A stretch of DNA of 64,000 nucleotides from an uncultured Bacteroidales bacterium (GTDB lineage Bacteria; Bacteroidota; Bacteroidia; Bacteroidales; Muribaculaceae), in contig CAMKGM010000008.1 in NCBI GenBank assembly GCA_946412245.1, positions 1 to 64,000 on the forward strand, written 5' to 3'. The translations under genes were made by a program, and so were the position numbers. Under the pieces are notes generated by a model, which searched no databases, had not been told where the DNA came from, and saw only the letters and a program-made list of their open reading frames with translations. Below, one piece after another: positions 1-64,000 of this stretch (its first letter is position 1; every line of letters begins with the position of its first letter).

Positions 1-24
1 CGCTCACTATGATAGCGGTACTGA

Positions 25-165
25 CGGTTACGCAAAGGGCACCCTCGCGGGTGCTGTTGATAGGTGTCGCCCCGACGGGGCTAATTGTCTTAAAATGCTT
101 TGTAACAGGGGCTCACGCCCCTGCCTATTATCTGTCGCTCCTAACGGAGCCAGCGTTTCATCACA
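25..165. repeat. Hairpin-rich intergenic repeat, left-edge copy
   Basis: Several short palindromes follow one another: GCACC/GGGTGC near 39-54, GCCCC-GAC-GGGGC near 69-81, CAGGGGC-TCAC-GCCCCTG near 106-123 and GCTCC/GGAGC near 137-150. The middle two, with their spacer, recur at 13900-13966. No gene is seen in 1-207; open frames here are by-products of the palindromes. Confidence 0.75.
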
Positions 166-207
166 TCAATAACATGAAAAAGGTGAACTATTGCGTTTTG
201 AAGGAGA

Positions 208-864
208 TTACTCTTTTTCGCCGTAGAGGAGGTCGCCGGCGTCGCCCAGGCCGGGAACGATGTAGCTATGGTCGTTGAGTTCGTGATCGATGTCGGCTGT
301 CCAAAGGGTGATGTTGTCCTTGGGCAATCGTTCGCTAATAAAGTCAATAGCCTGGTCGGTAGCAATGACGCTTGCCAAATGCACATGTTTGGGATGACCT
401 TTAGTCATCAGTGCCTGATAAGCAAGTTCCATCGACGAGCCTGTTGCGAGCATGGGGTCGGCAATAATGACCACCTTGTCGTCGATGCGCGGACATGCGA
501 TATACTCAATGTGCACCTTAAAGTCGTTAGATTGCTCTATGTACTTGCGATAAGCCGACACGAAACCATTCTCAGCGTGGTCAAAATAGGTCAAGAATCC
601 CTCGTGGAATGGCAGTCCCGCACGCAGAATGGTGGTAAGTACCACATTATCGGCGAGAACATTAGTCTTAGCCGTACCGAGCGGTGTGACAGTTTCAACA
701 AGTTCATAGCTGAGGCGTTTTGAAATTTCATAGGCCATAATTTGACCGATGCGCTGAATGTTGGCGCGGAAACGCAGGCGCTCCTGCTGCTGGTTGCAAT
801 CACGCAGTTCACTCATAAACTGGCTCACCAGCGAATTTTGATTACAAAGGTTGATAACTTCCAT
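208..864 (-). CDS. upp: Uracil phosphoribosyltransferase
   Basis: Salvages uracil by joining it to PRPP to make UMP in the cytoplasm. The 218-residue protein has the type I PRTase PRPP loop at 136-144 (DPMLATGSS) and the uracil-binding C-terminal segment at about 191-212 (DIDHELNDH followed by PGLGDAGD). Length fits the family. It is the last gene of a leftward run, 8 bases after ribF, so it is probably co-transcribed with it. Identification rests on both signature motifs. Confidence 0.96.
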   Translation of the reverse strand: MEVINLCNQNSLVSQFMSELRDCNQQQERLRFRANIQRIGQIMAYEISKRLSYELVETVTPLGTAKTNVLADNVVLTTILRAGLPFHEGFLTYFDHAENGFVSAYRKYIEQSNDFKVHIEYIACPRIDDKVVIIADPMLATGSSMELAYQALMTKGHPKHVHLASVIATDQAIDFISERLPKDNITLWTADIDHELNDHSYIVPGLGDAGDLLYGEKE

Positions 865-872
865 ATAGAAGG

Positions 873-1832
873 TTAGAGGTTAGGGGTTAGAGTGTTAGGA
901 GTGGTATAGGCTGTGAGGATGGCGCGGGCCTTGTCGCGGTCAAGCTCAAGTTGGTGACGCAGCTCGTCAACGCTCACCATCTTGAATTCCAAGCGCAGGA
1001 ACTGGATGAATTCCAGCGTGATGGGTTCGCCATACACATCGCCGTCAAAATCAAAAATATTTACCTCGATGCTCAGTCGGTCGCTCTCGCCCAAGGTGGG
1101 CCGATAACCCACATTCACCATGCCCTGCCACTGCTTGCCCTGCAGCGTGACCATCACGGCATAGGCGCCATTGTGCGGAATGAGCGCATCGGGCGCAATT
1201 TGGCCCACATTAGCGGTGGGGAAACCCATGCCCCGACCATTGCGGAAACCATGCACCACATGGCCCGCAAGCGTATAAGGTCGGCCCATGCATCGCATGG
1301 CATCGTCGACCTTGCCGGCTGTAATGAGGTTACGGATGATAGACGAACTCACCGGCGCATACCGGCCCAGATACTCAGGTGCTTTAATCACTTCAATACC
1401 TGCTTCAACGCCCCACTGCACATATTGCGCGAAAGAGGATGAGCGGTCGTGACCAAAGCGGTGGTTGTAGCCCATGAGCAACACACGCACGCCATAGCGG
1501 TCATGAAGCAGCCTCATGAAATCAAGAGCACCCAAGGCCGACAAACCGGTGGTGAAATCGAGTAACACTGCATAGTCAATGTCCTGACTTGAGAGTGCAT
1601 CAAGACGAGCCTGAACCGTCATGAGCATCTTGATGTTATCGTCGGGATGTAGAATCGTGCGCGGATGTTGCCTGAAGGTGACTACCGCACTGTGCAAGGA
1701 CCGTTGCTGCGCCTCACGCTTCACGGCATCGAGCAGTGTGAGGTGACCCAGATGCACACCATCGAACATGCCAATGGCTGCCACCAGGCCGCCCTGCACC
1801 GGGGTTGAGTCGCAACTTTCAATTACCTGCAT
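873..1832 (-). CDS. ribF: Bifunctional riboflavin kinase / FAD synthetase RibF
   Basis: Makes FMN from riboflavin and then FAD. The 319-residue protein has the nucleotidyltransferase N-terminus with GMFDGVHLGH at 21-30, and a C-terminal flavokinase domain beginning near 183, including NGRGMGFPTANV. The size is typical of the two-domain enzyme. Its ATG at 1832 overlaps the 3' end of the HAD gene, and upp follows 8 bases after its stop, which indicates a tight operon. No FMN riboswitch is seen. Confidence 0.96.
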   Translation of the reverse strand: MQVIESCDSTPVQGGLVAAIGMFDGVHLGHLTLLDAVKREAQQRSLHSAVVTFRQHPRTILHPDDNIKMLMTVQARLDALSSQDIDYAVLLDFTTGLSALGALDFMRLLHDRYGVRVLLMGYNHRFGHDRSSSFAQYVQWGVEAGIEVIKAPEYLGRYAPVSSSIIRNLITAGKVDDAMRCMGRPYTLAGHVVHGFRNGRGMGFPTANVGQIAPDALIPHNGAYAVMVTLQGKQWQGMVNVGYRPTLGESDRLSIEVNIFDFDGDVYGEPITLEFIQFLRLEFKMVSVDELRHQLELDRDKARAILTAYTTPNTLTPNL

Positions 1833-2458
1833 AGCACACGACTGATTACTTGGGTAAACTCCTCGCCCGGCGGCACCAAAGCGGCATGGAAGCCCAACTT
1901 GCGCGCCGCCTCAATATTTTCGGGGCCATCGTCAAGAAAGAGCGTCTCGCCAGGCACGATGCCCATGGTCTGCACCGCATAGTCAAAGATGGGGCGATAG
2001 GGTTTGCTACAGCCTGCTTTATAGGACACCGTGATACCGTCAAAGTAGTCATCTATCGTCATGCCCTCCTGCTTAAAGAGTTCGGCGAGAACACCCTCGT
2101 ACATAATGGGATTGGTGTTTGACAGCAAATACACGCCGTAGCGCCGTCTCAGCTGCCTGAGGCTCTCAAGACGATGTCGCGGTATGCCCACGATAAAACT
2201 GCTGAACGCCTCGTCAATCTCTTGGTCGGTGACATTAGGCGGCAAATCCTTGTGCACCTGTGCCCTGAATTCGTCGGCTGTGACGCGGCCCGCTTCCAGG
2301 TCGGCAAAGACACCGTCCTGAATGTAAAGTCCAATCAGGTTGTCGGCATCTTCCAGGCCTATATTGAGCAAAGCCTGCAAGCAGCGGTCACGATCAAGGT
2401 CGACGATGACACCGCCCATATCGAAAAGCAAATTGCGAATTTCACTCATGGGTTTCAT
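1823..2458 (-). CDS. HAD-superfamily (subclass IA) phosphatase
   Basis: A 211-residue HAD hydrolase. Motif I is FDMGGVIVDLD with nucleophile Asp13; like YihX-type sugar phosphatases it has Gly where many relatives have the second Asp. Motif II is LLSNTNP, the motif III lysine lies in YKAGCSKPYRPIF, and motif IV is FLDDGPENIEAA. The ATG overlaps the SDR stop by four bases (ATGA), suggesting translational coupling; ATG at 2449 is an alternative start. The substrate is unknown; sugar phosphates or FMN are possible given ribF downstream, but that is inference. Confidence 0.9.
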   Translation of the reverse strand: MKPMSEIRNLLFDMGGVIVDLDRDRCLQALLNIGLEDADNLIGLYIQDGVFADLEAGRVTADEFRAQVHKDLPPNVTDQEIDEAFSSFIVGIPRHRLESLRQLRRRYGVYLLSNTNPIMYEGVLAELFKQEGMTIDDYFDGITVSYKAGCSKPYRPIFDYAVQTMGIVPGETLFLDDGPENIEAARKLGFHAALVPPGEEFTQVISRVLCR

Positions 2459-3285
2459 TCCAAGTGTTTTTTCATGACGCGCATGGTGTCAGTACACAAT
2501 TTGGCAAACACTTCGCGATTCTTGAGCAGTTGTGAGATCTTGATCTGGCGATCTTGACCCTTGAACAGGAAACCGGTGTCGTTTGATTCAATGGCACGCA
2601 TCATGGTGCGGGCACCCACCTCGGTCTTGTCGCGACGGGTGATGAGAATATCAAACTTCTCGAACCAGCGATTCACGCGAGCCATACTCAGGTTGATGAT
2701 ACCGGCATCCACGCAGTTCACATTGATGTGACGCGAACGCAGCACGGTCGACATGTAGATGGAGAACAGCGTGAGTGCCAACTTGCTCTGCGCAAATGCC
2801 GCGATGGGCATAAAGTTGTTCACAGCGGGGAACTCATAGGGTAAGGACACCAGGTTGCGGGTGAGCGAGGTGGTGAAGATGATACTGCCACCCTCTTCCA
2901 TGAGCTCCTGGGTGAGTTGAGACAGCAACACCGTACTCAGGAAGTTGACCTGCACCAGTTTCTCGTAGCCGTCGGGCGACTTCTCACTGTGATGCGAAAT
3001 GTAACTTGCATTGTTGATGAGCGTCTTGACAGGACGACCCAGTGAACGCAACTCCTTGACGAAGTTCTTGACCGAAGCGAACGAACCTAAATCCAGGTGC
3101 AGCGTTGTGATGTCAGGGTTGCCCGTCTCAGCCTGTAGTTCCTGCGCGAACTTGTGGCTTTTTTCCACATTGTAGCAGGCCATGACCACGGCACGCCCCT
3201 GAGCAGCCAGGCGACGCGAAATCACGCGACCCATGGCATCGGTAGCGCCGGTAATCACATAGAGGCCTTTATTGTTTGTTACCAT
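2455..3285 (-). CDS. Short-chain dehydrogenase/reductase-family protein with altered active site
   Basis: A 276-residue Rossmann-fold protein resembling retinol-dehydrogenase-like SDRs. The cofactor motif TGATDAMG lies at 12-19 and NNAS at 91-94. The active-site Tyr of YxxxK is Phe164 (FAQSK, 164-168); the codon at 2794-2796 reads as Phe on the minus strand. The catalytic Ser region (IIFTTS) is present. It overlaps the downstream HAD gene by four bases and starts 7 bases after the peptidase gene. Reductase activity may be lost or altered, and the substrate is unknown. Confidence 0.85.
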   Translation of the reverse strand: MVTNNKGLYVITGATDAMGRVISRRLAAQGRAVVMACYNVEKSHKFAQELQAETGNPDITTLHLDLGSFASVKNFVKELRSLGRPVKTLINNASYISHHSEKSPDGYEKLVQVNFLSTVLLSQLTQELMEEGGSIIFTTSLTRNLVSLPYEFPAVNNFMPIAAFAQSKLALTLFSIYMSTVLRSRHINVNCVDAGIINLSMARVNRWFEKFDILITRRDKTEVGARTMMRAIESNDTGFLFKGQDRQIKISQLLKNREVFAKLCTDTMRVMKKHLE

Positions 3286-3291
3286 AATATA

Positions 3292-5436
3292 TTATTTTGA
3301 AACTTTAGTTTTGCGATATTTGTATTTCACGCCCAGGTTATACATAATGAATGCCTGAATGTCGGTGTACTCATCAATGATTTTGCTGATGGGCTTACCG
3401 TGACCGTGGCCTGCATTCACATCAATGCGAATGAGTTTCACGGCATCGCCGGTGTTGCTGGCCTGCAGTTGGGCGGCATACTTGAACGAGTGAGCCGGAA
3501 CCACGCGGTCGTCGTGGTCGCTGGTAGTGACCAAAATGGGAGGATACTTGGTGCCGTCGTTCTTAATGGTGTGCAAGGGCGAGTAGCCTTTGAGGTAGTT
3601 AAACATCTCCTTGCTGTCATCGCTACGGCCATAGTCGGGAGCCCAGTTCCAACCGATGGTAAACAGATGATAACGCAGCATATCCATCACACCCACCTGT
3701 GGCACAGCAGCACCAAAGAGGTCGGGACGCTGGTTGACCACAGCACCCACGAGCAAACCGCCGTTGCTACCACCGTTGCAGGCAATCTTGCCCTTGCTGG
3801 TATAACCCTCGGCAATGAGCCACTCGGCTGCGGCGATGAAGTCGTCAAACACATTCTGCTTCTTCATCTTGGTGCCGGCCTCGTGCCACTGCTCGCCATA
3901 CTCGCCACCGCCTCGCAGGTTGGTGTAGGCGCAAATGCCGCCCTCATCGAGCATCGCAAATGGTGTGCGCGAATAACTGAACGCCGGATTCATGCTCACG
4001 TTGAAACCACCGTAGCCATAGAGGAACACGGGGCGCTTGCCGTCTTTCTTCAATCCCTTCTTATAAATCAAGAACATGGGTATCTTGGTGCCATCCTTGC
4101 TGGGATAAAACACTTGGTCAATCTGGTAGTCGGCAGGGTTGAGGGCGATAGCCGGCTGGAAGAACACCTTCGACTCGTTGGTCGCAGCGTTGTAGCTGTA
4201 GACGGTTGAGGGGAAGGTGTAGGAAGTAAAGTTGTAAAACACCTCTTTACGTGTATTTTTGCTGCTGAAGCCCACCGAACCCAGTGCGGGAAGCTTGATT
4301 TCGTGCATTTCCTTGCCATTGGCATCGTAGAGATAGGCATGGTTGCTGGCATCTTTGTCATAGGTGACGATGAACTTGTGGTCGGTCATCTGAATGCCAC
4401 TCAACACCCACTGTTTCTCGGGAATGAACTCGGTGAAATTCTTCTCGCCAAGATTATTGGCATCATAAGCGAGAACCTTATAGCAGGGAGCATTCTGGTT
4501 GGTCATGACATAAATCTTGCCGTTGTCAACGCCAATGGGACTGAATGCAAACTCGCCATCTTGAGCAATCTTCACATAATGGGGATTCAGGCCCTTGAGA
4601 TCCTTGACATAAAGTGCATTGCCCTCGCCCGCACTTTGCAGGATGAATACGAAACGCTCATCCTCGTCAACGCCCACCTGGTGGAACAGCAAGGGGTCAT
4701 CGTAGCTGCGAAACTCCAGATAGTCCTCGCTTTGTGGCGTGCCCAACTTGTGATACATCACCTTGTGCCACTCGTTCTTTGAGCTCTTGGCATCCTCCGG
4801 CTCATCGTAGGCGCTGTAGAAGAATCCATCGCCCAGCCACTGTGCATCGGTAAACTTGGCCCAAACGATGTGGTCATCGAGCATCTTGTCGGCCACGAGG
4901 TCATGCACGAGAATCTCGTTCCAGTCGCTACCGTTGCGGGTGATGGTGTAAGCGGCATAACGTCCGTCCTTCGAGAAGTTGAGACTCTGTAGCGCTACCG
5001 TGCCGTCGGTACTCAGCGTGTTAGGGTCAAACACCTTGCGGCTCTCACCGTCAATTCTATCCTTGACGTAGAGGATGCTTTGGTTCTGCAGACCGTCATT
5101 ATAGAAATAGTATATCTTGTCTTTCACATAGAAAGGCGTACCCATCTTCTGGTAGTTAGCCAACTCGGTGAGGCGCTTCTTCAGGTCTTTACGGAAAGGA
5201 ATTTTATCAAGGTAGTCGCGCGTAATCTTGTTTTCGGCATCAACCCATTGTTTGGTCTCGGCGCTATTGTCGTCTTCGAGCCAGCGATAGGGGTCAGCGA
5301 CCTGAGTGCCGAAGTAGTCGTCGGTGACAGCCACCTTTTTGGCTTTTGGGTAATTGATTTTTGCTTGCATAGTGCTTGTTGTGAGCGACACCAGCGCCAC
5401 GGCGCCACATGTCATTACAATTCGGTTCAATTTCAT
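3292..5436 (-). CDS. Secreted prolyl oligopeptidase (family S9A)
   Basis: Cleaves after proline in short peptides, probably in the periplasm. The 714-residue protein has a signal peptide (about 1-24), an N-terminal beta-propeller domain beginning YPKAKKV with the YRWLED motif, and a C-terminal alpha/beta-hydrolase. The nucleophile is Ser557 in GGSNGG; an Asp in DHDDRVVP and a His in NAGHGHG complete the triad. It follows an M28-type lipoprotein by 21 bases, so the two look like an exported peptide-processing pair. Confidence 0.95.
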   Translation of the reverse strand: MKLNRIVMTCGAVALVSLTTSTMQAKINYPKAKKVAVTDDYFGTQVADPYRWLEDDNSAETKQWVDAENKITRDYLDKIPFRKDLKKRLTELANYQKMGTPFYVKDKIYYFYNDGLQNQSILYVKDRIDGESRKVFDPNTLSTDGTVALQSLNFSKDGRYAAYTITRNGSDWNEILVHDLVADKMLDDHIVWAKFTDAQWLGDGFFYSAYDEPEDAKSSKNEWHKVMYHKLGTPQSEDYLEFRSYDDPLLFHQVGVDEDERFVFILQSAGEGNALYVKDLKGLNPHYVKIAQDGEFAFSPIGVDNGKIYVMTNQNAPCYKVLAYDANNLGEKNFTEFIPEKQWVLSGIQMTDHKFIVTYDKDASNHAYLYDANGKEMHEIKLPALGSVGFSSKNTRKEVFYNFTSYTFPSTVYSYNAATNESKVFFQPAIALNPADYQIDQVFYPSKDGTKIPMFLIYKKGLKKDGKRPVFLYGYGGFNVSMNPAFSYSRTPFAMLDEGGICAYTNLRGGGEYGEQWHEAGTKMKKQNVFDDFIAAAEWLIAEGYTSKGKIACNGGSNGGLLVGAVVNQRPDLFGAAVPQVGVMDMLRYHLFTIGWNWAPDYGRSDDSKEMFNYLKGYSPLHTIKNDGTKYPPILVTTSDHDDRVVPAHSFKYAAQLQASNTGDAVKLIRIDVNAGHGHGKPISKIIDEYTDIQAFIMYNLGVKYKYRKTKVSK

Positions 5437-5457
5437 AGTTTATATTGGTTTTTAAGT

Positions 5458-6432
5458 TTAATAATCACGAATCAGAGCCTCCAGGGTGCGTCCCACGGCC
5501 TCAAGCGGAGCCGTGTCGAGTTGGTCGACAGTGTCATGCGTCGTGTGCCAACCGGGATAGAAACCTGTTGACGAAGAGCGCATATCAATAATGTCAATGC
5601 AAGGAATGCCACCTTTATTGATGCACACATGGTCATCGGTGGCTCCGCCCCCTATTCCCTCAACAAAGAAACGGGAGTAACCCTGCTCGGCAGCTATGCG
5701 CCACACCTCGTCAACCACACTGGGAGCGTACATATCTGAGTAGGCCTCGCGATGGAAGGTGGCATCCTTGGCACCCACCATATCGAGCAAGATGCCGAAC
5801 AGCGGCTTGTAGTCGGCTCGGTGCATGTTTGCCACCCAATATTGAGTACCCAGGGCCCAACTGTCCTCGTTGTCCTCAGCTCCCCAGTCTTCAACATCGG
5901 TCAGCAACAGGTCAATGCCGATTTCCGGTTTTTGCGCATGGAACACGCGTGCCAGTTCAAGCAACACCGCAGTGCCGCTGGCACCGTCGTTGGCGCCCAT
6001 CACCGGTTCGTTTACCTTGGCAGGATCAGGATCGCTGTCGGCCCAGGGGCGACAGTCCCAATGAGCAACGAGCAAAATGCGTCGCTCAGCTTTAGGATTA
6101 ATCACGCCCACCAAATTCAGTGCCTCAAGGCGAGTGCCGTCGAAGGTGGTGAGTGTGGGGCGCTGCAAAACGACCTCGTCGCAGTAACGACGCAGGGTTG
6201 ACTCCAAATAGTCACCACATGCCTTGTGAGCGGGCGTGCCCGGCACTCGAGGTCCGTAATCACATTGCAACGTGACTTGACGCATGGCGCTGTCGCCACT
6301 GAATAATAATTGCGACGCGCTTGTTTCGCCGCTGACACTGGCGCTTGTCTGAGTCTTTCCGCCTGTAGCGGAGCAAGATAGCATAAAAGCAGCCACGGCT
6401 ATCAATATCGTCTTTTTAAGAATAATCATCAT
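5458..6432 (-). CDS. M28-family lipoprotein, glutaminyl-cyclase-like
   Basis: A zinc-dependent M28 fold close to glutaminyl-peptide cyclotransferases. A start at 6432 (or 6429) gives a clean lipoprotein signal peptide with lipobox LSC; the longer frame from 6480 puts 16 unlikely residues ahead of it and runs through the promoter. Metal ligands are visible in HWDCRPWADSD, GANDGASGTA and the acidic WGAED segment. Fold and location are clear; cyclase versus aminopeptidase activity cannot be settled by eye. It is the first gene of the leftward operon. Confidence 0.88.
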   Translation of the reverse strand: MMIILKKTILIAVAAFMLSCSATGGKTQTSASVSGETSASQLLFSGDSAMRQVTLQCDYGPRVPGTPAHKACGDYLESTLRRYCDEVVLQRPTLTTFDGTRLEALNLVGVINPKAERRILLVAHWDCRPWADSDPDPAKVNEPVMGANDGASGTAVLLELARVFHAQKPEIGIDLLLTDVEDWGAEDNEDSWALGTQYWVANMHRADYKPLFGILLDMVGAKDATFHREAYSDMYAPSVVDEVWRIAAEQGYSRFFVEGIGGGATDDHVCINKGGIPCIDIIDMRSSSTGFYPGWHTTHDTVDQLDTAPLEAVGRTLEALIRDY

Positions 6433-6450
6433 CAATTTGGGTATTTTTAG

Positions 6451-6481
6451 CAAAATTACTATAAATAAAGTGCACCGCAAA
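6451..6481 (-). promoter_or_regulatory. Promoter of the M28-to-upp operon
   Basis: On the minus strand TTTG (6478-6481), 19 bases, then TAATTTTG (6451-6458) matches the Bacteroidetes consensus. It lies just upstream of the lipoprotein start at 6432. Confidence 0.75.
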
Positions 6482-6786
6482 ATATAGTTTCTTATTTTTC
6501 TTTAATAAAGCACATGAGATTGCGCCAAGAAAGTGGGCGATTTTTGGCGCAATCGCATAAAAAATTTGAGATTGCGCCAGAATTGATTACGAATAATGAA
6601 GACACAACTCACACACTCCATAATGCAAATTTTGAGCGAAAAAGGGCCACCTGCATAGCACATTATCACCGTTTTTCTCAAAAACCGGAGACAAATATTT
6701 TTTTACTTGAATAATTTGTAGTAAATTTGCAGGCTGATTTATAACGCATAAACGAAAACAACAAAAAATTATAAACAATTTAACAC
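6482..6786. promoter_or_regulatory. Intergenic region with three copies of a GATTGCGCCA motif and the secDF promoter
   Basis: This divergent gap holds GATTGCGCCA at 6518-6527 and 6570-6579 with its reverse complement at 6545-6554. The two direct copies extend to TGAGATTGCGCCA. A candidate -7 box TAAATTTG lies at 6722-6729 for secDF, with only a T-run at the -33 position. No gene is seen here. Confidence 0.6.
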
Positions 6787-9786
6787 ATGCAAACTAAAGG
6801 TTTTATTAAGGTCATAGCCATTGCACTGGTCCTTGTTTGCGCATTCTACCTGTCGTTCTCGTTCGTTGCTAACCACATCGAAGGCAAGGCACAGGACAAG
6901 GCGCTCGCCGTCGCTAAGCTCAAAACACCCGACATGAGCGACAGCACCTACAAGGCTACGTACAACAGCTTTATGGACTCTATTGCGAAAGAGAAAGTGT
7001 ACCTTGGTTACTACACTTTCCAGGAAGTGCGTGAAAAACAATTAGGACTGGGTCTTGACTTGAAGGGCGGTATGAACGTGACCCTTCAGATTTCAGTGCC
7101 CGACATTCTGCGCGCGCTGGCTAACAACAGTAATGACAAAACTTTCAACCAGGCCATCTCGAATGTAGAGAAGAACCGCGCTGCTCAAGACGACTATGTT
7201 GCTTCGTTCTGCAAGGAATATGAAAATCTGGGCGGACGCAACTTGGCTCAAATCTTCCGCGAGGTTCCCGCTGTGCGCGATTTACCCGGCGCAAGCAATG
7301 CTCAGGTGCAAAACATCCTGAAGAAGGAAGTGGACAACATGGTTGACAATTCATATAAGGTATTACGCACGCGTATTGACCGCTTCGGTGTGGTTGCCCC
7401 CAACATCCAGAAACTGCAGAGCACCGGCCGCATTCTGCTGGAGCTCCCGGGCATCAAGGAACCCGAGCGTGTGAAGAAGCTGTTGCAAGGTACCGCCAAC
7501 CTGGAATTCTATGAGACCTACAAGATAAGCGAAATCAGCGAGGACATCAACAACCTGTTTGCTGCCGCTTCAGGCGCTGTGGTTGAGGAACCTGTGGCCG
7601 ATGAGGACATCACCGCCGAGGACGCTGCCAAGGCTAAACCCGAAGAGAAGAAAACTGCTGCTGATGCCAAGGTCGACACTGCCGCCGCTAAGAAGGCTGA
7701 GCCCGCCAAGAAAGCAGCACCTGCCAAGAAGGCTACCGGCAAGACCTTGCCTCAAATGCTGAACTTCAACATGGCCGAATTGTCAAACAGCTGCGTGCTG
7801 GGCCGTGCTGCCGCCACCGACACCGCTCGTGTGAACCAGCTCATCAAGCAATATGCCAACCAGCTGCGTCCCGACTTGAAACTGTGCTGGAGCGTGAAGC
7901 CTCAGGACGAGAAATCGGGCTTGTTTACCCTCGTTGCTTTGAAGAAGCGCCCCGACGGCACCCCCGCCATGACCGGCGATGTGGTGACCAAGGCACAAGG
8001 CGAATTTGACAACATGCAGGGTCAGATTGTGACCATGGAAATGAATGATGAGGGCGCACAGCAGTGGTCTAAACTGACCGGCGACAACATTAACCGCGCC
8101 ATCGCCATCGTTCTTGACGATCAGGTCTATTCTTATCCTAATGTAAACACCAAGATTGACGGTGGTCGTTCACAAATCACGGGTAACTTCAGCGTTGAAG
8201 AGGCTAATGACCTTGCTAACGTGCTCCAATCTGGTAAGATGGTCGCAAAGGTCGATGTGGCCAGCGAGAGTGTGATTGGTCCTTCACTGGGTCAGGAATC
8301 TATCAACAAGGGTTTGATTTCGTTCGTGGTAGCACTCATTCTGCTGATGCTCATGATGGTGCTGGTTTACGGCATCAAGGCCGGTTCAATTGCCAACATT
8401 GGTCTTGTTCTGAACCTGTTCTTCACTATGGGTATTCTTGCCTCGTTCCAGAGCGTGCTTACGCTGCCGGGTATCGCCGGTATCGTGCTGTCGCTGGGTA
8501 TGGCAGTGGATGCCAACGTGCTTATCTTTGAACGCATTAAGGAAGAAATGCGTGCCGGCAAGGGCATGAAGGCTGCTGTGGCCGATGGTTACAAGAACGC
8601 CTTCTCGGCAATCTTCGACGGTAACTTGACAACCATCATCACCGGTGCTATCTTGGCTTATCTGGGTTCAGGCCCGATTCGCGGTTTCGCCATCACCCTG
8701 ATCATCGGCATTTGCTGCTCGTTCTTCACAGCCGTGTTTGTGACCCGCCTCATTCTTGAGCACTGGATTAACAAGAACCGCTTCGGCTATGCCTCCACCA
8801 CTTTCACCACCAGCTGGGCCAAGAACTGGATGCAGAACACCAAGTTCGACTTCATTGGCAAACGCAAAGCTGCTTATACTGCAGTGGTTGCAATCATTGC
8901 TATCATCGTGGCCATGTTCTTCATCCCCGGCCGCGGCTTGAGCCAGGGTATCGACTTCTCGGGTGGTCGCAACTATGTGGTACAATTCGCACAACCTGTG
9001 AGCACCGAGCAACTGGAGCAGAACCTCATTCCGCTGTTCGACGGTGCTAATGTGTCGGTCATCACCATCGACAACAACACCAAGGTGCGCATCTCGACCA
9101 ACTACAAGATTGAGAGCAACGACGCTGCCCTCGACGAAGAAATCTCAAAGAAACTGTACGAAGGTCTCAAGAGTGACCTGAAGGGCATGAGCTTCGAAGA
9201 CTTTAGCGTGAGCAACGAGAATGTGGGTATCGTGCAAACCGAGGTCGTGGGCCCGAGCATCGCATCTGACATGAAGACCGAGGCCATCTGGGCTGTGTTC
9301 TGGTCACTGCTCGCCATGGCTCTCTATATCCTGCTCCGTTTCCGCAACGTGGCATTCTCGATTGGCGCTCTCGCAGCTGTGGCATTCACCGCACTGGTGG
9401 TGATTGGCTTCTACACGCTGCACGGCTTGTTCCCCTTCTCAATGGAGATTGACCAAACATTTATCGCCGCAATCCTGACCGTGATTGGTTATCAGGTGAA
9501 CGATACCGTGGTGGTATTTGACCGTGTGCGTGAGTACAAGAAACTCTATCCCAAGATGGAATCGAAAGAAGTGTTCAATCGCGCTCTTAACAGCACATTG
9601 AGCCGTACGATGATGACCTCTATCAGTACATTGCTCGTGCTGGTGGTGATCTTCATCCTGGGTGGTGAGTCTATCCGTAGCTTCATCTTCGCGATGATTC
9701 TGGGTGTGGTTATCGGTACTTGTGCTTCGCTGTTCATCGCAGCTCCCACAGCACACGCTCTGTCGACCCGCAAGGCTAATAAGTAA
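6787..9786 (+). CDS. secDF: Protein translocase subunit SecDF (fused)
   Basis: Uses the proton gradient to help pull proteins through SecYEG in the inner membrane. The 999-residue fusion begins with a membrane helix (about 7-29) and the GLDLKGGMNV motif of SecD. The SecD membrane block follows from about residue 500 (GLISFVVAL, LGMAVDANVLIFERIKEE). The SecF half starts near 690 (FIGKRKAAY, GIDFSGGRNYVV) and ends with IGYQVNDTVVVFDRVRE. An Ala/Lys/Glu-rich stretch at about 264-319 interrupts the SecD periplasmic domain and looks like a lineage-specific linker. Confidence 0.97.
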   Translation: MQTKGFIKVIAIALVLVCAFYLSFSFVANHIEGKAQDKALAVAKLKTPDMSDSTYKATYNSFMDSIAKEKVYLGYYTFQEVREKQLGLGLDLKGGMNVTLQISVPDILRALANNSNDKTFNQAISNVEKNRAAQDDYVASFCKEYENLGGRNLAQIFREVPAVRDLPGASNAQVQNILKKEVDNMVDNSYKVLRTRIDRFGVVAPNIQKLQSTGRILLELPGIKEPERVKKLLQGTANLEFYETYKISEISEDINNLFAAASGAVVEEPVADEDITAEDAAKAKPEEKKTAADAKVDTAAAKKAEPAKKAAPAKKATGKTLPQMLNFNMAELSNSCVLGRAAATDTARVNQLIKQYANQLRPDLKLCWSVKPQDEKSGLFTLVALKKRPDGTPAMTGDVVTKAQGEFDNMQGQIVTMEMNDEGAQQWSKLTGDNINRAIAIVLDDQVYSYPNVNTKIDGGRSQITGNFSVEEANDLANVLQSGKMVAKVDVASESVIGPSLGQESINKGLISFVVALILLMLMMVLVYGIKAGSIANIGLVLNLFFTMGILASFQSVLTLPGIAGIVLSLGMAVDANVLIFERIKEEMRAGKGMKAAVADGYKNAFSAIFDGNLTTIITGAILAYLGSGPIRGFAITLIIGICCSFFTAVFVTRLILEHWINKNRFGYASTTFTTSWAKNWMQNTKFDFIGKRKAAYTAVVAIIAIIVAMFFIPGRGLSQGIDFSGGRNYVVQFAQPVSTEQLEQNLIPLFDGANVSVITIDNNTKVRISTNYKIESNDAALDEEISKKLYEGLKSDLKGMSFEDFSVSNENVGIVQTEVVGPSIASDMKTEAIWAVFWSLLAMALYILLRFRNVAFSIGALAAVAFTALVVIGFYTLHGLFPFSMEIDQTFIAAILTVIGYQVNDTVVVFDRVREYKKLYPKMESKEVFNRALNSTLSRTMMTSISTLLVLVVIFILGGESIRSFIFAMILGVVIGTCASLFIAAPTAHALSTRKANK

Positions 9787-9832
9787 TGACATATCCTCGC
9801 AAAAAATAATAAAACGAGAATATATACTTCCG

Positions 9833-9870
9833 CAATCGGTCCTCATGCACGAGGGCCGATTGTTTTTTTT
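9833..9870 (+). terminator. Rho-independent terminator of secDF
   Basis: A stem CAATCGG-YCCTC paired with GAGGGCCGATTG around a 6-base loop is followed by eight T. It lies 47 bases after the secDF stop. Confidence 0.93.
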
Positions 9871-10002
9871 GAATAGGACCTTTCTCTTCAGTGAGTGGTT
9901 GAAACCGGGAACCGGTAGGCGGCCGCCATCATGCTTTTCAGGGGGAATTTCAGATTTTGCGATTATTTACTGAAATATTTCTTTAATTGTGGGGGTCAAT
10001 GC

Positions 10003-10033
10003 TTTGTCATTCCATTATAATGTGCTAACTTTG
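10003..10033 (+). promoter_or_regulatory. Promoter of the NhaD-like antiporter gene
   Basis: TTTG (10003-10006), 19 bases, TAACTTTG (10026-10033): a near-perfect Bacteroidetes promoter 47 bases before the ATG. Nothing else is recognised between the secDF terminator and this site. Confidence 0.85.
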
Positions 10034-10080
10034 CACACGCAAAAAGTAAACCTTATAGACAAGTTACACAAAAATATATT

Positions 10081-11415
10081 ATGACAACGCTAACCCTCGC
10101 CATCGTGGCAGTATTCGTTTTCGGCTATGCCTGCATAGCGCTCGAAAGCGTAATTAAAGTAAACAAAGCCGCCATTGCGCTGCTCATGTTCATCTTTTGT
10201 TGGACGTTGTTCATGATAGCTCCCGGCAACTACTTGATCTTGGAACCGGGCGAAGACCTCATCAGAAAAGCCACCGAAATCATTGAGAATCACCTGGGTG
10301 AGACCGCCTCAACGCTATTCTTCTTGATGGGTGCCATGACCATTGTGGAACTTGTGGACCAGAACGGAGGCTTCGACTTTGTACGAACGTCACTGAGCAC
10401 GACCAGCAAGCGTAAACTGCTGTGGAGGATTGTGTTTATGACCTTCTTCCTGAGTTCCATTCTGGACAACCTCACCACCAGCATTGTAATGATTATGGTG
10501 CTGAACAAACTGGTGGGTGAGCGCGCTGACCGCATGATCTATGCCTCCCTGGTAGTGATTGCCGCCAACTCAGGTGGAGCATTCTCACCCATTGGCGATG
10601 TGACCACCATCATGCTATGGAATGCCGGCTCCGTAACATCGACCGGCGTAATAACCGAGATTTTCGTCCCATCGCTCATCTCCATGGTGATTCCCGCCTT
10701 TATCATGCAGTTCTCGCTAAAGGGAAAACTCGTAATGCCTGAGAAAGAAGTGGAAACCGAAGAGCAAGAACTCACATCCCGCGAACGCAAAACGGTGTTC
10801 TTCATGGGTGTGGGCGGCTTGATTTTCGTTCCTATCTTCAAGGGCATCACCGGTCTGCCGCCGTTCATGGGCATCCTGCTCGTGCTGGGTCTGCTGTGGC
10901 TTGTCACCGAGTTCTTCTACGGTCGTCGCAAGGGCGAGAAAAAGAAATTCAAGAAACGCGTCACACGCGTGCTGTCGCGCATCGACATGGGTACCATCCT
11001 GTTCTTCCTGGGCATTCTGATGGCCGTGAGTTGCCTGCAAGAGATTGGCGTGCTGACAGTCACCGGACAGTGGCTGAACACAGTGAGCAATGGCAACCAC
11101 TATGTAGTGACCGGTGCCATTGGGGTCATTTCGAGTATTGTTGACAATGTGCCGCTGGTGGCAGGTTGCATGGGTATGTATGAGATAGCACCGGTGGGCG
11201 ACTTTGCCGTTGACGGCATCTTCTGGCAGTTGTTGGCCTACTGCGCCGGCGTGGGCGGTAGTATGCTCATTATCGGTTCAGCCGCAGGCGTGGTGGTGAT
11301 GGGTTTGGAGCGCATTACCTTCGGGTGGTATCTGAAAAAAGTGACATGGATAGCATTCGTGGGCTATCTGGCGGGCATCATCTGCTACTGGGGCATCAAT
11401 GCCGTGATTCGTTAA
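10081..11415 (+). CDS. nhaD: Sodium/proton antiporter, NhaD type
   Basis: An inner-membrane transporter of the ion transporter superfamily that would expel sodium in exchange for protons. The 444-residue protein has many hydrophobic segments, and the family-typical stretches LDNLTTSIVM, ANSGGAFSPIGDVTTIMLW and VDNVPLVAG. A charged cytoplasmic loop (EKEVETEEQELTSRERK) splits the two halves. It stands alone with its own promoter. Ion specificity is inferred from family. Confidence 0.92.
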   Translation: MTTLTLAIVAVFVFGYACIALESVIKVNKAAIALLMFIFCWTLFMIAPGNYLILEPGEDLIRKATEIIENHLGETASTLFFLMGAMTIVELVDQNGGFDFVRTSLSTTSKRKLLWRIVFMTFFLSSILDNLTTSIVMIMVLNKLVGERADRMIYASLVVIAANSGGAFSPIGDVTTIMLWNAGSVTSTGVITEIFVPSLISMVIPAFIMQFSLKGKLVMPEKEVETEEQELTSRERKTVFFMGVGGLIFVPIFKGITGLPPFMGILLVLGLLWLVTEFFYGRRKGEKKKFKKRVTRVLSRIDMGTILFFLGILMAVSCLQEIGVLTVTGQWLNTVSNGNHYVVTGAIGVISSIVDNVPLVAGCMGMYEIAPVGDFAVDGIFWQLLAYCAGVGGSMLIIGSAAGVVVMGLERITFGWYLKKVTWIAFVGYLAGIICYWGINAVIR

Positions 11416-11716
11416 ATCACTGGTTATTTGGGGTCGCGCTTGTGCGCGGGTGGGCGCATGGGCAAAGGTAAGGGATGGGAGGAGGGATGTAAATGGCAAA
11501 AACGCTTTTCTCAGTAGAAAAGTTGGACAAAAGAGCAGGGCAAAAACGGAATGATACTCCCCTAAAAATGTGAAATTGCTGTATATCAACGATTTGTGGG
11601 TGAAAAATGATACGCTTTTTTTGCCCAAAAAATTTGGATTGTCCATTTTATGGTAGTAATTTTGCACCGAACCAAAAACGCAAAATCAATCAAATGGCAA
11701 TATAATACTATTAGCT
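11416..11716. other. Intergenic region between nhaD and the BspA-like gene
   Basis: No gene or clear terminator is seen. The first 90 bases are G-rich, the remainder AT-rich. The only firm element is the promoter at 11633-11664. Confidence 0.6.
11633..11664 (+). promoter_or_regulatory. Promoter of the BspA-like gene
   Basis: TTTG (11633-11636), 20 bases, TAATTTTG (11657-11664), 52 bases before the start codon. Confidence 0.82.
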
Positions 11717-13717
11717 ATGAAAACTTTCGTAAAAAACCTCATCCTGCTGGCTGCCCTCACCTTCACCACTACTGTTGCCGCTGCGTCTGGATTTGACTAT
11801 GAATATGACTTCAAGGTTGACGGATTATGCTATGTAAAGAAAAGTGATAGTGTGTCTGTCGCGTTGACCTGCGAAAAATATTCAAATGACAATTATTCAT
11901 ATTTGTCTGGAGAGATTGTTATTCCATCTGCGGTGACTTATAATGATGTCACTTATCCGGTCACATCTATAGCTCGTAATGCTTTCACCTACTGCGGTAG
12001 CATTACAAGTGTGATTATTCCCAATACGGTTACCAGTATTGGATCGGAGGCATTCGCTCGCTGCACAGGCTTGATGAATGTATCAATCCCTGAGTCTGTA
12101 ATCGATATTGGCAGCAGCGCTTTCATTAATTGTAGCAGTTTAGTCAGCATTGCAATACCCAATTCGGTTACCACCATTGGTGCTTGCGCTTTTGCTTCTT
12201 GCTCCAGTCTGACTGAAATCAACATTCCCAACATGTTGACGAAAATTGAAAATAGGTTGTTTTCAAATTGTTCAAGTTTAACTAATCTGACTCTACCTAA
12301 TTCGGTTACAGCTATTGACCGTGAGGCTTTTTTATGCTGTGTAAGCTTGTCAAATATTATAATTCCTGATGCAGTCAAAAGTATTGGCAGACTTGCATTT
12401 AGCCGTTGTAGCAGTTTGACAAGCGTGATTATACCCGATTCGGTTACAACTGTGGGTGGGCGTGCGTTCTATGGCTGTGAAGGTTTGGAAAGTGTTTCAA
12501 TAGGAAAAGCGGTAACTTCTGTTGATTCAGAGACTTTTTTGGAATGTCCTAATTTGGTTGAACTCACATGGAACGCCATAGATTGTAAGGGAGAATTAGG
12601 GGCCGTCAATAGTCAACTGAATCGGGTTGTCATTGGTCCCGAAGTGGAAACATTACCAGCCAAGTTTGTGAACTACTCCCAAATAACAAGTTTAGAAATA
12701 CCCAATTCGGTTGTAACCATTGAAGACGAGGCATTCCGTAGCTGCAAGGGGTTGACGAGTATTGCAATACCATCTTCTGTTACCTCAATTGGGCGTGATG
12801 CTTTCATAGAATGTTCGGGGCTTGAGTCAATAGAGGTGGAAGAAACCAATACTCATTACGATTCACGCGAGAATTGCAATGCCATCATCAACTCTGAATC
12901 AAACATTTTGATTTTGGGTTGTATGAACAGTGTTGTACCTAACACCATTGTTGCAATCGGTTATCGTTCGTTCAAGGATTGTATTGGATTAACCAATATT
13001 ACGATTCCCACCTCAGTTGAGAAAATCTCGGGTGACGCGTTTTATGGTTGTAGTAGATTAATGGAAATAACGATACCAAGTTCAGTCACCAGCATTGTTG
13101 GCTATCCTTTTTATGGTTGCAGTGATCTTGCAACGATTGTGGTTGAGGATGAAAATCCAAAATATGATTCCCGCAACAACTGCAATGCCATTATTCAAAC
13201 ATATGGCAATGTGTTGATTGCAGGTTGCAAGAACACGATTGTTCCTAATAATGTAAGAGGCATAGGTGCTTATGCTTTTGGTGGAAACGCCAAATTATCG
13301 AGTGTGAACATTCCAGAATCCATTATATCAATTGGAAACAATGCATTCATTCATTGTACCGCATTGATGGAGATTAAATCATACCCCGACCCTTCTTCTG
13401 TGAGCTTGGGTGGAGGGGTATTCTATAATGTTCCAAAAAATAAGTGTCTTTTGAAGGTCAAGGATGAGTATGTAAACAGTTACAGAAATGCTGACCAATG
13501 GAAAGAACTGATAGTTATAGGTGGCCTTGAAGATGTGTTGATTCCGGGTGATGTGGATGGTAACGATACGGTGAATGTGAGCGATGTGACCACGCTTGTG
13601 AATATGATTCTGGGTACTGTAACCAAAGACCCAGAACGTGCCGACATTGACGGCAACGGTAATGTGAACGTCTCTGACGTGACCGCCCTTATCAACATCA
13701 TCTTGGGCGTCGAGTAA
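11717..13717 (+). CDS. Secreted BspA-like leucine-rich repeat protein with dockerin-like tail
   Basis: A 666-residue exported protein. A signal peptide (about 1-23) precedes a short N-terminal domain and more than a dozen BspA-type (LRR_5) repeats of the form LxxIxIPxSVTxIGxxAFxxCxxL. The C-terminus (about 612-666) carries two Ca-binding dockerin type I-like repeats, DVDGNDTVNVSDVTTLVNMIL and DIDGNGNVNVSDVTALINIIL. BspA-type proteins are often surface adhesins, but no partner is identifiable here. The gene is AT-richer than its neighbours, with its own promoter. Two other proteins in the window have the same tail. Confidence 0.93.
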   Translation: MKTFVKNLILLAALTFTTTVAAASGFDYEYDFKVDGLCYVKKSDSVSVALTCEKYSNDNYSYLSGEIVIPSAVTYNDVTYPVTSIARNAFTYCGSITSVIIPNTVTSIGSEAFARCTGLMNVSIPESVIDIGSSAFINCSSLVSIAIPNSVTTIGACAFASCSSLTEINIPNMLTKIENRLFSNCSSLTNLTLPNSVTAIDREAFLCCVSLSNIIIPDAVKSIGRLAFSRCSSLTSVIIPDSVTTVGGRAFYGCEGLESVSIGKAVTSVDSETFLECPNLVELTWNAIDCKGELGAVNSQLNRVVIGPEVETLPAKFVNYSQITSLEIPNSVVTIEDEAFRSCKGLTSIAIPSSVTSIGRDAFIECSGLESIEVEETNTHYDSRENCNAIINSESNILILGCMNSVVPNTIVAIGYRSFKDCIGLTNITIPTSVEKISGDAFYGCSRLMEITIPSSVTSIVGYPFYGCSDLATIVVEDENPKYDSRNNCNAIIQTYGNVLIAGCKNTIVPNNVRGIGAYAFGGNAKLSSVNIPESIISIGNNAFIHCTALMEIKSYPDPSSVSLGGGVFYNVPKNKCLLKVKDEYVNSYRNADQWKELIVIGGLEDVLIPGDVDGNDTVNVSDVTTLVNMILGTVTKDPERADIDGNGNVNVSDVTALINIILGVE

Positions 13718-13765
13718 ACTAACTCTCGCTGCGCTCGGTTCAAGAACAAATCCATCATATTTTTT

Positions 13766-13990
13766 TATTAGTGTCCGATTAAAAGTCCGTTAGGACTGTC
13801 AAGAACTTAGGCAGGGGTGAAGCCGTAGGCGAGAACCCCTGTCAATTAAGCATATACAACATTAGTCCCGTAGGGACGGCAGAATGTGAATCAATTTTTT
13901 CTGTCGCCCCGACGGGGCTAATGGATAAAATATGCCTTGTTTACAGGGGCTCACGCCCCTGCCTATTCTCACACGCCCCTACGGGGCTTG
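13766..13990. repeat. Hairpin-rich intergenic repeat, copy 2
   Basis: A string of small palindromes: AGTCC-GTTA-GGACT, CAGGGGT/ACCCCTG with an inner GCC-GTA-GGC, AGTCCC-GTA-GGGACT, GCCCC-GAC-GGGGC, CAGGGGC-TCAC-GCCCCTG and GCCCC-TAC-GGGGC. Bases 13766-13922 recur almost unchanged and inverted at 60662-60820; 13900-13966 resembles the left-edge copy. Together with the following 9-base array it fills the gap between the BspA-like gene and folA; no gene is seen. Confidence 0.9.
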
Positions 13991-14004
13991 CAAACTGGGT
14001 GACT

Positions 14005-14053
14005 CGGAGCATTTGGAGTATTCGGAGATCTCGGAGGGCTCGGAGATCTCGGG
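14005..14053. repeat. Tandem array with exact 9-base period (GGAG core)
   Basis: GGAG recurs at 14006, 14015, 14024, 14033 and 14042, then GGGA at 14051, always 9 bases apart, with variable bases between. It follows the hairpin cluster and lies downstream of folA. Confidence 0.85.
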
Positions 14054-14129
14054 ACAAAAAGTGAGGCCACATCTGGGGGTTGGCATCATCGCCAGCCCTC
14101 CTTTTTTCACTCAACTCTAAACTCTAAAT

Positions 14130-14630
14130 TCATTCGTTGCGCACCAGTGTGACGAAGGTGTAGTCGTAGGGGTTGCGGTCGTCGGCCTGATGCTCCTCCT
14201 GGTCCACTTCTTGCCACCGGTCGGGGTCGATGGCAGGGAAGAAAGCATCGGCATCGGGAAAGGTGGCGTGCAGGCGTGTGAGATAGAGGGTGGTAACGCG
14301 GTCGATGGTGGCAGCATAGAGTTGGGCTCCACCTATAATAAAGACATCGCCCGGCATCTCGGCCTTGCGGAGTGCCGCGTCGATGGTGTGTGCCACCGTG
14401 ACGCCCTCGGGGCGATACTTGCGGTTGCGCGTCACCACGATGTTTTGGCGGCCTGGCAGCGGCCCTTTGGGGAACGACTCAAAGGTCTTGCGACCCATCA
14501 CGATGGAGTGCCCCATGGTGAGGTCTTTGAAGTGTTTGAGGTCGGCGGGCAGGTGACACAGCAGGTCGCCATTCTTGCCAATTGCGCCATTTTCGGCCAC
14601 TACCACTATTGCCGAGAGGTTCTTTTTCAT
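14130..14630 (-). CDS. folA: Dihydrofolate reductase
   Basis: Reduces dihydrofolate to tetrahydrofolate with NADPH. At 166 residues it has the usual bacterial length. The N-terminal strand AIVVVAENGAIGKNGDLLCHLPADLKHF holds the substrate-binding acid Asp30 and the NADPH loop; MGRKTFESFP and the later IIGGAQLY match the cofactor motifs. The Trp of the common LPWxLP is replaced by the Cys of LLCHLP. It lies downstream of thyA on the same strand, separated by a 9-base repeat array; ThyA regenerates its substrate. Confidence 0.96.
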   Translation of the reverse strand: MKKNLSAIVVVAENGAIGKNGDLLCHLPADLKHFKDLTMGHSIVMGRKTFESFPKGPLPGRQNIVVTRNRKYRPEGVTVAHTIDAALRKAEMPGDVFIIGGAQLYAATIDRVTTLYLTRLHATFPDADAFFPAIDPDRWQEVDQEEHQADDRNPYDYTFVTLVRNE

Positions 14631-14652
14631 AAGACAGTTGTTAGTTACAGTT

Positions 14653-14725
14653 ATTAGATATTCTAGATTTTCTAGATGTTCTAGATATTCTAGATTCTCT
14701 AGATTTTCTAGGTTTTCTAGACTTA
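14653..14725. repeat. Tandem array with exact 9-base period (CTAG core)
   Basis: CTAG occurs at 14663, 14672, 14681, 14690, 14699, 14708 and 14717, preceded by TTAG at 14654: eight units in strict 9-base register with mostly A/T between. It sits between thyA and folA, about 24 bases ahead of the folA start on the minus strand, so it is probably transcribed. Confidence 0.92.
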
Positions 14726-14784
14726 TAGAGCGGCTAGAAAGACTACCAGTTCCCCTTTCAGGGGGTTAGGGGACTCTCAACCCG

Positions 14785-15579
14785 CTACACTGCAACGGGG
14801 GCCTTGATAGCGGGATAAGGGTCGTAGCCCTCAAGGGTGAAGTCCTCGTACCGGAAGTCGAAGATGCTCTTCACCTCGGGGTTGAGCACCATGCGCGGCA
14901 ACTGCCGCGGCGTGCGGCTCAACTGCAACTGCACCTGATCCAAGTGATTGAGATAGATGTGCGCATCACCAAAAGTGTGTACAAATTCACCAGGCTCCAG
15001 CCCCGTGACCTGCGCCATCATCATGAGCAGCAACGAGTAGGAAGCGATGTTGAAGGGCACGCCCAGAAACAGGTCGGCACTGCGCTGGTAGAGTTGCAGA
15101 CTCAGCTTACCCTCAGCCACATAGAACTGGAAGAGCGAGTGGCACGGAGGCAGTTTCATGCTGGGCACATCGGCCACATTCCAGGCACTCACCATGATGC
15201 GTCGCGAGTCGGGGTTGTGCTTCAGCAAATCCACCACCTGCGCAATCTGGTCGATGGTGCCGCCGTGACCGTCGGGCCAGGAGCGCCACTGGTGGCCATA
15301 GACGGGTCCCAAGTCGCCATTCTCGTCGGCCCACTCGTCCCAAATCGAGACACCATGATCCTTGAGATACTTGATATTGGTATCGCCCTGCAGAAACCAC
15401 AGCAGTTCGTAGATAATTGACTTGAGATGAACCTTTTTGGTGGTGAGCAGCGGGAAACCGTCGGCCAGGTTGCAACGCAACTGATAGCCAAAGATACTCT
15501 TGGTTCCGGTGCCGGTGCGGTCGGTCTTGAGGGTGCCGTTCTGCATCACATGACGCAGCAGGTCGAGATATTGCTTCAT
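14785..15579 (-). CDS. thyA: Thymidylate synthase
   Basis: Methylates dUMP to dTMP using methylene-tetrahydrofolate. At 264 residues it equals the E. coli enzyme in length; catalytic Cys146 sits in [12 protein letters not shown], and the dUMP-binding RRIMVSAWN and later [14 protein letters not shown] motifs are intact. It pairs with folA 154 bases downstream, and has its own promoter at 15609-15640. Confidence 0.97.
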
Positions 15580-15608
15580 GAGAATGTTATTTTCAAGTTT
15601 TGCTTATG

Positions 15609-15640
15609 CAAAAATACTGAAAAAAATCCACACAGGCAAA
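15609..15640 (-). promoter_or_regulatory. Promoter of thyA (and probably folA)
   Basis: Minus strand TTTG (15637-15640), 20 bases, TATTTTTG (15609-15616). Confidence 0.78.
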
Positions 15641-15938
15641 CCAAGCACAAAAACAGGGTGAAAAACCACCAAAAAACAAAATCACACCCAAAGCCTACCG
15701 AAAAAACACAAAAATTTACAAAACCAAATAATTTTACAAATTTTCACAATTTCAAGAAATGTAGTATTTATCGGCATTCTCGAGGGGTTGTTAATAACTT
15801 TTTGTGTAGAAATGAAAATTTTGTGCTGTTTTGATTTGTAAACTTCGGCAAATTATTGCTAACTTTACAAGCAAAATCAATTAAGGTTGCCGTCAGGCTC
15901 CTTTTTTATTCACTATCAACCGCTTTACCGCCCTCAAC
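15641..15938. other. A-rich divergent gap between thyA and rsmH
   Basis: Dominated by A-runs on the plus strand. No mraZ or other gene fits; the open frame crossing it shadows thyA. The dcw promoter lies near its right end. Confidence 0.6.
15835..15867 (+). promoter_or_regulatory. Candidate promoter of the dcw cluster
   Basis: TTTG (15835-15838), 21 bases, TAACTTTA (15860-15867), one mismatch from TAnnTTTG, 71 bases before the rsmH ATG. Confidence 0.62.
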
Positions 15939-16850
15939 ATGAACTCAGGCACCTATCATATTCCCGCACTGCTCAATGAGTGCATGAACGGACTTGCCAT
16001 CAAGCCCGACGGGACGTATGTAGACGTGACCTTCGGCGGTGGCGGTCATAGTCGCGCCATCATGCAACAACTTGGTAGCGAGGGCCATCTCTACTCGTTT
16101 GACCAAGATATGGATGCCTACGGAAATCGTATCGACGACGAGCGATTTACATTTGTACACGGAAATTTTGCATTCCTAAAGAATTTCCTGCGTTACCACC
16201 ATGTTGAGCAGGTTGACGGCATCCTTGCTGATCTGGGCGTGTCGTTTCACCACTTCGATGACGAGCAGCGCGGATTTTCGTTCAGATTTGAGAACAGTCC
16301 GCTCGACATGCGCATGAACAAGCAGGCCACGCACGATGCCGCATGGGTAGTGATGAACTACAGCGAAGAGCAACTGGCCGACGTGCTCTACCTGTACGGC
16401 GAACTGAAACAGGCGCGTCGCATGGCGCACTCTATCGTTACGGCTCGCGCTGACAAAGCCATCGACACCACCGCCCAATTGCTGGAGGTAGTGAAACCGC
16501 ACATCAGACTCTCGCAGGAGAAGAAAGAGATGGCGCAAGTGTTTCAGGCACTACGCATTGAGGTAAACAACGAGATTGACGCACTGAAACGTTTACTCAC
16601 CCAGTCGCTGCAGGTGCTCAAGCCGCAGGGCCGCTTGGTGGTCATCACCTATCACTCACTTGAAGACCGCTTGGTGAAGAACTTCATGCGAAGCGGTAAC
16701 ATAGAGGGCAAGGTTGACAAAGACTTCTACGGCCGCATCAACACCCCCTGGAAACTTGTCAACAACAAGGTAATCGTGCCCAGCGAGGCCGAAATAGAGC
16801 AGAACCCACGGTCACGCAGCGCTAAACTGCGCATCGCCCAGAAAATATAA
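15939..16850 (+). CDS. rsmH: 16S rRNA (cytosine-1402-N4)-methyltransferase
   Basis: Adds the N4 methyl group to C1402 of 16S rRNA. The 303-residue protein opens with YHIPALLNE, has the SAM motif TFGGGGHSRAI, the DLGVSFHHFDDEQRGFSFRFENSPLDMRM signature in two parts, and ends with VITYHSLEDRLVKNF and PRSRSAKLRIA. It leads the cell-wall cluster; ftsL follows after 24 bases. mraZ, commonly upstream, is absent. Confidence 0.97.
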   Translation: MNSGTYHIPALLNECMNGLAIKPDGTYVDVTFGGGGHSRAIMQQLGSEGHLYSFDQDMDAYGNRIDDERFTFVHGNFAFLKNFLRYHHVEQVDGILADLGVSFHHFDDEQRGFSFRFENSPLDMRMNKQATHDAAWVVMNYSEEQLADVLYLYGELKQARRMAHSIVTARADKAIDTTAQLLEVVKPHIRLSQEKKEMAQVFQALRIEVNNEIDALKRLLTQSLQVLKPQGRLVVITYHSLEDRLVKNFMRSGNIEGKVDKDFYGRINTPWKLVNNKVIVPSEAEIEQNPRSRSAKLRIAQKI

Positions 16851-16874
16851 GAACCCACCAATCACACCGACCAC

Positions 16875-17207
16875 ATGGCAACAAACAAGAATAATACACA
16901 CATTTGGCGCAACTTGGCGCAAGGCCGCATCTTCTTGACACTCAATTTCTTCAAGAAGTACTGGATTTATGCGCTCGCGTTCATCGTGTTCATGCTCATG
17001 TACATCAGCAACAAATATATGTGCCAAAACCACCTGCAGCAAGTGATGAAACTGCGCGTGGAACTCGACAACGCACGCACCGACTGCGTGACCGCCAGTG
17101 CGAAATATAATTCCATGATACGAGAGAGCCAGATGAAGAATCTTGTAGACACCATGCATCTGGGGCTTACATCGCCTGATCAACCACCCTATAAACTGTT
17201 TGAATAA
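16875..17207 (+). CDS. ftsL: FtsL-like division protein
   Basis: A 110-residue single-span inner-membrane protein. A basic cytoplasmic N-terminus precedes a membrane helix at about 30-47, then a heptad-like stretch that could form a coiled coil. FtsL bridges FtsQ and the FtsWI synthase, but its sequence diverges fast, so size, topology and position between rsmH and ftsI carry the call. The next gene's start lies immediately after its stop. Confidence 0.85.
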   Translation: MATNKNNTHIWRNLAQGRIFLTLNFFKKYWIYALAFIVFMLMYISNKYMCQNHLQQVMKLRVELDNARTDCVTASAKYNSMIRESQMKNLVDTMHLGLTSPDQPPYKLFE

Positions 17208-17208
17208 T

Positions 17209-19269
17209 ATGAAACAAACTAACAAAAAGCACATTCTGCTACGTTACTACTTCATCGTAGGCATCATGTTGATCTTCTCGATCTTCATTGTCTATGATGT
17301 GTTCAAAACCACCGTTGTGTATCGCAGTGCCTGGAATCAGAAAGCCGCTGAGATACTGGCTGACACCACGCTGATTGAACCTGAACGCGGCATGATTCTG
17401 GCCGACGACGGCTCAGTGCTGGCTGCCAACTTGCGATTCTTCACCGCCCGCATTGACTGGAAGACCTCAGGATTTGACGAGAAAGCCTTTAACGATTCAC
17501 TGCCGGCGCTATGCGACAGTCTGCACAGTTTCCAGCCCGCAAAGAGCGCTGACCAGTGGCGCAATGAACTGTTGGCCGCCAAAGCCAAGGGCAAACGAGC
17601 CTACCGCCTGTTCTCACGACTTTCGCACTCAGAATACCAGCGCATTCATTCGTTCCCGTTCCTGAACATGAATAAGAACAAGAGTGGCTTGTATGCCGAA
17701 CTCAAGATGGCGCGTTGCAAGCCTTATGGCAAGATGGCGTCGCGCAGCATAGGCAACACAGGCGAGGACGAGAAGAGCAAGAGCATCCACGGCCGGTCGG
17801 GTCTGGAGATGGCACTTGACACACCGCTATACGGCATCCCGGGTCAAGCAAAACGCATTCAGTTGACCAACAGCATTGTTGACTGGGAGAGTGTGCCGGC
17901 CGTGAAAGGATATGACATCACTACCACCATCAACATACAGTTGCAAGACATCGTTGAGAACGAACTCTACAGTATGCTCGCCGAGAGCGAGGCCAAGTGG
18001 GGCACCGCCGTGCTCATGGAAGTGGCCACCGGCGAAATCAAGGCCATCTCCAACCTGGAGTGGAACGATGAGGCCAACGACTATGTTGAAGGACGCAATA
18101 ACGCTGTGCTGGGCTACGAGCCCGGCTCGGTGATGAAACCCATCTCCATGCTGGTGGCGCTTGAGGACGGCATCGTCAAGAGCATTGACGAGCGTTGGGA
18201 AACGGGAGCCGTGTGGAACTACTGCAACCGTCCCATCAAGGATCCCCACAGCAGCCCCACCCTATCGCCTAAGGAAATCATTGAGCGTTCGTCGAACATA
18301 GGTATGTCGAAAATCATTGCCAAGAAATATGGCGACAATCCTGACGGATTCCGCAAGCGACTGGCCGAGTTGGGATTCTTTGATGACTTCCACTCGGGCA
18401 TCGGCGGCGAGACGCTACCCGTGTTCGGCAAACTGGAGAACAACAACGGAGGCCGCGTGGCACTGACCCGCATGGCATTCGGCTACTCGACCATGATACC
18501 GCCGTTGCGCACTCTGGCCGTGTATAACGCCATTGCTAACGACGGCAAGTTTGTGCGTCCGCATTTGGTCAAGAAATTCTCGCGCGAAGGTGAGCCCGAC
18601 TCCATCGTACCTGTATCGTATATCCGCAAACAGATATGCTCGCCTGAAAATGCCGACAAACTGCGCCAATGCCTGCACGAAGTGGTGTGGGGTAGCCGCG
18701 GAACGGCCCGCAAATGGGTGCAGAGCGACCTGGTGGAGATTGCAGGCAAGACCGGCACGGCCTACACCATTGGCGAAGACGGACACTACGGGAGCCAAAA
18801 GCGCTACGCCTTTTGCGGTTTCTTCCCCTACAGCCATCCCAAATACTCGTGCATGGTGCTGATTCGCGGCGGAGGCATCGCCTCGGCAGGAGCCAGTAGC
18901 GGCACCGTGCTCAAAAGAATAGCCGAGCGTATGTACGCACGCGGCTTGCTGGGCGACGAAGCCGACTACAAGGCAAATAACGAGAATGCTCAAAAGGTGC
19001 CACAACTCTTTGCCACCATCAATCCCGAACGCAACAGCAACTTGCGCAAAGGCTTAGGTCTGGGCAACGTCAAGGTCTATGCCAAGCCCAAAAACACCGG
19101 CAAGGGCGTGCCGGGCGTGGTGGGTCTGAACGTGCGCGATGCGGTGGCCAAGTTGGAGCGACTGGGCATCAACGTGCGCCTGAACGGCAACGGCTGCGTG
19201 GTGCAACAGAGTCTGGCCGCCGGCAGCCCCTATCATCGTGGTGACCACATTCTGCTTACACTCAGATAA
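17209..19269 (+). CDS. ftsI: Septal transpeptidase (penicillin-binding protein) with PASTA domain
   Basis: Cross-links septal peptidoglycan in the periplasm. I chose ATG 17209, one base after the ftsL stop codon, over the in-frame TTG at 17200. The 686-residue protein has an N-terminal anchor, a PBP dimer domain, then a transpeptidase with S307-V-M-K310, S361-S-N363 and K514-T-G516. A single PASTA domain closes it (about [20 protein letters not shown] onward). PASTA-bearing PBPs in this position are usual in Bacteroidetes. Confidence 0.95.
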
Positions 19270-19289
19270 TAACTTTTAATCATCATATC

Positions 19290-20756
19290 ATGAACAAGAA
19301 ATTGCAACAACTCATATCGTCAATCGAGACCATAGCCGTCATAGGCAATCCCGACGTGAATATTACCGGCATCACCTGCGACTCGCGCACGGTGGAGCCA
19401 GGCTCACTGTTCATTGCAGTAAAAGGTGTGGCTGTTGATGCCCATCGCTTTATTCCCGACGTGGTGAAGCGTGGCGCCGCTGCCGTGGTGTGCCAGGACC
19501 TGCCACAGGAACAGCCTGAAGGCGTGACCTTTGTGCAAGTGGCCGACTCGCAAATCGCGCTTGCCCGGCTGGCATCGGAGTGGTTCGACCGGCCATCGGA
19601 GAAGTTGAAACTGGTGGGCGTGACCGGCACTAACGGCAAGACCACCACTGCTACCCTACTGTATGAAATCACACAATTGATGGGCTACAAGGCCGGCTTG
19701 CTCTCAACGGTGCAAAACATCATTGACCGCAAAGTGATTCCCGCTAAGCAAACCACCCCTGACCACATCAGCCTGAACAGCATGCTGCACGACATGGTGC
19801 AGGCCGGCTGCGAGTATGCCTTCATGGAGGTGAGTTCGCACGCCTGCGCACAACATCGCATTGACGGACTGCAGTTCGCGGGTGGCATTTTCACCAACCT
19901 CACCCGCGACCACATGGACTACCACAAGACGGTCGACAACTACATTGCCGCGAAGAAGATGTTCTTTGACGCTCTGCCCGCCGACGCATTTGCCCTGGTA
20001 AACATTGACGACAAAGTGGGCGAGGTGATGGTGCAGAACAGCAAGGCGAAGAAATATACTTACTCACTGCGTTCCATAGCCGACTACAAGGCTAAAATGA
20101 TAGAAGACCGCATTGACGGCACATTGCTCAACATCAACGGCAACGAGGTGGAGGTGATGTTCACCGGCCGCTTCAACGCCTACAACCTGCTGTCGGTCTA
20201 CGGAGCCGCCACCTTGCTGGGATTCCCTGAAGACCAAGTGCTGGTGAAGATGTCGCTACTCAAACCCGTGGCAGGGCGCTTCCAGACGATGCGCTCCAAG
20301 CGAGGCTACACCGCCATCGTAGACTACGCCCACACCCCTGACGCGCTGGTGAACGTGCTGGGTGCCATCGCCGAGGTGCTGAACGGCAAGGGCCACATCA
20401 TCACCGTGTGCGGTTGCGGCGGCGATCGCGACAAGGGCAAGCGCCCCATCATGGCGCGTGAGGCGGCCGTGCGCAGCGACAAGGTGATACTCACCAGCGA
20501 CAACCCCCGCACCGAGGATCCCGAAGCCATTTTGCGCGACATGGAAGCCGGCATCATCCCACCGCTGAGCGGCAAGGTGGTGAAAATCACCGACCGCCGT
20601 CAGGCCATAGCCACCGCGTGCATGCTTGCTCAAGCGGGCGACGTAGTGCTGGTGGCCGGCAAGGGCCATGAAGACTATCAGGAGATTAACGGCGTGAAGC
20701 ACCACTTCGACGACCGTGAAGTGATTCAGGAAATATTCAACAACGAAACCAAATAA
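19290..20756 (+). CDS. murE: UDP-MurNAc-tripeptide synthetase MurE
   Basis: Adds the third amino acid to UDP-MurNAc-Ala-Glu. The 488-residue Mur ligase has the P-loop [11 protein letters not shown] at about 110-120 and [10 protein letters not shown] in the middle domain. The DNPR motif ([10 protein letters not shown]) is typical of meso-diaminopimelate-adding enzymes, so DAP is the likely substrate. It follows ftsI by 20 bases; mraY starts 12 bases after. Confidence 0.97.
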
Positions 20757-20768
20757 CACATTTGCAAT

Positions 20769-22028
20769 ATGCTCTACCACTTATTTCACTTTCTACAAGA
20801 ATACAACATTCCGGGCGCAAGGCTCTTTGACTACATCACCTTCCGAGCCGGCTTCGCATTGTTGCTGTCGTTGTTCATCGCCATCGTGATTGGCCGTAAA
20901 ATCATTGACCGGCTGCAAATCATGCAGGTGGGCGAACTGGTGCGCAACCTGGGTCTTCAGGGCCAGTTGGAGAAGAAAGGCACCCCCACCATGGGCGGTA
21001 TCATCATCATCATCTCCATCCTCATTCCGTGCCTGTTGCTGGGCAAACTCAACAATGTGTACATGATACTGATGATTGTGTCCACCATTTGGTGCGGAGC
21101 GCTGGGCTTTGCCGACGATTATATTAAGGTGGCCCACCACAACAAGGAGGGCATGAAAGGCAAGTTCAAGATTGTGGGACAAGTGGGTTTGGGACTCATC
21201 GTGGGTCTGACCATGTATTTGAGCCCCGCCGTGGTGATGAGTGAAAACGTGGAAACCGTTGACCCTGAGACGAACGAACTCGTCATCGAACACAAGGCAC
21301 AGAACATCAAGTCGACACAAACCACCATCCCGTTTGTGAAAAACCACAACTTCGACTACGCCTACCTGACCAAGTGGATGGGCGACAGCGCGCAGACAGG
21401 CGGCTGGATTGTGTTTATCTTGGTAACCATCTTTGTGATTACTGCAGTGAGTAACGGAGCCAACCTGACCGACGGCCTTGACGGTCTGGCGACAGGAACC
21501 TCGGCCATCATAGGCGTTGCGCTCGCCATCATGTGTTATTTGGGAGGTAACGTCATTTACTCAACCTACCTCAACATCATGTACATTCCGGACAGTTCAG
21601 AGCTGGTGGTCTATGCCGCTGCATTCATCGGGGCGACCGTCGGCTTCCTATGGTACAACTCCTACCCCGCCCAAGTGTTCATGGGCGACACCGGCAGCCT
21701 GTGTTTGGGCGGCATCATCGCTGTGTTTGCCATCCTCATTCGCAAGGAGTTGCTCATTCCCATCCTGTGCGCCATCTTCTTTGTTGAAGACCTGTCGGTG
21801 ATGATTCAGGTGGCTTATTTCAAGATTACCAAGCGCAAGAGCGGTGTGGGTAAACGCATATTCAAGATGACACCGCTTCACCACCACTTCCAGGTGCCGG
21901 CCGGGCAAGTGGAAGCCAAGTGGCAGAACCCCAAGGGAGCCATCCCGGAGTCAAAAATCGTGATGCGATTCTTCCTCGTGGCCATTTTCCTGGCTGTGAT
22001 TACTTTCGTAACTCTCAAAATTCGCTAA
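20769..22028 (+). CDS. mraY: Phospho-MurNAc-pentapeptide transferase MraY
   Basis: Moves phospho-MurNAc-pentapeptide onto undecaprenyl phosphate, making lipid I. The polytopic 419-residue protein has KKGTPTMGG, the catalytic FADDYIKV, NLTDGLDGLA and FMGDTGSL, ending with the MTPLHHHFQ motif. It is longer than the E. coli enzyme because of an inserted loop at about residues 155-205 (SENVETVDPETNEL and onward), common in Bacteroidetes. Confidence 0.97.
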   Translation: MLYHLFHFLQEYNIPGARLFDYITFRAGFALLLSLFIAIVIGRKIIDRLQIMQVGELVRNLGLQGQLEKKGTPTMGGIIIIISILIPCLLLGKLNNVYMILMIVSTIWCGALGFADDYIKVAHHNKEGMKGKFKIVGQVGLGLIVGLTMYLSPAVVMSENVETVDPETNELVIEHKAQNIKSTQTTIPFVKNHNFDYAYLTKWMGDSAQTGGWIVFILVTIFVITAVSNGANLTDGLDGLATGTSAIIGVALAIMCYLGGNVIYSTYLNIMYIPDSSELVVYAAAFIGATVGFLWYNSYPAQVFMGDTGSLCLGGIIAVFAILIRKELLIPILCAIFFVEDLSVMIQVAYFKITKRKSGVGKRIFKMTPLHHHFQVPAGQVEAKWQNPKGAIPESKIVMRFFLVAIFLAVITFVTLKIR

Positions 22029-22062
22029 AAACCTCACAATCATATAAAAATAACTATATAAT

Positions 22063-23412
22063 ATGGATAACAAAAGTAAGAATATCGTGATTTTGGGCGG
22101 CGCCGAGAGCGGCGTGGGCGCAGCAGTGCTTGCCCAAGTGAAAGGCTTCAATGTGTGGCTCTCGGACATGGGGACCATCAAGCCTAAATTTAAGGAAAAA
22201 CTCAATGAATATCACATTGCATGGGAGGAAGGCCAGCACACCGAATCGCGCGTTCTCCAAGCCGACGAAATCATCAAGAGCCCCGGCATTCCCGACACGG
22301 CTCCGATCGTGCAAAAGGCCAAATCTAAAGGTATTCCCATCATCAGCGAGATTGAGTTTGCCGGTCGCTACACCGATGCCAAAATGGTGTGCATCACCGG
22401 TAGCAACGGCAAGACCACCACTACCCTGCTCACCTATCACATCTTGCAAAAGGCAGGCTTGAACGTGGGTTTGGCAGGCAACGTGGGGCAAAGCCTTGCT
22501 TATCAAGTAGCCACCACGCACCACGATGTGTATGTGATAGAACTGAGCAGTTTCCAACTCGACAATATGTATGAATTCAAAGCCAATGTGGCTGTGCTGC
22601 TCAATATCACCCCCGACCATCTAGACCGCTACGACTACAAGATGGAGAACTATGCCGCCGCAAAATTCCGCATTATGCAGAATCAAACGAGCGACGACAC
22701 CTTCATCTTTTGGTACGACGACCCCATCATCGCTGCTCAACTCAAGCAGGTGAGTACTGAAGCGCGCATGTTGCCGTTCACCGCCCGTGACGATGAGCGT
22801 TGCGCTGCATTCATGAGCCAAGACACACTGCATTTTAACCTACCCGAAGGGCAATGGTCAGTTAGCCGCAACGAACTCTCGCTCAAAGGTCTGCATAACA
22901 TCTACAACTCAATGGCAGCCACGCTGTCGGCATCGGTTCTCGATATCAAGAAAGAGGTGATTCGCGAGGCTCTTGCCGACTTTGAAGCCGTGGAACACCG
23001 ACTGCAATTCATTCGCAAAGTGGGCGGCGTGACCTATATCAACGACTCTAAAGCCACCAATGTGAATGCCACTTGGTATGCCCTGGAAAGCATGACCGAA
23101 CCCGTGGTGCTCATCCTGGGCGGCGTGGACAAGGGCAATGACTATAGCGAGATTGAACCGCTGGTCAAGGAAAAGGTGAAAGCCATCGTTTGCCTGGGCG
23201 TTGACAATGACAAACTGCATCGTTTCTTCGACGGCAAGGTGCCCGTGGTGACCGATGCCCGTAGCATGGCCGAGTGCGTGGAGAAATGTCATGAACTGGC
23301 CGAGAGCGGCAACACTGTGCTGCTGTCGCCATGCTGCGCAAGTTTCGACTTGTTTAAGAACATGGAAGACCGTGGTGAGCAATTCAAGGAAAATGTGTTC
23401 AAAATCTCTTAA
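22063..23412 (+). CDS. murD: UDP-MurNAc-alanine:D-glutamate ligase MurD
   Basis: Adds D-glutamate to UDP-MurNAc-L-Ala. The 449-residue Mur ligase begins with a Rossmann motif (ILGGAESGVGAAVLA), has the ATP loop ITGSNGKTTTT, ELSSFQLD, NITPDHLDRYD and the late SPCCASFDLFKNMEDRGEQF motif characteristic of MurD. Standard length and dcw position. Confidence 0.97.
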   Translation: MDNKSKNIVILGGAESGVGAAVLAQVKGFNVWLSDMGTIKPKFKEKLNEYHIAWEEGQHTESRVLQADEIIKSPGIPDTAPIVQKAKSKGIPIISEIEFAGRYTDAKMVCITGSNGKTTTTLLTYHILQKAGLNVGLAGNVGQSLAYQVATTHHDVYVIELSSFQLDNMYEFKANVAVLLNITPDHLDRYDYKMENYAAAKFRIMQNQTSDDTFIFWYDDPIIAAQLKQVSTEARMLPFTARDDERCAAFMSQDTLHFNLPEGQWSVSRNELSLKGLHNIYNSMAATLSASVLDIKKEVIREALADFEAVEHRLQFIRKVGGVTYINDSKATNVNATWYALESMTEPVVLILGGVDKGNDYSEIEPLVKEKVKAIVCLGVDNDKLHRFFDGKVPVVTDARSMAECVEKCHELAESGNTVLLSPCCASFDLFKNMEDRGEQFKENVFKIS

Positions 23413-23424
23413 ATCGCTCATGCC

Positions 23425-24777
23425 ATGGCCGATGACAAACCTATAAAAGTAAACAAATATGAAGAGGTGACCCGCAAGTATGGTGACCCCTGGATTTGGG
23501 GCATATACTTCACGCTCATCATCATTTCAATCATTGAGTCTTATAGCGCGTCGAGTCGCGAAGTCGCCGCGTTAGGTGTGTATATGCCCATCATCAAGCA
23601 CTGCGTGTTTCTTGCTCTGGGTTTCGGCTGCATCTTTTTCTTGCACCGCACCAACTACAACAACAAGAACCTGCTGGCTCTGATGATTCCGGGCCTTGGG
23701 GTGTTCACCATCATCAGCCTGGTGTACGTCCTGCTGTTTGGTCAGGTCATTAACGGTGCGCAACGCGCCATCTCGCTGCCCGGCGGTTTCACCCTGCAAC
23801 CCGCTGAACTTGCCAAACTATCGATTGTCACACTGCTTGCCTACATCCTTGCCCGCTCACAAAAGAACAAGGATGTGACCACCGGCGGTATCATTGCCGC
23901 GGCATTTTTTGTGGCGGTCTTTGGCGGTCTGCTATTGCAGAGCGGTTTGACTAACACGTTGCTACTCATGTGCATCAGCATCTCCATGCTGCTCATTGGC
24001 GGCACGCGATGGAAAAAAATACTCTGCTTAGGTGTAATCTATGGCGTCGTGTTCGGGTGCTTCATGCTCATCAAGAAAAACAACGACAACAAAGAAGCCA
24101 ACCTGCTCGCCGCCGAGAATGTGGTGATGGAAGGCGACACCATAGCCGACTATGAGGCAACCGATTCCAAGAACAAGGTAGACCGTAGCGGCACATGGAA
24201 AAACCGCATGAAAGACTGGTGGAACAGTGACTCGCTGGTTTACAAGCCCATGACCGATAAGAACCAGCAAGAGATGTTCTCACGCATGGCTCAAGCCCAC
24301 GGAGGCATCACGGGCGTGGGCATCGGCAACTCGCGCGAGTGTAGCCGCTTGCCGCTGGCTTTCAGTGACTATATCTACTCCATCATCGTTGAGGAGATGG
24401 GACTCATAGGAGGCATCTTTGTGCTACTATTATATCTCGTGTTGCTGGCGAGGGCGGCCATGATAGCGCGCCGCTGCCGGCGCGTGTTGCCGGCACTGCT
24501 CATCATCGGGATGGCGTCAATGATTGCCTATCAAGCGCTATTCCACATGGCCATCAACTCGGGTGTATTCCCGGTTTCGGGTCAGCCGTTGCCCCTCATC
24601 TCCAAAGGCGGTACGTCTATTATCGTCACGAGCATCGCTTTCGGTATCATGCTGAGCGTGAGCCGCACCATTGCCAATGGTAACATTAAGAACAGTAAAT
24701 CTGAGGAGAATCAGTTGCCCGAAGGACTGGGTGCTGAGAATCCCACTCAATTGATACGCAAAAATGAATGGAAATAA
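23425..24777 (+). CDS. ftsW: Septal glycosyltransferase FtsW
   Basis: SEDS-family polymerase of lipid II at the septum, partner of FtsI. The 450-residue polytopic protein carries GAQRAISLPGGFTLQPAELAKLS (in parts) and the C-terminal PVSGQPLPLISKGGTSI signature. The long outer loop before HGGITGVGIGNSRE is expanded and acidic (about residues 214-285). Its end overlaps murG by 14 bases, suggesting coupled translation. Confidence 0.96.
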   Translation: MADDKPIKVNKYEEVTRKYGDPWIWGIYFTLIIISIIESYSASSREVAALGVYMPIIKHCVFLALGFGCIFFLHRTNYNNKNLLALMIPGLGVFTIISLVYVLLFGQVINGAQRAISLPGGFTLQPAELAKLSIVTLLAYILARSQKNKDVTTGGIIAAAFFVAVFGGLLLQSGLTNTLLLMCISISMLLIGGTRWKKILCLGVIYGVVFGCFMLIKKNNDNKEANLLAAENVVMEGDTIADYEATDSKNKVDRSGTWKNRMKDWWNSDSLVYKPMTDKNQQEMFSRMAQAHGGITGVGIGNSRECSRLPLAFSDYIYSIIVEEMGLIGGIFVLLLYLVLLARAAMIARRCRRVLPALLIIGMASMIAYQALFHMAINSGVFPVSGQPLPLISKGGTSIIVTSIAFGIMLSVSRTIANGNIKNSKSEENQLPEGLGAENPTQLIRKNEWK

Positions 24778-25876
24778 ACTGAACTTTCTCGTGAGTGGAG
24801 GCGGAACAGGCGGCCACATTTTCCCCGCTCTGTCAATTGCCAACGAAATCAAGCGCCGTTATCCCGAAGCCAACATCTTGTTTGTGGGGGCTGAAGGACG
24901 CATGGAAATGGAACGTGTGCCGGCAGCCGGCTACCGCATCAAGGGGTTGCCCGTGGCGGGATTTGACCGCAAACGCCTGTGGCGCAACTTCAAGGTACTC
25001 TACAAACTGCGCAAAAGCATGAGCATTGCCAAGGGCATCATGCGCGAATTCAAGCCCGACATCGCCATTGGCGTAGGCGGGTACGCAAGTGGTCCCATGC
25101 TCAAGATTGCCCAGAAACAGGGTGTCCCCACCTTGCTGCAGGAACAAAACTCCTACGCCGGAGTGACCAATAAATTGCTCGCCAAGAAGGCCCATTGCAT
25201 CTGCGTGGCCTACGAGGGTATGGAGCGTTTCTTCCCTGCCGAGAAGATTGTGCTCACCGGAAACCCCGTGCGGCGCAATCTGCTTGAGTGCACCGCCACG
25301 GCTCAAGAAGCCCGGGAGACGCTGAATCTTGACCCCAACAAAGCCACGGTGCTCATCATCGGTGGTAGCCTGGGGGCCAGAACTATTAACAACAGCATGA
25401 TAGGCGGACTGGCACGCATCGGCGAGCACCCTGAGGTGCAGGTGCTGTGGCAGTCGGGCAAGTTCTACAATGAACAATGCGCCGCCGCGCTGGGCAACTC
25501 GGGTGTGAAGAATGTGAAACAGGTGCCATTCATCAGCGCAATGGACCTTGCCTATCGCGCTGCCGACTTGGTGGTGTCGCGTGCGGGGGCCAGCTCCATC
25601 TCTGAGCTGCAATTGCTGGGCAAACCCTCAATTCTGGTTCCCTCACCCAATGTTGCCGAGGATCATCAGACCAAGAATGCACTGGCTCTGGTCAACAAAG
25701 ATGCAGCCCGCATGATTGCCGATGCCGATGCCGAGCAACAATTGGTTGACGAAATGCTGCGCGTGGTGAGCGACCGCAATCTGCTGAACACGCTCGGTTC
25801 TAATGTAAAGAAGATGGCTCTCAACAATGCCGCAGAGCGCATTGTTGACGAGATTGAAAAAATTCTTAAAGATTAA
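24764..25876 (+). CDS. murG: Lipid II-forming GlcNAc transferase MurG
   Basis: Adds GlcNAc to lipid I on the inner face of the membrane. The 370-residue GT28 protein opens with the loop SGGGTGGHIFPALSIA; VGGYASGPML, QEQNSYAGVTNK, GGSLGARTIN and SRAGASSISELQLLGKPSILVP are the family motifs. The start lies inside the 3' end of ftsW. Confidence 0.97.
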   Translation: MNGNKLNFLVSGGGTGGHIFPALSIANEIKRRYPEANILFVGAEGRMEMERVPAAGYRIKGLPVAGFDRKRLWRNFKVLYKLRKSMSIAKGIMREFKPDIAIGVGGYASGPMLKIAQKQGVPTLLQEQNSYAGVTNKLLAKKAHCICVAYEGMERFFPAEKIVLTGNPVRRNLLECTATAQEARETLNLDPNKATVLIIGGSLGARTINNSMIGGLARIGEHPEVQVLWQSGKFYNEQCAAALGNSGVKNVKQVPFISAMDLAYRAADLVVSRAGASSISELQLLGKPSILVPSPNVAEDHQTKNALALVNKDAARMIADADAEQQLVDEMLRVVSDRNLLNTLGSNVKKMALNNAAERIVDEIEKILKD

Positions 25877-25896
25877 ACAACTCATCACACACGATT

Positions 25897-27279
25897 ATGA
25901 AAGACTTCAGTTCATTATACTTCATTGGAGCCGGCGGCATCGGTATGGCTGCCTTGGAACGCTATTTTTTGGCCAAGGGTAAGCGCATAGCCGGCTATGA
26001 CCGCACGCCCAGCGAACTCACCGACGCTTTGCAGAACGAGGGCGTTGAGATTAGTTTCGACGAGAATCCCGCACTGATTCCCGACTACTGCCGCGACCCC
26101 GAAACCACGCTGGTGGTGTACACCCCTGCTGTGCCCGACAGTCATGCCGGCATGCAATATTTCAGGAACAACGGATTCGAGGTAGTGAAACGCGCCAAAC
26201 TGCTGGGCATCGTCACCGACGACACGCTGGGCCTGTGCTTTGCCGGCACACACGGCAAGACTACCACCTCGAGCATGATGGCTCACATCCTTGAGGTGTC
26301 AGGGATGGGCAGCAATGCCTTTCTTGGCGGTGTGCTGCGCAACTATAACAGCAACTTTCTGCTTTCAGAGAGCAGCCCGTTCTCGGTAATTGAAGCCGAC
26401 GAGTTCGACCGCTCGTTCCACCACCTGAGGCCCTATATTGCCGTGGTGACCTCGACCGACCCCGACCACCTCGACATCTACGGCACCTATGAAGCCTATC
26501 TCGAGAGTTTCGCGCACTTCACCAGTCTCATCAAGTCCAGCGGCTCACTCATTGTGCACGAGGGACTTGCTTTGAAACCACGCGTACAAGAAGGAGTATA
26601 CACCTACACCTACTCGCTCGACAAGGGCGACTTCCACGCCCAGAATGTGCGCAAGGGCAACGGCAAAATTATGTTTGACTTCGTGCACCCTGACGGCATC
26701 ATTGCCGACATTGACCTGGGTGTGCCCGTGAGCATTAACATCGAGAACGCCATCGCCGCCATGGCAGTGGCTTGGCTCATTCATGTGCCCAAAGAGGCCA
26801 TGAAACAGGCTATGGCCACTTTCCAGGGTCCCAAGCGCCGCTTCGAGTTCTGGCTCAAGGAAGACGGCCCGCACGGCAAGGTGGTCATTGACGACTATGC
26901 CCACCACCCGGGCGAGATTGAGGCGGCCATCAAGTCGGTGCGTGACTTGTATCCCGACCGTCACATCACGGTCATCTTCCAGCCACACCTCTACACCCGC
27001 ACACGCGACTTGGCTCCCGACTTTGCACGGGCGCTATCGCTTGCCGACGAGGTGTTGCTGCTGCCCATCTACCCTGCCAGAGAAGAACCCATCCCCGGCG
27101 TGACCAGCGAAATTATATTAAAAAATGTTACATGTGAGAAAAAACGGATTTATACCAAAGAAAATTTGATTAATTCGCTGCAATTGTGTAACTTTGATAT
27201 CTTATTAACGATGGGAGCAGGTGACATTGTGAATCTGCTGCCTCAAATTTGCGATGGCGTTAAGAAACAGAAACATTGA
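25897..27279 (+). CDS. murC: UDP-MurNAc:L-alanine ligase MurC
   Basis: First amino-acid ligase of peptidoglycan synthesis. The 460-residue protein has IGAGGIGMAALERYF, the ATP loop AGTHGKTTTSSM, EADEFDRSF, and DDYAHHPGEIEAAI. Its last 60 codons (27100-27200) are clearly AT-richer than the rest and contain a full promoter-like sequence for ftsQ. The TGA stop overlaps the TTG start of ftsQ. Confidence 0.97.
   Translation: MKDFSSLYFIGAGGIGMAALERYFLAKGKRIAGYDRTPSELTDALQNEGVEISFDENPALIPDYCRDPETTLVVYTPAVPDSHAGMQYFRNNGFEVVKRAKLLGIVTDDTLGLCFAGTHGKTTTSSMMAHILEVSGMGSNAFLGGVLRNYNSNFLLSESSPFSVIEADEFDRSFHHLRPYIAVVTSTDPDHLDIYGTYEAYLESFAHFTSLIKSSGSLIVHEGLALKPRVQEGVYTYTYSLDKGDFHAQNVRKGNGKIMFDFVHPDGIIADIDLGVPVSINIENAIAAMAVAWLIHVPKEAMKQAMATFQGPKRRFEFWLKEDGPHGKVVIDDYAHHPGEIEAAIKSVRDLYPDRHITVIFQPHLYTRTRDLAPDFARALSLADEVLLLPIYPAREEPIPGVTSEIILKNVTCEKKRIYTKENLINSLQLCNFDILLTMGAGDIVNLLPQICDGVKKQKH
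27165..27196 (+). promoter_or_regulatory. Internal promoter in murC, ahead of ftsQAZ
   Basis: TTTG (27165-27168), exactly 20 bases, TAACTTTG (27189-27196), inside an AT-rich patch of the murC coding end and about 80 bases before ftsQ. Confidence 0.7.
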
Positions 27280-28262
27280 AAATAGTTAGATACATACTGC
27301 TCTTGATTCTCTCGGCACTGCTTGTGTGGGGCGTCTTTTGGGCCCGTAACAAGGCTAAAGCCGAACTGTGCACATCCATTGACGTGAAAGTTGAGAACAC
27401 TGAAGTCACTTCATTTGTCACGCCACAAGGCATCATCAACGACTTGCAGAAACTGAACTTCAAGATTGTGGGTCTGCCCATGTGGCAAATCAATAGCGAC
27501 AGCATTGAGAAAGCCTTGTCCAAGTCACAATTCTTGGAGTCGGCACAATGCTACAAGGGCCAGAATGGTGTGTTCCACATCAGCGTCAAGCAACTGGTGC
27601 CGGTGTTGCGGGTGTTTGACGGAGACAATTCCTACTATGTGAACCGCGAGGGGAAAAGAATACCGTCCTCAACCAATTACTTCACCGATGTGCCCATTAT
27701 CGAGGGACATTTCACCAAAGCCTACGGACCGGAGAAACTCCTGCCCATGATTGACTATGTGAGCCACGACTCAACGCTCTCGAGCATCGTGACCATGTAC
27801 AAGTTCCGCGACCCGCAAAACATCTACATCGTGCCGTGCTTTAACGGTCACGTCGTGAATATGGGCGACGTGGAGAACTACAAGGATAAATTCCGCAAAT
27901 TGCTGCTGTTCTACCGCAAAGTGATGCCTGTTAAGGGATGGAACGCCTATGACACCATCTCGGTTAAATGGGACCATCAAGTGGTGGCGACGCTGGCGCA
28001 AAAGAAGGTGGTGCCCAAGTTTGAATATGATTTTGAAGACGAGGACCCCGTGCCCGATCTCGAAACCATGACCCCCAACGACGAGAAAAAGCCGCTTGTC
28101 AATGACAAGAAGAGCTCGGAGAAGGACAAGGGCGCCAAGTCGCAGAACGGCAATGACAAACCCAAAGCCACCGACACAGCAAAAGCCGGCGACAAGCCTA
28201 AAGCCGGTGGTGACAACAAAACAGAAAAACAAGAAAAAAACAATAATAACCAACAGCATTAA
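27276..28262 (+). CDS. ftsQ: Division protein FtsQ
   Basis: A bitopic inner-membrane division protein of 328 residues. It begins with TTG at 27276, overlapping the murC TGA by three bases. A membrane helix (about 4-20) precedes a POTRA-like/FtsQ periplasmic region (INSDSIEKALSKSQFLESAQ, then ISVKQLVPVLRVFD). The last 65 residues form a Lys/Asp/Asn-rich, low-complexity tail not found in classic FtsQ. The call rests on topology and position between murC and ftsA. Confidence 0.9.
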   Translation: MKIVRYILLLILSALLVWGVFWARNKAKAELCTSIDVKVENTEVTSFVTPQGIINDLQKLNFKIVGLPMWQINSDSIEKALSKSQFLESAQCYKGQNGVFHISVKQLVPVLRVFDGDNSYYVNREGKRIPSSTNYFTDVPIIEGHFTKAYGPEKLLPMIDYVSHDSTLSSIVTMYKFRDPQNIYIVPCFNGHVVNMGDVENYKDKFRKLLLFYRKVMPVKGWNAYDTISVKWDHQVVATLAQKKVVPKFEYDFEDEDPVPDLETMTPNDEKKPLVNDKKSSEKDKGAKSQNGNDKPKATDTAKAGDKPKAGGDNKTEKQEKNNNNQQH

Positions 28263-28274
28263 TCACTACAAGTT

Positions 28275-29603
28275 ATGGAGAAGAACCAATATATCGTAGC
28301 CTTAGAAATTGGCAGCTCCAAGATAGTTGGAGCGGTAGCCGACAAGTCTTCGTCGGGCTATGTGACGGTGCGCCTGCTCGAAGAAGAGCGGTTCATCAAT
28401 AGCGTGCGTCACGGCGAAGTCAAGAACGTTGAGAACATCAAGGGAGCAATCAACCGCATTCTGCGACGCATTGAGAAGCGCATTGACGGCCGCGTCATCG
28501 ATGTGTTTGTGGGCGTAAGCGGCAGGTCGCTTCACTCTGTCATCACCGAGGTGAGCCGCGATCTGGACTCATCAAGTGCCATTACCGACCAAATTATAGA
28601 CCGCATCATACAAGAATCGGTGCGGGACAACAATAACAGCTACGACACCATCGACATTGTGCCACGGGCCTTCTATGTCGACAACAAGGAAACTGAAAAT
28701 CCCAGCGGACAGTTCGGCTCTAAAATCAGCATCAAGCTCAACCGCATTGTGGCTAAACCAGCCATCAAGATTAGTCTGAAGCGCGTGATGGATGCTGTGG
28801 TGACCGTGCGTCGATACATCGTGACACACCTGGCTACAGCCAATGAAGTGCTCACCACTGAAGAGAAGTCGCTGGGCTGCATGCTGGTGGATATGGGTGC
28901 CGAGACTACTGAAGTCTCCATCTACAAGAATGGTTCTCTCCTCTATTTCACAACCCTGCCTTTGGGTGGACGTAACATCACTAAGGACATTGAGATAGGT
29001 CTCTCCATTATCGAAGAGGCTGCCGAGCGCGTGAAGAAGAACTTGACCAATCCGCTCGAGTTCTCGAACGAGTCTATCACCATTGAAGGTGTGAACTCTA
29101 CCGATGCTTCGCAGCACATCTCGGCAAGAGCCGGTGAAATCATTGCCAACATCATTAGGCAAATCACCTACGCCAACCTCAACAACGAGGACATCAAGAG
29201 TATTGTAGTGATTGGTGGCGGTGCCTCGTTGCAAGGCTTCAACAAGAAACTGGAAGAAACCGCACAGATTCATGTGCGCACCGGTTCCATGCCTCCTTCA
29301 ATCAACATCATTGACCACACCATCAATAAGCCCGACTACATTCAGGTGTTCTCACTCCTTTCCAAAGGCGCTGAACTCCTGTCGGCCGGAGAAACCTGTA
29401 TTGAGAAAAACAGTTATGACGACGGAACGGGATGGAGCGTCAACACGCCCGAAACCACCTCTCAACCCGCTCCCCAACCCGACCCGACACCTGCCGAGAC
29501 CAAGAAGGACAATGGCAAGAAGAAACCGGGCCGCTGGGGCTTGCTGAAAAAGAAACTGGGTTCACTGCTCGAAGAGAACGATGAAAATGACGAAGAGAAT
29601 TAA
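28275..29603 (+). CDS. ftsA: Division protein FtsA
   Basis: Actin-like ATPase that tethers FtsZ to the membrane. The 442-residue protein begins VALEIGSSKIVGAVAD (phosphate 1), has MLVDMGAETTEVSIY (phosphate 2) and SIVVIGGGASLQGF (adenosine loop). The extreme C-terminus GRWGLLKKKLGSLLEE is a plausible amphipathic membrane-targeting helix. A Pro-rich linker precedes it. Confidence 0.96.
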   Translation: MEKNQYIVALEIGSSKIVGAVADKSSSGYVTVRLLEEERFINSVRHGEVKNVENIKGAINRILRRIEKRIDGRVIDVFVGVSGRSLHSVITEVSRDLDSSSAITDQIIDRIIQESVRDNNNSYDTIDIVPRAFYVDNKETENPSGQFGSKISIKLNRIVAKPAIKISLKRVMDAVVTVRRYIVTHLATANEVLTTEEKSLGCMLVDMGAETTEVSIYKNGSLLYFTTLPLGGRNITKDIEIGLSIIEEAAERVKKNLTNPLEFSNESITIEGVNSTDASQHISARAGEIIANIIRQITYANLNNEDIKSIVVIGGGASLQGFNKKLEETAQIHVRTGSMPPSINIIDHTINKPDYIQVFSLLSKGAELLSAGETCIEKNSYDDGTGWSVNTPETTSQPAPQPDPTPAETKKDNGKKKPGRWGLLKKKLGSLLEENDENDEEN

Positions 29604-29658
29604 ATCGCCTTTCATGAGTAATTTCCCAAAAATGTTCCACCATTAATCACAAAGAACC

Positions 29659-31014
29659 ATGCCTAATTTAAAAGACAAGATAGAAGACAACATCTTCGAC
29701 AGTATCGACCAGAATCCGGGTTTTCAGATCGACGAGAAATTGCCGACCATCATCAAGGTGGTGGGCGTGGGCGGTGGCGGCAACAACGCCATCAACCACA
29801 TGTATTCACAAAATATTAGCGGCGTGTCGTTCGTGGTCATCAACACCGACCGCCAAGCTCTGGGTAACTCGCCCGTGCCTAACCGCTTGCTCATTGGCCC
29901 CAACACCACCTTTGGACTGGGAGCGGGCAACGACCCGATAAAGGCCAAGGCAGCCGCCGAGGAGAGTGCCGACGACATTGCAGCACTGTTTGACGACGAG
30001 ACCAAGATGGTGTTCATCACAGCCGGTATGGGCGGCGGCACCGGAACCGGTGCGGCACCCGTTGTGGCTCGCATAGCGCGCGACAAGGGCATCCTGACCA
30101 TCGGTATCGTGACCATTCCGTTCTTGTTTGAGGGTACGAAGAAGATTCTCAAGGCGCTCGACGGCGCCGACGAGATGCAGGAATATGTCGACGCGTTGCT
30201 GATTATCAACAACGAGCGACTGACCGAGATTTATCCTGACCTGGACTTCGTGAACGCATTCGGCAAGGCCGACGACACGCTCTCGATAGCCGCACGCAGC
30301 ATCTCGGACCTGATTACCACCAAGGGCCACATCAACCTGGACTTCAACGATGTGAACACAACCCTGCGCGAGGGTGGTGTAGCCATTATCAGTTCAGGCT
30401 ATGGCGAGGGCGAGCACCGTGTGACCAAGGCCATTGAAGACGCGCTTGAGTCGCCACTGCTGCGCAACCGCGATGTCTACGGTTCGAAACGCATCCTCAT
30501 GAACTTCTATTTCAACCCCAACTCCGAGAACCCCTTCCGCATGGCCGAGGTCAACGAGATGCGCCAGTTCATGACCAACTTCAGCCCCGAGGTCGATGTG
30601 ATTTGGGGTGCCACCTTCGACGAAACGCTCGACAACCGCATCAAAATCACCATTCTGGCTGCAGGATTCGGCGTAACCCTTGAAGGCGAAATGCCCAAAA
30701 CCGAACCGGTCGCACCCGCAAAACAGCCTGAAAAGGAACGGCTTGAGCGCATCAGCGTGGAGTATGGCAAGGATAAAATCCACCAGCAGACCAACGAGAT
30801 GGCCGAGGCAAGATTCTTTGTGCTGCGTCCCAACGACATCGACAACGACGAAATCATTGACTTGCTCGAAAAGACACCCGTGGTGAACCGCGACCAGAAA
30901 ATCAAGGCGCGCCTCAAGGAAATGCAGGAAAATGCCACTACCGCACCCGTGCGCAAACCCGAACTGCAACAAGCCAAGAAAGGCACTGCAACAACCATTG
31001 ATTTCGGCAGTTAA
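29659..31014 (+). CDS. ftsZ: Division protein FtsZ
   Basis: Tubulin-like GTPase that forms the Z ring. The 451-residue protein has VVGVGGGGNNAINHMY, the tubulin signature GMGGGTGTGAAPVVA and the T7 loop NLDFNDVNT. After the polymerising core a long linker leads to a short C-terminal segment (ending TTIDFGS) that diverges from the usual FtsA/ZipA-binding peptide. Last gene of the cluster. Confidence 0.98.
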   Translation: MPNLKDKIEDNIFDSIDQNPGFQIDEKLPTIIKVVGVGGGGNNAINHMYSQNISGVSFVVINTDRQALGNSPVPNRLLIGPNTTFGLGAGNDPIKAKAAAEESADDIAALFDDETKMVFITAGMGGGTGTGAAPVVARIARDKGILTIGIVTIPFLFEGTKKILKALDGADEMQEYVDALLIINNERLTEIYPDLDFVNAFGKADDTLSIAARSISDLITTKGHINLDFNDVNTTLREGGVAIISSGYGEGEHRVTKAIEDALESPLLRNRDVYGSKRILMNFYFNPNSENPFRMAEVNEMRQFMTNFSPEVDVIWGATFDETLDNRIKITILAAGFGVTLEGEMPKTEPVAPAKQPEKERLERISVEYGKDKIHQQTNEMAEARFFVLRPNDIDNDEIIDLLEKTPVVNRDQKIKARLKEMQENATTAPVRKPELQQAKKGTATTIDFGS

Positions 31015-31058
31015 GCATTTTCTCGACGATACACACCATTAATTACAAATTAATTGTG

Positions 31059-31098
31059 TAATTTTGCACTGCCGCACAGCCTCAACGGTGTGCGGCAG
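31059..31098 (+). promoter_or_regulatory. serS promoter box and leader hairpin
   Basis: TAATTTTG (31059-31066) is a good -7 box but its -33 element is weak. Just after it CTGCCGCAC (31069-31077) pairs with GTGCGGCAG (31090-31098), so the mRNA would begin in or near a strong stem. The hairpin could instead terminate ftsZ transcription, although the following T content is modest. Confidence 0.55.
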
Positions 31099-31135
31099 TT
31101 ACTTATTTACAGCATTTTTTAGTTATTTCAATATT

Positions 31136-32407
31136 ATGCTCACGCTACAACTCATCAACAACGACCCGCAAGAGGTCATTCGCCGACTTGCCATCAAGCA
31201 ATTCGACGCTCAAGAGCCCATCATGCGCATTGTGGAACTGGATAAACAACGTCGCGCCGCGCAAAAAGAGCGCGATGACAATGCAGCCCAACTCAATAAA
31301 ATGGCCTCACAGATAGGCGCGCTCATGAAGCAAGGCAATCGCGAAGAGGCCGAGCAAGTGAAGGCACAAGTGGCTCAACTCAAGACCGCCAACAAGGAGA
31401 TTGACGACAACCTCAAGGCTATTGAGAACGACATAACCAACATTCTGCTCTCCATTCCCAACGTGCCCTATGAGGGCGTGCCCGAAGGTAAGACAGCCGC
31501 CGACAACATTGTGGAGAAAACCGGAGGCCCGATGCCGGAATTGGGACCTGACGCCCTGCCCCACTGGGATCTCGCCAAAAAATATAACCTGATAGACTTT
31601 GACCTGGGTGTGAAAATCACCGGTGCCGGTTTCCCCGTGTACATTGGCAAGGGAGCCAAGTTGCAGCGTGCGCTGGTCCAGTTCTTCCTCGACGAGGCGT
31701 CAAAAGCCGGCTACGTTGAGATTGAGCCTCCGTTGGTGGTCAATGAAGATTCAGGACTGGGAACGGGACAATTGCCCGACAAAGAAGGTCAGATGTATCA
31801 CTGCCAGGTCGATAACTTCTACCTGATTCCCACCGCCGAGGTGCCTGTGACCAACATCTACCGCGACGTGATTATCCCGCAGGACGAACTGCCCAAGAAG
31901 AACTGCGCATTCTCAGCATGCTTCCGTCGCGAGGCCGGTTCCTACGGCAAGGACGTGCGCGGCTTGAACCGCCTGCACCAGTTCGACAAGGTCGAGATTG
32001 TGCGCATTGAGAAACCCGAAAATTCCTATCAGGCTCTGGAAGAGATGAAGGACCATGTGCAGTCACTGCTCGAGAAACTGGAACTGCCGTGGCACATCCT
32101 GCGTCTGTGCGGTGGTGACATGAGTTTCACCAGCGCCATCACCTTTGACTTCGAGGTGTGGTCGGGTGCTCAGCAGCGCTGGCTCGAGGTGAGTTCGGTA
32201 TCGAACTTCGAGACCTATCAGGCCAACCGCCTCAAGTGCCGTTACCGTGGCGACGACAAGAAAACCCACTTGTGCCACACCCTCAACGGCTCGGCTCTGG
32301 CCCTGCCTCGCATCGTAGCCGCCTTGCTCGAGAACAACCAAACGCCTGAAGGCATCCGCATACCCAAGGCATTGCAGCGCTACACCGGATTCGATATCAT
32401 CGACTAA
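31136..32407 (+). CDS. serS: Seryl-tRNA synthetase
   Basis: Charges tRNA-Ser. I place the start at ATG 31136 because MLTLQLINNDPQEV is the normal SerRS N-terminus; the open frame from 31064 includes the leader hairpin. The 423-residue protein has the N-terminal coiled-coil arm (about 30-105) and class II motifs: TAEVPVTN, FRREAGSYGKDVRGLNRLHQF and NGSALALPRIVAALLEN. miaB follows after 30 bases. Confidence 0.97.
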   Translation: MLTLQLINNDPQEVIRRLAIKQFDAQEPIMRIVELDKQRRAAQKERDDNAAQLNKMASQIGALMKQGNREEAEQVKAQVAQLKTANKEIDDNLKAIENDITNILLSIPNVPYEGVPEGKTAADNIVEKTGGPMPELGPDALPHWDLAKKYNLIDFDLGVKITGAGFPVYIGKGAKLQRALVQFFLDEASKAGYVEIEPPLVVNEDSGLGTGQLPDKEGQMYHCQVDNFYLIPTAEVPVTNIYRDVIIPQDELPKKNCAFSACFRREAGSYGKDVRGLNRLHQFDKVEIVRIEKPENSYQALEEMKDHVQSLLEKLELPWHILRLCGGDMSFTSAITFDFEVWSGAQQRWLEVSSVSNFETYQANRLKCRYRGDDKKTHLCHTLNGSALALPRIVAALLENNQTPEGIRIPKALQRYTGFDIID

Positions 32408-32437
32408 TCGACTCGCACATCAATTGACCGACACACT

Positions 32438-33799
32438 ATGGACCTGACCTACAACGCACAGGAGAGCGGCAAACGGCTCTATCTGGAAACCTACGGTTGC
32501 CAAATGAATGTGGCCGATAGCGAAGTGGTGGCATCAGTGCTGCAAATGGCCGGCTACGAAACCACCGACACGCTCGACCATGCCGACGCCATCTTCATCA
32601 ACACCTGCTCGGTGCGCGACAACGCCGAGCAACGCATCTTTGCACGTCTCAACCAGTTGAATGCCCTGCGCCGGCAACGCAAGCGCCGACTCATCGTGGG
32701 TGTCATTGGCTGTATGGCCGAACGCTTGAAAGAGGTGCTCATCACCGACTACGACGTGGATGTGGTGGCAGGTCCTGACGCTTATCTCGAGTTGCCCAGT
32801 CTCATTGGCCTTGCCGAGAATGGCCAGAAAGCCATCAACACGCAATTGTCGACTACCGAGACCTATCGCGATGTGATTCCCACGCGCGTGGGTGGCAACC
32901 GTGTGAGCGGGTTCATCAGCATCATGCGCGGCTGCAACAACTTCTGCACCTACTGCATCGTGCCCTACACCCGCGGCCGTGAACGTAGCCGTGAGCCGCA
33001 GAGCATACTCAACGAACTGGCCGACCTGCAACAGCGCGGATTCAAGGAAGTGACCATGCTGGGGCAGAATGTGAACTCCTATCTCTACAAGCCTGCCGAC
33101 GGCTCAACTCCTGTTGACTTCGCCCGACTGCTTGCTATTGTGGCTGAAGCCGCTCCCGAGATGCGTGTGCGGTTCACCACCAGCAACCCCGAGGACCTGA
33201 GCGACGAGATTATCGCCACCATGGCAAGCCATAGCAACATCTGCAAGCACATTCACTTGCCGGTGCAAAGCGGCAGCAACAAGGTGCTCAAACTCATGAA
33301 CCGCAAGTACACTCGCGAGTGGTACCTTGACCGCATCGCCAAGATTCGCGAAGCGATGCCCGACTGCGGCATCTCGACCGATATGTTCACCGGTTTCCAC
33401 AATGAGACCGAGGAAGACTTTCAGGAGACCCTTTCGCTCATGCGTGAGGTGGGCTTTGACTCGGCCTTCATGTTCAAATACAGTGAGCGCCCCGGCACCT
33501 TCGCCGCCAAGAATCTGCCCGACAATGTGCCTGAAGAGGTGAAGATTGACCGCCTGAATCGCATGATTGCCCTGCAGAACGAACTCTCGCAATGCAGCAA
33601 CCGCAACGATGTGGGCAAAACCTTTGAGGTGCTGGTGGAGGGCTACAGCAAGCGTTCGCGCGACGATATGTTCGGACGCACGCAGCAAAACAAGGTGATT
33701 GTGTTCCCCGCCGGCGACACACACATTGGCGATTTTGTACACTGCCAAGTTGAAAAACACACCAGCGCGACACTCATAGGTCATAAGGTCAATATTTAA
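32438..33799 (+). CDS. miaB: tRNA-2-methylthio-N6-isopentenyladenosine synthase MiaB
   Basis: Radical-SAM methylthiotransferase acting on A37 of tRNAs. The 453-residue protein has the N-terminal cluster cysteines (TYGCQMN, INTCSVR, IGCMAER), the radical-SAM CxxxCxxC in RGCNNFCTYCIVPYTRGRE and a C-terminal TRAM domain (FEVLVEGYSKRS, FVHCQVEKHTSATLIG). It probably shares a transcript with serS. Confidence 0.96.
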   Translation: MDLTYNAQESGKRLYLETYGCQMNVADSEVVASVLQMAGYETTDTLDHADAIFINTCSVRDNAEQRIFARLNQLNALRRQRKRRLIVGVIGCMAERLKEVLITDYDVDVVAGPDAYLELPSLIGLAENGQKAINTQLSTTETYRDVIPTRVGGNRVSGFISIMRGCNNFCTYCIVPYTRGRERSREPQSILNELADLQQRGFKEVTMLGQNVNSYLYKPADGSTPVDFARLLAIVAEAAPEMRVRFTTSNPEDLSDEIIATMASHSNICKHIHLPVQSGSNKVLKLMNRKYTREWYLDRIAKIREAMPDCGISTDMFTGFHNETEEDFQETLSLMREVGFDSAFMFKYSERPGTFAAKNLPDNVPEEVKIDRLNRMIALQNELSQCSNRNDVGKTFEVLVEGYSKRSRDDMFGRTQQNKVIVFPAGDTHIGDFVHCQVEKHTSATLIGHKVNI

Positions 33800-33862
33800 C
33801 TATCTGATAATCAAGGTTGCACTTTTGTAAAAGTACATAAAGCGAAAAAACGCAACTACACC

Positions 33863-35059
33863 ATGAACGCATCCACAGGCGAACCTAAAGACATATTGTG
33901 GAACAGTAATTTCATCAAGGTGATGGCAGCCAATTTCCTGCTGTTTTTCGCCTTTTATCTGCTCACACCACTGCTGCCACTCTACCTGAGTGAGCGTTTC
34001 AGCGCCACGAAGGATGTGATTGGCTTGGTGCTTTCGGGCTACACCGTCACCGCCATGCTCATGCGCCCCTTCAGTGGCTATGTGGTCGACAGTTTCCCGC
34101 GCAAGCAGGTGCTCATGGTGTGCTTCTTCATCTTCTTCATCTTCTTCGCCGGTTATCTGGTGGCAGGCACATTGTTGTTGTTCACCATTGTGCGCACCCT
34201 GCATGGGGCACCATTCGGTGCCGTGACGGTGGCCAACAGCACCGTAGCCATCGATGTGTTGCCCTCAAGCCGCCGTACCGAGGGCATAGGCTACTACGGA
34301 CTGAGCAACAATCTGGCTATGGCCATCGCCCCTTCGGTAGCGCTCTATATCTACCACTATGTTCAGAATTTCGACCTGCTGTTCATGATGGCACTCATCA
34401 TTGCCGGTCTGGGGCTGGTGGCCGACGCAAGCGTTAAACTGAACCCGCGCGCCATCGTCAAGAACAAGCAAAAAATCTCACTGGACCGCTTCTTCCTCAC
34501 TCCGGGCTGGATTCTCGCCATTTGCATGACGGGCTTCGGATTCTGCTTTGGCGTGCTGAGCAACTACCTCGCCATCTACAGCAAGGAGGTGCTGCATCGC
34601 ACCGGTGGCACGGGCACATGGTTCATGCTCATTTCCATCGGGCTCATGCTCTCACGACTGCAAGGTGCCAAGGCGCTGCGACAGGGCAAAATCGTGCAGA
34701 ATGCCAGTGGTGGCATGTGCATCTCGGTGGTGGGCTACACCTTGTTTGTGGTCTGCCCCAACGACATTGGTTACTATGGCTCGGCCATTCTCATCGGCCT
34801 GGGCAACGGGCACATGTGGCCGGCATTCCAGAATATGTTCATCAATTTGGCTCGTAACGACCAGCGTGGCACCGCCAACTCCAGCATCTTGATTTCGTGG
34901 GACATAGGCATGGGTCTGGGCGTACTCATTGGCGGCATTCTTGCCGACGCGCTGGGCTATCTGCCTGCCTTCTGGTCCATGGTCATCGTGAACGTGGCAA
35001 GCGTCGTCACCTTCTTCGCCTTCGCCCGCTCCCACTACGCCCGCCACAAGCTCCGGTAG
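33863..35059 (+). CDS. Major facilitator superfamily transporter
   Basis: A 398-residue inner-membrane protein with about 12 hydrophobic helices. The MFS loop signature appears as GYVVDSFPRKQVLM after the second helix, and RTLHGAPFGAVTVANSTVAIDVLPSSRRTEGIGYYG fits the TM4-5 region in parts. It resembles drug or metabolite exporters of the YfcJ/Bmr kind; the substrate cannot be read from the sequence. A 9-base repeat array begins 12 bases after its stop. Confidence 0.88.
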   Translation: MNASTGEPKDILWNSNFIKVMAANFLLFFAFYLLTPLLPLYLSERFSATKDVIGLVLSGYTVTAMLMRPFSGYVVDSFPRKQVLMVCFFIFFIFFAGYLVAGTLLLFTIVRTLHGAPFGAVTVANSTVAIDVLPSSRRTEGIGYYGLSNNLAMAIAPSVALYIYHYVQNFDLLFMMALIIAGLGLVADASVKLNPRAIVKNKQKISLDRFFLTPGWILAICMTGFGFCFGVLSNYLAIYSKEVLHRTGGTGTWFMLISIGLMLSRLQGAKALRQGKIVQNASGGMCISVVGYTLFVVCPNDIGYYGSAILIGLGNGHMWPAFQNMFINLARNDQRGTANSSILISWDIGMGLGVLIGGILADALGYLPAFWSMVIVNVASVVTFFAFARSHYARHKLR

Positions 35060-35070
35060 ACCAGCGCAGT

Positions 35071-35121
35071 GCTAGTTTTTCTAGTTAATCTAGATCATCT
35101 AGAAAGGTTAGAGAGACTAGA
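35071..35121. repeat. Tandem array with exact 9-base period (CTAG core), second copy
   Basis: CTAG at 35072, 35081, 35090, 35099, TTAG at 35108 and CTAG at 35117: six units in strict 9-base register just after the MFS gene. Same core word as the array at 14653. Confidence 0.9.
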
Positions 35122-35150
35122 TTCCCTTCAACATTTAAAGTTCGCCTTAA

Positions 35151-35187
35151 AAAATCAAGGCGGGGCCATGAAACACGGTCCCGCCTC
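35151..35187 (-). terminator. Terminator between the MFS gene and recA
   Basis: The stem GGCGGGRCC / GGYCCCGCC (35159-35186) is followed, on the minus strand, by a T-rich run (TTGATTTTTT), so it would stop recA transcription; it may also act on the plus strand, weakly. Confidence 0.6.
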
Positions 35188-35327
35188 GTTACATCATGAT
35201 GAGAATTCAAATAAAATTGGTGTTTTTCAGGTATTGTTTAACGCCTATCGGCCATTAGGCCGAAAAGGTTGGATTTAAGTGGTTTACTTTCTTATTACTG
35301 AAACGGTTGATTACTCTGAAATCAGTA

Positions 35328-36389
35328 TCATTCGGCAGCTGTTTCGGGGGTCTCGCCACGCATAGCGGCAAAGATTTTCTGCTCGAGTTCGTCGCACAGT
35401 TCCACGTTGTCGGCAAGCAGTTGCTTGACGGCGTCACGCCCCTGGCCCAGTTTGGTACTCTCATAAGAGAACCACGAGCCACTCTTCTTCACAATGCCAA
35501 ACTGCACGCCCAGGTCAATAATCTCGCCGACGCGACTGATGCCCTTGCCAAAGAGAATCTCGAACTCGGCCTTGCGGAATGGGGGTGCCACCTTGTTCTT
35601 GACCACCTTCACGCGCGTGAGGTTACCGAGCACTTGCTCGCCGTCCTTAATCTGGCCCAGTCGACGAATGTCGATGCGCACCGATGAATAGAACTTGAGC
35701 GCATTACCGCCGGTAGTCGTTTCAGGATTGCCAAAGAGGATGCCGAGTTTCTCGCGCAACTGGTTGATGAAGATGCAAGTGGTGTTGGTCTTGCTGATGG
35801 TAGCGGTGAGTTTGCGCAGCGCTTGACTCATGAGTCGTGCCTGCAGACCCATCTTGCTCTCGCCCATCTCGCCCTCGATTTCAGCCTTGGGGGTGAGGGC
35901 AGCCACCGAGTCAATCACGATAATATCAATCGCACTGGAGCGAATGAGTTGGTCGGCAATTTCCAGCGCCTGCTCGCCATTGTCGGGCTGGGAGATGAGA
36001 AGGCTGTTCACGTCGACGCCCAGTTGCTCGGCATAGAAGCGATCAAAGGCATGCTCGGCATCGATGATGGCAGCGATGCCACCCATCTTTTGCGCCTCGG
36101 CGATGGCATGAATGGCCAGCGTAGTTTTACCGCTCGACTCGGGACCATAGATTTCGATGATGCGTCCGCGCGGATAACCGCCCACGCCCAGGGCATAGTT
36201 CAAGCCGATGGAGCCTGAAGGAATCACCTCCACATTCTCAATGCTCTCATCACCGAGTTTCATAATAGAACCGCGACCATAGGTCTTGTCAATTTTGTCC
36301 ATAGCCACCTGCAATGCCTTGAGCTTCTCGGGCGATACGGGTTGGCGGCCAGTTTGAGCCTGCTGCTCGTTAATGTTCTGTTCTTCCAT
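35328..36389 (-). CDS. recA: Recombinase RecA
   Basis: Strand-exchange ATPase for recombination and SOS induction. The 353-residue protein has the Walker A GPESSGKT at 82-89, [19 protein letters not shown] (in parts), the L2 loop region [18 protein letters not shown] and INQLREKLG. It has its own promoter upstream; no LexA-type operator was recognised there. Confidence 0.98.
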
Positions 36390-36448
36390 TGTTTTTGTGT
36401 GTTATGTTATTGTTTTTAGTTTTTTCTGTTTCGTTGCGTTTGATGTCA

Positions 36449-36480
36449 CAAAGTTAACAATCTTGCCGCATAAACACAAA
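36449..36480 (-). promoter_or_regulatory. Promoter of recA
   Basis: Minus strand TTTG (36477-36480), 20 bases, TAACTTTG (36449-36456), 60 bases ahead of the ATG. Confidence 0.83.
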
Positions 36481-36560
36481 TTCAACACTGCAAATTTAGC
36501 GGCTATCGAGTGCCAACATTAGGCACACACAAGTAAAATAATGCTAAAACGCATTTTTGG

Positions 36561-37310
36561 TCATCTTGCTTGGTGACAAAGTTTGCGCCGCAGGTGCCGC
36601 AGGGCGAACCCTAAATGTCGCGCCATGGTGGGCAACGTGCCATAGTAGTGGCACATGACGCGATAACGCTCCTTGAGCGAAGCCTTGTGATTGCGACCGG
36701 TCATGCCCTCGTTGAGGAAACTGATAACGGGCGCATCGCCCAAATAGAAGTTGTGCTTCGAAACTTGCAGGACGCGAATGCACCAGTCATAGTCGGCACT
36801 GAATCGGTATTGCATATCGTATTGCGGCATGATTTCGCGGCGAGCCACAAAAGCCTGATGGCACACCAGCATGCCCTGCTTGAACGAGTCGACGGTGAGG
36901 TGCTCGGGCGCAGAGAGGTGGCGCATGCCCACCACTTGTCGCTCGCTGTTGACCAACTGCGTCTGCCCATAAATCACATCGGGATGCGACTGAGCTGCAA
37001 CCGCCATGCGCGCCAGCGAGTCAGGCGCGGCAAAGGCATCGCCGGCATTGAGCCAAATGATGTATTCGCCCTGCGCCAGCCCTATCGCCTTGTTCATGGC
37101 ATCGTAGAGTCCCTTGTCGGGTTCTGAAACGATACGGGTGTTGTCAATAGCCGCAGCACGCACCATGTTGAGCGTGTCGTCGGTCGACGCTCCATCGACC
37201 ACAAGATACTCAAAATCAACGCACGACTGCTCTCGCACACTGGCAAGCGTGGCCGCAATAACATCGGCGGCATTCCAAGTGACCGTTACTATGCTGAATG
37301 TGGGTTTCAT
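36561..37310 (-). CDS. Family 2 glycosyltransferase
   Basis: A 249-residue GT-A glycosyltransferase, probably adding a sugar to a surface glycan. ATG 37310 is preferred over GTG 37316, which lies on the -7 box. MKPTFSIVTVTWNA, EYLVVDGASTDDT, SEPDKGLYDAMNKAIGLAQGEYIIWLNAGD (in parts) are the WcaA-like N-terminal motifs. It is isolated from other glycan genes, so the acceptor is unknown. Confidence 0.92.
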   Translation of the reverse strand: MKPTFSIVTVTWNAADVIAATLASVREQSCVDFEYLVVDGASTDDTLNMVRAAAIDNTRIVSEPDKGLYDAMNKAIGLAQGEYIIWLNAGDAFAAPDSLARMAVAAQSHPDVIYGQTQLVNSERQVVGMRHLSAPEHLTVDSFKQGMLVCHQAFVARREIMPQYDMQYRFSADYDWCIRVLQVSKHNFYLGDAPVISFLNEGMTGRNHKASLKERYRVMCHYYGTLPTMARHLGFALRHLRRKLCHQAR

Positions 37311-37315
37311 CAACA

Positions 37316-37372
37316 CAAAGTTAGTTATTTTTTTGTCGATTTATGGAGTTTTTCCAAAATATATTACTTTTG
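37316..37372. promoter_or_regulatory. Divergent -7 boxes for the glycosyltransferase and phosphoesterase genes
   Basis: Minus strand TAACTTTG at 37316-37323 and plus strand TACTTTTG at 37365-37372. Neither has a good -33 TTTG at the usual distance. Confidence 0.5.
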
Positions 37373-37406
37373 CAATGTATTTATCATCACATAACTCATC
37401 AAGACT

Positions 37407-38903
37407 ATGAAAAGAATTCTCCTGATTATGGCCATGGCCATCGCTTTCACAGCCACAATCACGGCACGCACCACAAAGGGCAAGGCTGCCACAGTGCAGA
37501 CTACCGGCACCTTGATGGTCATGAGCGACATTCACACTATGGCTCCATCACTGGTGAAGAAAACCGGCAGTGCCTTTGACAACTACGAGAAAAACGATAT
37601 GCGCATGATAGCCCGGAGTGCCGAGATTCTTGACGCGCTCGTTGACAAGGCCCTGAAACTGCGCCCCGCCGCCGTGCTCATTGCCGGCGACCTGACCAAA
37701 GACGGCGAATTGGAGAGCCACCAATATGTAGTGAGCAAGCTGAATCAGCTTCAAGCGCAGGGCATTCGCGTGCTGGTGGTGCCCGGCAACCACGACATCA
37801 GCAATCCTAACGCAAAAATATTTGATGGCGACAAGACACTACCTGCCGAAACCATTGACCGCGATATGTTTACACATCTATACGCCGACTTTGGCTACGC
37901 AAGCGATTCAAACTACGACCCCAACTCGCTGAGCTATGTTACTGAGGTGTTGCCGGGGCTGGTTCTCATTGCCATCGACAGCAATCGCGACGAGGAGAAC
38001 CTGCTCAAGAGCCGCGGCGACTCCATCGACAGCTACCACAATGGCGGACGCATCAAGCCCGAAACCATGCAATGGATTGCCGAACAGGCTGCCCAAGCCC
38101 GTGCCCAAGGCAAGCAGGTGATTGCCATGATGCACCACCACGCCGTGCAGCATGTGGATCGCGAACAGTCGCTACTGCCCAACTATATCGTGGCCAATGC
38201 CGAAAAGGTGCGCGACCAACTCATGGAGGCGGGCATCCACCTCCTGCTCACCGGCCACCTGCACGTGAACGACATTGCGCTCAACTACAACAGTGCCGCC
38301 ACCGACTCCATCTACGAAATCGCTACCGGTTCGGCCATCACCTACCCCTTTGCCTATCGCCTGCTCAGTCCGTCGAAAGACCTGAAAAAGATTGGCGTAA
38401 AGACTGAATACATCACTTCGACCCCATTGTGCAAAGACCTCAAGGAAGCAGGACGCAAACGCTTGGAGCACGGAGCCAACGCACTCGCCACGATGGCAGC
38501 CAACCGGCTGTGGAACCGCTTGGACGGCAAACTCGGCAAGGTGAGCGGAATGCTCGCGCTGTTTGAAGCGCCCATCAAGTTACCGCAGACCGCCCAAGAG
38601 TTGCAAGCCATCACCATGAAATACTTTGACAAACCACTGCAGCAAGTGGTTATGGAGTTTGCTGAGGCCGATGAGAGTTCGCGCGACAATACACACATTC
38701 TCAACGACTTCAGAACGTGCTTTAAAGGAATGATTGGCGACATGCTTCCCGACGAAGGGGGGTATATCTCCAATTTCCTACTTGAAGAGTTCTATCCCAA
38801 ACTGGAACCGCTGCTCAAGAGCGTGATAGAGGACCGCAACCAGTGCGGCACAAGTCACGAAACGGTGGTTCGTGACCTCAACACAACCCTTGAGCTACGC
38901 TGA
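37407..38903 (+). CDS. Secreted calcineurin-like metallophosphoesterase
   Basis: A 498-residue exported phosphoesterase. After a signal peptide (about 1-21) come the metal motifs MSDIHTM (DxH), GDLTKDGE (GDxxxxG), PGNHDI (GNHD), MMHHHAVQH and TGHLHVND (GHxH). The last 180 residues form a separate helical domain without a recognisable family. The substrate could be a nucleotide, phosphodiester or phosphoprotein; nothing in the neighbourhood decides it. Confidence 0.92.
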   Translation: MKRILLIMAMAIAFTATITARTTKGKAATVQTTGTLMVMSDIHTMAPSLVKKTGSAFDNYEKNDMRMIARSAEILDALVDKALKLRPAAVLIAGDLTKDGELESHQYVVSKLNQLQAQGIRVLVVPGNHDISNPNAKIFDGDKTLPAETIDRDMFTHLYADFGYASDSNYDPNSLSYVTEVLPGLVLIAIDSNRDEENLLKSRGDSIDSYHNGGRIKPETMQWIAEQAAQARAQGKQVIAMMHHHAVQHVDREQSLLPNYIVANAEKVRDQLMEAGIHLLLTGHLHVNDIALNYNSAATDSIYEIATGSAITYPFAYRLLSPSKDLKKIGVKTEYITSTPLCKDLKEAGRKRLEHGANALATMAANRLWNRLDGKLGKVSGMLALFEAPIKLPQTAQELQAITMKYFDKPLQQVVMEFAEADESSRDNTHILNDFRTCFKGMIGDMLPDEGGYISNFLLEEFYPKLEPLLKSVIEDRNQCGTSHETVVRDLNTTLELR

Positions 38904-38940
38904 ACAGCACATTCTCAGTAGATTCTATCGCAAAAAGGGG

Positions 38941-38965
38941 GGGGCTGTCATGAGCCCCACTTTTT
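38941..38965 (+). terminator. Terminator of the phosphoesterase gene
   Basis: GGGGCT-gtcatg-AGCCCC followed by AC and five T. A-runs on the left side make it usable from the other strand as well. Confidence 0.8.
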
Positions 38966-39113
38966 CTTATAACTTGGGATTAGGTAGTAGTTTGAGGAAA
39001 CGTTTGTAACCCATTGCCAGGACAAAGGATATCAGGAAATAAATCGCTATATAAACATAACGCATCAAGATTGAGGTTGTGCTGTCGCGTGCCGTGTAAG
39101 GTAATGGCTGAAA

Positions 39114-39133
39114 TTGTGCATCATGATGCACAA
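39114..39133. repeat. Perfect 20-base palindrome
   Basis: TTGTGCATCA followed by its exact reverse complement TGATGCACAA. It has no T-run, so it is not a typical terminator. Confidence 0.85.
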
Positions 39134-39242
39134 AATTGCAAAACCTTTCATTGCCTCACACTGAGGCCGGGTGAGAAGAGATGCAGAATTCATAAAAACA
39201 CCTTATTTAATAAGTGATATGGATTAGTCTACAGTTTTACAA

Positions 39243-39296
39243 AAATATGGTGGCACCCGTCCTCTACAGGAACTGAGGTGCCACCTTATTTTTTCA
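39243..39296 (-). terminator. Terminator of the chitobiase-domain protein gene
   Basis: GGTGGCACC pairs with GGTGCCACC around a loop of about 20 bases. Minus-strand transcripts then run into ATATTTTTG; plus-strand transcripts would meet TTATTTTTT, so it can work both ways. Confidence 0.8.
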
Positions 39297-39332
39297 CCTC
39301 AAAACATAATTTGAGGCATTATTGAGTTACGA

Positions 39333-41882
39333 TCAGATGACGCCCAAGATAATATTTACCAGGGCAGTGACATCACTCACGTTCACTGCGCCGTTTCCGT
39401 CAACGTCACCGGCCTCAATGTCCATAGGAATAACTCCCAGAATCATGTTGACCAGAGCGGTCACGTCGCTCACGTTCACTGTGCCATTGCCGTCAACGTC
39501 GCCGGTTACGTGCGCATTAGGATCAACCACCTCAACAGGATAGAGTTGGAGTTTGCCCTTGTAGAGCGATACGAATGCTTTCACATCGAAGGTCTTGCCT
39601 TCAAGAACCTCGGGCATGGTCACGGTCTTGTTGAACTTGTTGAACAGGGTCATGTCGAGCGTACCGTCGTTGATGGTGTAGTAGTTGGTCGAGTCGTTAA
39701 CCAGGGTTGCACCCTTGACCCAGACGTACATGTGAACATTCTCTTGCGAGATTTCCTCAAGTGCGATTTCTTCAGGATCAACCTTAGTGCCGTCTTCAGC
39801 CTTCACGAAGGTGCTGCCCACGGGAATGAGCTGCTTGGCATCCTGATAAGTTGTCCAATAAGCCTCGGCATCACGAATGATGTTACCGTTAGCAAACTCG
39901 TTCTCAAGATAACCGTAAACCAGCGAGTAAGTGTCCTCAGTATCCTTCACATAGAGGTTGTTGCCGTTCTGATACAGAGCGATGAGGTCGCCGGTAATCT
40001 TAGCTGTGACACCGCTGTTCAGAGCGTAGAGTTCATTGATATTTGCCACCTCAGGAACTTCGATGTCGCCAATGAAGCGGGTGGGAATGAATTGCGGGTT
40101 GTTCTTGTTCACTGAGATGAAGCCTTCCACGTCGAAGTCAACGGTTTCGTCGGTAGGCAGAACCACGGTGTTATAGAAGGTGTTGTAACCGGCAGCACCG
40201 CCAATCGAGAAGTTGCGGCCGTTCACGCCTGTAATCTTCACGCCCTTGATCACGCAATAGATGTTCTGGTTAGCAGCAGTAATATCAGCTACAGTCTTCT
40301 CCACGGGAGTCACAGTCTGAGTTTGGCCGGTAGCCGTGAGACCTGTAACCTCTTTCGCCTCGATAAGGCCATTGTAGTTGTCCATGGTGCCTTGCCATCC
40401 GCCGGCAAGCACATCACCCTGGTTGAACTCGAAGTCGCTGCCAAAGATAAGGGCCGAACCAGTAGCGTCCTTGATGTAGAGGTAGCGCTTGTCGTTGGCG
40501 TCGCGGTAGGTTACCACCACTTCATTAGCAAAGGTGAACGATGTGCCCTTTTCAAGAGCCACCATCTCGGCAATCGTCTGTATGCCTTCGCCGCCACCAC
40601 CGCCGTTCACATCCTCAATCTTCATGGGCAGGATTTGATAGATGGTAGCGTTATCTTTCACATGCGAGCCAATAATGCCCCACACATTGTAGGTCTTGGT
40701 TGGGTCAGCTGTCGATGCTCCCATACCTGTGTAGTAAGAACCAGAGCCACTATTGTCGGTAATGACATAAGTCTCGGGATTCAGAGTAGCACCTGCAATG
40801 TAAACATAGTGAGCAAAGAGTGAAGCCTCGATGTCGTTCACTTGGATGGTTTCAGGATTCACAGTAACAGTGCCGCTGGGCGCCTGGAAATTGCTGCTGG
40901 CCGAAATTTTGAGTTCAGGTTCGCCTTTATAAGTGATTTTCTCACCGGTGAAGCCTGCAGGAATGATGTCGCCAGTCTTGTAGCTACGACCAATGTTGCT
41001 ACCATAGAAGTAAGCATAGCCACTGTCGTCCTTCACATAGAGGTTGTTGCCGTTATGACCTAACACTGTAACAGGATTTGTGAAGACTACCACAGTGTTG
41101 TCAGCCACATTCTGATAGGCTGCAATGTTGGCAACACTGGTTGCAGTGCCCATCACATACTCGGCAGTAGCCACTTCGCTCACCTTGCCCTCGGCTGCGG
41201 CTATAGCCTTCACCGTGGTGGTTGCGCTGATGTGAATAGGATCAGTGTACTGGGTTGAACTGGTTGTGGGAGTTGAACCATCAAGCGTGTAATAGATGCT
41301 GGCGCCGTTGGTACCGCACTTGATGGTCACATCAAATGGAGTGTAGTAGGTGCCTGCTGCAGGAGTAAAGGTGGGTGTTGACACAGTCACTTCGCCCTGT
41401 CCGTCGCTGGTCATCACAGCCTTGGCAAAACGGAACTGAGCTGCAGTGTTGGCGTCGGCACGGCACACAGTGAGCACCACACTTTTTGCGCTACCTGTCC
41501 AAGTCAGAGTCTTGGAGTTTGCATCATAGTTTACAGAACCTGTATTGGCTTTCACTTCGCCATAGGTAAAGTTTGAACCGTCTGACAGCACCATCTTGGT
41601 AATGTTCACGGTAGAGGTCACTGTCATCGTGTTGCCATCAAGGTTGTCCTTTGTACCGCCATAGAGACGCATTTCCTTGCCACTTGCATGGTACAAGGGC
41701 TGAGTTCCTGAATTACCTTTTTCAAACGAGAAGGTAAAACCATTCGACGATACCTCAGTAGCCGGCTGCACATTTGCGCTTGCGTTGCCGTACAGGTCTG
41801 AGACATTCAACGTTACCTCGGTAGCGTGTGCCATAGTCACCGCCAGGAGGCAAATGGTGAAAAGAGATAGAATTTTTCTCAT
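39333..41882 (-). CDS. Large secreted multidomain protein with chitobiase-like domain and dockerin-like tail
   Basis: An 849-residue exported protein. Signal peptide about 1-20. An N-terminal domain is followed at about 165-245 by a CHB_HEX_C_1 type domain (ASIYYTLDGSTPTTSS). Several related modules then repeat the pattern NGNNLYVKD...Y / V.GY.EN....G.I and resemble the OB-like domains of other Bacteroidales surface proteins. The C-terminus has two dockerin-like repeats, DVDGNGTVNVSDVTALVNMIL and DVDGNGAVNVSDVTALVNIIL. No catalytic motif is seen; binding of carbohydrate or matrix is a guess. Confidence 0.85.
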   Translation of the reverse strand: MRKILSLFTICLLAVTMAHATEVTLNVSDLYGNASANVQPATEVSSNGFTFSFEKGNSGTQPLYHASGKEMRLYGGTKDNLDGNTMTVTSTVNITKMVLSDGSNFTYGEVKANTGSVNYDANSKTLTWTGSAKSVVLTVCRADANTAAQFRFAKAVMTSDGQGEVTVSTPTFTPAAGTYYTPFDVTIKCGTNGASIYYTLDGSTPTTSSTQYTDPIHISATTTVKAIAAAEGKVSEVATAEYVMGTATSVANIAAYQNVADNTVVVFTNPVTVLGHNGNNLYVKDDSGYAYFYGSNIGRSYKTGDIIPAGFTGEKITYKGEPELKISASSNFQAPSGTVTVNPETIQVNDIEASLFAHYVYIAGATLNPETYVITDNSGSGSYYTGMGASTADPTKTYNVWGIIGSHVKDNATIYQILPMKIEDVNGGGGGEGIQTIAEMVALEKGTSFTFANEVVVTYRDANDKRYLYIKDATGSALIFGSDFEFNQGDVLAGGWQGTMDNYNGLIEAKEVTGLTATGQTQTVTPVEKTVADITAANQNIYCVIKGVKITGVNGRNFSIGGAAGYNTFYNTVVLPTDETVDFDVEGFISVNKNNPQFIPTRFIGDIEVPEVANINELYALNSGVTAKITGDLIALYQNGNNLYVKDTEDTYSLVYGYLENEFANGNIIRDAEAYWTTYQDAKQLIPVGSTFVKAEDGTKVDPEEIALEEISQENVHMYVWVKGATLVNDSTNYYTINDGTLDMTLFNKFNKTVTMPEVLEGKTFDVKAFVSLYKGKLQLYPVEVVDPNAHVTGDVDGNGTVNVSDVTALVNMILGVIPMDIEAGDVDGNGAVNVSDVTALVNIILGVI

Positions 41883-41958
41883 AATCCTTGTTAGTTTATG
41901 TTAGTTAATAATATAAATAGGTTTCGTAGTTCTTGGCATTCGCCTTTCATTCAACTTA

Positions 41959-41966
41959 CAAAGATA
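41959..41966 (-). promoter_or_regulatory. Candidate -7 box for the chitobiase-domain gene
   Basis: TATCTTTG on the minus strand, 77 bases before the ATG; the nearest TTTG upstream is 23 bases away, slightly too far. Confidence 0.45.
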
Positions 41967-42050
41967 AGGATAAGTTTTTGAATTTCATTCAAAACATGGC
42001 AAAATTAAACTTTTTTGAGTTTTTCATGTGAAGCGACTGAGCCTTAACAA

Positions 42051-42428
42051 TCACCAACCGGCCACATTGCGCACCACCCACCACAGGACTACCAGAAGCA
42101 CCAGTGAGAGCAACACCGGGCGCGAGAACATCGTGTCGTAGAATCGCGGCCAACGATTCTTGCCGGCACTCACCGCGAGATAAAAAGCGATTACCGGCAT
42201 GGAAACAACCATCATAGCATTAAAGTGCCACGCTGTTGCCACATGGCCATGAAGTAGCGCGTGAATGGCACGCTGACTGCCGCAACCGGGGCATTTAAAC
42301 CCGGTTGACTCCAAAAACATGCATCGCGGAAACCAGCGCGACGACGAGGGGTCGAAGTAGAAATACACCAGCGCGGCGACAATGAGCACGACCGCTACAA
42401 CCGGCAACAGAACTCTACCACTTTTCAT
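42051..42428 (-). CDS. DUF2752-family membrane protein
   Basis: A 125-residue membrane protein with about three hydrophobic helices. ATG 42428 overlaps the last base of the upstream stop and is preferred over the longer frame from 42500, which lies inside that gene. The motif FLESTGFKCPGCGSQRAIHALLHG, split here as CPGCG and QRAIHALLHG, identifies DUF2752. Function unknown; in this family it is often beside CD225 proteins, as here. Confidence 0.85.
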   Translation of the reverse strand: MKSGRVLLPVVAVVLIVAALVYFYFDPSSSRWFPRCMFLESTGFKCPGCGSQRAIHALLHGHVATAWHFNAMMVVSMPVIAFYLAVSAGKNRWPRFYDTMFSRPVLLSLVLLVVLWWVVRNVAGW

Positions 42429-42985
42429 TACAGCAGCGACAGGGCTATGCTCACCGGTATCGACAGAACACCCAGCACAATAGCGGCGATGCACCACCAA
42501 GCGCTGATGTCGCTATATTTTTGTGCCTTGGCATAGTCGCCTTGATTGTATTTCGACGAAACCTGCGCACCGTAGATAATGGCGACTATAGCCGGAATTG
42601 AGCAGCAAAAGATTAAGGCGACTGCCGACCAAAACAGGTTGTGAGGCGGCCGCTTGGGCAATTCAGCGGGAACTTGCTGAGCATATTGCGGTCCGGGCAT
42701 GGGAGCGCTTTGCGAGGCAAACTGAGGCACCGGGGGCATATCCTCGGGCAGGACATCGCTCGCAAGCACGTTGGGTTGTGAATCAGAGGCCTCGGTAGGA
42801 ATCTCCGGGATTTCTTCCAGTGTCAGATGTGCCAACTCAGGCACATCGGTGGCTCGCTGCCAGTCGGCCATGCCTTTAAACCACACATAGGTTTCGCGGG
42901 TCAGCGGTCCCTGCTGCTGCAGTTCCTCAAGGGTGTATGGGCCGCTCTGCTCGCCGTTCCGGTTAATCCAAATGCGCTGTATCAT
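42428..42985 (-). CDS. GYF_2 / CD225 (dispanin-like) membrane protein
   Basis: A 185-residue protein. Residues 1-50 form a GYF_2 (DUF4339) domain, with WINRNGEQSGPYTLEELQ and YVWFKGMADWQRA. A Pro-rich acidic linker precedes a CD225 region with two membrane helices (NLFWSAVALIFCCSIPAIVA and the segment after YSDISAWW). Translationally coupled to the DUF2752 gene. GYF_2 probably docks a Pro-rich partner; the role is unknown. A -7 box TAAATTTG lies at 43010-43017 on the minus strand. Confidence 0.87.
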   Translation of the reverse strand: MIQRIWINRNGEQSGPYTLEELQQQGPLTRETYVWFKGMADWQRATDVPELAHLTLEEIPEIPTEASDSQPNVLASDVLPEDMPPVPQFASQSAPMPGPQYAQQVPAELPKRPPHNLFWSAVALIFCCSIPAIVAIIYGAQVSSKYNQGDYAKAQKYSDISAWWCIAAIVLGVLSIPVSIALSLL

Positions 42986-43124
42986 AGTCGTCTTCTTTGA
43001 TTAATGATGCAAATTTAACCATTTGTCTACAATTTTAAAACAAAATGCAGCAAGTTTTTTCTTTCAGCCTATTTTTAGCCACCTTCTCAGTGAGCTCATA
43101 ATGTATCCTCACACCCGCTATGAC

Positions 43125-43154
43125 TTGATTTGTCAAAAAGAATTCCTAACTTTG
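43125..43154 (+). promoter_or_regulatory. Promoter of the choice-of-anchor protein gene
   Basis: TTG (43125-43127), 19 bases, TAACTTTG (43147-43154), 33 bases before the ATG at 43187. Confidence 0.7.
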
Positions 43155-43186
43155 CAAAAAAATTGATCTTAACCTTTTTACTTAAA

Positions 43187-45322
43187 ATGAAGAAATCAGT
43201 CAAACTAACGCTTGCCTTGACACTCATGATGGCATTGCTGCCACTGTTGACGCAAGCCAAGGCCGACTACTCGCCGAGCTTCATATGCGGTGTGGTCAAG
43301 GCCGACTCGTGGACAACAGGCAACAACCTGGAAGGCATCTACCAACTCAACATCACCGGCGACGGGACACTCACCAAACTCACTGAGGGTCGCAACGTGC
43401 TACAGGCTCCGCTGGGCGGCGCCGTGTACGAGGACGGCATGATGAAGGGTATCCACATCAAGCAAATTTCCGATCCCTACGACGGGGTGACCTACTACAT
43501 CTACCATGTGCAATATGACATGGAAACATGGACACAACAAAAAGCCAAATGGCTGTCGAGCACCTATGCCAACCTCATCTCGAGCTGCGGCATGGCTCAC
43601 GACCCCATTACCGGCAAGAACTATGGCATTTTCTATAACTTCAACATGAGTTTCCAAGTGCTGGGTCGCCGCCTGGCTACCATCGACTTCTCGACCGACA
43701 CACCGCAGAAGACGATCATTGGCGACGTAATGACCCAGATGGCCGCCATCGCCTTCAGCAGCAACGGATTGCTCTATGGTGTGGGCATGGACGGATACCT
43801 GTATGTCATCAACAAGGAAGCCAGTGAGAGCAGCGTGGTGGAACTGATGCCGCTGGGCAACCTGGGCGTGGACAACATATCGACCTACCCCAGTTCCATG
43901 GCCTTTGACAAGAAGACGGGCAAGTTCTACTGGAGCGTGGTGCTCAGCGACATGAAGAGCTACCTCTATGAAATCGACCCCACCGTGGGCTCCGTGAGCG
44001 CCACTCGGCTGATGCAAGTGCCTGACAATGCCTATTTGGTGAACCTCTACATCCCCGATCCTCAAGCCAACGAAGACGCTCCCGCAGCGGTGAGCAATCT
44101 ACAACTGAACTTTGAGGGCGAGTCAACTACCGGCACCGTGAGCTTCACCGCTCCCACAACCACCTACACGGGCGAACCCCTTACCGGCACCCTCAACTAC
44201 ACAGTGACCGCCAACGGCAACGAGGTGGCGCAAGGCACCGTTGAAGCAGGAGCCGACGCTTCGGCCGAGGTGACCGTGCCTGCCGGCGAGGTGGAGTTTA
44301 TCGTCATTGTCTCAAACGACAACGGCGATAGCCCCGAAGCCAAAGCCAGCCTCTACGTGGGTCCCGAAACACCTGTGGCACCCGCCGACGTGGCATTTGA
44401 CTACAACTACGACAGCAAGGAGGCTACCGTGACTTGGACCGCTCCCACAATCGGTGTGCACGAGCAGGAAATCGACCCCGAACAACTCACCTACAACGTC
44501 TACCTCATGCCCGGCCACACACTGGCAGCCGAGGGCATTACCGAGACCACATTCAAGCAATCACTCGACCCGCAAGAGCTTGCCCCCTACAGCTATCAGG
44601 TAGTGGCCGTGAACAAGAGTATGGCGAGCGAACCCGCCGCGTCGAATAGCGCCGTCATTGGTCCCGCACTGGAGGTACCTTACACACAGAACTTTAACAC
44701 GGCAGCCAGTTTCGACTTGCTCACCGTGCTCGACAACAACCGCGACGGTATCAGTTGGCAGTGGGGCAAATCCTATAGCGGCGACGGACGTGCCGAGTAC
44801 TACCCCAACAAGGACGCCGATGCCAACGATTGGCTCGTGTCGCCTCCCATCCACCTGAAGCAAGGTGCCACCTACGGCATCACATTCGACGCCAATACTG
44901 CCGTTGTCAACAATGTGGACTACATGGACGTGGCATTCGGTCAAGGTCTCAACACCGACAACTACACCAAGATTTTTGACCACATCGTGCTCAACGAACC
45001 CGTCAGTTCCACCTACTCCAATAGCGAGATTGTGTGCGAGCAGGGCGGCGTGTACTACTTCGGTTTCCACGTCACCACTCCCGCCGGTTACGGCTGGTTG
45101 CTGCTTCACAACTTCAAGATTACGCTGGTGAAAGACGCACCCGCCATTCGCGGAGATGTGGACGGCGACGGTAAGGTGAACGTGAGCGATGTCACCGCGC
45201 TGGTCAATATGATTCTGGGCGTAGTGCCTATGAATCAGGAGCGTGCTGACATTGACGGCGACGGCAAGGTCAACGTCTCCGATGTCACCGCACTGGTCAA
45301 CATCATCCTCAACGTCCAGTAA
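43187..45322 (+). CDS. Secreted choice-of-anchor/cleaved-adhesin domain protein with dockerin-like tail
   Basis: A 711-residue exported protein from ATG 43187, which gives a clean signal peptide (MKKSVKLTLALTLMMALLPL); the frame from 43130 adds promoter-overlapping residues. The first 290 residues look like a beta-propeller-type domain, followed by two fibronectin III-like modules (about 300-500). A choice-of-anchor J domain follows (YTQNFNTAASFDLL, WQWGKSYSGDGRAEYY, DWLVSPPIHL). Two dockerin-like repeats close it (about 657-711). Probably a surface or matrix protein; the ligand is unknown. Confidence 0.87.
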   Translation: MKKSVKLTLALTLMMALLPLLTQAKADYSPSFICGVVKADSWTTGNNLEGIYQLNITGDGTLTKLTEGRNVLQAPLGGAVYEDGMMKGIHIKQISDPYDGVTYYIYHVQYDMETWTQQKAKWLSSTYANLISSCGMAHDPITGKNYGIFYNFNMSFQVLGRRLATIDFSTDTPQKTIIGDVMTQMAAIAFSSNGLLYGVGMDGYLYVINKEASESSVVELMPLGNLGVDNISTYPSSMAFDKKTGKFYWSVVLSDMKSYLYEIDPTVGSVSATRLMQVPDNAYLVNLYIPDPQANEDAPAAVSNLQLNFEGESTTGTVSFTAPTTTYTGEPLTGTLNYTVTANGNEVAQGTVEAGADASAEVTVPAGEVEFIVIVSNDNGDSPEAKASLYVGPETPVAPADVAFDYNYDSKEATVTWTAPTIGVHEQEIDPEQLTYNVYLMPGHTLAAEGITETTFKQSLDPQELAPYSYQVVAVNKSMASEPAASNSAVIGPALEVPYTQNFNTAASFDLLTVLDNNRDGISWQWGKSYSGDGRAEYYPNKDADANDWLVSPPIHLKQGATYGITFDANTAVVNNVDYMDVAFGQGLNTDNYTKIFDHIVLNEPVSSTYSNSEIVCEQGGVYYFGFHVTTPAGYGWLLLHNFKITLVKDAPAIRGDVDGDGKVNVSDVTALVNMILGVVPMNQERADIDGDGKVNVSDVTALVNIILNVQ

Positions 45323-45348
45323 CACCATTACAGCCCTAATCCATCACA

Positions 45349-45380
45349 ATGTCAGCACTGATCAGTGCTGACATCGTTTT
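45349..45380 (+). terminator. Terminator with perfect 26-base palindrome
   Basis: ATGTCAGCACTGA is followed directly by its reverse complement, then CGTTTTC. Placed 26 bases after the stop of the plus-strand gene and facing a convergent gene, it most likely ends transcription. Confidence 0.75.
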
Positions 45381-45427
45381 CTATATCAGTCAACAGACTG
45401 ACAGTCAGTGGGACTTATTGGGCAGGG

Positions 45428-46264
45428 TTATAGGGCGAGGCGAAGGCCGCGGTCGCCAAAACGCTCGGCGGGCGCGCTGCCGGAACGTTCCGACACGCGA
45501 CACTTGGGTACGTGCCAATTGCCGCCACGATACACGCGGAGTATACCTGAATTGGATCCAGAAGGGTTCTGCTGTGAATCACTGCTGTATTTGCCATTCC
45601 TGTCTCTGCACCATTCTTCCACGTTGCCGCTCATGTCATAAATTCCTAATTCATTGGGCTGCTTGGTAGCCACATTGTGCGTCTGGCTGCCGCTATTACC
45701 ACTATACCACGCTACTGAGCCGAGATCATTGCTGCCAGCATACTTGTAGCCGCTACTCTTGCGGCCACCACGGGCTGCATATTCCCACTGGGCTTCGGTG
45801 GGCAACTTGAATCGCTCACCCGTGAGCGAGTTCAACCGATCAACAAACTCCTGACAGTCGTTCCAACTCACTTTTTCTACGGGTCGCAAATCACCCTTAA
45901 AATTGCTGGGATTGCTGCCCATCACCGCCTGCCACAGTTTCTGTGTAACTTCAGTTTGGCCGATGTAGTAAGAAGACAGCGTGACGCTATGGGTGGGTTT
46001 CTCGTTACTAAAAGCATCGCTGCCCTGCTCGCTCGTGGCGCCCATCGTGAACGTGCCGCCTTCGACTGCTACCATGGTGAATGAAACACCATTGACAGTA
46101 AAAGTCTTGTTTTGCATGGCACGACGGGGTTCGGGCTGCTTTTTGGGTGGTTTGATGTTTGTGGGGGCGGGTTTAGTGGGGCGGGTGATATGGCCGCCGG
46201 CCTTCTGTGCAAGGGCAAGGGTGGGAAGCACCACCATCAAGAGGACTATCAAGTATTTTTTCAT
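45428..46264 (-). CDS. Secreted SUMF1/FGE-like domain protein
   Basis: A 278-residue exported protein: signal peptide (about 1-19), Pro/Lys-rich linker, then an FGE-sulfatase (SUMF1) fold from about 53 with FTMVAVEGGTFTMG, QTEVTQKLWQAVMG, LPTEAQWEYAARGG, MSGNVEEWC and RGLRLAL. The paired copper-binding cysteines of true formylglycine-generating enzymes are not evident near the C-terminus (one Cys, in PKCRVSE), and no sulfatase is nearby, so a ligand-binding role is more likely. The domain closely resembles the outer domain of the kinase at 52508-54457. Last gene of the signalling locus. Confidence 0.88.
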   Translation of the reverse strand: MKKYLIVLLMVVLPTLALAQKAGGHITRPTKPAPTNIKPPKKQPEPRRAMQNKTFTVNGVSFTMVAVEGGTFTMGATSEQGSDAFSNEKPTHSVTLSSYYIGQTEVTQKLWQAVMGSNPSNFKGDLRPVEKVSWNDCQEFVDRLNSLTGERFKLPTEAQWEYAARGGRKSSGYKYAGSNDLGSVAWYSGNSGSQTHNVATKQPNELGIYDMSGNVEEWCRDRNGKYSSDSQQNPSGSNSGILRVYRGGNWHVPKCRVSERSGSAPAERFGDRGLRLAL

Positions 46265-46339
46265 TTTAGTGAGGGTTTTAAGTGGTTAGTATTGAATTGT
46301 TAATGAACTAAATATGCCTTATAGGCTTATTAAACGTAA

Positions 46340-47914
46340 TTAGAAAGGGGTGCCGGACTTGGAGTACCACTGGCCTTTGTCGGGCTGGCCATTTTTGAAT
46401 GTGCCGTCGAAGTAACTGCCGTCGGCTTTGATGGTGTAGCGTCCTTTCAAGAATTGGTTATCCTTGAAAGAACCATTAAAGGAATCACCATTATCGTAGA
46501 TGAAGGTGACGTTATCGCCTTCCATCTTGCCATGCACAAAGGGACCCTTATAGAGGCGGCCATCGCTGAAAGAAGCCTCGCCATAGCCGTTGGGCTGATT
46601 GTTGCCGTCGATGGCACCTGTATAAGAGCAAACGCCCAGTGCCGACTTGAAGTAGATGCCCTCGGCATAAAAAGCGGTGGAGTCTTGAACTTCGCCGTTA
46701 GCGGCATTGATGACTGCAACAGAATCGACATCGAGGGTGTCGCCTCCCTTCCCTGATTTAGAGACCAGCAGGATGACTATGCCAACAACCACAAGTGCTG
46801 CAACAGCTGCGGCAATGACTTTAGGTGAGAGAAGTGGGGAGTGAGGTTTGGGGTTTGGGGAATCTTGGGAATCTTGGGAATCTTGGGAATCTTGGGAATC
46901 TTGGGAAATATGGGAATTTTTGGATTTTTTGGACTTTTTGGGCTGTTGCGGTTCTTCATTGCCACCGAACACGGTGCTCTCGTCGAAAGATTCTGCCACA
47001 GGCGCTTGCTTGACGGGGGCCTCGCGATTACCAGCAAGGAAATCCCTGACCTGCTGCACCGACTGTGGCCGGCTTGTCCGTCGCAGTGTCATCATCCACT
47101 GCACGAGCCGCCGTGTGCGCTCACTCACGCCGGCAGGATACTGGAAAGCGTCGTCGTCCTGCAACTCCGAGACCGTGGGGGGCTGTTTGCAAGAGAGCAA
47201 CGTGTAGAGTGTGCCGCCCAGTGCGTAGATATCGGTCCAGGGACCGATGAGTTCCATCTTCTGGTCGATTTGTTCGGGTGGCGCATATCCCGGTGTGTAG
47301 CACATGGCCGTGGTTGTGGTGGTGTAACCTTGCCCGGCTGTGAGTTGCTTGCTAGCTCCGAAGTCGATGACCTTGACCACGTCCTGCGAGTCGACCATCA
47401 CGTTTCCGGGCTTGAGGTCGAGGTGCCAGATGCCTTGTGCGTGAACGGCATCGAGTGCATCAAGCACTTGATCAAGCACGCCGAGTGCCTCGTCCTCGCC
47501 CAAAGGGCGATTGGTGCGCTTGAGTCGCTGCGAGAGCGACTCGCCGTCGACATAGTCCATGACGTAGTAGCTGGTGTCGTTCTCATCAAAGAGGTCGTGC
47601 ACCTGCACAATGTGCTGGTTGTGTAACTTGCGCAATCGGCGAGCCTCCTTATTAAATTTATCGCGCTGTGAGTCGAAACTCTGCTGGTTTGCAGCGTTGC
47701 TCACGCTCACGGTGTTGTGGTCGTGGCGCTCGCTGACACCACGCATGAAGAACTCCTTCATGGCCATGCGCTCGTCGAACTTGGTGTTGATCACCACGTA
47801 GGTGTTGCCGAATCCGCCCGAAGCGAGGCATTTCTCAACACGATACTTGCCCATTTGCAGTGTGGCGCCCACCGGCAGCATCTCGTTATGGTTGATTTGG
47901 TTTTGTTCAGACAT
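46340..47914 (-). CDS. Membrane Ser/Thr protein kinase with extracytoplasmic MORN repeats
   Basis: A 524-residue kinase. The cytoplasmic Hanks-type domain (about 23-295) has the Gly loop ASGGFGNTY, Lys53 in MAMKEF, HLDLKPGN (Leu replaces the Arg of HRD), IDFGAS and GYAPPEQ. A linker with five QDS tripeptides (about 336-350), encoded by a 9-base DNA repeat, leads to one membrane helix (about 364-385). The outer part (about 430-520) carries MORN repeats such as YGEASFSDGRLYKGPF and DGSYFDGTFKNG. It is a paralogue of the kinase at 52508. Confidence 0.92.
   Translation of the reverse strand: MSEQNQINHNEMLPVGATLQMGKYRVEKCLASGGFGNTYVVINTKFDERMAMKEFFMRGVSERHDHNTVSVSNAANQQSFDSQRDKFNKEARRLRKLHNQHIVQVHDLFDENDTSYYVMDYVDGESLSQRLKRTNRPLGEDEALGVLDQVLDALDAVHAQGIWHLDLKPGNVMVDSQDVVKVIDFGASKQLTAGQGYTTTTTAMCYTPGYAPPEQIDQKMELIGPWTDIYALGGTLYTLLSCKQPPTVSELQDDDAFQYPAGVSERTRRLVQWMMTLRRTSRPQSVQQVRDFLAGNREAPVKQAPVAESFDESTVFGGNEEPQQPKKSKKSKNSHISQDSQDSQDSQDSQDSPNPKPHSPLLSPKVIAAAVAALVVVGIVILLVSKSGKGGDTLDVDSVAVINAANGEVQDSTAFYAEGIYFKSALGVCSYTGAIDGNNQPNGYGEASFSDGRLYKGPFVHGKMEGDNVTFIYDNGDSFNGSFKDNQFLKGRYTIKADGSYFDGTFKNGQPDKGQWYSKSGTPF
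46865..46909. repeat. In-frame 9-base tandem repeat in the kinase linker
   Basis: Five copies of a TCTTGGGAA-type unit (plus strand) in exact 9-base register, read as QDS on the minus strand. Confidence 0.9.
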
Positions 47915-47917
47915 GAG

Positions 47918-47959
47918 ATTTCAGTTATCAGTTGTCAGATTTCAGATGACAGATGTCAG
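47918..47959. repeat. Six 7-base repeats filling the kinase mRNA leader
   Basis: Read on the minus strand: CTGACAT, CTGTCAT, CTGAAAT, CTGACAA, CTGATAA, CTGAAAT, in exact register, ending three bases before the ATG at 47914. The promoter lies immediately upstream. Confidence 0.92.
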
Positions 47960-47963
47960 TTTG

Positions 47964-47994
47964 CAAAGTTATAAATTATCTGTTTTAGTGTCAA
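47964..47994 (-). promoter_or_regulatory. Promoter of the MORN kinase gene
   Basis: Minus strand TTG (47992-47994), 20 bases, TAACTTTG (47964-47971). Transcription would start near 47957, at the first heptad of the repeat array. Confidence 0.75.
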
Positions 47995-48018
47995 GAGTAA
48001 TCGCAACCATTGCAGCCT

Positions 48019-48921
48019 TTAATTCTTGAGCCAACGGGTGAAGCGCTTCCAGGCCGATTGTGGCTTGTCCTGAGCCACAGGGGGTGCTGACGGAGCAGCC
48101 TGCTCAAGCACAATTGCATTGTAACGCGAGGTGGCCTCGTCGTTGGGCTGCTGGTCGTCGGTCGATTCGCGCTCCACGCTGGCCACCTGTAGCATGTGTG
48201 CCGTGTGATTGTCGGCATTATCGGCGGTGAGGTCAATGAGCCGCTCCCACAACTGTTGCTCTGGAGTTTCGGTCACAGTCTTGAACAATGCTTCGTCGGT
48301 GAGCTGCTCGAGCACGCCGTCGCTGCACAGCATGAACCAGTCGCCGGGCTGCACATTGGTGGTGTGGGTGATGTCGAGTTTGGGGCGACGCTCCTGGCAA
48401 GGCATGAGGGCGCGGGTAATGACATTCTTGCGAGCCGACGATGACATCTGCTCACGGGTAATCTCACCCGACAAATAGAGGTCGTAGACCAGCGAGTGAT
48501 CGCGCGACTTGTAGAGGATGCCGATGCCCGGGCGCATGTGATAGATGCGGCTGTCGCCAATGTGCGCCATGGTCACACCACCGCGGTGCATGGCCACAAG
48601 CGTGAGAGTAGTTCCCATCTTGCGCAGGCTGCCATTGTCGTGCTCGTCGAGGCGGTCCTGGACCTCGTCGAGTGCACGACGCAGCACCTCGTCGGCCAGA
48701 GGCTGCTCGGGATTCCAGTGTGCCAGCAATTCTTTGGCTAACTCGCTGCACACCAGCTGGCTTGCTACCTCGCCATTCTCATGGCCTCCCATGCCATCGC
48801 ACACGATGAAGAGGCGGTCGGCAGTGGTAGCAGCACCCACGAGGGGATACATGCTGTCTTCCTGATTGTCGCGATGGCCCAGTTCCTGCATAGAGATGGG
48901 CTGATGGGTAGAGAATTTCAT
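48019..48921 (-). CDS. PP2C-family Ser/Thr phosphatase
   Basis: A 300-residue cytoplasmic PPM phosphatase that probably reverses the kinases in this locus. The metal-binding motifs are LGHRDNQEDSMY, FIVCDGMGGHENGEVAS, MAHIGDSRIYHM and MLCSDGVLE. The C-terminal 60 residues are an unstructured Pro/Gln-rich extension ending WKRFTRWLKN. Its ATG overlaps the stop of the FHA gene upstream by four bases (ATGA). Confidence 0.94.
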   Translation of the reverse strand: MKFSTHQPISMQELGHRDNQEDSMYPLVGAATTADRLFIVCDGMGGHENGEVASQLVCSELAKELLAHWNPEQPLADEVLRRALDEVQDRLDEHDNGSLRKMGTTLTLVAMHRGGVTMAHIGDSRIYHMRPGIGILYKSRDHSLVYDLYLSGEITREQMSSSARKNVITRALMPCQERRPKLDITHTTNVQPGDWFMLCSDGVLEQLTDEALFKTVTETPEQQLWERLIDLTADNADNHTAHMLQVASVERESTDDQQPNDEATSRYNAIVLEQAAPSAPPVAQDKPQSAWKRFTRWLKN

Positions 48922-49433
48922 GATTCAAGCGGTTTTTGGGTGAAACGCAGCAGCTGGGTTCCCAGCACAAGTTCGTCGCCGTTGTCAAGCACAAGACGCT
49001 CGCCTTGAAGCACGGGTTCATCGTTGAGCAGCATAGGGCGAACCTGTATTTTCTCGGCATCGCGCAAGTCACTGAGTACCACTTTTACGCGTCCACTTTT
49101 AGTTGCGATGGCATCCATTAGACAATGCACGCGACTTATGGACCTGTCATTGGTGAAAATGCCCACGGTAGCACTGCCCGACTGACTTGCACGGCCCACA
49201 ATGTTACGGCCTTCGCTTAAAGTGTAATGTTGCCCATTGTGCGTGAGATAGCCCGGTACTGTGGCGGCTTCGTGCTTAGGGACAAGAATGGTCTTGCCCG
49301 TGTCGAAACGCACACGAATGCGCCCCCCACACTGTGGATTAGGGCACTTGACCATAAGCACAGGTTCGTCATTGGGGTTTGTCACCTCCAGTCGTCCACG
49401 GCAGGCTGGGCAGGTTATGATTTTGCTTTCCAT
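48918..49433 (-). CDS. Zinc-ribbon FHA-domain protein
   Basis: A 171-residue cytoplasmic protein. Residues 1-45 form a zinc ribbon (CPAC, then CPNPQCGGRIRVRF). The FHA domain (about 70-165) has the phosphothreonine-binding signature NIVGRA, then SISRVHC, with the strand VLDNGDELVLG. It would bind phosphorylated partners of the kinases. Translationally coupled to the PP2C gene and 20 bases after the caspase gene. Confidence 0.92.
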   Translation of the reverse strand: MESKIITCPACRGRLEVTNPNDEPVLMVKCPNPQCGGRIRVRFDTGKTILVPKHEAATVPGYLTHNGQHYTLSEGRNIVGRASQSGSATVGIFTNDRSISRVHCLMDAIATKSGRVKVVLSDLRDAEKIQVRPMLLNDEPVLQGERLVLDNGDELVLGTQLLRFTQKPLES

Positions 49434-49452
49434 AATTGCAAGAAATGAGTTT

Positions 49453-50172
49453 TCAATTCTTTTTGGGCCAGCTCATGACGGGCATATCGTTGTTGAAATT
49501 GCCCCACATGACGGGGTGCTGACGGTCGCGAGAGGCTTCTTTCACACCTTTACTCACGAAATCAAAGAGTTCCTTAGCAGTGATGATGCGATTGAAATCG
49601 GTATCTGCACCGCCCCGCAGCCCCCGTTCCAAATAAGCGGTAAAGAGGCTGTTCTTCCAGGAGCGTTTCTCGATTGATGTCTCGTTGGTGCGTGACGAGA
49701 GGAAGAACATGACGCTTGTCTCGGCAGGCTTGTGAGAACGGCGATTGGTATTGCGCGCCTTGCCCGAAAAGCAGGCATCTGCCCACACCATTTTGCATTT
49801 GGCAGGTGAAGCGAGCATGGCATGGGTAATATCGTCGTAACGCAACAGATTGTCGTAGCACACAAAACCGCCCGGCACGCCGTGGCCGCTGAAGAACATG
49901 ATCACGGCATCGTCGGCACCGGCACGGGTAAAGAGGTCGGTCATGGCCTTCTTCACTGCGTCGACGGTAGCATTGCTGTTGGTGAGAATCACGGTTTCAG
50001 CATCTTGATGACCATAAAGGTCTTTTATTGTCCGAGCATCTTGTGCGCTGAGTTTCAAATCGTTCTGCGTGCCAGGATAGTCGGCCATACCTACCAACAC
50101 CACATAGTTCTTGGCACTGGCCGTAACAGCCAGGACCAAGAATGTGATGAGGAGTTGCATTCGTTTAAGCAT
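49453..50172 (-). CDS. Secreted caspase-like (C14) peptidase
   Basis: A 239-residue metacaspase-like protein with a signal peptide (about 1-20), so it would act outside the cytoplasm. The catalytic His is in FFSGHGVPGG and the Cys in WADACFSGKA. It begins YVVLVGMADYPG, the usual first strand. Export is unusual for a caspase-fold protease, and its place between an FHA gene and a membrane protein gene suggests an effector or processing role. Substrate unknown. Confidence 0.9.
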   Translation of the reverse strand: MLKRMQLLITFLVLAVTASAKNYVVLVGMADYPGTQNDLKLSAQDARTIKDLYGHQDAETVILTNSNATVDAVKKAMTDLFTRAGADDAVIMFFSGHGVPGGFVCYDNLLRYDDITHAMLASPAKCKMVWADACFSGKARNTNRRSHKPAETSVMFFLSSRTNETSIEKRSWKNSLFTAYLERGLRGGADTDFNRIITAKELFDFVSKGVKEASRDRQHPVMWGNFNNDMPVMSWPKKN

Positions 50173-50201
50173 AGTTCTTGTTGTTGCTGTATTGTATTAA
50201 A

Positions 50202-51215
50202 TTAGACCATCTGCACATCGGCATCGTTCACATAGTCAGGCATATCAGGAGCCAGGTCTTCGGATTCTTGATTCATGGCCAGAGTGGATTCATCGGGACT
50301 GATAGAAGCCTCTTGCAACGATGCCTCTGCAAACTGATCTACAGACAAATTCTGGTCGCTAATGTCTTCGATGGTATCCTGCCGGTCGAACTCGTTGTTG
50401 CGGTTTGTGTCGGCAACCGATACTTCGAATACACGATCATCGTCAACATCAATGAGCGCCACATGCACATCGTCGACCGACATGTGGCCCACATTCACCT
50501 GCTGACCGTCGATCACGTCGGTCTCTACCCCCAGGAAGTGGACTTCGGGCTCGTGACCCCCACCTTCGGCGCCAGCAGTGTGAGCGGTGCCACCAGTGGG
50601 CTGGTCGTGATGTTCGACATGGTCAGGCTGTTCAGTGTACTCAACGTGTTCGGACTCTTCAGACTGTTCAGACTGTTCAGACTGTTCAGACTGTTCAGTG
50701 TGTTCAGGCTGTTCGTGGTGAGTGGACTGCTTGGCTGGTGGAGTATCGTGATGCTCATGGTGCGTTTCGGTGTGATGTGCCGTGTGTTCTACTCCCGTGG
50801 GGTTCTGAGCCTCGTCGGCAATCTCGGGCTGCACCTGCTGGGCAAAGGCATCGCGTTCAGCAGGCGTGAGGCTGTCCCATTCTTCAGCAGTGAAAGTGCT
50901 GTAGACATTGCCATGCCAGTGGAAAACGCCTCCGGTTCCCACCTGGTGGCGAGCATCGGCGAAAGCATCGGCGAAACTAAGGTTCTGGTCAACTTCGGCC
51001 ACATGAAGTTCATCGTTGTCAGTTGCATTGTCATCGGCATCATCGCCATTGAACAGGGTTGTAGCAGCGACGGTACCTACTCCAAGAAGGATGGCCGATG
51101 TACCGGCAATTGCTACTTGCTTCCAAGTGATTTCGTCTTCAGATTTACTACTGGTTTTCTGGTTGGCTGCTGGTTGTTCTGCTGCTCCGTAGATGGTCTG
51201 GTCTTCAGTGTTCAT
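50202..51215 (-). CDS. Acidic/His-rich single-span membrane protein of the signalling locus
   Basis: Unrecognised family, 337 residues from ATG 51215; the frame from 51260 overlaps the promoter. One membrane helix (about 32-52, VAIAGTSAILLGVGTVAATT) follows a short cytoplasmic tail. Next comes a compact motif, FADARHQVGTGGVFHWHGNVYST then EEWDSLTPAERDAF, that looks like a conserved module. A His/Glu-rich stretch follows, with TEQSEQSEQSEQSE encoded by a 9-base repeat, and then an acidic C-terminal domain. It heads the operon with the caspase, FHA and PP2C genes. Confidence 0.8.
   Translation of the reverse strand: MNTEDQTIYGAAEQPAANQKTSSKSEDEITWKQVAIAGTSAILLGVGTVAATTLFNGDDADDNATDNDELHVAEVDQNLSFADAFADARHQVGTGGVFHWHGNVYSTFTAEEWDSLTPAERDAFAQQVQPEIADEAQNPTGVEHTAHHTETHHEHHDTPPAKQSTHHEQPEHTEQSEQSEQSEQSEESEHVEYTEQPDHVEHHDQPTGGTAHTAGAEGGGHEPEVHFLGVETDVIDGQQVNVGHMSVDDVHVALIDVDDDRVFEVSVADTNRNNEFDRQDTIEDISDQNLSVDQFAEASLQEASISPDESTLAMNQESEDLAPDMPDYVNDADVQMV
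50651..50700. repeat. In-frame 9-base tandem repeat encoding EQS units
   Basis: GTTCAGACT units (plus strand) recur every 9 bases, about five copies, read on the minus strand as repeating EQS. Confidence 0.9.
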
Positions 51216-51257
51216 AGTTGTGATATTTTTGTGGTTTGTAAAAATGTTCTGATGTTG

Positions 51258-51298
51258 CAAAATTACAATCCGGCCAAAGCTTTGTCAAGACTTTGGCC
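51258..51298 (-). promoter_or_regulatory. Promoter and overlapping inverted repeat ahead of the caspase operon
   Basis: Minus strand TTG (51286-51288), 20 bases, TAATTTTG (51258-51265). GGCCAAAG (51272-51279) and CTTTGGCC (51291-51298) form an inverted repeat straddling the -33 element, a plausible operator. Confidence 0.7.
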
Positions 51299-51392
51299 CG
51301 TGTTCTCCACAAAACATAGCGTTTTAGTGACGAAATGCCCTTGCGAGATGAGATTTTGCATCACCTCACCCAAATACTATTTTTTCTGGTAG

Positions 51393-52076
51393 TTATTTCT
51401 TCCACTGCACCTTGCAATGGGGGCAGCCAGAACTCTGGCGCAGCATCTCGAAGTCTTGCAAATTGAGCAGTCGGCCACAAGCGGGGCACTTGTAGCGGCG
51501 CTTGGTGTCTTGCAGGAGCTGGTCTTGCTCACGCGGAATGCGCGACGACTGCATAAAGGCGATGACAAAGAAGGCCAGCGAGATGACTGCAGCGGCAATA
51601 TAGAGGAAGAACACTGCCCCACCCCTGCCAATGCTGAAACCAAGCACCATGGCAGCCATGGTGATCAAGCCGGTGGCTGAACGCAGCGTGTTGAAGCGGC
51701 GTTCCCTGATTTGCATCTTGAGGCGTTTTTCCTGATAATCGTCCCACACCTGCTGCAACCCACTGATGTCGGCCATCTTGGGGATGAAGGGGTCGAGGAT
51801 GTCCCATGTGAGTTTATAGTTCTCGCCACCCAGGGTGATGCGGTCGCCGTGGGTGATATACTTGGCTTCGATTCCGCGATGGTTAACGAAAGTGTCGTTA
51901 TCTACATTCAGGTTGGTGAGCAGCAGCGAGCCGTCGTCGCCAATGGTGAGTTTCACATGCTGTTGCGATACACTGCGAGGCACGCTGTCGGCGGCACCAA
52001 AGGCAGCACTCTTGCCATCGACGGTGATGCGCAACTTGTTGGTTTCGGCATCACGACCTATGATTAATTCTTTCAT
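51393..52076 (-). CDS. FHA-domain membrane protein with C-terminal zinc ribbon
   Basis: A 227-residue protein. The FHA domain is N-terminal (LIIGRD, SVSQQHVKLTI, TFVNHRGI, DRITLGG; about 1-90). A charged, possibly coiled segment is followed by two membrane helices (about 134-178) and a C-terminal zinc ribbon (CPACGRLL and CPHCKVQWKK). It would place a phosphopeptide reader at the inner membrane. It lies 27 bases after the LytTR gene and probably shares its transcript. Confidence 0.9.
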   Translation of the reverse strand: MKELIIGRDAETNKLRITVDGKSAAFGAADSVPRSVSQQHVKLTIGDDGSLLLTNLNVDNDTFVNHRGIEAKYITHGDRITLGGENYKLTWDILDPFIPKMADISGLQQVWDDYQEKRLKMQIRERRFNTLRSATGLITMAAMVLGFSIGRGGAVFFLYIAAAVISLAFFVIAFMQSSRIPREQDQLLQDTKRRYKCPACGRLLNLQDFEMLRQSSGCPHCKVQWKK

Positions 52077-52102
52077 ATCTTTCGTTCAATTATTATTCGT
52101 TT

Positions 52103-52465
52103 TTACACTCTTGCCTCAACAATCAGCTCTCGCATGCGACGCAGGGCATCTTTCGACACCGGTAGCTGGAAGGCAAAGGTGGCCATATCTGACATCACCA
52201 GACGCTGATGCGCCAAGTCGACGCTGTAAACGAAGTCAAGATTCACAATAAAACGCTTGCCCACTCGCATAAAACGCCGGGACTGCTCGCCCAGCTGCTG
52301 CGCCAGGGCGGTCTCGGTGCGCGCCAGCGTGGCGCCAATGGTCGACTTGAGTTTGTTCATCGCCACCACATGGGTGTAATTGCCGTCGGCCTCGAAGTAC
52401 ACCACCCGGGAAATGTCGAGCCTGAGCAACTGGTCGCGGGTATTAAAAAGTAACAGGTGTTTCAT
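52103..52465 (-). CDS. LytTR DNA-binding domain protein
   Basis: A 120-residue stand-alone LytTR domain without a receiver domain. ATG 52465 (MKHLLLFNTRDQLL) is preferred; ATG 52504 would add 13 residues and sits three bases from the upstream stop. Family motifs: VVYFEADGNYTHVV, FMRVGKRFIVNLDFVYSVD and LPVSKDALRRM. As it lacks a response-regulator receiver it may be controlled by phosphorylation or by amount. It lies between a kinase and an FHA gene and could regulate this locus. Confidence 0.88.
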   Translation of the reverse strand: MKHLLLFNTRDQLLRLDISRVVYFEADGNYTHVVAMNKLKSTIGATLARTETALAQQLGEQSRRFMRVGKRFIVNLDFVYSVDLAHQRLVMSDMATFAFQLPVSKDALRRMRELIVEARV

Positions 52466-52507
52466 TACGCTCTTTTTTATGAGAAAATCTTTGACATTTG
52501 TCATGCT

Positions 52508-54457
52508 CTAAAGGGCAAGGCGGAAACCAAAATATTCTAAATAATTTGGCGGGTTGGCGTAACTACGGGTCGAAACAATACACTCCCAAGAGCTTTCATT
52601 CCAACTGCCTCCACGAGCTACACGGAAGTTGCCCGAAGCTGGTCCCATGGGATTTGTCAAGCGTGGTTCTGTGCCATAAGGCCCATACCAGTCATAGCAC
52701 CATTCGCATACATTGCCACTCATGTCGAACAATCCCAGTTCGTTAGGAATTTTCTTGGCAACATCATGAGTAGTACCATCGCTATTTTCTTCAAACCAAG
52801 CCACAGAACTCAAGGCATCACCATTGCTACCAGCATACTCATATTCCTTGGTCATAATGCCTCCTCGGGCTGCAAACTCCCATTGGGCTTCAGTGGGTAA
52901 ATGGAACTTGACACCTGTCAGTTCATTCAGTTTACGGATAAACTCCTGACAATCATTCCAATTCACAGTTTCTACTGGTCGGCGAGGCCCTTTGACGCTG
53001 CTGGGGTTGGTACCCATCACAGCCTCCCACAACTCCTGAGTCACCTCGGTCTCGGCCATGTAGAACGATGAGACGGTAACTTCTTGCATATTAAAATCAT
53101 CATAAGCAACAGTATCTAAGTCAAGAGGAACTGCCATCTCTGAAATAGAATCCATTACTTCAAACTCTCTTGTGAATGTTCCCCCCTCCACAGGTATCAT
53201 AGTGAACGACACACCATTTACCGTAAATGTTTTCTTTTCAGAAGTCCATTCGGGGGTAAGATTGGGGACATCAGAATCAGTGCCCGTCTTATTTTCACTT
53301 TTGCCCAGGACCAACCACAATACAAGTGGAATCAAAATCACAGCTCCTATACCAATCCCTGCCAGCAGTTTGCGATTGTGCCACAAAGGTGTGGTTGATT
53401 TCTTGATTTTCTCTAAAAGGCCCTGTTGTCGATTCTTGTTTTTTCCCTTGTTACTTGTTTTTTTAGGCTCCTTTACATTCAACACAGTTTTCTCATCATT
53501 AACTGAAATGCTATCTGCTTGACGAGAAGTATCTGACAGCATCGCTTTATCGTTGGCAACATCTTCAGAATTCTCATCAGGTACGGCCAAGAAAGCCCGA
53601 ACCTCGGCCACCGACTGCGGACGCTTAGTTCGCCTCGGCGACATCATCCACCTTATGAGTTGCTGTGTGCGTTCTCCCACTCCATCGGGATAAACAAACG
53701 CATCCTCTTCATGAAGTTCAGAACCCATGGGAGGTTGTTTGCGAGTTAGCAAGTTGTAGAGTGTGGCACCCAGTGAATAGAAGTCGGTCCACGGACCAAT
53801 GAGTTCCATTTTCTGGTCGATTTGTTCCAAAGGAGCATAGCCAGGTGTATAACACATAGCCGTAGTGGTAGTTGTGTAACCATCACTGGCATTCATCTGC
53901 TTGCTTGCACCAAAGTCAATCAGTTTGGCTGTGCCGTCGGCATCCATCATCACGTTGCCAGGCTTCAGGTCGAGATGCCAGATGCCTTGGCTATGAACTG
54001 CCTCAAGTGCATCAAGCACCTGATCAAGCACCTTGAGTGTCTCAGCCTCAGAGAGAGGTTTGCCTGTGCGTTTCAAGCGTTGCGACAGTGATTCGCCATC
54101 GATATAGTCCATTACATAATAGGTTGTACCATTCTCGTCGAATAAGTCATGTACCTGAACAATATGAGTATTGTGGAGATTATTGAGACGTTGCGCTTCT
54201 TTCTTGAATTTCTTTCGTTGGCCGTCAAAACTCGCCTGATTGGTGGCATTGCTCACACTCACCGTGCTGTTCTCGTCACGCTCACTCACTCCTCTCATGA
54301 AGAACTCCTTCATGGCCATGCGTTTCTCGAACATGATGTTCATCACCACATAGGTGTTTCCGAAACCGCCCGAAGCAAGGCAACGCTCAATGCGATACTT
54401 GCCCATCTGTAACATAGTTCCCACGGGCAACATTTCGTGATGGTCTTGATCTTGCAT
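52508..54457 (-). CDS. Membrane Ser/Thr protein kinase with extracytoplasmic SUMF1/FGE-like domain
   Basis: A 649-residue kinase. The cytoplasmic Hanks-type domain (about 20-290) has ASGGFGNTY, Lys50, H161-L-D163 in WHLDLKPGN (no Arg before the Asp), D181-F-G and GYAPLEQ. A basic linker leads to a membrane helix (about 365-385). The outer part (408-649) is a SUMF1/FGE-like domain with FTMIPVEGGTFT, AETEVTQELWEAVMG, LPTEAQWEFAARGG and FGFRLAL. The paired copper cysteines of true FGEs are not apparent. It probably senses an envelope ligand. First gene of the signalling locus. Confidence 0.93.
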   Translation of the reverse strand: MQDQDHHEMLPVGTMLQMGKYRIERCLASGGFGNTYVVMNIMFEKRMAMKEFFMRGVSERDENSTVSVSNATNQASFDGQRKKFKKEAQRLNNLHNTHIVQVHDLFDENGTTYYVMDYIDGESLSQRLKRTGKPLSEAETLKVLDQVLDALEAVHSQGIWHLDLKPGNVMMDADGTAKLIDFGASKQMNASDGYTTTTTAMCYTPGYAPLEQIDQKMELIGPWTDFYSLGATLYNLLTRKQPPMGSELHEEDAFVYPDGVGERTQQLIRWMMSPRRTKRPQSVAEVRAFLAVPDENSEDVANDKAMLSDTSRQADSISVNDEKTVLNVKEPKKTSNKGKNKNRQQGLLEKIKKSTTPLWHNRKLLAGIGIGAVILIPLVLWLVLGKSENKTGTDSDVPNLTPEWTSEKKTFTVNGVSFTMIPVEGGTFTREFEVMDSISEMAVPLDLDTVAYDDFNMQEVTVSSFYMAETEVTQELWEAVMGTNPSSVKGPRRPVETVNWNDCQEFIRKLNELTGVKFHLPTEAQWEFAARGGIMTKEYEYAGSNGDALSSVAWFEENSDGTTHDVAKKIPNELGLFDMSGNVCEWCYDWYGPYGTEPRLTNPMGPASGNFRVARGGSWNESSWECIVSTRSYANPPNYLEYFGFRLAL

Positions 54458-54509
54458 CTGTTATGCTATTTATAATAGTTAAAAATCGATTCAAACAGTA
54501 TTATTATCG

Positions 54510-54541
54510 CAAAAATACAAAATATCCCAAAACTATGCAAA
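54510..54541 (-). promoter_or_regulatory. Promoter of the signalling locus
   Basis: Minus strand TTTG (54538-54541), 20 bases, TATTTTTG (54510-54517), 53 bases before the kinase ATG. Confidence 0.8.
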
Positions 54542-54589
54542 TTGAGGAAAATAAATGAAGATAGAGCTTGTGGGGATTGGGTGGTGGTT

Positions 54590-54621
54590 TTTGTGAATGT
54601 GGCGGGAAATCGCTACCTTTG
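54590..54621 (+). promoter_or_regulatory. Promoter of the ABC exporter gene
   Basis: TTTG (54590-54593), 20 bases, TACCTTTG (54614-54621), 26 bases before the ATG. Confidence 0.78.
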
Positions 54622-54646
54622 TGCTTCGTAATCCGATTTTAAGACT

Positions 54647-56476
54647 ATGTTTAAAGGCTTTTTCTCGATATTGCGGCGGTTTGTGCCGCCCTACAAGAAG
54701 CACCTGGTGCTGAATGTACTGTTCAACATTCTGGCGGCTTTTCTCACACTGTTCTCGTTTGCGCTCATCATCCCCATTCTGGAGATGCTCTTCGGCATCA
54801 ACCAGCAGCACTATGAGTTTATGGCGTGGGGAGCCGGCTCGGTGAAAGAGGTGGTAGTCAACGACTTCTACTATGTGGTGCAGTGCATCATTGAGCGCTA
54901 TGGCAACTCCACGGCGCTCGCTGTGATAGCCGGTGCGCTGGTGGTGATGACCGCCCTGAAGACGGGCAGCGCCTATCTGGCCGCCTACAATATGATTGCC
55001 ATTCGCACCGGCGTGGTGCGCGACATACGCAACCAGATCTACAACCGGATTGTGGGGCTGCCCATCGGTTTCTTCAGCAACGAGCGCAAGGGCGATGTGA
55101 TGGCGCGCATGAGCGGCGATGTGACCGAGGTGGAGAACAGCATCATGTCGTCGCTCGACATGATGTTCAAGAACCCCATCATGATTATCGTGTGCCTCAC
55201 GATGATGGTGATTGTGAGTTGGCAGCTCACGCTGTTTGTGCTTGTGCTGCTGCCCATTGCCGGACTCATCATGGGCACCGTGGGCAAGCGCCTGAAACGC
55301 GTGTCGCTCGATGTGCAGAACCAGTGGGGAACCCTGCTGAGCAACATCGAGGAGACCATTGGCGGACTGCGCATCATCAAGGCCTTCAATGCCGAGGACA
55401 AGGTGAAGCGCCGCTTCTCGCAAGAGAATGAGAAATACCGCAACATCACGCGCCGCATGCAGCGCCGCTACGAGTTGGCGCACCCCATGAGCGAGTTTCT
55501 GGGCACCGCCACCATCGCCATTGTGCTGTGGTTTGGTGGCACGCTCATTTTGAGCGGCAAGGCGTCGATCACCGCGCCCTCCTTTATATATTATATGGTG
55601 ATTTTCTACAACATCATCAATCCCGCCAAGGAGTTCTCGAAGGCGAGCTACTCGGTGCAGAAAGGTCTGGCCTCAATGCAGCGCATCGACAAGATTCTCA
55701 AGGCCGAGAATCACCTCAAAGACCCCGAAAACCCCACACCGCTCAAGGGCATCAAGCAGGGAATCACCTACCGGAACGTGCGCTTTGGCTACGGCGAGAA
55801 GATGGTAATCAACGATGTAACGCTCACCATTCCGCAAGGCAAGACGGTGGCACTTGTGGGACAAAGCGGCTCAGGCAAAACCACGCTGGCCGACCTGTTG
55901 CCGCGCTTCTACGACGTTGACGAGGGCAGCATCAGCATCGATGGCATTGACATTCGTCAGGTGACCAAGCACGACCTGCGCGCCCTCATGGGCAATGTGA
56001 ATCAAGAAGCCATCTTGTTCAACGACAGTTTCTACAACAACATCACCTTTGGCGTGGAGAACGCCACGCGCGAGGAGGTGATCGAGGCCGCCAAGATTGC
56101 CAACGCCTACGACTTTATCATGGCCACCGAACAGCAGTTCGACACCAACATTGGCGACCGCGGCGGCAACCTGTCGGGCGGGCAGCGGCAGCGCATCAGC
56201 ATTGCCCGCGCCATTCTCAAGAATCCGCCCATCCTCATTCTCGACGAGGCCACCTCGGCTCTCGACACCGAGAGCGAACACCTTGTGCAGCAAGCGCTTG
56301 ACAACCTCATGCGCAACCGCACCACACTGGTCATTGCCCACCGCCTGAGCACCATCAAGAATGCCGACCTGATTTGCGTGGTGCAGGACGGCCGCATCGT
56401 GGAGCAGGGCTCACACGACGAACTTATAGCCCTGGGCGGAGCCTACAAGCACCTCGTGGATATGCAAAAGTTCTAA
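54647..56476 (+). CDS. MsbA-like ABC exporter
   Basis: A 609-residue half-transporter with fused membrane and ATPase domains, acting as a homodimer in the inner membrane, perhaps on lipid A or other lipids. Six membrane helices occupy about 1-340. The ATPase has Walker A GQSGSGKTT, Q-loop region NVNQEAILFN, signature LSGGQRQR, Walker B PILILDEATSALD and the switch His in VIAHRLSTI. The large loop after the first helix fits Bacteroidetes MsbA relatives. purN follows after 29 bases. Confidence 0.93.
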   Translation: MFKGFFSILRRFVPPYKKHLVLNVLFNILAAFLTLFSFALIIPILEMLFGINQQHYEFMAWGAGSVKEVVVNDFYYVVQCIIERYGNSTALAVIAGALVVMTALKTGSAYLAAYNMIAIRTGVVRDIRNQIYNRIVGLPIGFFSNERKGDVMARMSGDVTEVENSIMSSLDMMFKNPIMIIVCLTMMVIVSWQLTLFVLVLLPIAGLIMGTVGKRLKRVSLDVQNQWGTLLSNIEETIGGLRIIKAFNAEDKVKRRFSQENEKYRNITRRMQRRYELAHPMSEFLGTATIAIVLWFGGTLILSGKASITAPSFIYYMVIFYNIINPAKEFSKASYSVQKGLASMQRIDKILKAENHLKDPENPTPLKGIKQGITYRNVRFGYGEKMVINDVTLTIPQGKTVALVGQSGSGKTTLADLLPRFYDVDEGSISIDGIDIRQVTKHDLRALMGNVNQEAILFNDSFYNNITFGVENATREEVIEAAKIANAYDFIMATEQQFDTNIGDRGGNLSGGQRQRISIARAILKNPPILILDEATSALDTESEHLVQQALDNLMRNRTTLVIAHRLSTIKNADLICVVQDGRIVEQGSHDELIALGGAYKHLVDMQKF

Positions 56477-56505
56477 CCTCATCACACACATAACATCATT
56501 AGCAC

Positions 56506-57081
56506 ATGAAACGCATCGCCATCTTCTTGTCGGGTACCGGCACCAACGCCGAACGACTCATCAAACACTTTGCACAAAGCGACACCGTTGAGGTCGCCAC
56601 CGTCATCTCCAACACCGCCAAGGCTCCAGCCATTGAGCGCCTGAAACCGCTGGGCGTGGAGGTGGAAGTGTGGGGCCGCGACACTTGGCGAGACCAGACC
56701 GAATTGGCCCGTTACCTGACCGAGAAGAGCATCGATGTGATAGTGCTGGCGGGCTTCCTCGCCATCATCGGCGAACCGCTGCTCAAGGCATTCCCCGACC
56801 GCATCGTCAACATCCACCCTGCACTGCTGCCCAAGCACGGCGGCAAGGGCATGTGGGGCCACCATGTGCACGAGGCTGTGCTGCGTGACGGCGACAAGGA
56901 GAGCGGCATCACCATTCACCTGGTGAATGACCAAGTGGACGGCGGAGCCATCCTGGAGCAGCACCGCTGTCCCGTGATGCCCGGCGACACCCCCGACACC
57001 CTCGCTGCCCGCGTCCACCAGCTCGAATACCAATACTTCCCCTCAGCCGTCGACCACTTCCTCAACACTATACAGTCATAA
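56506..57081 (+). CDS. purN: Phosphoribosylglycinamide formyltransferase
   Basis: Third step of purine synthesis, transferring formyl from 10-formyl-THF to GAR. The 191-residue protein has FLSGTGTNAERLI, the folate-binding VLAGFLAIIG and the catalytic stretch NIHPALLPKHGGKGMWGHHVHEAVL (in parts), with the Asp in VNDQVDGGAIL. Usual length. Confidence 0.96.
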   Translation: MKRIAIFLSGTGTNAERLIKHFAQSDTVEVATVISNTAKAPAIERLKPLGVEVEVWGRDTWRDQTELARYLTEKSIDVIVLAGFLAIIGEPLLKAFPDRIVNIHPALLPKHGGKGMWGHHVHEAVLRDGDKESGITIHLVNDQVDGGAILEQHRCPVMPGDTPDTLAARVHQLEYQYFPSAVDHFLNTIQS

Positions 57082-57204
57082 AAGCCTCTATAATGGCCAT
57101 CACCCGAGACTATGACATTCGTTTTTTGATTCATTTTTGCTGTCTTTCCTCCAAAGAAAAATCATTTTCTTTATCTTGACTGTCTTATAAATCGGGATTT
57201 TTAC

Positions 57205-57212
57205 TAACTTTG
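57205..57212 (+). promoter_or_regulatory. Candidate -7 box of the SIS-domain gene
   Basis: TAACTTTG, 23 bases before the ATG. The -33 element is not clear. Confidence 0.5.
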
Positions 57213-57235
57213 CATTGCTGTTAGAATAAAAATAT

Positions 57236-57859
57236 ATGACTGACGTTAAGCAAGTAATGCATGACATATTAATCGCTGAAAGTGAGGCGGTTCGCAACAT
57301 TCCCGTTACCGACGGCTACGAACAGGCCGTACGGCTCATTGTAGACGCGAGAGCCCATGGCGGCAAACTCGTCACCTCGGGCATGGGCAAGTGCGGCCAA
57401 ATTGCCGACAACATTGCCACCACATTCAGCTCCACGGGTGTTCCCGCCGTGTTTTTGCATCCCAGCGAGGCGCAGCACGGCGACTTGGGCATCCTTCAGC
57501 CTAACGACGTCATGCTGTTGCTGTCAAACTCAGGCAAGACCTCTGAGATTGTTGCCCTCGTTGAGTTGGCCCACGGCCTCTATCCGTCGCTCAAGATTAT
57601 CGTTATCACGGGCAACGAACAAGGCCCCCTGGCTCAGCGTGCCGATGTGTGTCTTTTCACCGGTGGTGCACCTGAGGTGTGCCCTCTGGGACTCACTCCC
57701 ACCACTTCCACCACCATGATGACCGTCATGGGCGATGTGCTGGTGGTGAACACCATGCTGGCAACGGGATTCACGCGTCAGGACTACGCCAAGCGTCACC
57801 ACGGCGGCTATCTGGGGCAAAAAAGCCGCGAGCCCGATGCCGCACAAAACCCTAAGTAA
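57236..57859 (+). CDS. SIS-domain sugar-phosphate isomerase, KdsD/KpsF-like without CBS domains
   Basis: A 207-residue protein matching the SIS half of arabinose-5-phosphate isomerases: TSGMGKCGQIADNIATTFSSTG (in parts), FLHPSEAQHGDLG, LLSNSGKTSEIV, LGLTPTTSTTMMTVMGD and KRHHGGYLG. The C-terminal CBS pair of KdsD is missing. It probably interconverts ribulose- and arabinose-5-phosphate for KDO synthesis; single-domain forms occur in Bacteroidetes. A PfkB-fold protein follows after 42 bases. Confidence 0.88.
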   Translation: MTDVKQVMHDILIAESEAVRNIPVTDGYEQAVRLIVDARAHGGKLVTSGMGKCGQIADNIATTFSSTGVPAVFLHPSEAQHGDLGILQPNDVMLLLSNSGKTSEIVALVELAHGLYPSLKIIVITGNEQGPLAQRADVCLFTGGAPEVCPLGLTPTTSTTMMTVMGDVLVVNTMLATGFTRQDYAKRHHGGYLGQKSREPDAAQNPK

Positions 57860-57901
57860 GAATATTTTTAGATTCACACATATATAGATTTATCAGAAAC
57901 A

Positions 57902-58864
57902 ATGCGCAAGATTATTGCAATAGGAGAGTCGGTGCTCGACACCATCTATGAAAACGGACAACCCACCCAGGCATTTGTGGGCGGACGCATCGCTAACGCC
58001 GCGGCATCGCTCGGACTGCTGGGACTACCCGTTTCTATGGTCAGCGAATGCTGCACCGACATTGTGGGCGACACCATCATCAACTTTTTCAAGCATCACA
58101 ACGTCGACGTCAAGTCAGTCGACCGATTTACCGATGGAGCAACCGCCTTCTCGGCCATCTTCATGGACCAAGACGGGAAGCACATCGTCAACTACGGCAA
58201 GTACCCCGACGACCGCTTCGATGTCGTTTGGCCCCGTATTGACGAGAACGACATCGTCATCTTCGGCTCACTCTATGCCATCGACCTGCCCCAGCGCGAG
58301 CGCCTCTTTGAGATGATTACCTACGCCGCCGAGCGCAAGGCCATCATCATTTACCTGCCCGGCTTCCAGCACGGCATCAACTTTCGCATTACCAAGGTGA
58401 TGCCCGCCATTCTCGAGAATCTCGAGATTGCCGACATCGTGCTGGCCCACGACTCCGACATCAGCAGCATCTTCCCCGGCGAGCAACCCGAGGTGGCTTT
58501 CAAGAACCACATTGAGTTCTATCGCAACAATTACTTCCACTTCAACACCGACCTCTCACTATCGCTCTTCGGCCGCAACCGCAGGCTCAACTTCCCCGCC
58601 GGTGCCAACGGAGTCACCAATCTGCTGGGCTGGCAGGCCGGATTCACCGCCGGAATCGTCTACCACATTGTCAAGAACGACCTCACGCGCGATGCCTTGC
58701 ATCAGGCCGACGACGAGGCCATGAACCGACTCGTGGCCGATGCCTTGACGTTTGCCCGCTGCTGTGCTTCGACCATGCACAACTGCATCACCACCGACTT
58801 TGCCCGCCAACACCGCGACATTCTCGACAAGGCTCAGCGTGAGCGCGAACTGAAAGCCCAATGA
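57902..58864 (+). CDS. PfkB-family carbohydrate kinase-like protein lacking the catalytic Asp
   Basis: A 320-residue ribokinase-fold protein. The N-terminal GG signature is present (FVGGRIANAAASLGLLG, 26-42). At the anion-hole/catalytic motif, where the family has GAGDSF, this protein reads G243-W-Q-A-G-F248, so Ala246 replaces the catalytic base. It may be inactive, regulatory, or use a different mechanism. It lies in a probable operon with the SIS isomerase and a TPR-like protein. Confidence 0.88.
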   Translation: MRKIIAIGESVLDTIYENGQPTQAFVGGRIANAAASLGLLGLPVSMVSECCTDIVGDTIINFFKHHNVDVKSVDRFTDGATAFSAIFMDQDGKHIVNYGKYPDDRFDVVWPRIDENDIVIFGSLYAIDLPQRERLFEMITYAAERKAIIIYLPGFQHGINFRITKVMPAILENLEIADIVLAHDSDISSIFPGEQPEVAFKNHIEFYRNNYFHFNTDLSLSLFGRNRRLNFPAGANGVTNLLGWQAGFTAGIVYHIVKNDLTRDALHQADDEAMNRLVADALTFARCCASTMHNCITTDFARQHRDILDKAQRERELKAQ

Positions 58865-58892
58865 CCATCTTTCACCTCCTTAGTTTATTATC

Positions 58893-59894
58893 ATGAAGCA
58901 ACTGCTCATCGAAGAATCAATGCCCACCCTCAACTCGCCGCTACTCAGCGACTTCAAGCAGCAGGTTGAGCAAAGAGAAGGAATGATGCCGCACCCCCCG
59001 GTCGATGCCGACCGTGCGCAGTGGCAACAGTGCCTGTGCTGGTATGTCAACTACCTCATGACGCACAACCGCAGCGACGAGGCCGCAACCCTCATCGATG
59101 CTTGGGTCAATGATGACTCCCTGCTCGATTTTCCCAACATCATGCATGCTTGGATATGGCTGGTGCGCATGACCATCTACATAGCGCATGCCGACCGATC
59201 GGCCGCACTGTCGGCTGCCGAGAATGCGCTCCGCGTGCTCGTTGAGGTCACTAACAAGCGACATGCCGACTTCCTGGCCATTCTCGCTTCGCTACTCTAT
59301 AACTTGGCCATCATTCATCATGAGAATGGCGACAACAACCGCGCCGTTAAGGAACTCACTAAGGCTCAGAAGATTTTTGAGCGACTTGTGAAGCGCAACG
59401 AGCGTCGCTTCACGCCCATGATGCTCTACTCCATCGAGGCTTCGACCACCATCTACAAGTCCAGGGCCAAGCAAATGAGCGTCTTTGAGCATTATCAAAC
59501 CAACACACAGCTCTACACCGCCATGCTCAGCGAGGGAGGCACCAAGGCGCGTACTGCCCTCAACAACCTGGTTGAGTCGCTCAAGAAGGAAGGCGACCTC
59601 ATGCTCATCATGGGCAATGCACGCAATGCCGCCAAGTTCTACACCAAGGCGCTACGCTACCAGAAGAAGGCTTCACGCACCATGGGACACAAGGAACTGG
59701 TACTCTCAATTGGCCTGGCAAAGGCACTCATCAGACTCGCCAACCGCCGCGATGCCGCCGAGCAACTGCTCAACTCACTGCTGCCACTGGCACAGCGCAT
59801 CAACGCCACCGACGAAATCGCCGAGATTGAGCAACTGCTCAATAATAAAAACAAGAATATCAACATCATGACCCTGCTCAAGGGCTTGTCTTGA
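58893..59894 (+). CDS. TPR-like helical protein of unknown function
   Basis: A 333-residue soluble protein with no signal peptide. It is almost wholly helical with TPR-like pairs (for example ILASLLYNLAIIHHENGDNN, AVKELTKAQKIFERL, and AAKFYTKALRYQKKA), so it is probably a protein-binding scaffold. It lies between the PfkB-like gene and ribH, 28 and 49 bases away. No specific family is recognised. Confidence 0.75.
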   Translation: MKQLLIEESMPTLNSPLLSDFKQQVEQREGMMPHPPVDADRAQWQQCLCWYVNYLMTHNRSDEAATLIDAWVNDDSLLDFPNIMHAWIWLVRMTIYIAHADRSAALSAAENALRVLVEVTNKRHADFLAILASLLYNLAIIHHENGDNNRAVKELTKAQKIFERLVKRNERRFTPMMLYSIEASTTIYKSRAKQMSVFEHYQTNTQLYTAMLSEGGTKARTALNNLVESLKKEGDLMLIMGNARNAAKFYTKALRYQKKASRTMGHKELVLSIGLAKALIRLANRRDAAEQLLNSLLPLAQRINATDEIAEIEQLLNNKNKNINIMTLLKGLS

Positions 59895-59943
59895 AAACAC
59901 TTAACATCACTTATTCACTTTCCCGACTTAAAACCTATTCATC

Positions 59944-60429
59944 ATGTCTACCGAACTCCATAACTCAGCACCCGCTTCTTCTATGCCTCACCTCATTGAC
60001 TTTAAGGTGGGAGTCGTTGTCGCTCAGTGGAACCTGCGCGTCACCGGAGCGCTGCTCAACGGTGTTGAATCACGACTCGAGCAACTGGGCTACGACATTA
60101 AACAGACCCTGCACGTCTATCCCGTGCCTGGCACTGTGGAACTCACCTACGGCGCGGCTCAACTGGCACGCACCGGCAAGTTCGACGCCGTTATCATGAT
60201 TGGTTGCGTGATTCGTGGCGGTACGCCACACTTCGACTATGTGTGCGACAATGCCACCCAGGGATGCGCCTATCTCAACGCCACCCAGCAGGTGCCCGTC
60301 ATCTTCTGCGTACTCACCACCGACAACGAGCAACAAGCCCTGGACCGAGCCGGTGGCGCTCTCTGCAACAAGGGCACTGAAGCAGCCGATGCCGCTATTC
60401 AGATGGCAGCATTCGCTCGCTCCCTCTAA
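59944..60429 (+). CDS. ribH: 6,7-dimethyl-8-ribityllumazine synthase
   Basis: Condenses ribityl-aminouracil with dihydroxybutanone phosphate, the penultimate riboflavin step. The 161-residue protein has VVAQWNLRVTGAL, VPGTVELTYGA, IGCVIRGGTPHFDYV with the catalytic His, and LTTDNEQQALDRAGG followed by NKGTEAADAAI. The Glu of the usual RGET is Gly here. Other rib genes, apart from ribF at the left edge, are not nearby. Confidence 0.95.
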   Translation: MSTELHNSAPASSMPHLIDFKVGVVVAQWNLRVTGALLNGVESRLEQLGYDIKQTLHVYPVPGTVELTYGAAQLARTGKFDAVIMIGCVIRGGTPHFDYVCDNATQGCAYLNATQQVPVIFCVLTTDNEQQALDRAGGALCNKGTEAADAAIQMAAFARSL

Positions 60430-60439
60430 TCTCAACAAG

Positions 60440-60830
60440 GCACAATACCCCTCACTGCCACCCCGTTAGGGGCGACAGCAAGCATAGGTAATTATTGTTG
60501 TCCGATAAAGGATTTTAGACACATAGCAATCCGCTATGTTTGAGTTATTTAAATGGTTGTTAAATGTGTTGAGCTTACTATGAAGCCCGTTAGGGCTGAG
60601 CAGATAATAGGCAGGTGGTGGAGCGAAGCGCAACCCCTGTTTTAAGGCGATATTCAATATAATTAGCCCCATTAGGGGCGACAGAAAAAATTGATTCACA
60701 TTCTGCCGTCCCTACGGGACTAATGTTGTATATGCTTAATTGACAGGGGTTCTCGCCTACGGCTTCACCCCTGCCTAAGTTCTTGACAGTCCTAACGGAC
60801 TTTTAATCGGACACTAATAATAGGTAATCA
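60440..60830. repeat. Hairpin-rich intergenic repeat, copy 3 (inverted)
   Basis: Bases 60662-60820 are the reverse complement of 13766-13922, differing visibly only in the loop of one GCCCC/GGGGC hairpin. The left part (60440-60660) holds further diverged palindromes, such as CCCC-GTTA-GGGG and GCCC-GTTA-GGGC. It fills the gap between ribH and the dehydrogenase gene; no gene is seen. Confidence 0.92.
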
Positions 60831-60844
60831 ACCGAATCGGTTGA

Positions 60845-61807
60845 TTATAGCTTTGTCACATCGTTCACGGGATGCCCCTCGATGAACGCTTTCACGTTGC
60901 CCACCACCACATCCATCAGTCGCTCGCGGGCCTCGTAGGTAGCCCAAGCAATGTGCGGCGTGAAGTAGCAATTGCGGGCATGCAGCAGCACATTGTCGGC
61001 ACTGGGTGGCTCCTGTTGCAGCACATCTACGCCGGCGGCAAACAGTCGGCCGTTGTTCAGCGCATCGGCAAGGTCTTCCTCCACCACCAGCGGGCCGCGA
61101 CTGGTGTTAATCAGGATGCCGCTGGGTTTCATCAGCGCCAAGCGGCGGGCGTTCACCATGCCGCGCGTCTCGTCGGTGAGCGGGCAGTGCAGACTCACCA
61201 CATCGCTCCGTCTGAACAGGTCGTCAAGGTCAGCAGCCTTCGCCACGCCCTCGGGCAGTTGGTCGGCCGCCTTCGAGGTGAAAGCGAGCACCTTCATCCC
61301 AAAACTTTGTGCAATGCGAGCCACCGCGCTACCTATGTTGCCCAGACCCACGATGCCCATCGTCTTGTCGGCCAATTCAATGAGTGGTGTATTGCTGTAG
61401 CTGTAGTCGGGGCAACGGCTCCACACGCCCTCATGCGCCTCGTCGGTGTAGTGTTGCACACGATAAGCGATGTTCAGCAGGTGCGCAAACGCCATCTGTG
61501 CCACGCTCATGGTACTGTAGGCCGGCACATTCGTCACCACGATGCCATGCTCCCGAGCCGCCTCAATGTCCACAATGTTATAGCCCGTGGCTATCACACC
61601 GATGTACTTCAGGTTAGGCAGTTTCTCAATCACCTCGCGAGGAAATTGCACCTTGTTGGTCAACACTATATCGGCCTTCGCCGCATGTTCAAGCACTCGC
61701 CCCGCCTCAATGCGGGGCAATATCGTACACTCGCCAAGCGCCTCAAGCGACGCCCACGACAGGTCACCCGGATTCCCGGCATAGCCATCCAGCACAGTTA
61801 TCTTCAT
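60845..61807 (-). CDS. D-2-hydroxyacid dehydrogenase (glycerate dehydrogenase-like)
   Basis: An NAD-dependent oxidoreductase of 320 residues. The Rossmann motif is GIVGLGNIGSAVARIAQSFG, with the catalytic Arg near NTSRGPLVVEEDL, the Glu in DVLQQEPPSADN and the His in FTPHIAWATYEARERL. The overall pattern resembles HprA-type hydroxypyruvate/glycerate dehydrogenases; the precise substrate is uncertain. It stands alone with its own promoter. Confidence 0.92.
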   Translation of the reverse strand: MKITVLDGYAGNPGDLSWASLEALGECTILPRIEAGRVLEHAAKADIVLTNKVQFPREVIEKLPNLKYIGVIATGYNIVDIEAAREHGIVVTNVPAYSTMSVAQMAFAHLLNIAYRVQHYTDEAHEGVWSRCPDYSYSNTPLIELADKTMGIVGLGNIGSAVARIAQSFGMKVLAFTSKAADQLPEGVAKAADLDDLFRRSDVVSLHCPLTDETRGMVNARRLALMKPSGILINTSRGPLVVEEDLADALNNGRLFAAGVDVLQQEPPSADNVLLHARNCYFTPHIAWATYEARERLMDVVVGNVKAFIEGHPVNDVTKL

Positions 61808-61849
61808 CTTCTCCTTCAGTTTTTTCAGGTTTTACACAATTAGTATTTG

Positions 61850-61880
61850 CAAAGTTACAAACTTTACCCCACTCCTACAA
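61850..61880 (-). promoter_or_regulatory. Promoter of the D-2-hydroxyacid dehydrogenase gene
   Basis: Minus strand TTG (61878-61880), 20 bases, TAACTTTG (61850-61857). Confidence 0.78.
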
Positions 61881-61900
61881 GAAAACACACACCAGGGTGG

Positions 61901-62592
61901 TTAATCTCGCAATAAGCCTTCTATCTCCTGGTCGAAATCCGACTTGAAAAGCCGGTCTTGAACGATGCGATATTTTTCAAATTCCGATTCAGCAAATAGT
62001 TTGGCACTTTCAGCCGATACCGAGCCGCTATCCGTCAGTAACGGGCGGTCGTCCATTGACAAAAATTTGTCGACATCACATATCCACGGATGGCAAACTG
62101 CCGCAATACTGACGTTGCCCACTGACGGAACTGGGTGGCGCGGGCAGAATTCACGCGATAGCCCACCGAGATGATGGCATCCAAATTGTAGAACTGGACG
62201 CTATAGTCTTTCCCATCAGCGGCAGTTCGTCGGAATTTCCGACATACTGCATCTTTCTGTAACTCACCCTCGTTGAATATATTCTGAAAATGCTCTGCTA
62301 TTGTGGAGCGACTTTTGTCGAACAATACTGCTATAGCGTCTTGTGTGCACCAAATAGTCTCATCATGATACATCACTTCAACACCGCTTGTTTGGTTTTG
62401 TGCCTGGAAAATTAAGAATTCGGCTGTGCTGTTTCTAATTGTCAGTTGTTGGGGTGCTGACAGAGTTGAGTCATGGAGCCTCCATTCGCAGCCGCAATCC
62501 ATACAATGATACACGGCTCCTTCAAGCCGCACATTCTGAGACTTGCACTTCGGGCACGATATATTTGTATTCTCAATCATGGTTGCTATCAT
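61901..62592 (-). pseudogene. Broken RhuM-family gene with zinc-ribbon N-terminus
   Basis: The first part (62592-62035) encodes a zinc ribbon (CPKCKSQ and CMDCGCEW) and the RhuM N-terminus (DETIWCTQDAIAVLF, FYNLDAIISVGYRVNS, RQFAIRGYV). It then loses frame. The RhuM C-terminus (FLSMDDRPLLTDSG, AESEFEKYRIVQDRLFKSDFD) continues in another frame down to 61901. The junction lies near 62075-62090, and the roughly 150-residue middle of intact RhuM proteins is missing, so deletion plus frameshift is inferred. RhuM proteins are common on pathogenicity and defence islands; their function is poorly known. Confidence 0.85.
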
Positions 62593-62626
62593 TTACGTTA
62601 TATTTATTATTATCATTCTCATCATC

Positions 62627-62815
62627 TTAATTTGTCGGAGTTCCTAAATCGTCAAATGTCACTCCAAGATTAGTCAAGAACACTTCCACCTTTGCTACGA
62701 TTGTCACGCCCAAAGCCTTCGGGTCAATCTGAATGCTCTTGCAATCAAACGTCTGGTCATCCTTCCGAGTCGTTATTTCTTGTATAGTCATATTTCTATC
62801 AAATGTATAAATCAT
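62627..62815 (-). pseudogene. Remnant of an AlbA_2 (schlafen-like) gene
   Basis: A 62-residue frame. Residues 9-41 (MTIQEITTRKDDQTFDCKSI then QIDPKALGVTIVA) match the start of AlbA_2-domain DNA-binding/ATPase proteins, normally several hundred residues long; the remaining 21 residues (KVEVFLTNLGVTFDDLGTPTN) do not fit that domain. Its ATG overlaps the stop of the GIY-YIG gene (ATGA). I interpret it as an internally deleted remnant. It could be a real small gene, as it is in frame and coupled. Confidence 0.6.
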
Positions 62816-63639
62816 TCCAACTGTTTTCTATACACAGCATCTAGTGTCTGCCCGTCTTTATCTTTCCAAACGAGCCAACCATTGTTACTACTGCCGATGC
62901 AGAAATCGGCAGCAGTGCTGGGACTGGAGAAGGTCTTGTCTGACTCTAATTCCAACTTGTCACCATCGACAACGGAATATTCTTTCAACAACTTCTCACG
63001 CTTCTCTTTCCATGTGAATGACGGTACAGAAGACTTGGCAATGATACTACCCTTTAAGACGGTAAAGCCATTGGCATCATAGAAACCTTTGGCATCACAG
63101 CCACGCCCCTTTGTATAGAACAGATGTTCTTCTTTCGGTTTAGCTATATCAAAGATGTTACAACCAATAAAGGATGTCAGGAACTTCACATCTTCAAAGA
63201 ATCCCTCCATATCATCCTTTCTGTACTCAGGGAGATTGGGAGCCTTAGGCGTCTGCTTATTTTCATTTAGCACAAAAGTATTGGAAGTCTTTGCTTCTGC
63301 AATTGCCCGATATTCCAAGTATTGAACATCTGCTTTTGTCATTGCTGCATCTTTCGAGATAAACAGCAGTGCCTTTTGCCAAAACGCTTTCTTGCTATCA
63401 TGGTCTTTCACCCGTTCACGGAAGTTCTCTGTCTCGCCAATGTATGCCTTTGGCTTAGTCGCTTCATCTTCACCCAACAAGACATAAAATGCGGGTGTCT
63501 GCAACTCTTGTCGCTCATTCAGAATAGAAAGATTAGAACGAGGAATCACATACATCTGGCAAATCTTATTGCTGATGAACACATACTGAGTACCTTTCGG
63601 ATCTCCGTCTATCAAATATGTTGTTACTGTCTTACCCAT
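62812..63639 (-). CDS. GIY-YIG nuclease-like protein with DUF4357
   Basis: A 275-residue protein. The GIY-YIG core lies at about 45-130: FYVLLGEDEATKPKAYIGETENFRERVKDH, with the Arg and the later Glu (YLEYRAIAEA) in place. The C-terminus (about 220-275) is DUF4357: TFSSPSTAADFCIGSSNNGW and WKDKDGQTLDAVYR. Such proteins occur near restriction and mobile loci; DNA cleavage is likely but its target is unknown. AT-rich relative to the core genome. Confidence 0.87.
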   Translation of the reverse strand: MGKTVTTYLIDGDPKGTQYVFISNKICQMYVIPRSNLSILNERQELQTPAFYVLLGEDEATKPKAYIGETENFRERVKDHDSKKAFWQKALLFISKDAAMTKADVQYLEYRAIAEAKTSNTFVLNENKQTPKAPNLPEYRKDDMEGFFEDVKFLTSFIGCNIFDIAKPKEEHLFYTKGRGCDAKGFYDANGFTVLKGSIIAKSSVPSFTWKEKREKLLKEYSVVDGDKLELESDKTFSSPSTAADFCIGSSNNGWLVWKDKDGQTLDAVYRKQLE

Positions 63640-63640
63640 G

Positions 63641-64000
63641 TTATTTTATGTTATCTAATACCTTATTAATATTATCTCGTCCTTCAATGAACTCTTTTGT
63701 GGAAGGAATATAAGCTAAGTCATAATTACCACCGGGATACAAGAGTATCATATCTATAATAAGTCCATTTAAAAAAAGGGCGTTGTTCTCTTTCTTTACT
63801 GTTATTTCAAAATGCCCCATATCCAATTGCTCATTTGGATAAATAGGCTCTTGTGAAGGAGAACTTAGTTTCAATCTATTTTTTCCTATGATAGTAAATG
63901 AATTTTTAACTTCTAATGGCTTATATGATATCTTATTACAATATGTTGCCGTATTAATATAGAAATTTAATTTGTATGATTCACATACGTGATTACCATT
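63641..64000 (-). CDS. Partial gene of unknown function running off the right edge
   Basis: The minus-strand frame that ends at 63641 stays open past the TTG at 63874 to the last base of the window, so about 119 C-terminal residues are visible and the start lies outside. The visible part includes NKISYKPLEVKNSFTIIGKN and YPNEQLDMGHFEITVKKEN. It is polar, with no membrane segment or known motif. It ends one base before the GIY-YIG gene begins, suggesting an operon. Confidence 0.65.
   Translation of the reverse strand, partial: NGNHVCESYKLNFYINTATYCNKISYKPLEVKNSFTIIGKNRLKLSSPSQEPIYPNEQLDMGHFEITVKKENNALFLNGLIIDMILLYPGGNYDLAYIPSTKEFIEGRDNINKVLDNIK

What the first reader, a model, noticed from the sequence alone, without database searches (positions are those of the whole stretch)
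45428..54457. Nine-gene envelope phospho-signalling locus with kinases, PP2C, FHA readers, secreted caspase and SUMF1-like domains
Two receptor-like Ser/Thr kinases, a PP2C phosphatase, two FHA proteins, a LytTR regulator, an exported caspase-fold protease, an unrecognised His/acid-rich membrane protein and an exported SUMF1-like protein lie together on one strand, with three promoter sites (54510, 51258, 47964). Kinase/PP2C/FHA sets are known as regulators of type VI secretion, but no secretion gene is visible. The extracytoplasmic protease and sensor domains suggest an envelope-sensing system with proteolytic output, perhaps for stress or defence. The function is inference; the gene content is seen directly.
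Basis: partly seen in the sequence, partly recalled or inferred. Interest (0 to 1): 0.85.

Follow-up and report, generated by a model that had tools for sequence, protein, structure and literature searches.

The report
Phosphorylation-wired envelope-sensing locus of Bacteroidales
Some gut and rumen bacteria carry a conserved gene block in which membrane kinases, two phospho-readers, a phosphatase and a DNA-binding protein look wired together to watch the cell envelope and to control an exported caspase-like protease and its membrane partner.

Summary
The genome's only detected FHA domains, caspase and PP2C of this kind lie here.

Three additions. (1) A threonine motif, [DE]xT[IV]-hydrophobic, in kinase linkers (52 of 100; shuffles 4.6) and MEMB cytoplasmic tails (59 of 98; shuffles 1.3) is the likely phospho-tag for the two FHA proteins. 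(2) A 9-12-9 bp direct repeat, like LytTR sites, precedes the MEMB-caspase promoter: one match in the whole genome, 64 against 2 controls in 101 genomes. (3) LytTR adjoins a membrane-anchored FHA protein in 63 of 68 loci.

Best reading: an envelope-sensing Ser/Thr phospho-circuit driving a LytTR regulon, the caspase being a common but optional output. A defence role is not supported; the T6SS genome test was uninformative. Function is inference. My literature searches found no description.

The parts
52508..54457 (-). K1: Ser/Thr kinase, TM helix, SUMF1 domain outside
52103..52504 (-). LytTR DNA-binding protein
51393..52076 (-). FHA2: FHA domain, two hydrophobic segments, C-terminal Cys4 zinc ribbon (membrane-anchored reader)
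51307..51336 (-). Direct repeat ATTTCGTCA-12 bp-GTTTTGTGG, candidate LytTR operator
51258..51288 (-). Promoter of MEMB-CASP-FHA1-PP2C (TTG ... TAATTTTG)
50202..51215 (-). MEMB: N-terminal cytoplasmic tail with Thr motif, one TM helix, extracytoplasmic WHG domain and Asp-rich beta domain
51189..51206 (-). EDQTIY: Thr motif (Thr7) in the MEMB tail
49453..50172 (-). CASP: caspase-fold protease with signal-type N-terminus, His97 and Cys134
48918..49433 (-). FHA1: N-terminal Cys4 zinc ribbon, FHA domain (soluble reader)
48019..48921 (-). PP2C phosphatase
47964..47994 (-). Promoter of K2-SUMF
46340..47914 (-). K2: Ser/Thr kinase, TM helix, MORN-like ectodomain (MORN by eye; no Pfam match in the window copy)
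46967..46984 (-). DESTVF: Thr motif in the K2 linker
53480..53497 (-). DEKTVL: Thr motif in the K1 linker
45428..46264 (-). SUMF: exported SUMF1-like protein
54510..54540 (-). Promoter of K1-LytTR-FHA2
45349..45374 (.). Palindromic terminator-like hairpin between the locus and the converging gene

Best explanation
The locus encodes an envelope-sensing Ser/Thr phospho-signalling circuit. Membrane kinases with exchangeable ectodomains (SUMF1, MORN, Sel1, PEGA and others) sense the periplasm or surface. They phosphorylate threonines in a [DE]xT[IV]-hydrophobic motif in their own linkers and in the cytoplasmic tail of the single-pass protein MEMB. Two zinc-ribbon FHA proteins, one membrane-anchored (FHA2) and one soluble (FHA1), read the mark, and PP2C erases it. 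The signal reaches DNA through the LytTR protein, probably held or released by its membrane neighbour FHA2. LytTR activates the MEMB-caspase-FHA1-PP2C promoter through a 9-12-9 bp direct repeat; in related genomes similar sites precede other exported proteins. MEMB and the exported caspase act outside the cytoplasm. Shown here: gene content, order, conserved catalytic and ligand residues, the motif, the repeat and its rarity. Inferred: that the motif is phosphorylated and bound, that LytTR binds the repeat, the role of FHA2, and what the caspase cuts.
For: Order LytTR-FHA2-CASP-FHA1-PP2C in 49 of 75 loci. An FHA2 bait, independent of the caspase, finds FHA1 in 10, PP2C in 11, a kinase in 11, LytTR in 8 and MEMB in 6 of 14 loci. 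Own genome: 2 FHA domains, 1 PP2C of this kind, 1 caspase; all three close kinases carry the motif. Motif: 52 of 100 kinase linkers (shuffle mean 4.6, max 12; reversed 6; T replaced by S 3, A 4, V 11) and 59 of 98 MEMB tails (shuffle mean 1.3, max 6); Thr7 of MEMB invariant in 14 and at least 90% in 64 sequences. Caspase His97 and Cys134 95 of 95; FHA1 Arg81 82 of 82; FHA2 Ser37 and His40 74 of 74; kinase Asp166 113 of 113. Repeat plus promoter: 49 matches in 1.64 Mb of loci, 38 of them before MEMB or CASP, shuffles 0; half-sites 21 bp apart in 40 of 64 pairs; one match in the own genome; 64 against 2 for the reversed pattern in 101 genomes. LytTR repeats in print are mostly 12 bp apart (PMC6193735, passages). 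A pThr near the N-terminus of membrane protein TssL is read by Fha (PMC3953482, passages).
Against: No biochemistry. 48 of 100 kinase linkers and 39 of 98 MEMB-family tails lack the strict motif. The repeat lies before MEMB or CASP in only 38 of 94 loci by the strict form, and before LytTR in 1 of 73. The usual FHA arginine of FHA2 does not reach 80% conservation. Distribution is patchy: 9 of 295 genomes of the order. The caspase is absent from 11 of 14 FHA2-baited loci, some cut by contig ends. The MEMB profile includes the tail, so that motif count is not fully independent. The overlap of repeat-bearing and caspase-bearing genomes is partly the locus counting itself.
Confidence: 0.6

Rival explanations
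1. The circuit works mainly after translation, as in T6SS regulation by PpkA-PppA-Fha: phosphorylation of the MEMB tail and FHA docking gate an unknown envelope machine or the caspase, and LytTR only sets expression levels.
For: Thr7 of MEMB is among its most conserved residues; TssL Thr14-Fha is a direct parallel (PMC3953482 passages); LytTR is missing from 18 of 75 loci and 6 of 14 FHA2-baited loci.
Against: A dedicated repeat before the MEMB promoter and LytTR-FHA2 adjacency in 63 of 68 loci point to a transcriptional branch as well. No secretion machine was recognised beside the loci, although the scan was partial.
Confidence: 0.25
2. Anti-phage or abortive-infection system: kinases sense infection and the caspase kills the cell.
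For: Caspases and Ser/Thr kinases occur in known defence systems; PADLOC kinase, PP2C and caspase models match; distribution is patchy; a few defence-model matches occur in flanks (radical-SAM pVip models 3, AbiD/PDC-S02 2 of 132 ORFs).
Against: Caspase carries an export-type N-terminus in 90 of 95; the window's flanks are ordinary genes; no system-specific defence protein; the repeat-marked genes elsewhere are envelope proteins; caspase absent from the phage collection.
Confidence: 0.08
3. The direct repeat is bound by another regulator, and LytTR has a different target.
For: LytTR binding is inferred; in L051 and L054 the repeat precedes a caspase without the core genes nearby; spacing to -33 differs from published LytTR sites.
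Against: LytTR is the only DNA-binding protein seen in the block; 21-bp periodicity fits LytTR.
Confidence: 0.2

Closest known systems
T6SS threonine-phosphorylation pathway (PpkA-PppA-Fha; TssL Thr14)
   Same: Ser/Thr kinase, PP2C and FHA reader; Thr in the N-terminal cytoplasmic part of a membrane protein
   Different: No T6SS gene recognised beside the loci (partial scan); two zinc-ribbon FHA proteins, LytTR, exported caspase and MEMB
LytTR Regulatory Systems (HdrRM/BrsRM)
   Same: LytTR gene directly upstream of a membrane-protein gene; direct repeats 12 bp apart upstream of a target promoter
   Different: The membrane neighbour has an FHA domain and zinc ribbon; the repeat precedes MEMB-caspase, not lytTR, and lies farther from the -33 box; kinases and phosphatase are present
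GarA/OdhI/DgcB FHA-tail switches
   Same: Short Thr tail with acidic residue before and hydrophobic residues after, read by an FHA domain (PMC6733907 passages)
   Different: Here the tails are mostly on separate proteins (kinase linker, MEMB), and +1 is I/V rather than Ser
Bacterial metacaspase/orthocaspase (Peptidase C14) operons
   Same: Caspase fold with His-Cys dyad; some with N-terminal signal or TM segments and some fused to FGE-sulfatase (PMC3501461)
   Different: A kinase-PP2C-FHA-LytTR block is not named in the operon section that I read

Membership tests
T6SS threonine-phosphorylation pathway | Kinase, PP2C and FHA encoded together | tested here: met
T6SS threonine-phosphorylation pathway | T6SS core genes beside the locus or in the genome | tested here: inconclusive
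   VipB 0 of 20 genomes, but also 0 of 198 in the order, so the model may miss the Bacteroidetes subtype; flank scan covered 132 of 566 ORFs and showed 25 of 405 families
LytTR Regulatory System | LytTR regulator gene adjacent to a membrane-protein gene | tested here: met
   LytTR within 150 bp upstream of FHA2 in 63 of 68 loci, median gap 6 bp
LytTR Regulatory System | Direct repeats upstream of the regulator's own promoter (autoregulation) | tested here: not met
   1 of 73 LytTR upstream regions by the strict repeat pattern; the repeat precedes MEMB in 37 of 112
LytTR Regulatory System | Membrane protein inhibits the regulator | not testable with these tools
   needs genetics
Peptidase C14 caspase/orthocaspase | Caspase fold with catalytic His-Cys dyad | tested here: met
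   Pfam; His97 and Cys134 in 95 of 95; profile matches solved metacaspases
Diversity-generating retroelement locus | Reverse transcriptase in the genome | tested here: not met
   No RVT_1 match in the window's genome; 12 of 20 searched genomes do have some RVT_1 protein, not checked for DGR type
Known anti-phage systems in PADLOC | System-specific protein set | tested here: not met
   Only kinase, PP2C and caspase model matches; MAD6 132 bits against a 460 cut-off

The most novel reading that the evidence does not exclude
A not yet described class of bacterial envelope-surveillance system: modular receptor kinases converge on one phosphothreonine code read by a pair of FHA-zinc ribbon proteins; the membrane-anchored FHA2 turns it into release of a LytTR activator; and a regulon marked by a 9-12-9 repeat deploys exported caspases and other envelope proteins, serving Bacteroidales much as sigma-E and Cpx serve Proteobacteria.
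Probability: 0.38. Interest if true: 0.9.

Novelty: new variant of a known kind. Interest (0 to 1): 0.77.

Why it matters
If true, it shows a route by which Ser/Thr phosphorylation could reach DNA in a major gut and rumen order, gives exported bacterial caspases a regulatory setting, and supplies a docking motif and a promoter signature that can be used to map the circuit and its regulon in other genomes.

Tried and rejected

The 14 FHA2-baited loci come from 12 genomes (three from G584). Kinases: 100 of 129 had a TM by my threshold. Ectodomain scan: 81 of 123 kinases, plus two from the window. Flanks: 132 of 566 ORFs. The kinase profile spans residues 1-300, so motifs at 285-299 are not wholly outside it. 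Repeat patterns were written after seeing the alignments; the pattern is looser than that, and some AT-rich matches look like chance. The repeat-carrying stretches that I fetched hold 30 of the sites.

Literature searches; none of the listings described this locus. Seen: passages of PMC3953482, PMC6733907, PMC7159879 and PMC6193735, passages and section 13 of PMC3501461; all others only as listings with abstract beginnings. Recalled, from no call: the sigma-E/Cpx comparison, the SUMF1-DGR link, reading 90- and 546-residue proteins as GroES and GroEL (GroEL confirmed by NCBIfam in three), MORN in the window's K2.

Full report
Observation. Two corrections: MEMB most likely starts at ATG 51215, and one of the two SUMF1 domains is the C-terminal part of kinase K1. 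K1 and LytTR are 3 bp apart, and FHA1 and PP2C overlap by 4 bp. They divide the block into K1-LytTR-FHA2, MEMB-CASP-FHA1-PP2C and K2-SUMF. A palindromic terminator-like hairpin lies at 45349-45374.

Conservation. The caspase occurs in 28 of 101 genomes of the genus at E 1e-10 or better; in 16, the window included, it is the closer form, 43% identical or more. A profile of 14 caspases found 441 relatives in named genomes, of which the best 80 were returned. In all, 109 loci were annotated with profiles of the window's families; 94 remained after 6 duplicates and 9 low-scoring loci were dropped. Of the 75 with at least 3.5 kb on both sides, 66 have MEMB, 65 FHA1, 65 PP2C, 61 a kinase, 57 FHA2, 57 LytTR and 17 SUMF on the same strand, and 49 show exactly LytTR-FHA2-CASP-FHA1-PP2C. 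Five show only the caspase. Record titles include Prevotella, Segatella copri, Leyella stercorea, Bacteroides, Odoribacter, Butyricimonas, Alistipes and Muribaculaceae.

Independent bait. An FHA2 profile hit 9 of 295 genomes drawn evenly from the order and 5 of 296 from the phylum, the own genome counted in both, so the system is patchy. In 14 fetched loci from 12 genomes, PP2C is present in 11, a kinase in 11, FHA1 in 10, LytTR in 8, MEMB in 6 and caspase in 3; some loci are cut by contig ends. The core is therefore the two FHA proteins, PP2C and kinase, and the caspase is optional. An annotated Parabacteroides distasonis record shows a version without caspase: LytTR, FHA, hypothetical, FHA, PP2C, kinase, hypothetical, kelch.

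Hub of the genome. In the window's genome (98% complete) the FHA search found two domains, both here; one PP2C of this kind and one caspase were found. Three close kinases exist: K1, K2 and one on contig 10 with a SUMF1 domain and no obvious TM helix, whose linker holds EVTVL and EETTF. Four further weak kinase-like matches exist.

The threonine motif. [DE]xT[IV]-hydrophobic occurs between kinase domain and TM helix in 52 of 100 kinases. Shuffled linkers gave a mean of 4.6 and at most 12, reversed linkers 6, and the motif with S, A or V in place of T gave 3, 4 and 11. In MEMB-family cytoplasmic tails it occurs in 59 of 98 (shuffle mean 1.3, max 6). MEMB Thr7 is invariant in 14 sequences and at least 90% conserved in 64. 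FHA1 shows a smaller excess; LytTR, FHA2, PP2C and SUMF show none. Kinase, phosphatase and caspase catalytic residues and most FHA ligand residues are nearly invariant, although the usual FHA2 arginine is below 80%. In print, TssL Thr14 is read by Fha (PMC3953482 passages), and tails with acidic and hydrophobic neighbours are read by the FHA domains of DgcB and OdhI (PMC6733907 passages). That the motif here is phosphorylated and bound is inference.

The repeat. Regions upstream of MEMB share [AG]TTT[CT][AG]T repeated at 21 bp, about 50 bp before the -7 box. With the promoter attached, a loose form matches 49 times in 1.64 Mb of loci: 34 before MEMB (window included), 4 before CASP, 1 before LytTR, 1 before a kinase and 9 before other or no called genes; shuffled sequence gave 0. 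The stricter form matches once in the own genome, at the MEMB promoter, and 64 times in 101 genomes of the genus against 2 for the reversed pattern. Within 350 bp upstream, the repeat pair is found for 37 of 112 MEMB, 4 of 95 CASP, 1 of 73 LytTR, 1 of 122 kinases and none of FHA2, FHA1 or PP2C; reversed control 0 throughout; 38 of 94 loci have it before MEMB or CASP; 40 of 64 half-site pairs are exactly 21 bp apart. Repeat-bearing genomes include 20 of 28 with a caspase and 16 of 73 without (p 6e-6), and 14 of 16 with the closer caspase; this is partly the locus counting itself. As 9-12-9 bp the spacing is that of published LytTR sites, but those mostly end 4-11 bp before -35, here 18 bp before -33, and their letters differ (PMC6193735 passages).

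Wider regulon. Nine genomes have three or more matches or two well-formed ones; 28 stretches with 30 sites were fetched. Downstream genes include further MEMB-FHA1-PP2C cassettes, four of them with a kinase (L226, L231, L242, L244; L228 without one in view), outer-membrane beta-barrel proteins (L234, L235, L240), Sel1/PEGA, LRR, MORN, WG-repeat and TonB_C proteins and an M3 peptidase. Several of these domain types are also kinase ectodomains: MORN 13, SUMF1 7, Lcl_C 6, Sel1 4, PEGA 4 and TonB_C 3 of 83.

Mechanism. The evidence is best read as kinases sensing the envelope, a pThr code read by FHA1 and FHA2, PP2C as eraser and LytTR as the DNA end. LytTR lies within 150 bp of FHA2 in 63 of 68 loci, the arrangement of LytTR Regulatory Systems, whose membrane protein inhibits the regulator (PMC6193735). 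Here the membrane partner would be switched by phosphothreonine; this is the boldest inferred step. MEMB carries an extracytoplasmic domain with a WHG signature and an Asp-rich beta domain, with no clear relative found. The caspase keeps its dyad and, in 90 of 95, an export-type N-terminus.

Known or new. The parts are of known kinds; the combination, the docking motif and the repeat were not in the listings of my literature searches. The locus fails LytTR Regulatory System membership on autoregulation; T6SS membership is undecided; no DGR in this genome and no specific defence system were found. I rate it a new variant of a known kind with a fair chance of being a distinct class. After checking against the calls I lowered two odds slightly (best explanation 0.62 to 0.60, novel case 0.40 to 0.38) because of the unusual distance of the repeat from the promoter.

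Noticed in passing
L191:8570-10345 (own genome, contig 10): Third kinase of the same family with a SUMF1 domain, no obvious TM helix and two copies of the Thr motif, far from the locus; may feed the same readers.
   Followed up: partly
window 51272-51298: Inverted repeat GGCCAAAG...CTTTGGCC overlapping the -33 box of the MEMB promoter; arms intact in the sister species L032, not seen in the other upstream regions listed.
   Followed up: no
window 39333-41882 and 43130-45322: Two large proteins with dockerin type I domains on the 3' side of the locus.
   Followed up: no
window 42428-42985: Small protein with GYF_2 and CD225 domains.
   Followed up: no
L036 and L039-L045 (seven loci): The locus lies next to GroES- and GroEL-type genes in seven genomes of the genus.
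   Followed up: partly
L225, L230, L246: Repeat upstream of a 27-residue hydrophobic ORF (L225), a similar small one (L230) or a SUMF-type lipoprotein (L246), followed by an HtrA/Do-type protease gene; the small ORF looks like the leftover start of the SUMF gene.
   Followed up: partly
L224, L233, L236, L241: An exported family of about 340 residues without Pfam match directly behind the repeat in four genomes.
   Followed up: no
L251 (NZ_OY725779.1): Caspase-less locus on a 375-kb record labelled plasmid that also has hydrogenase genes; may be chromosomal.
   Followed up: no
L102, L111, L123 and others: A second, divergent MEMB-like gene beside the main one.
   Followed up: partly
L147: Record titled Clostridium sp. 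MAG carries the Bacteroidales-type locus; probably mislabelled.
   Followed up: no
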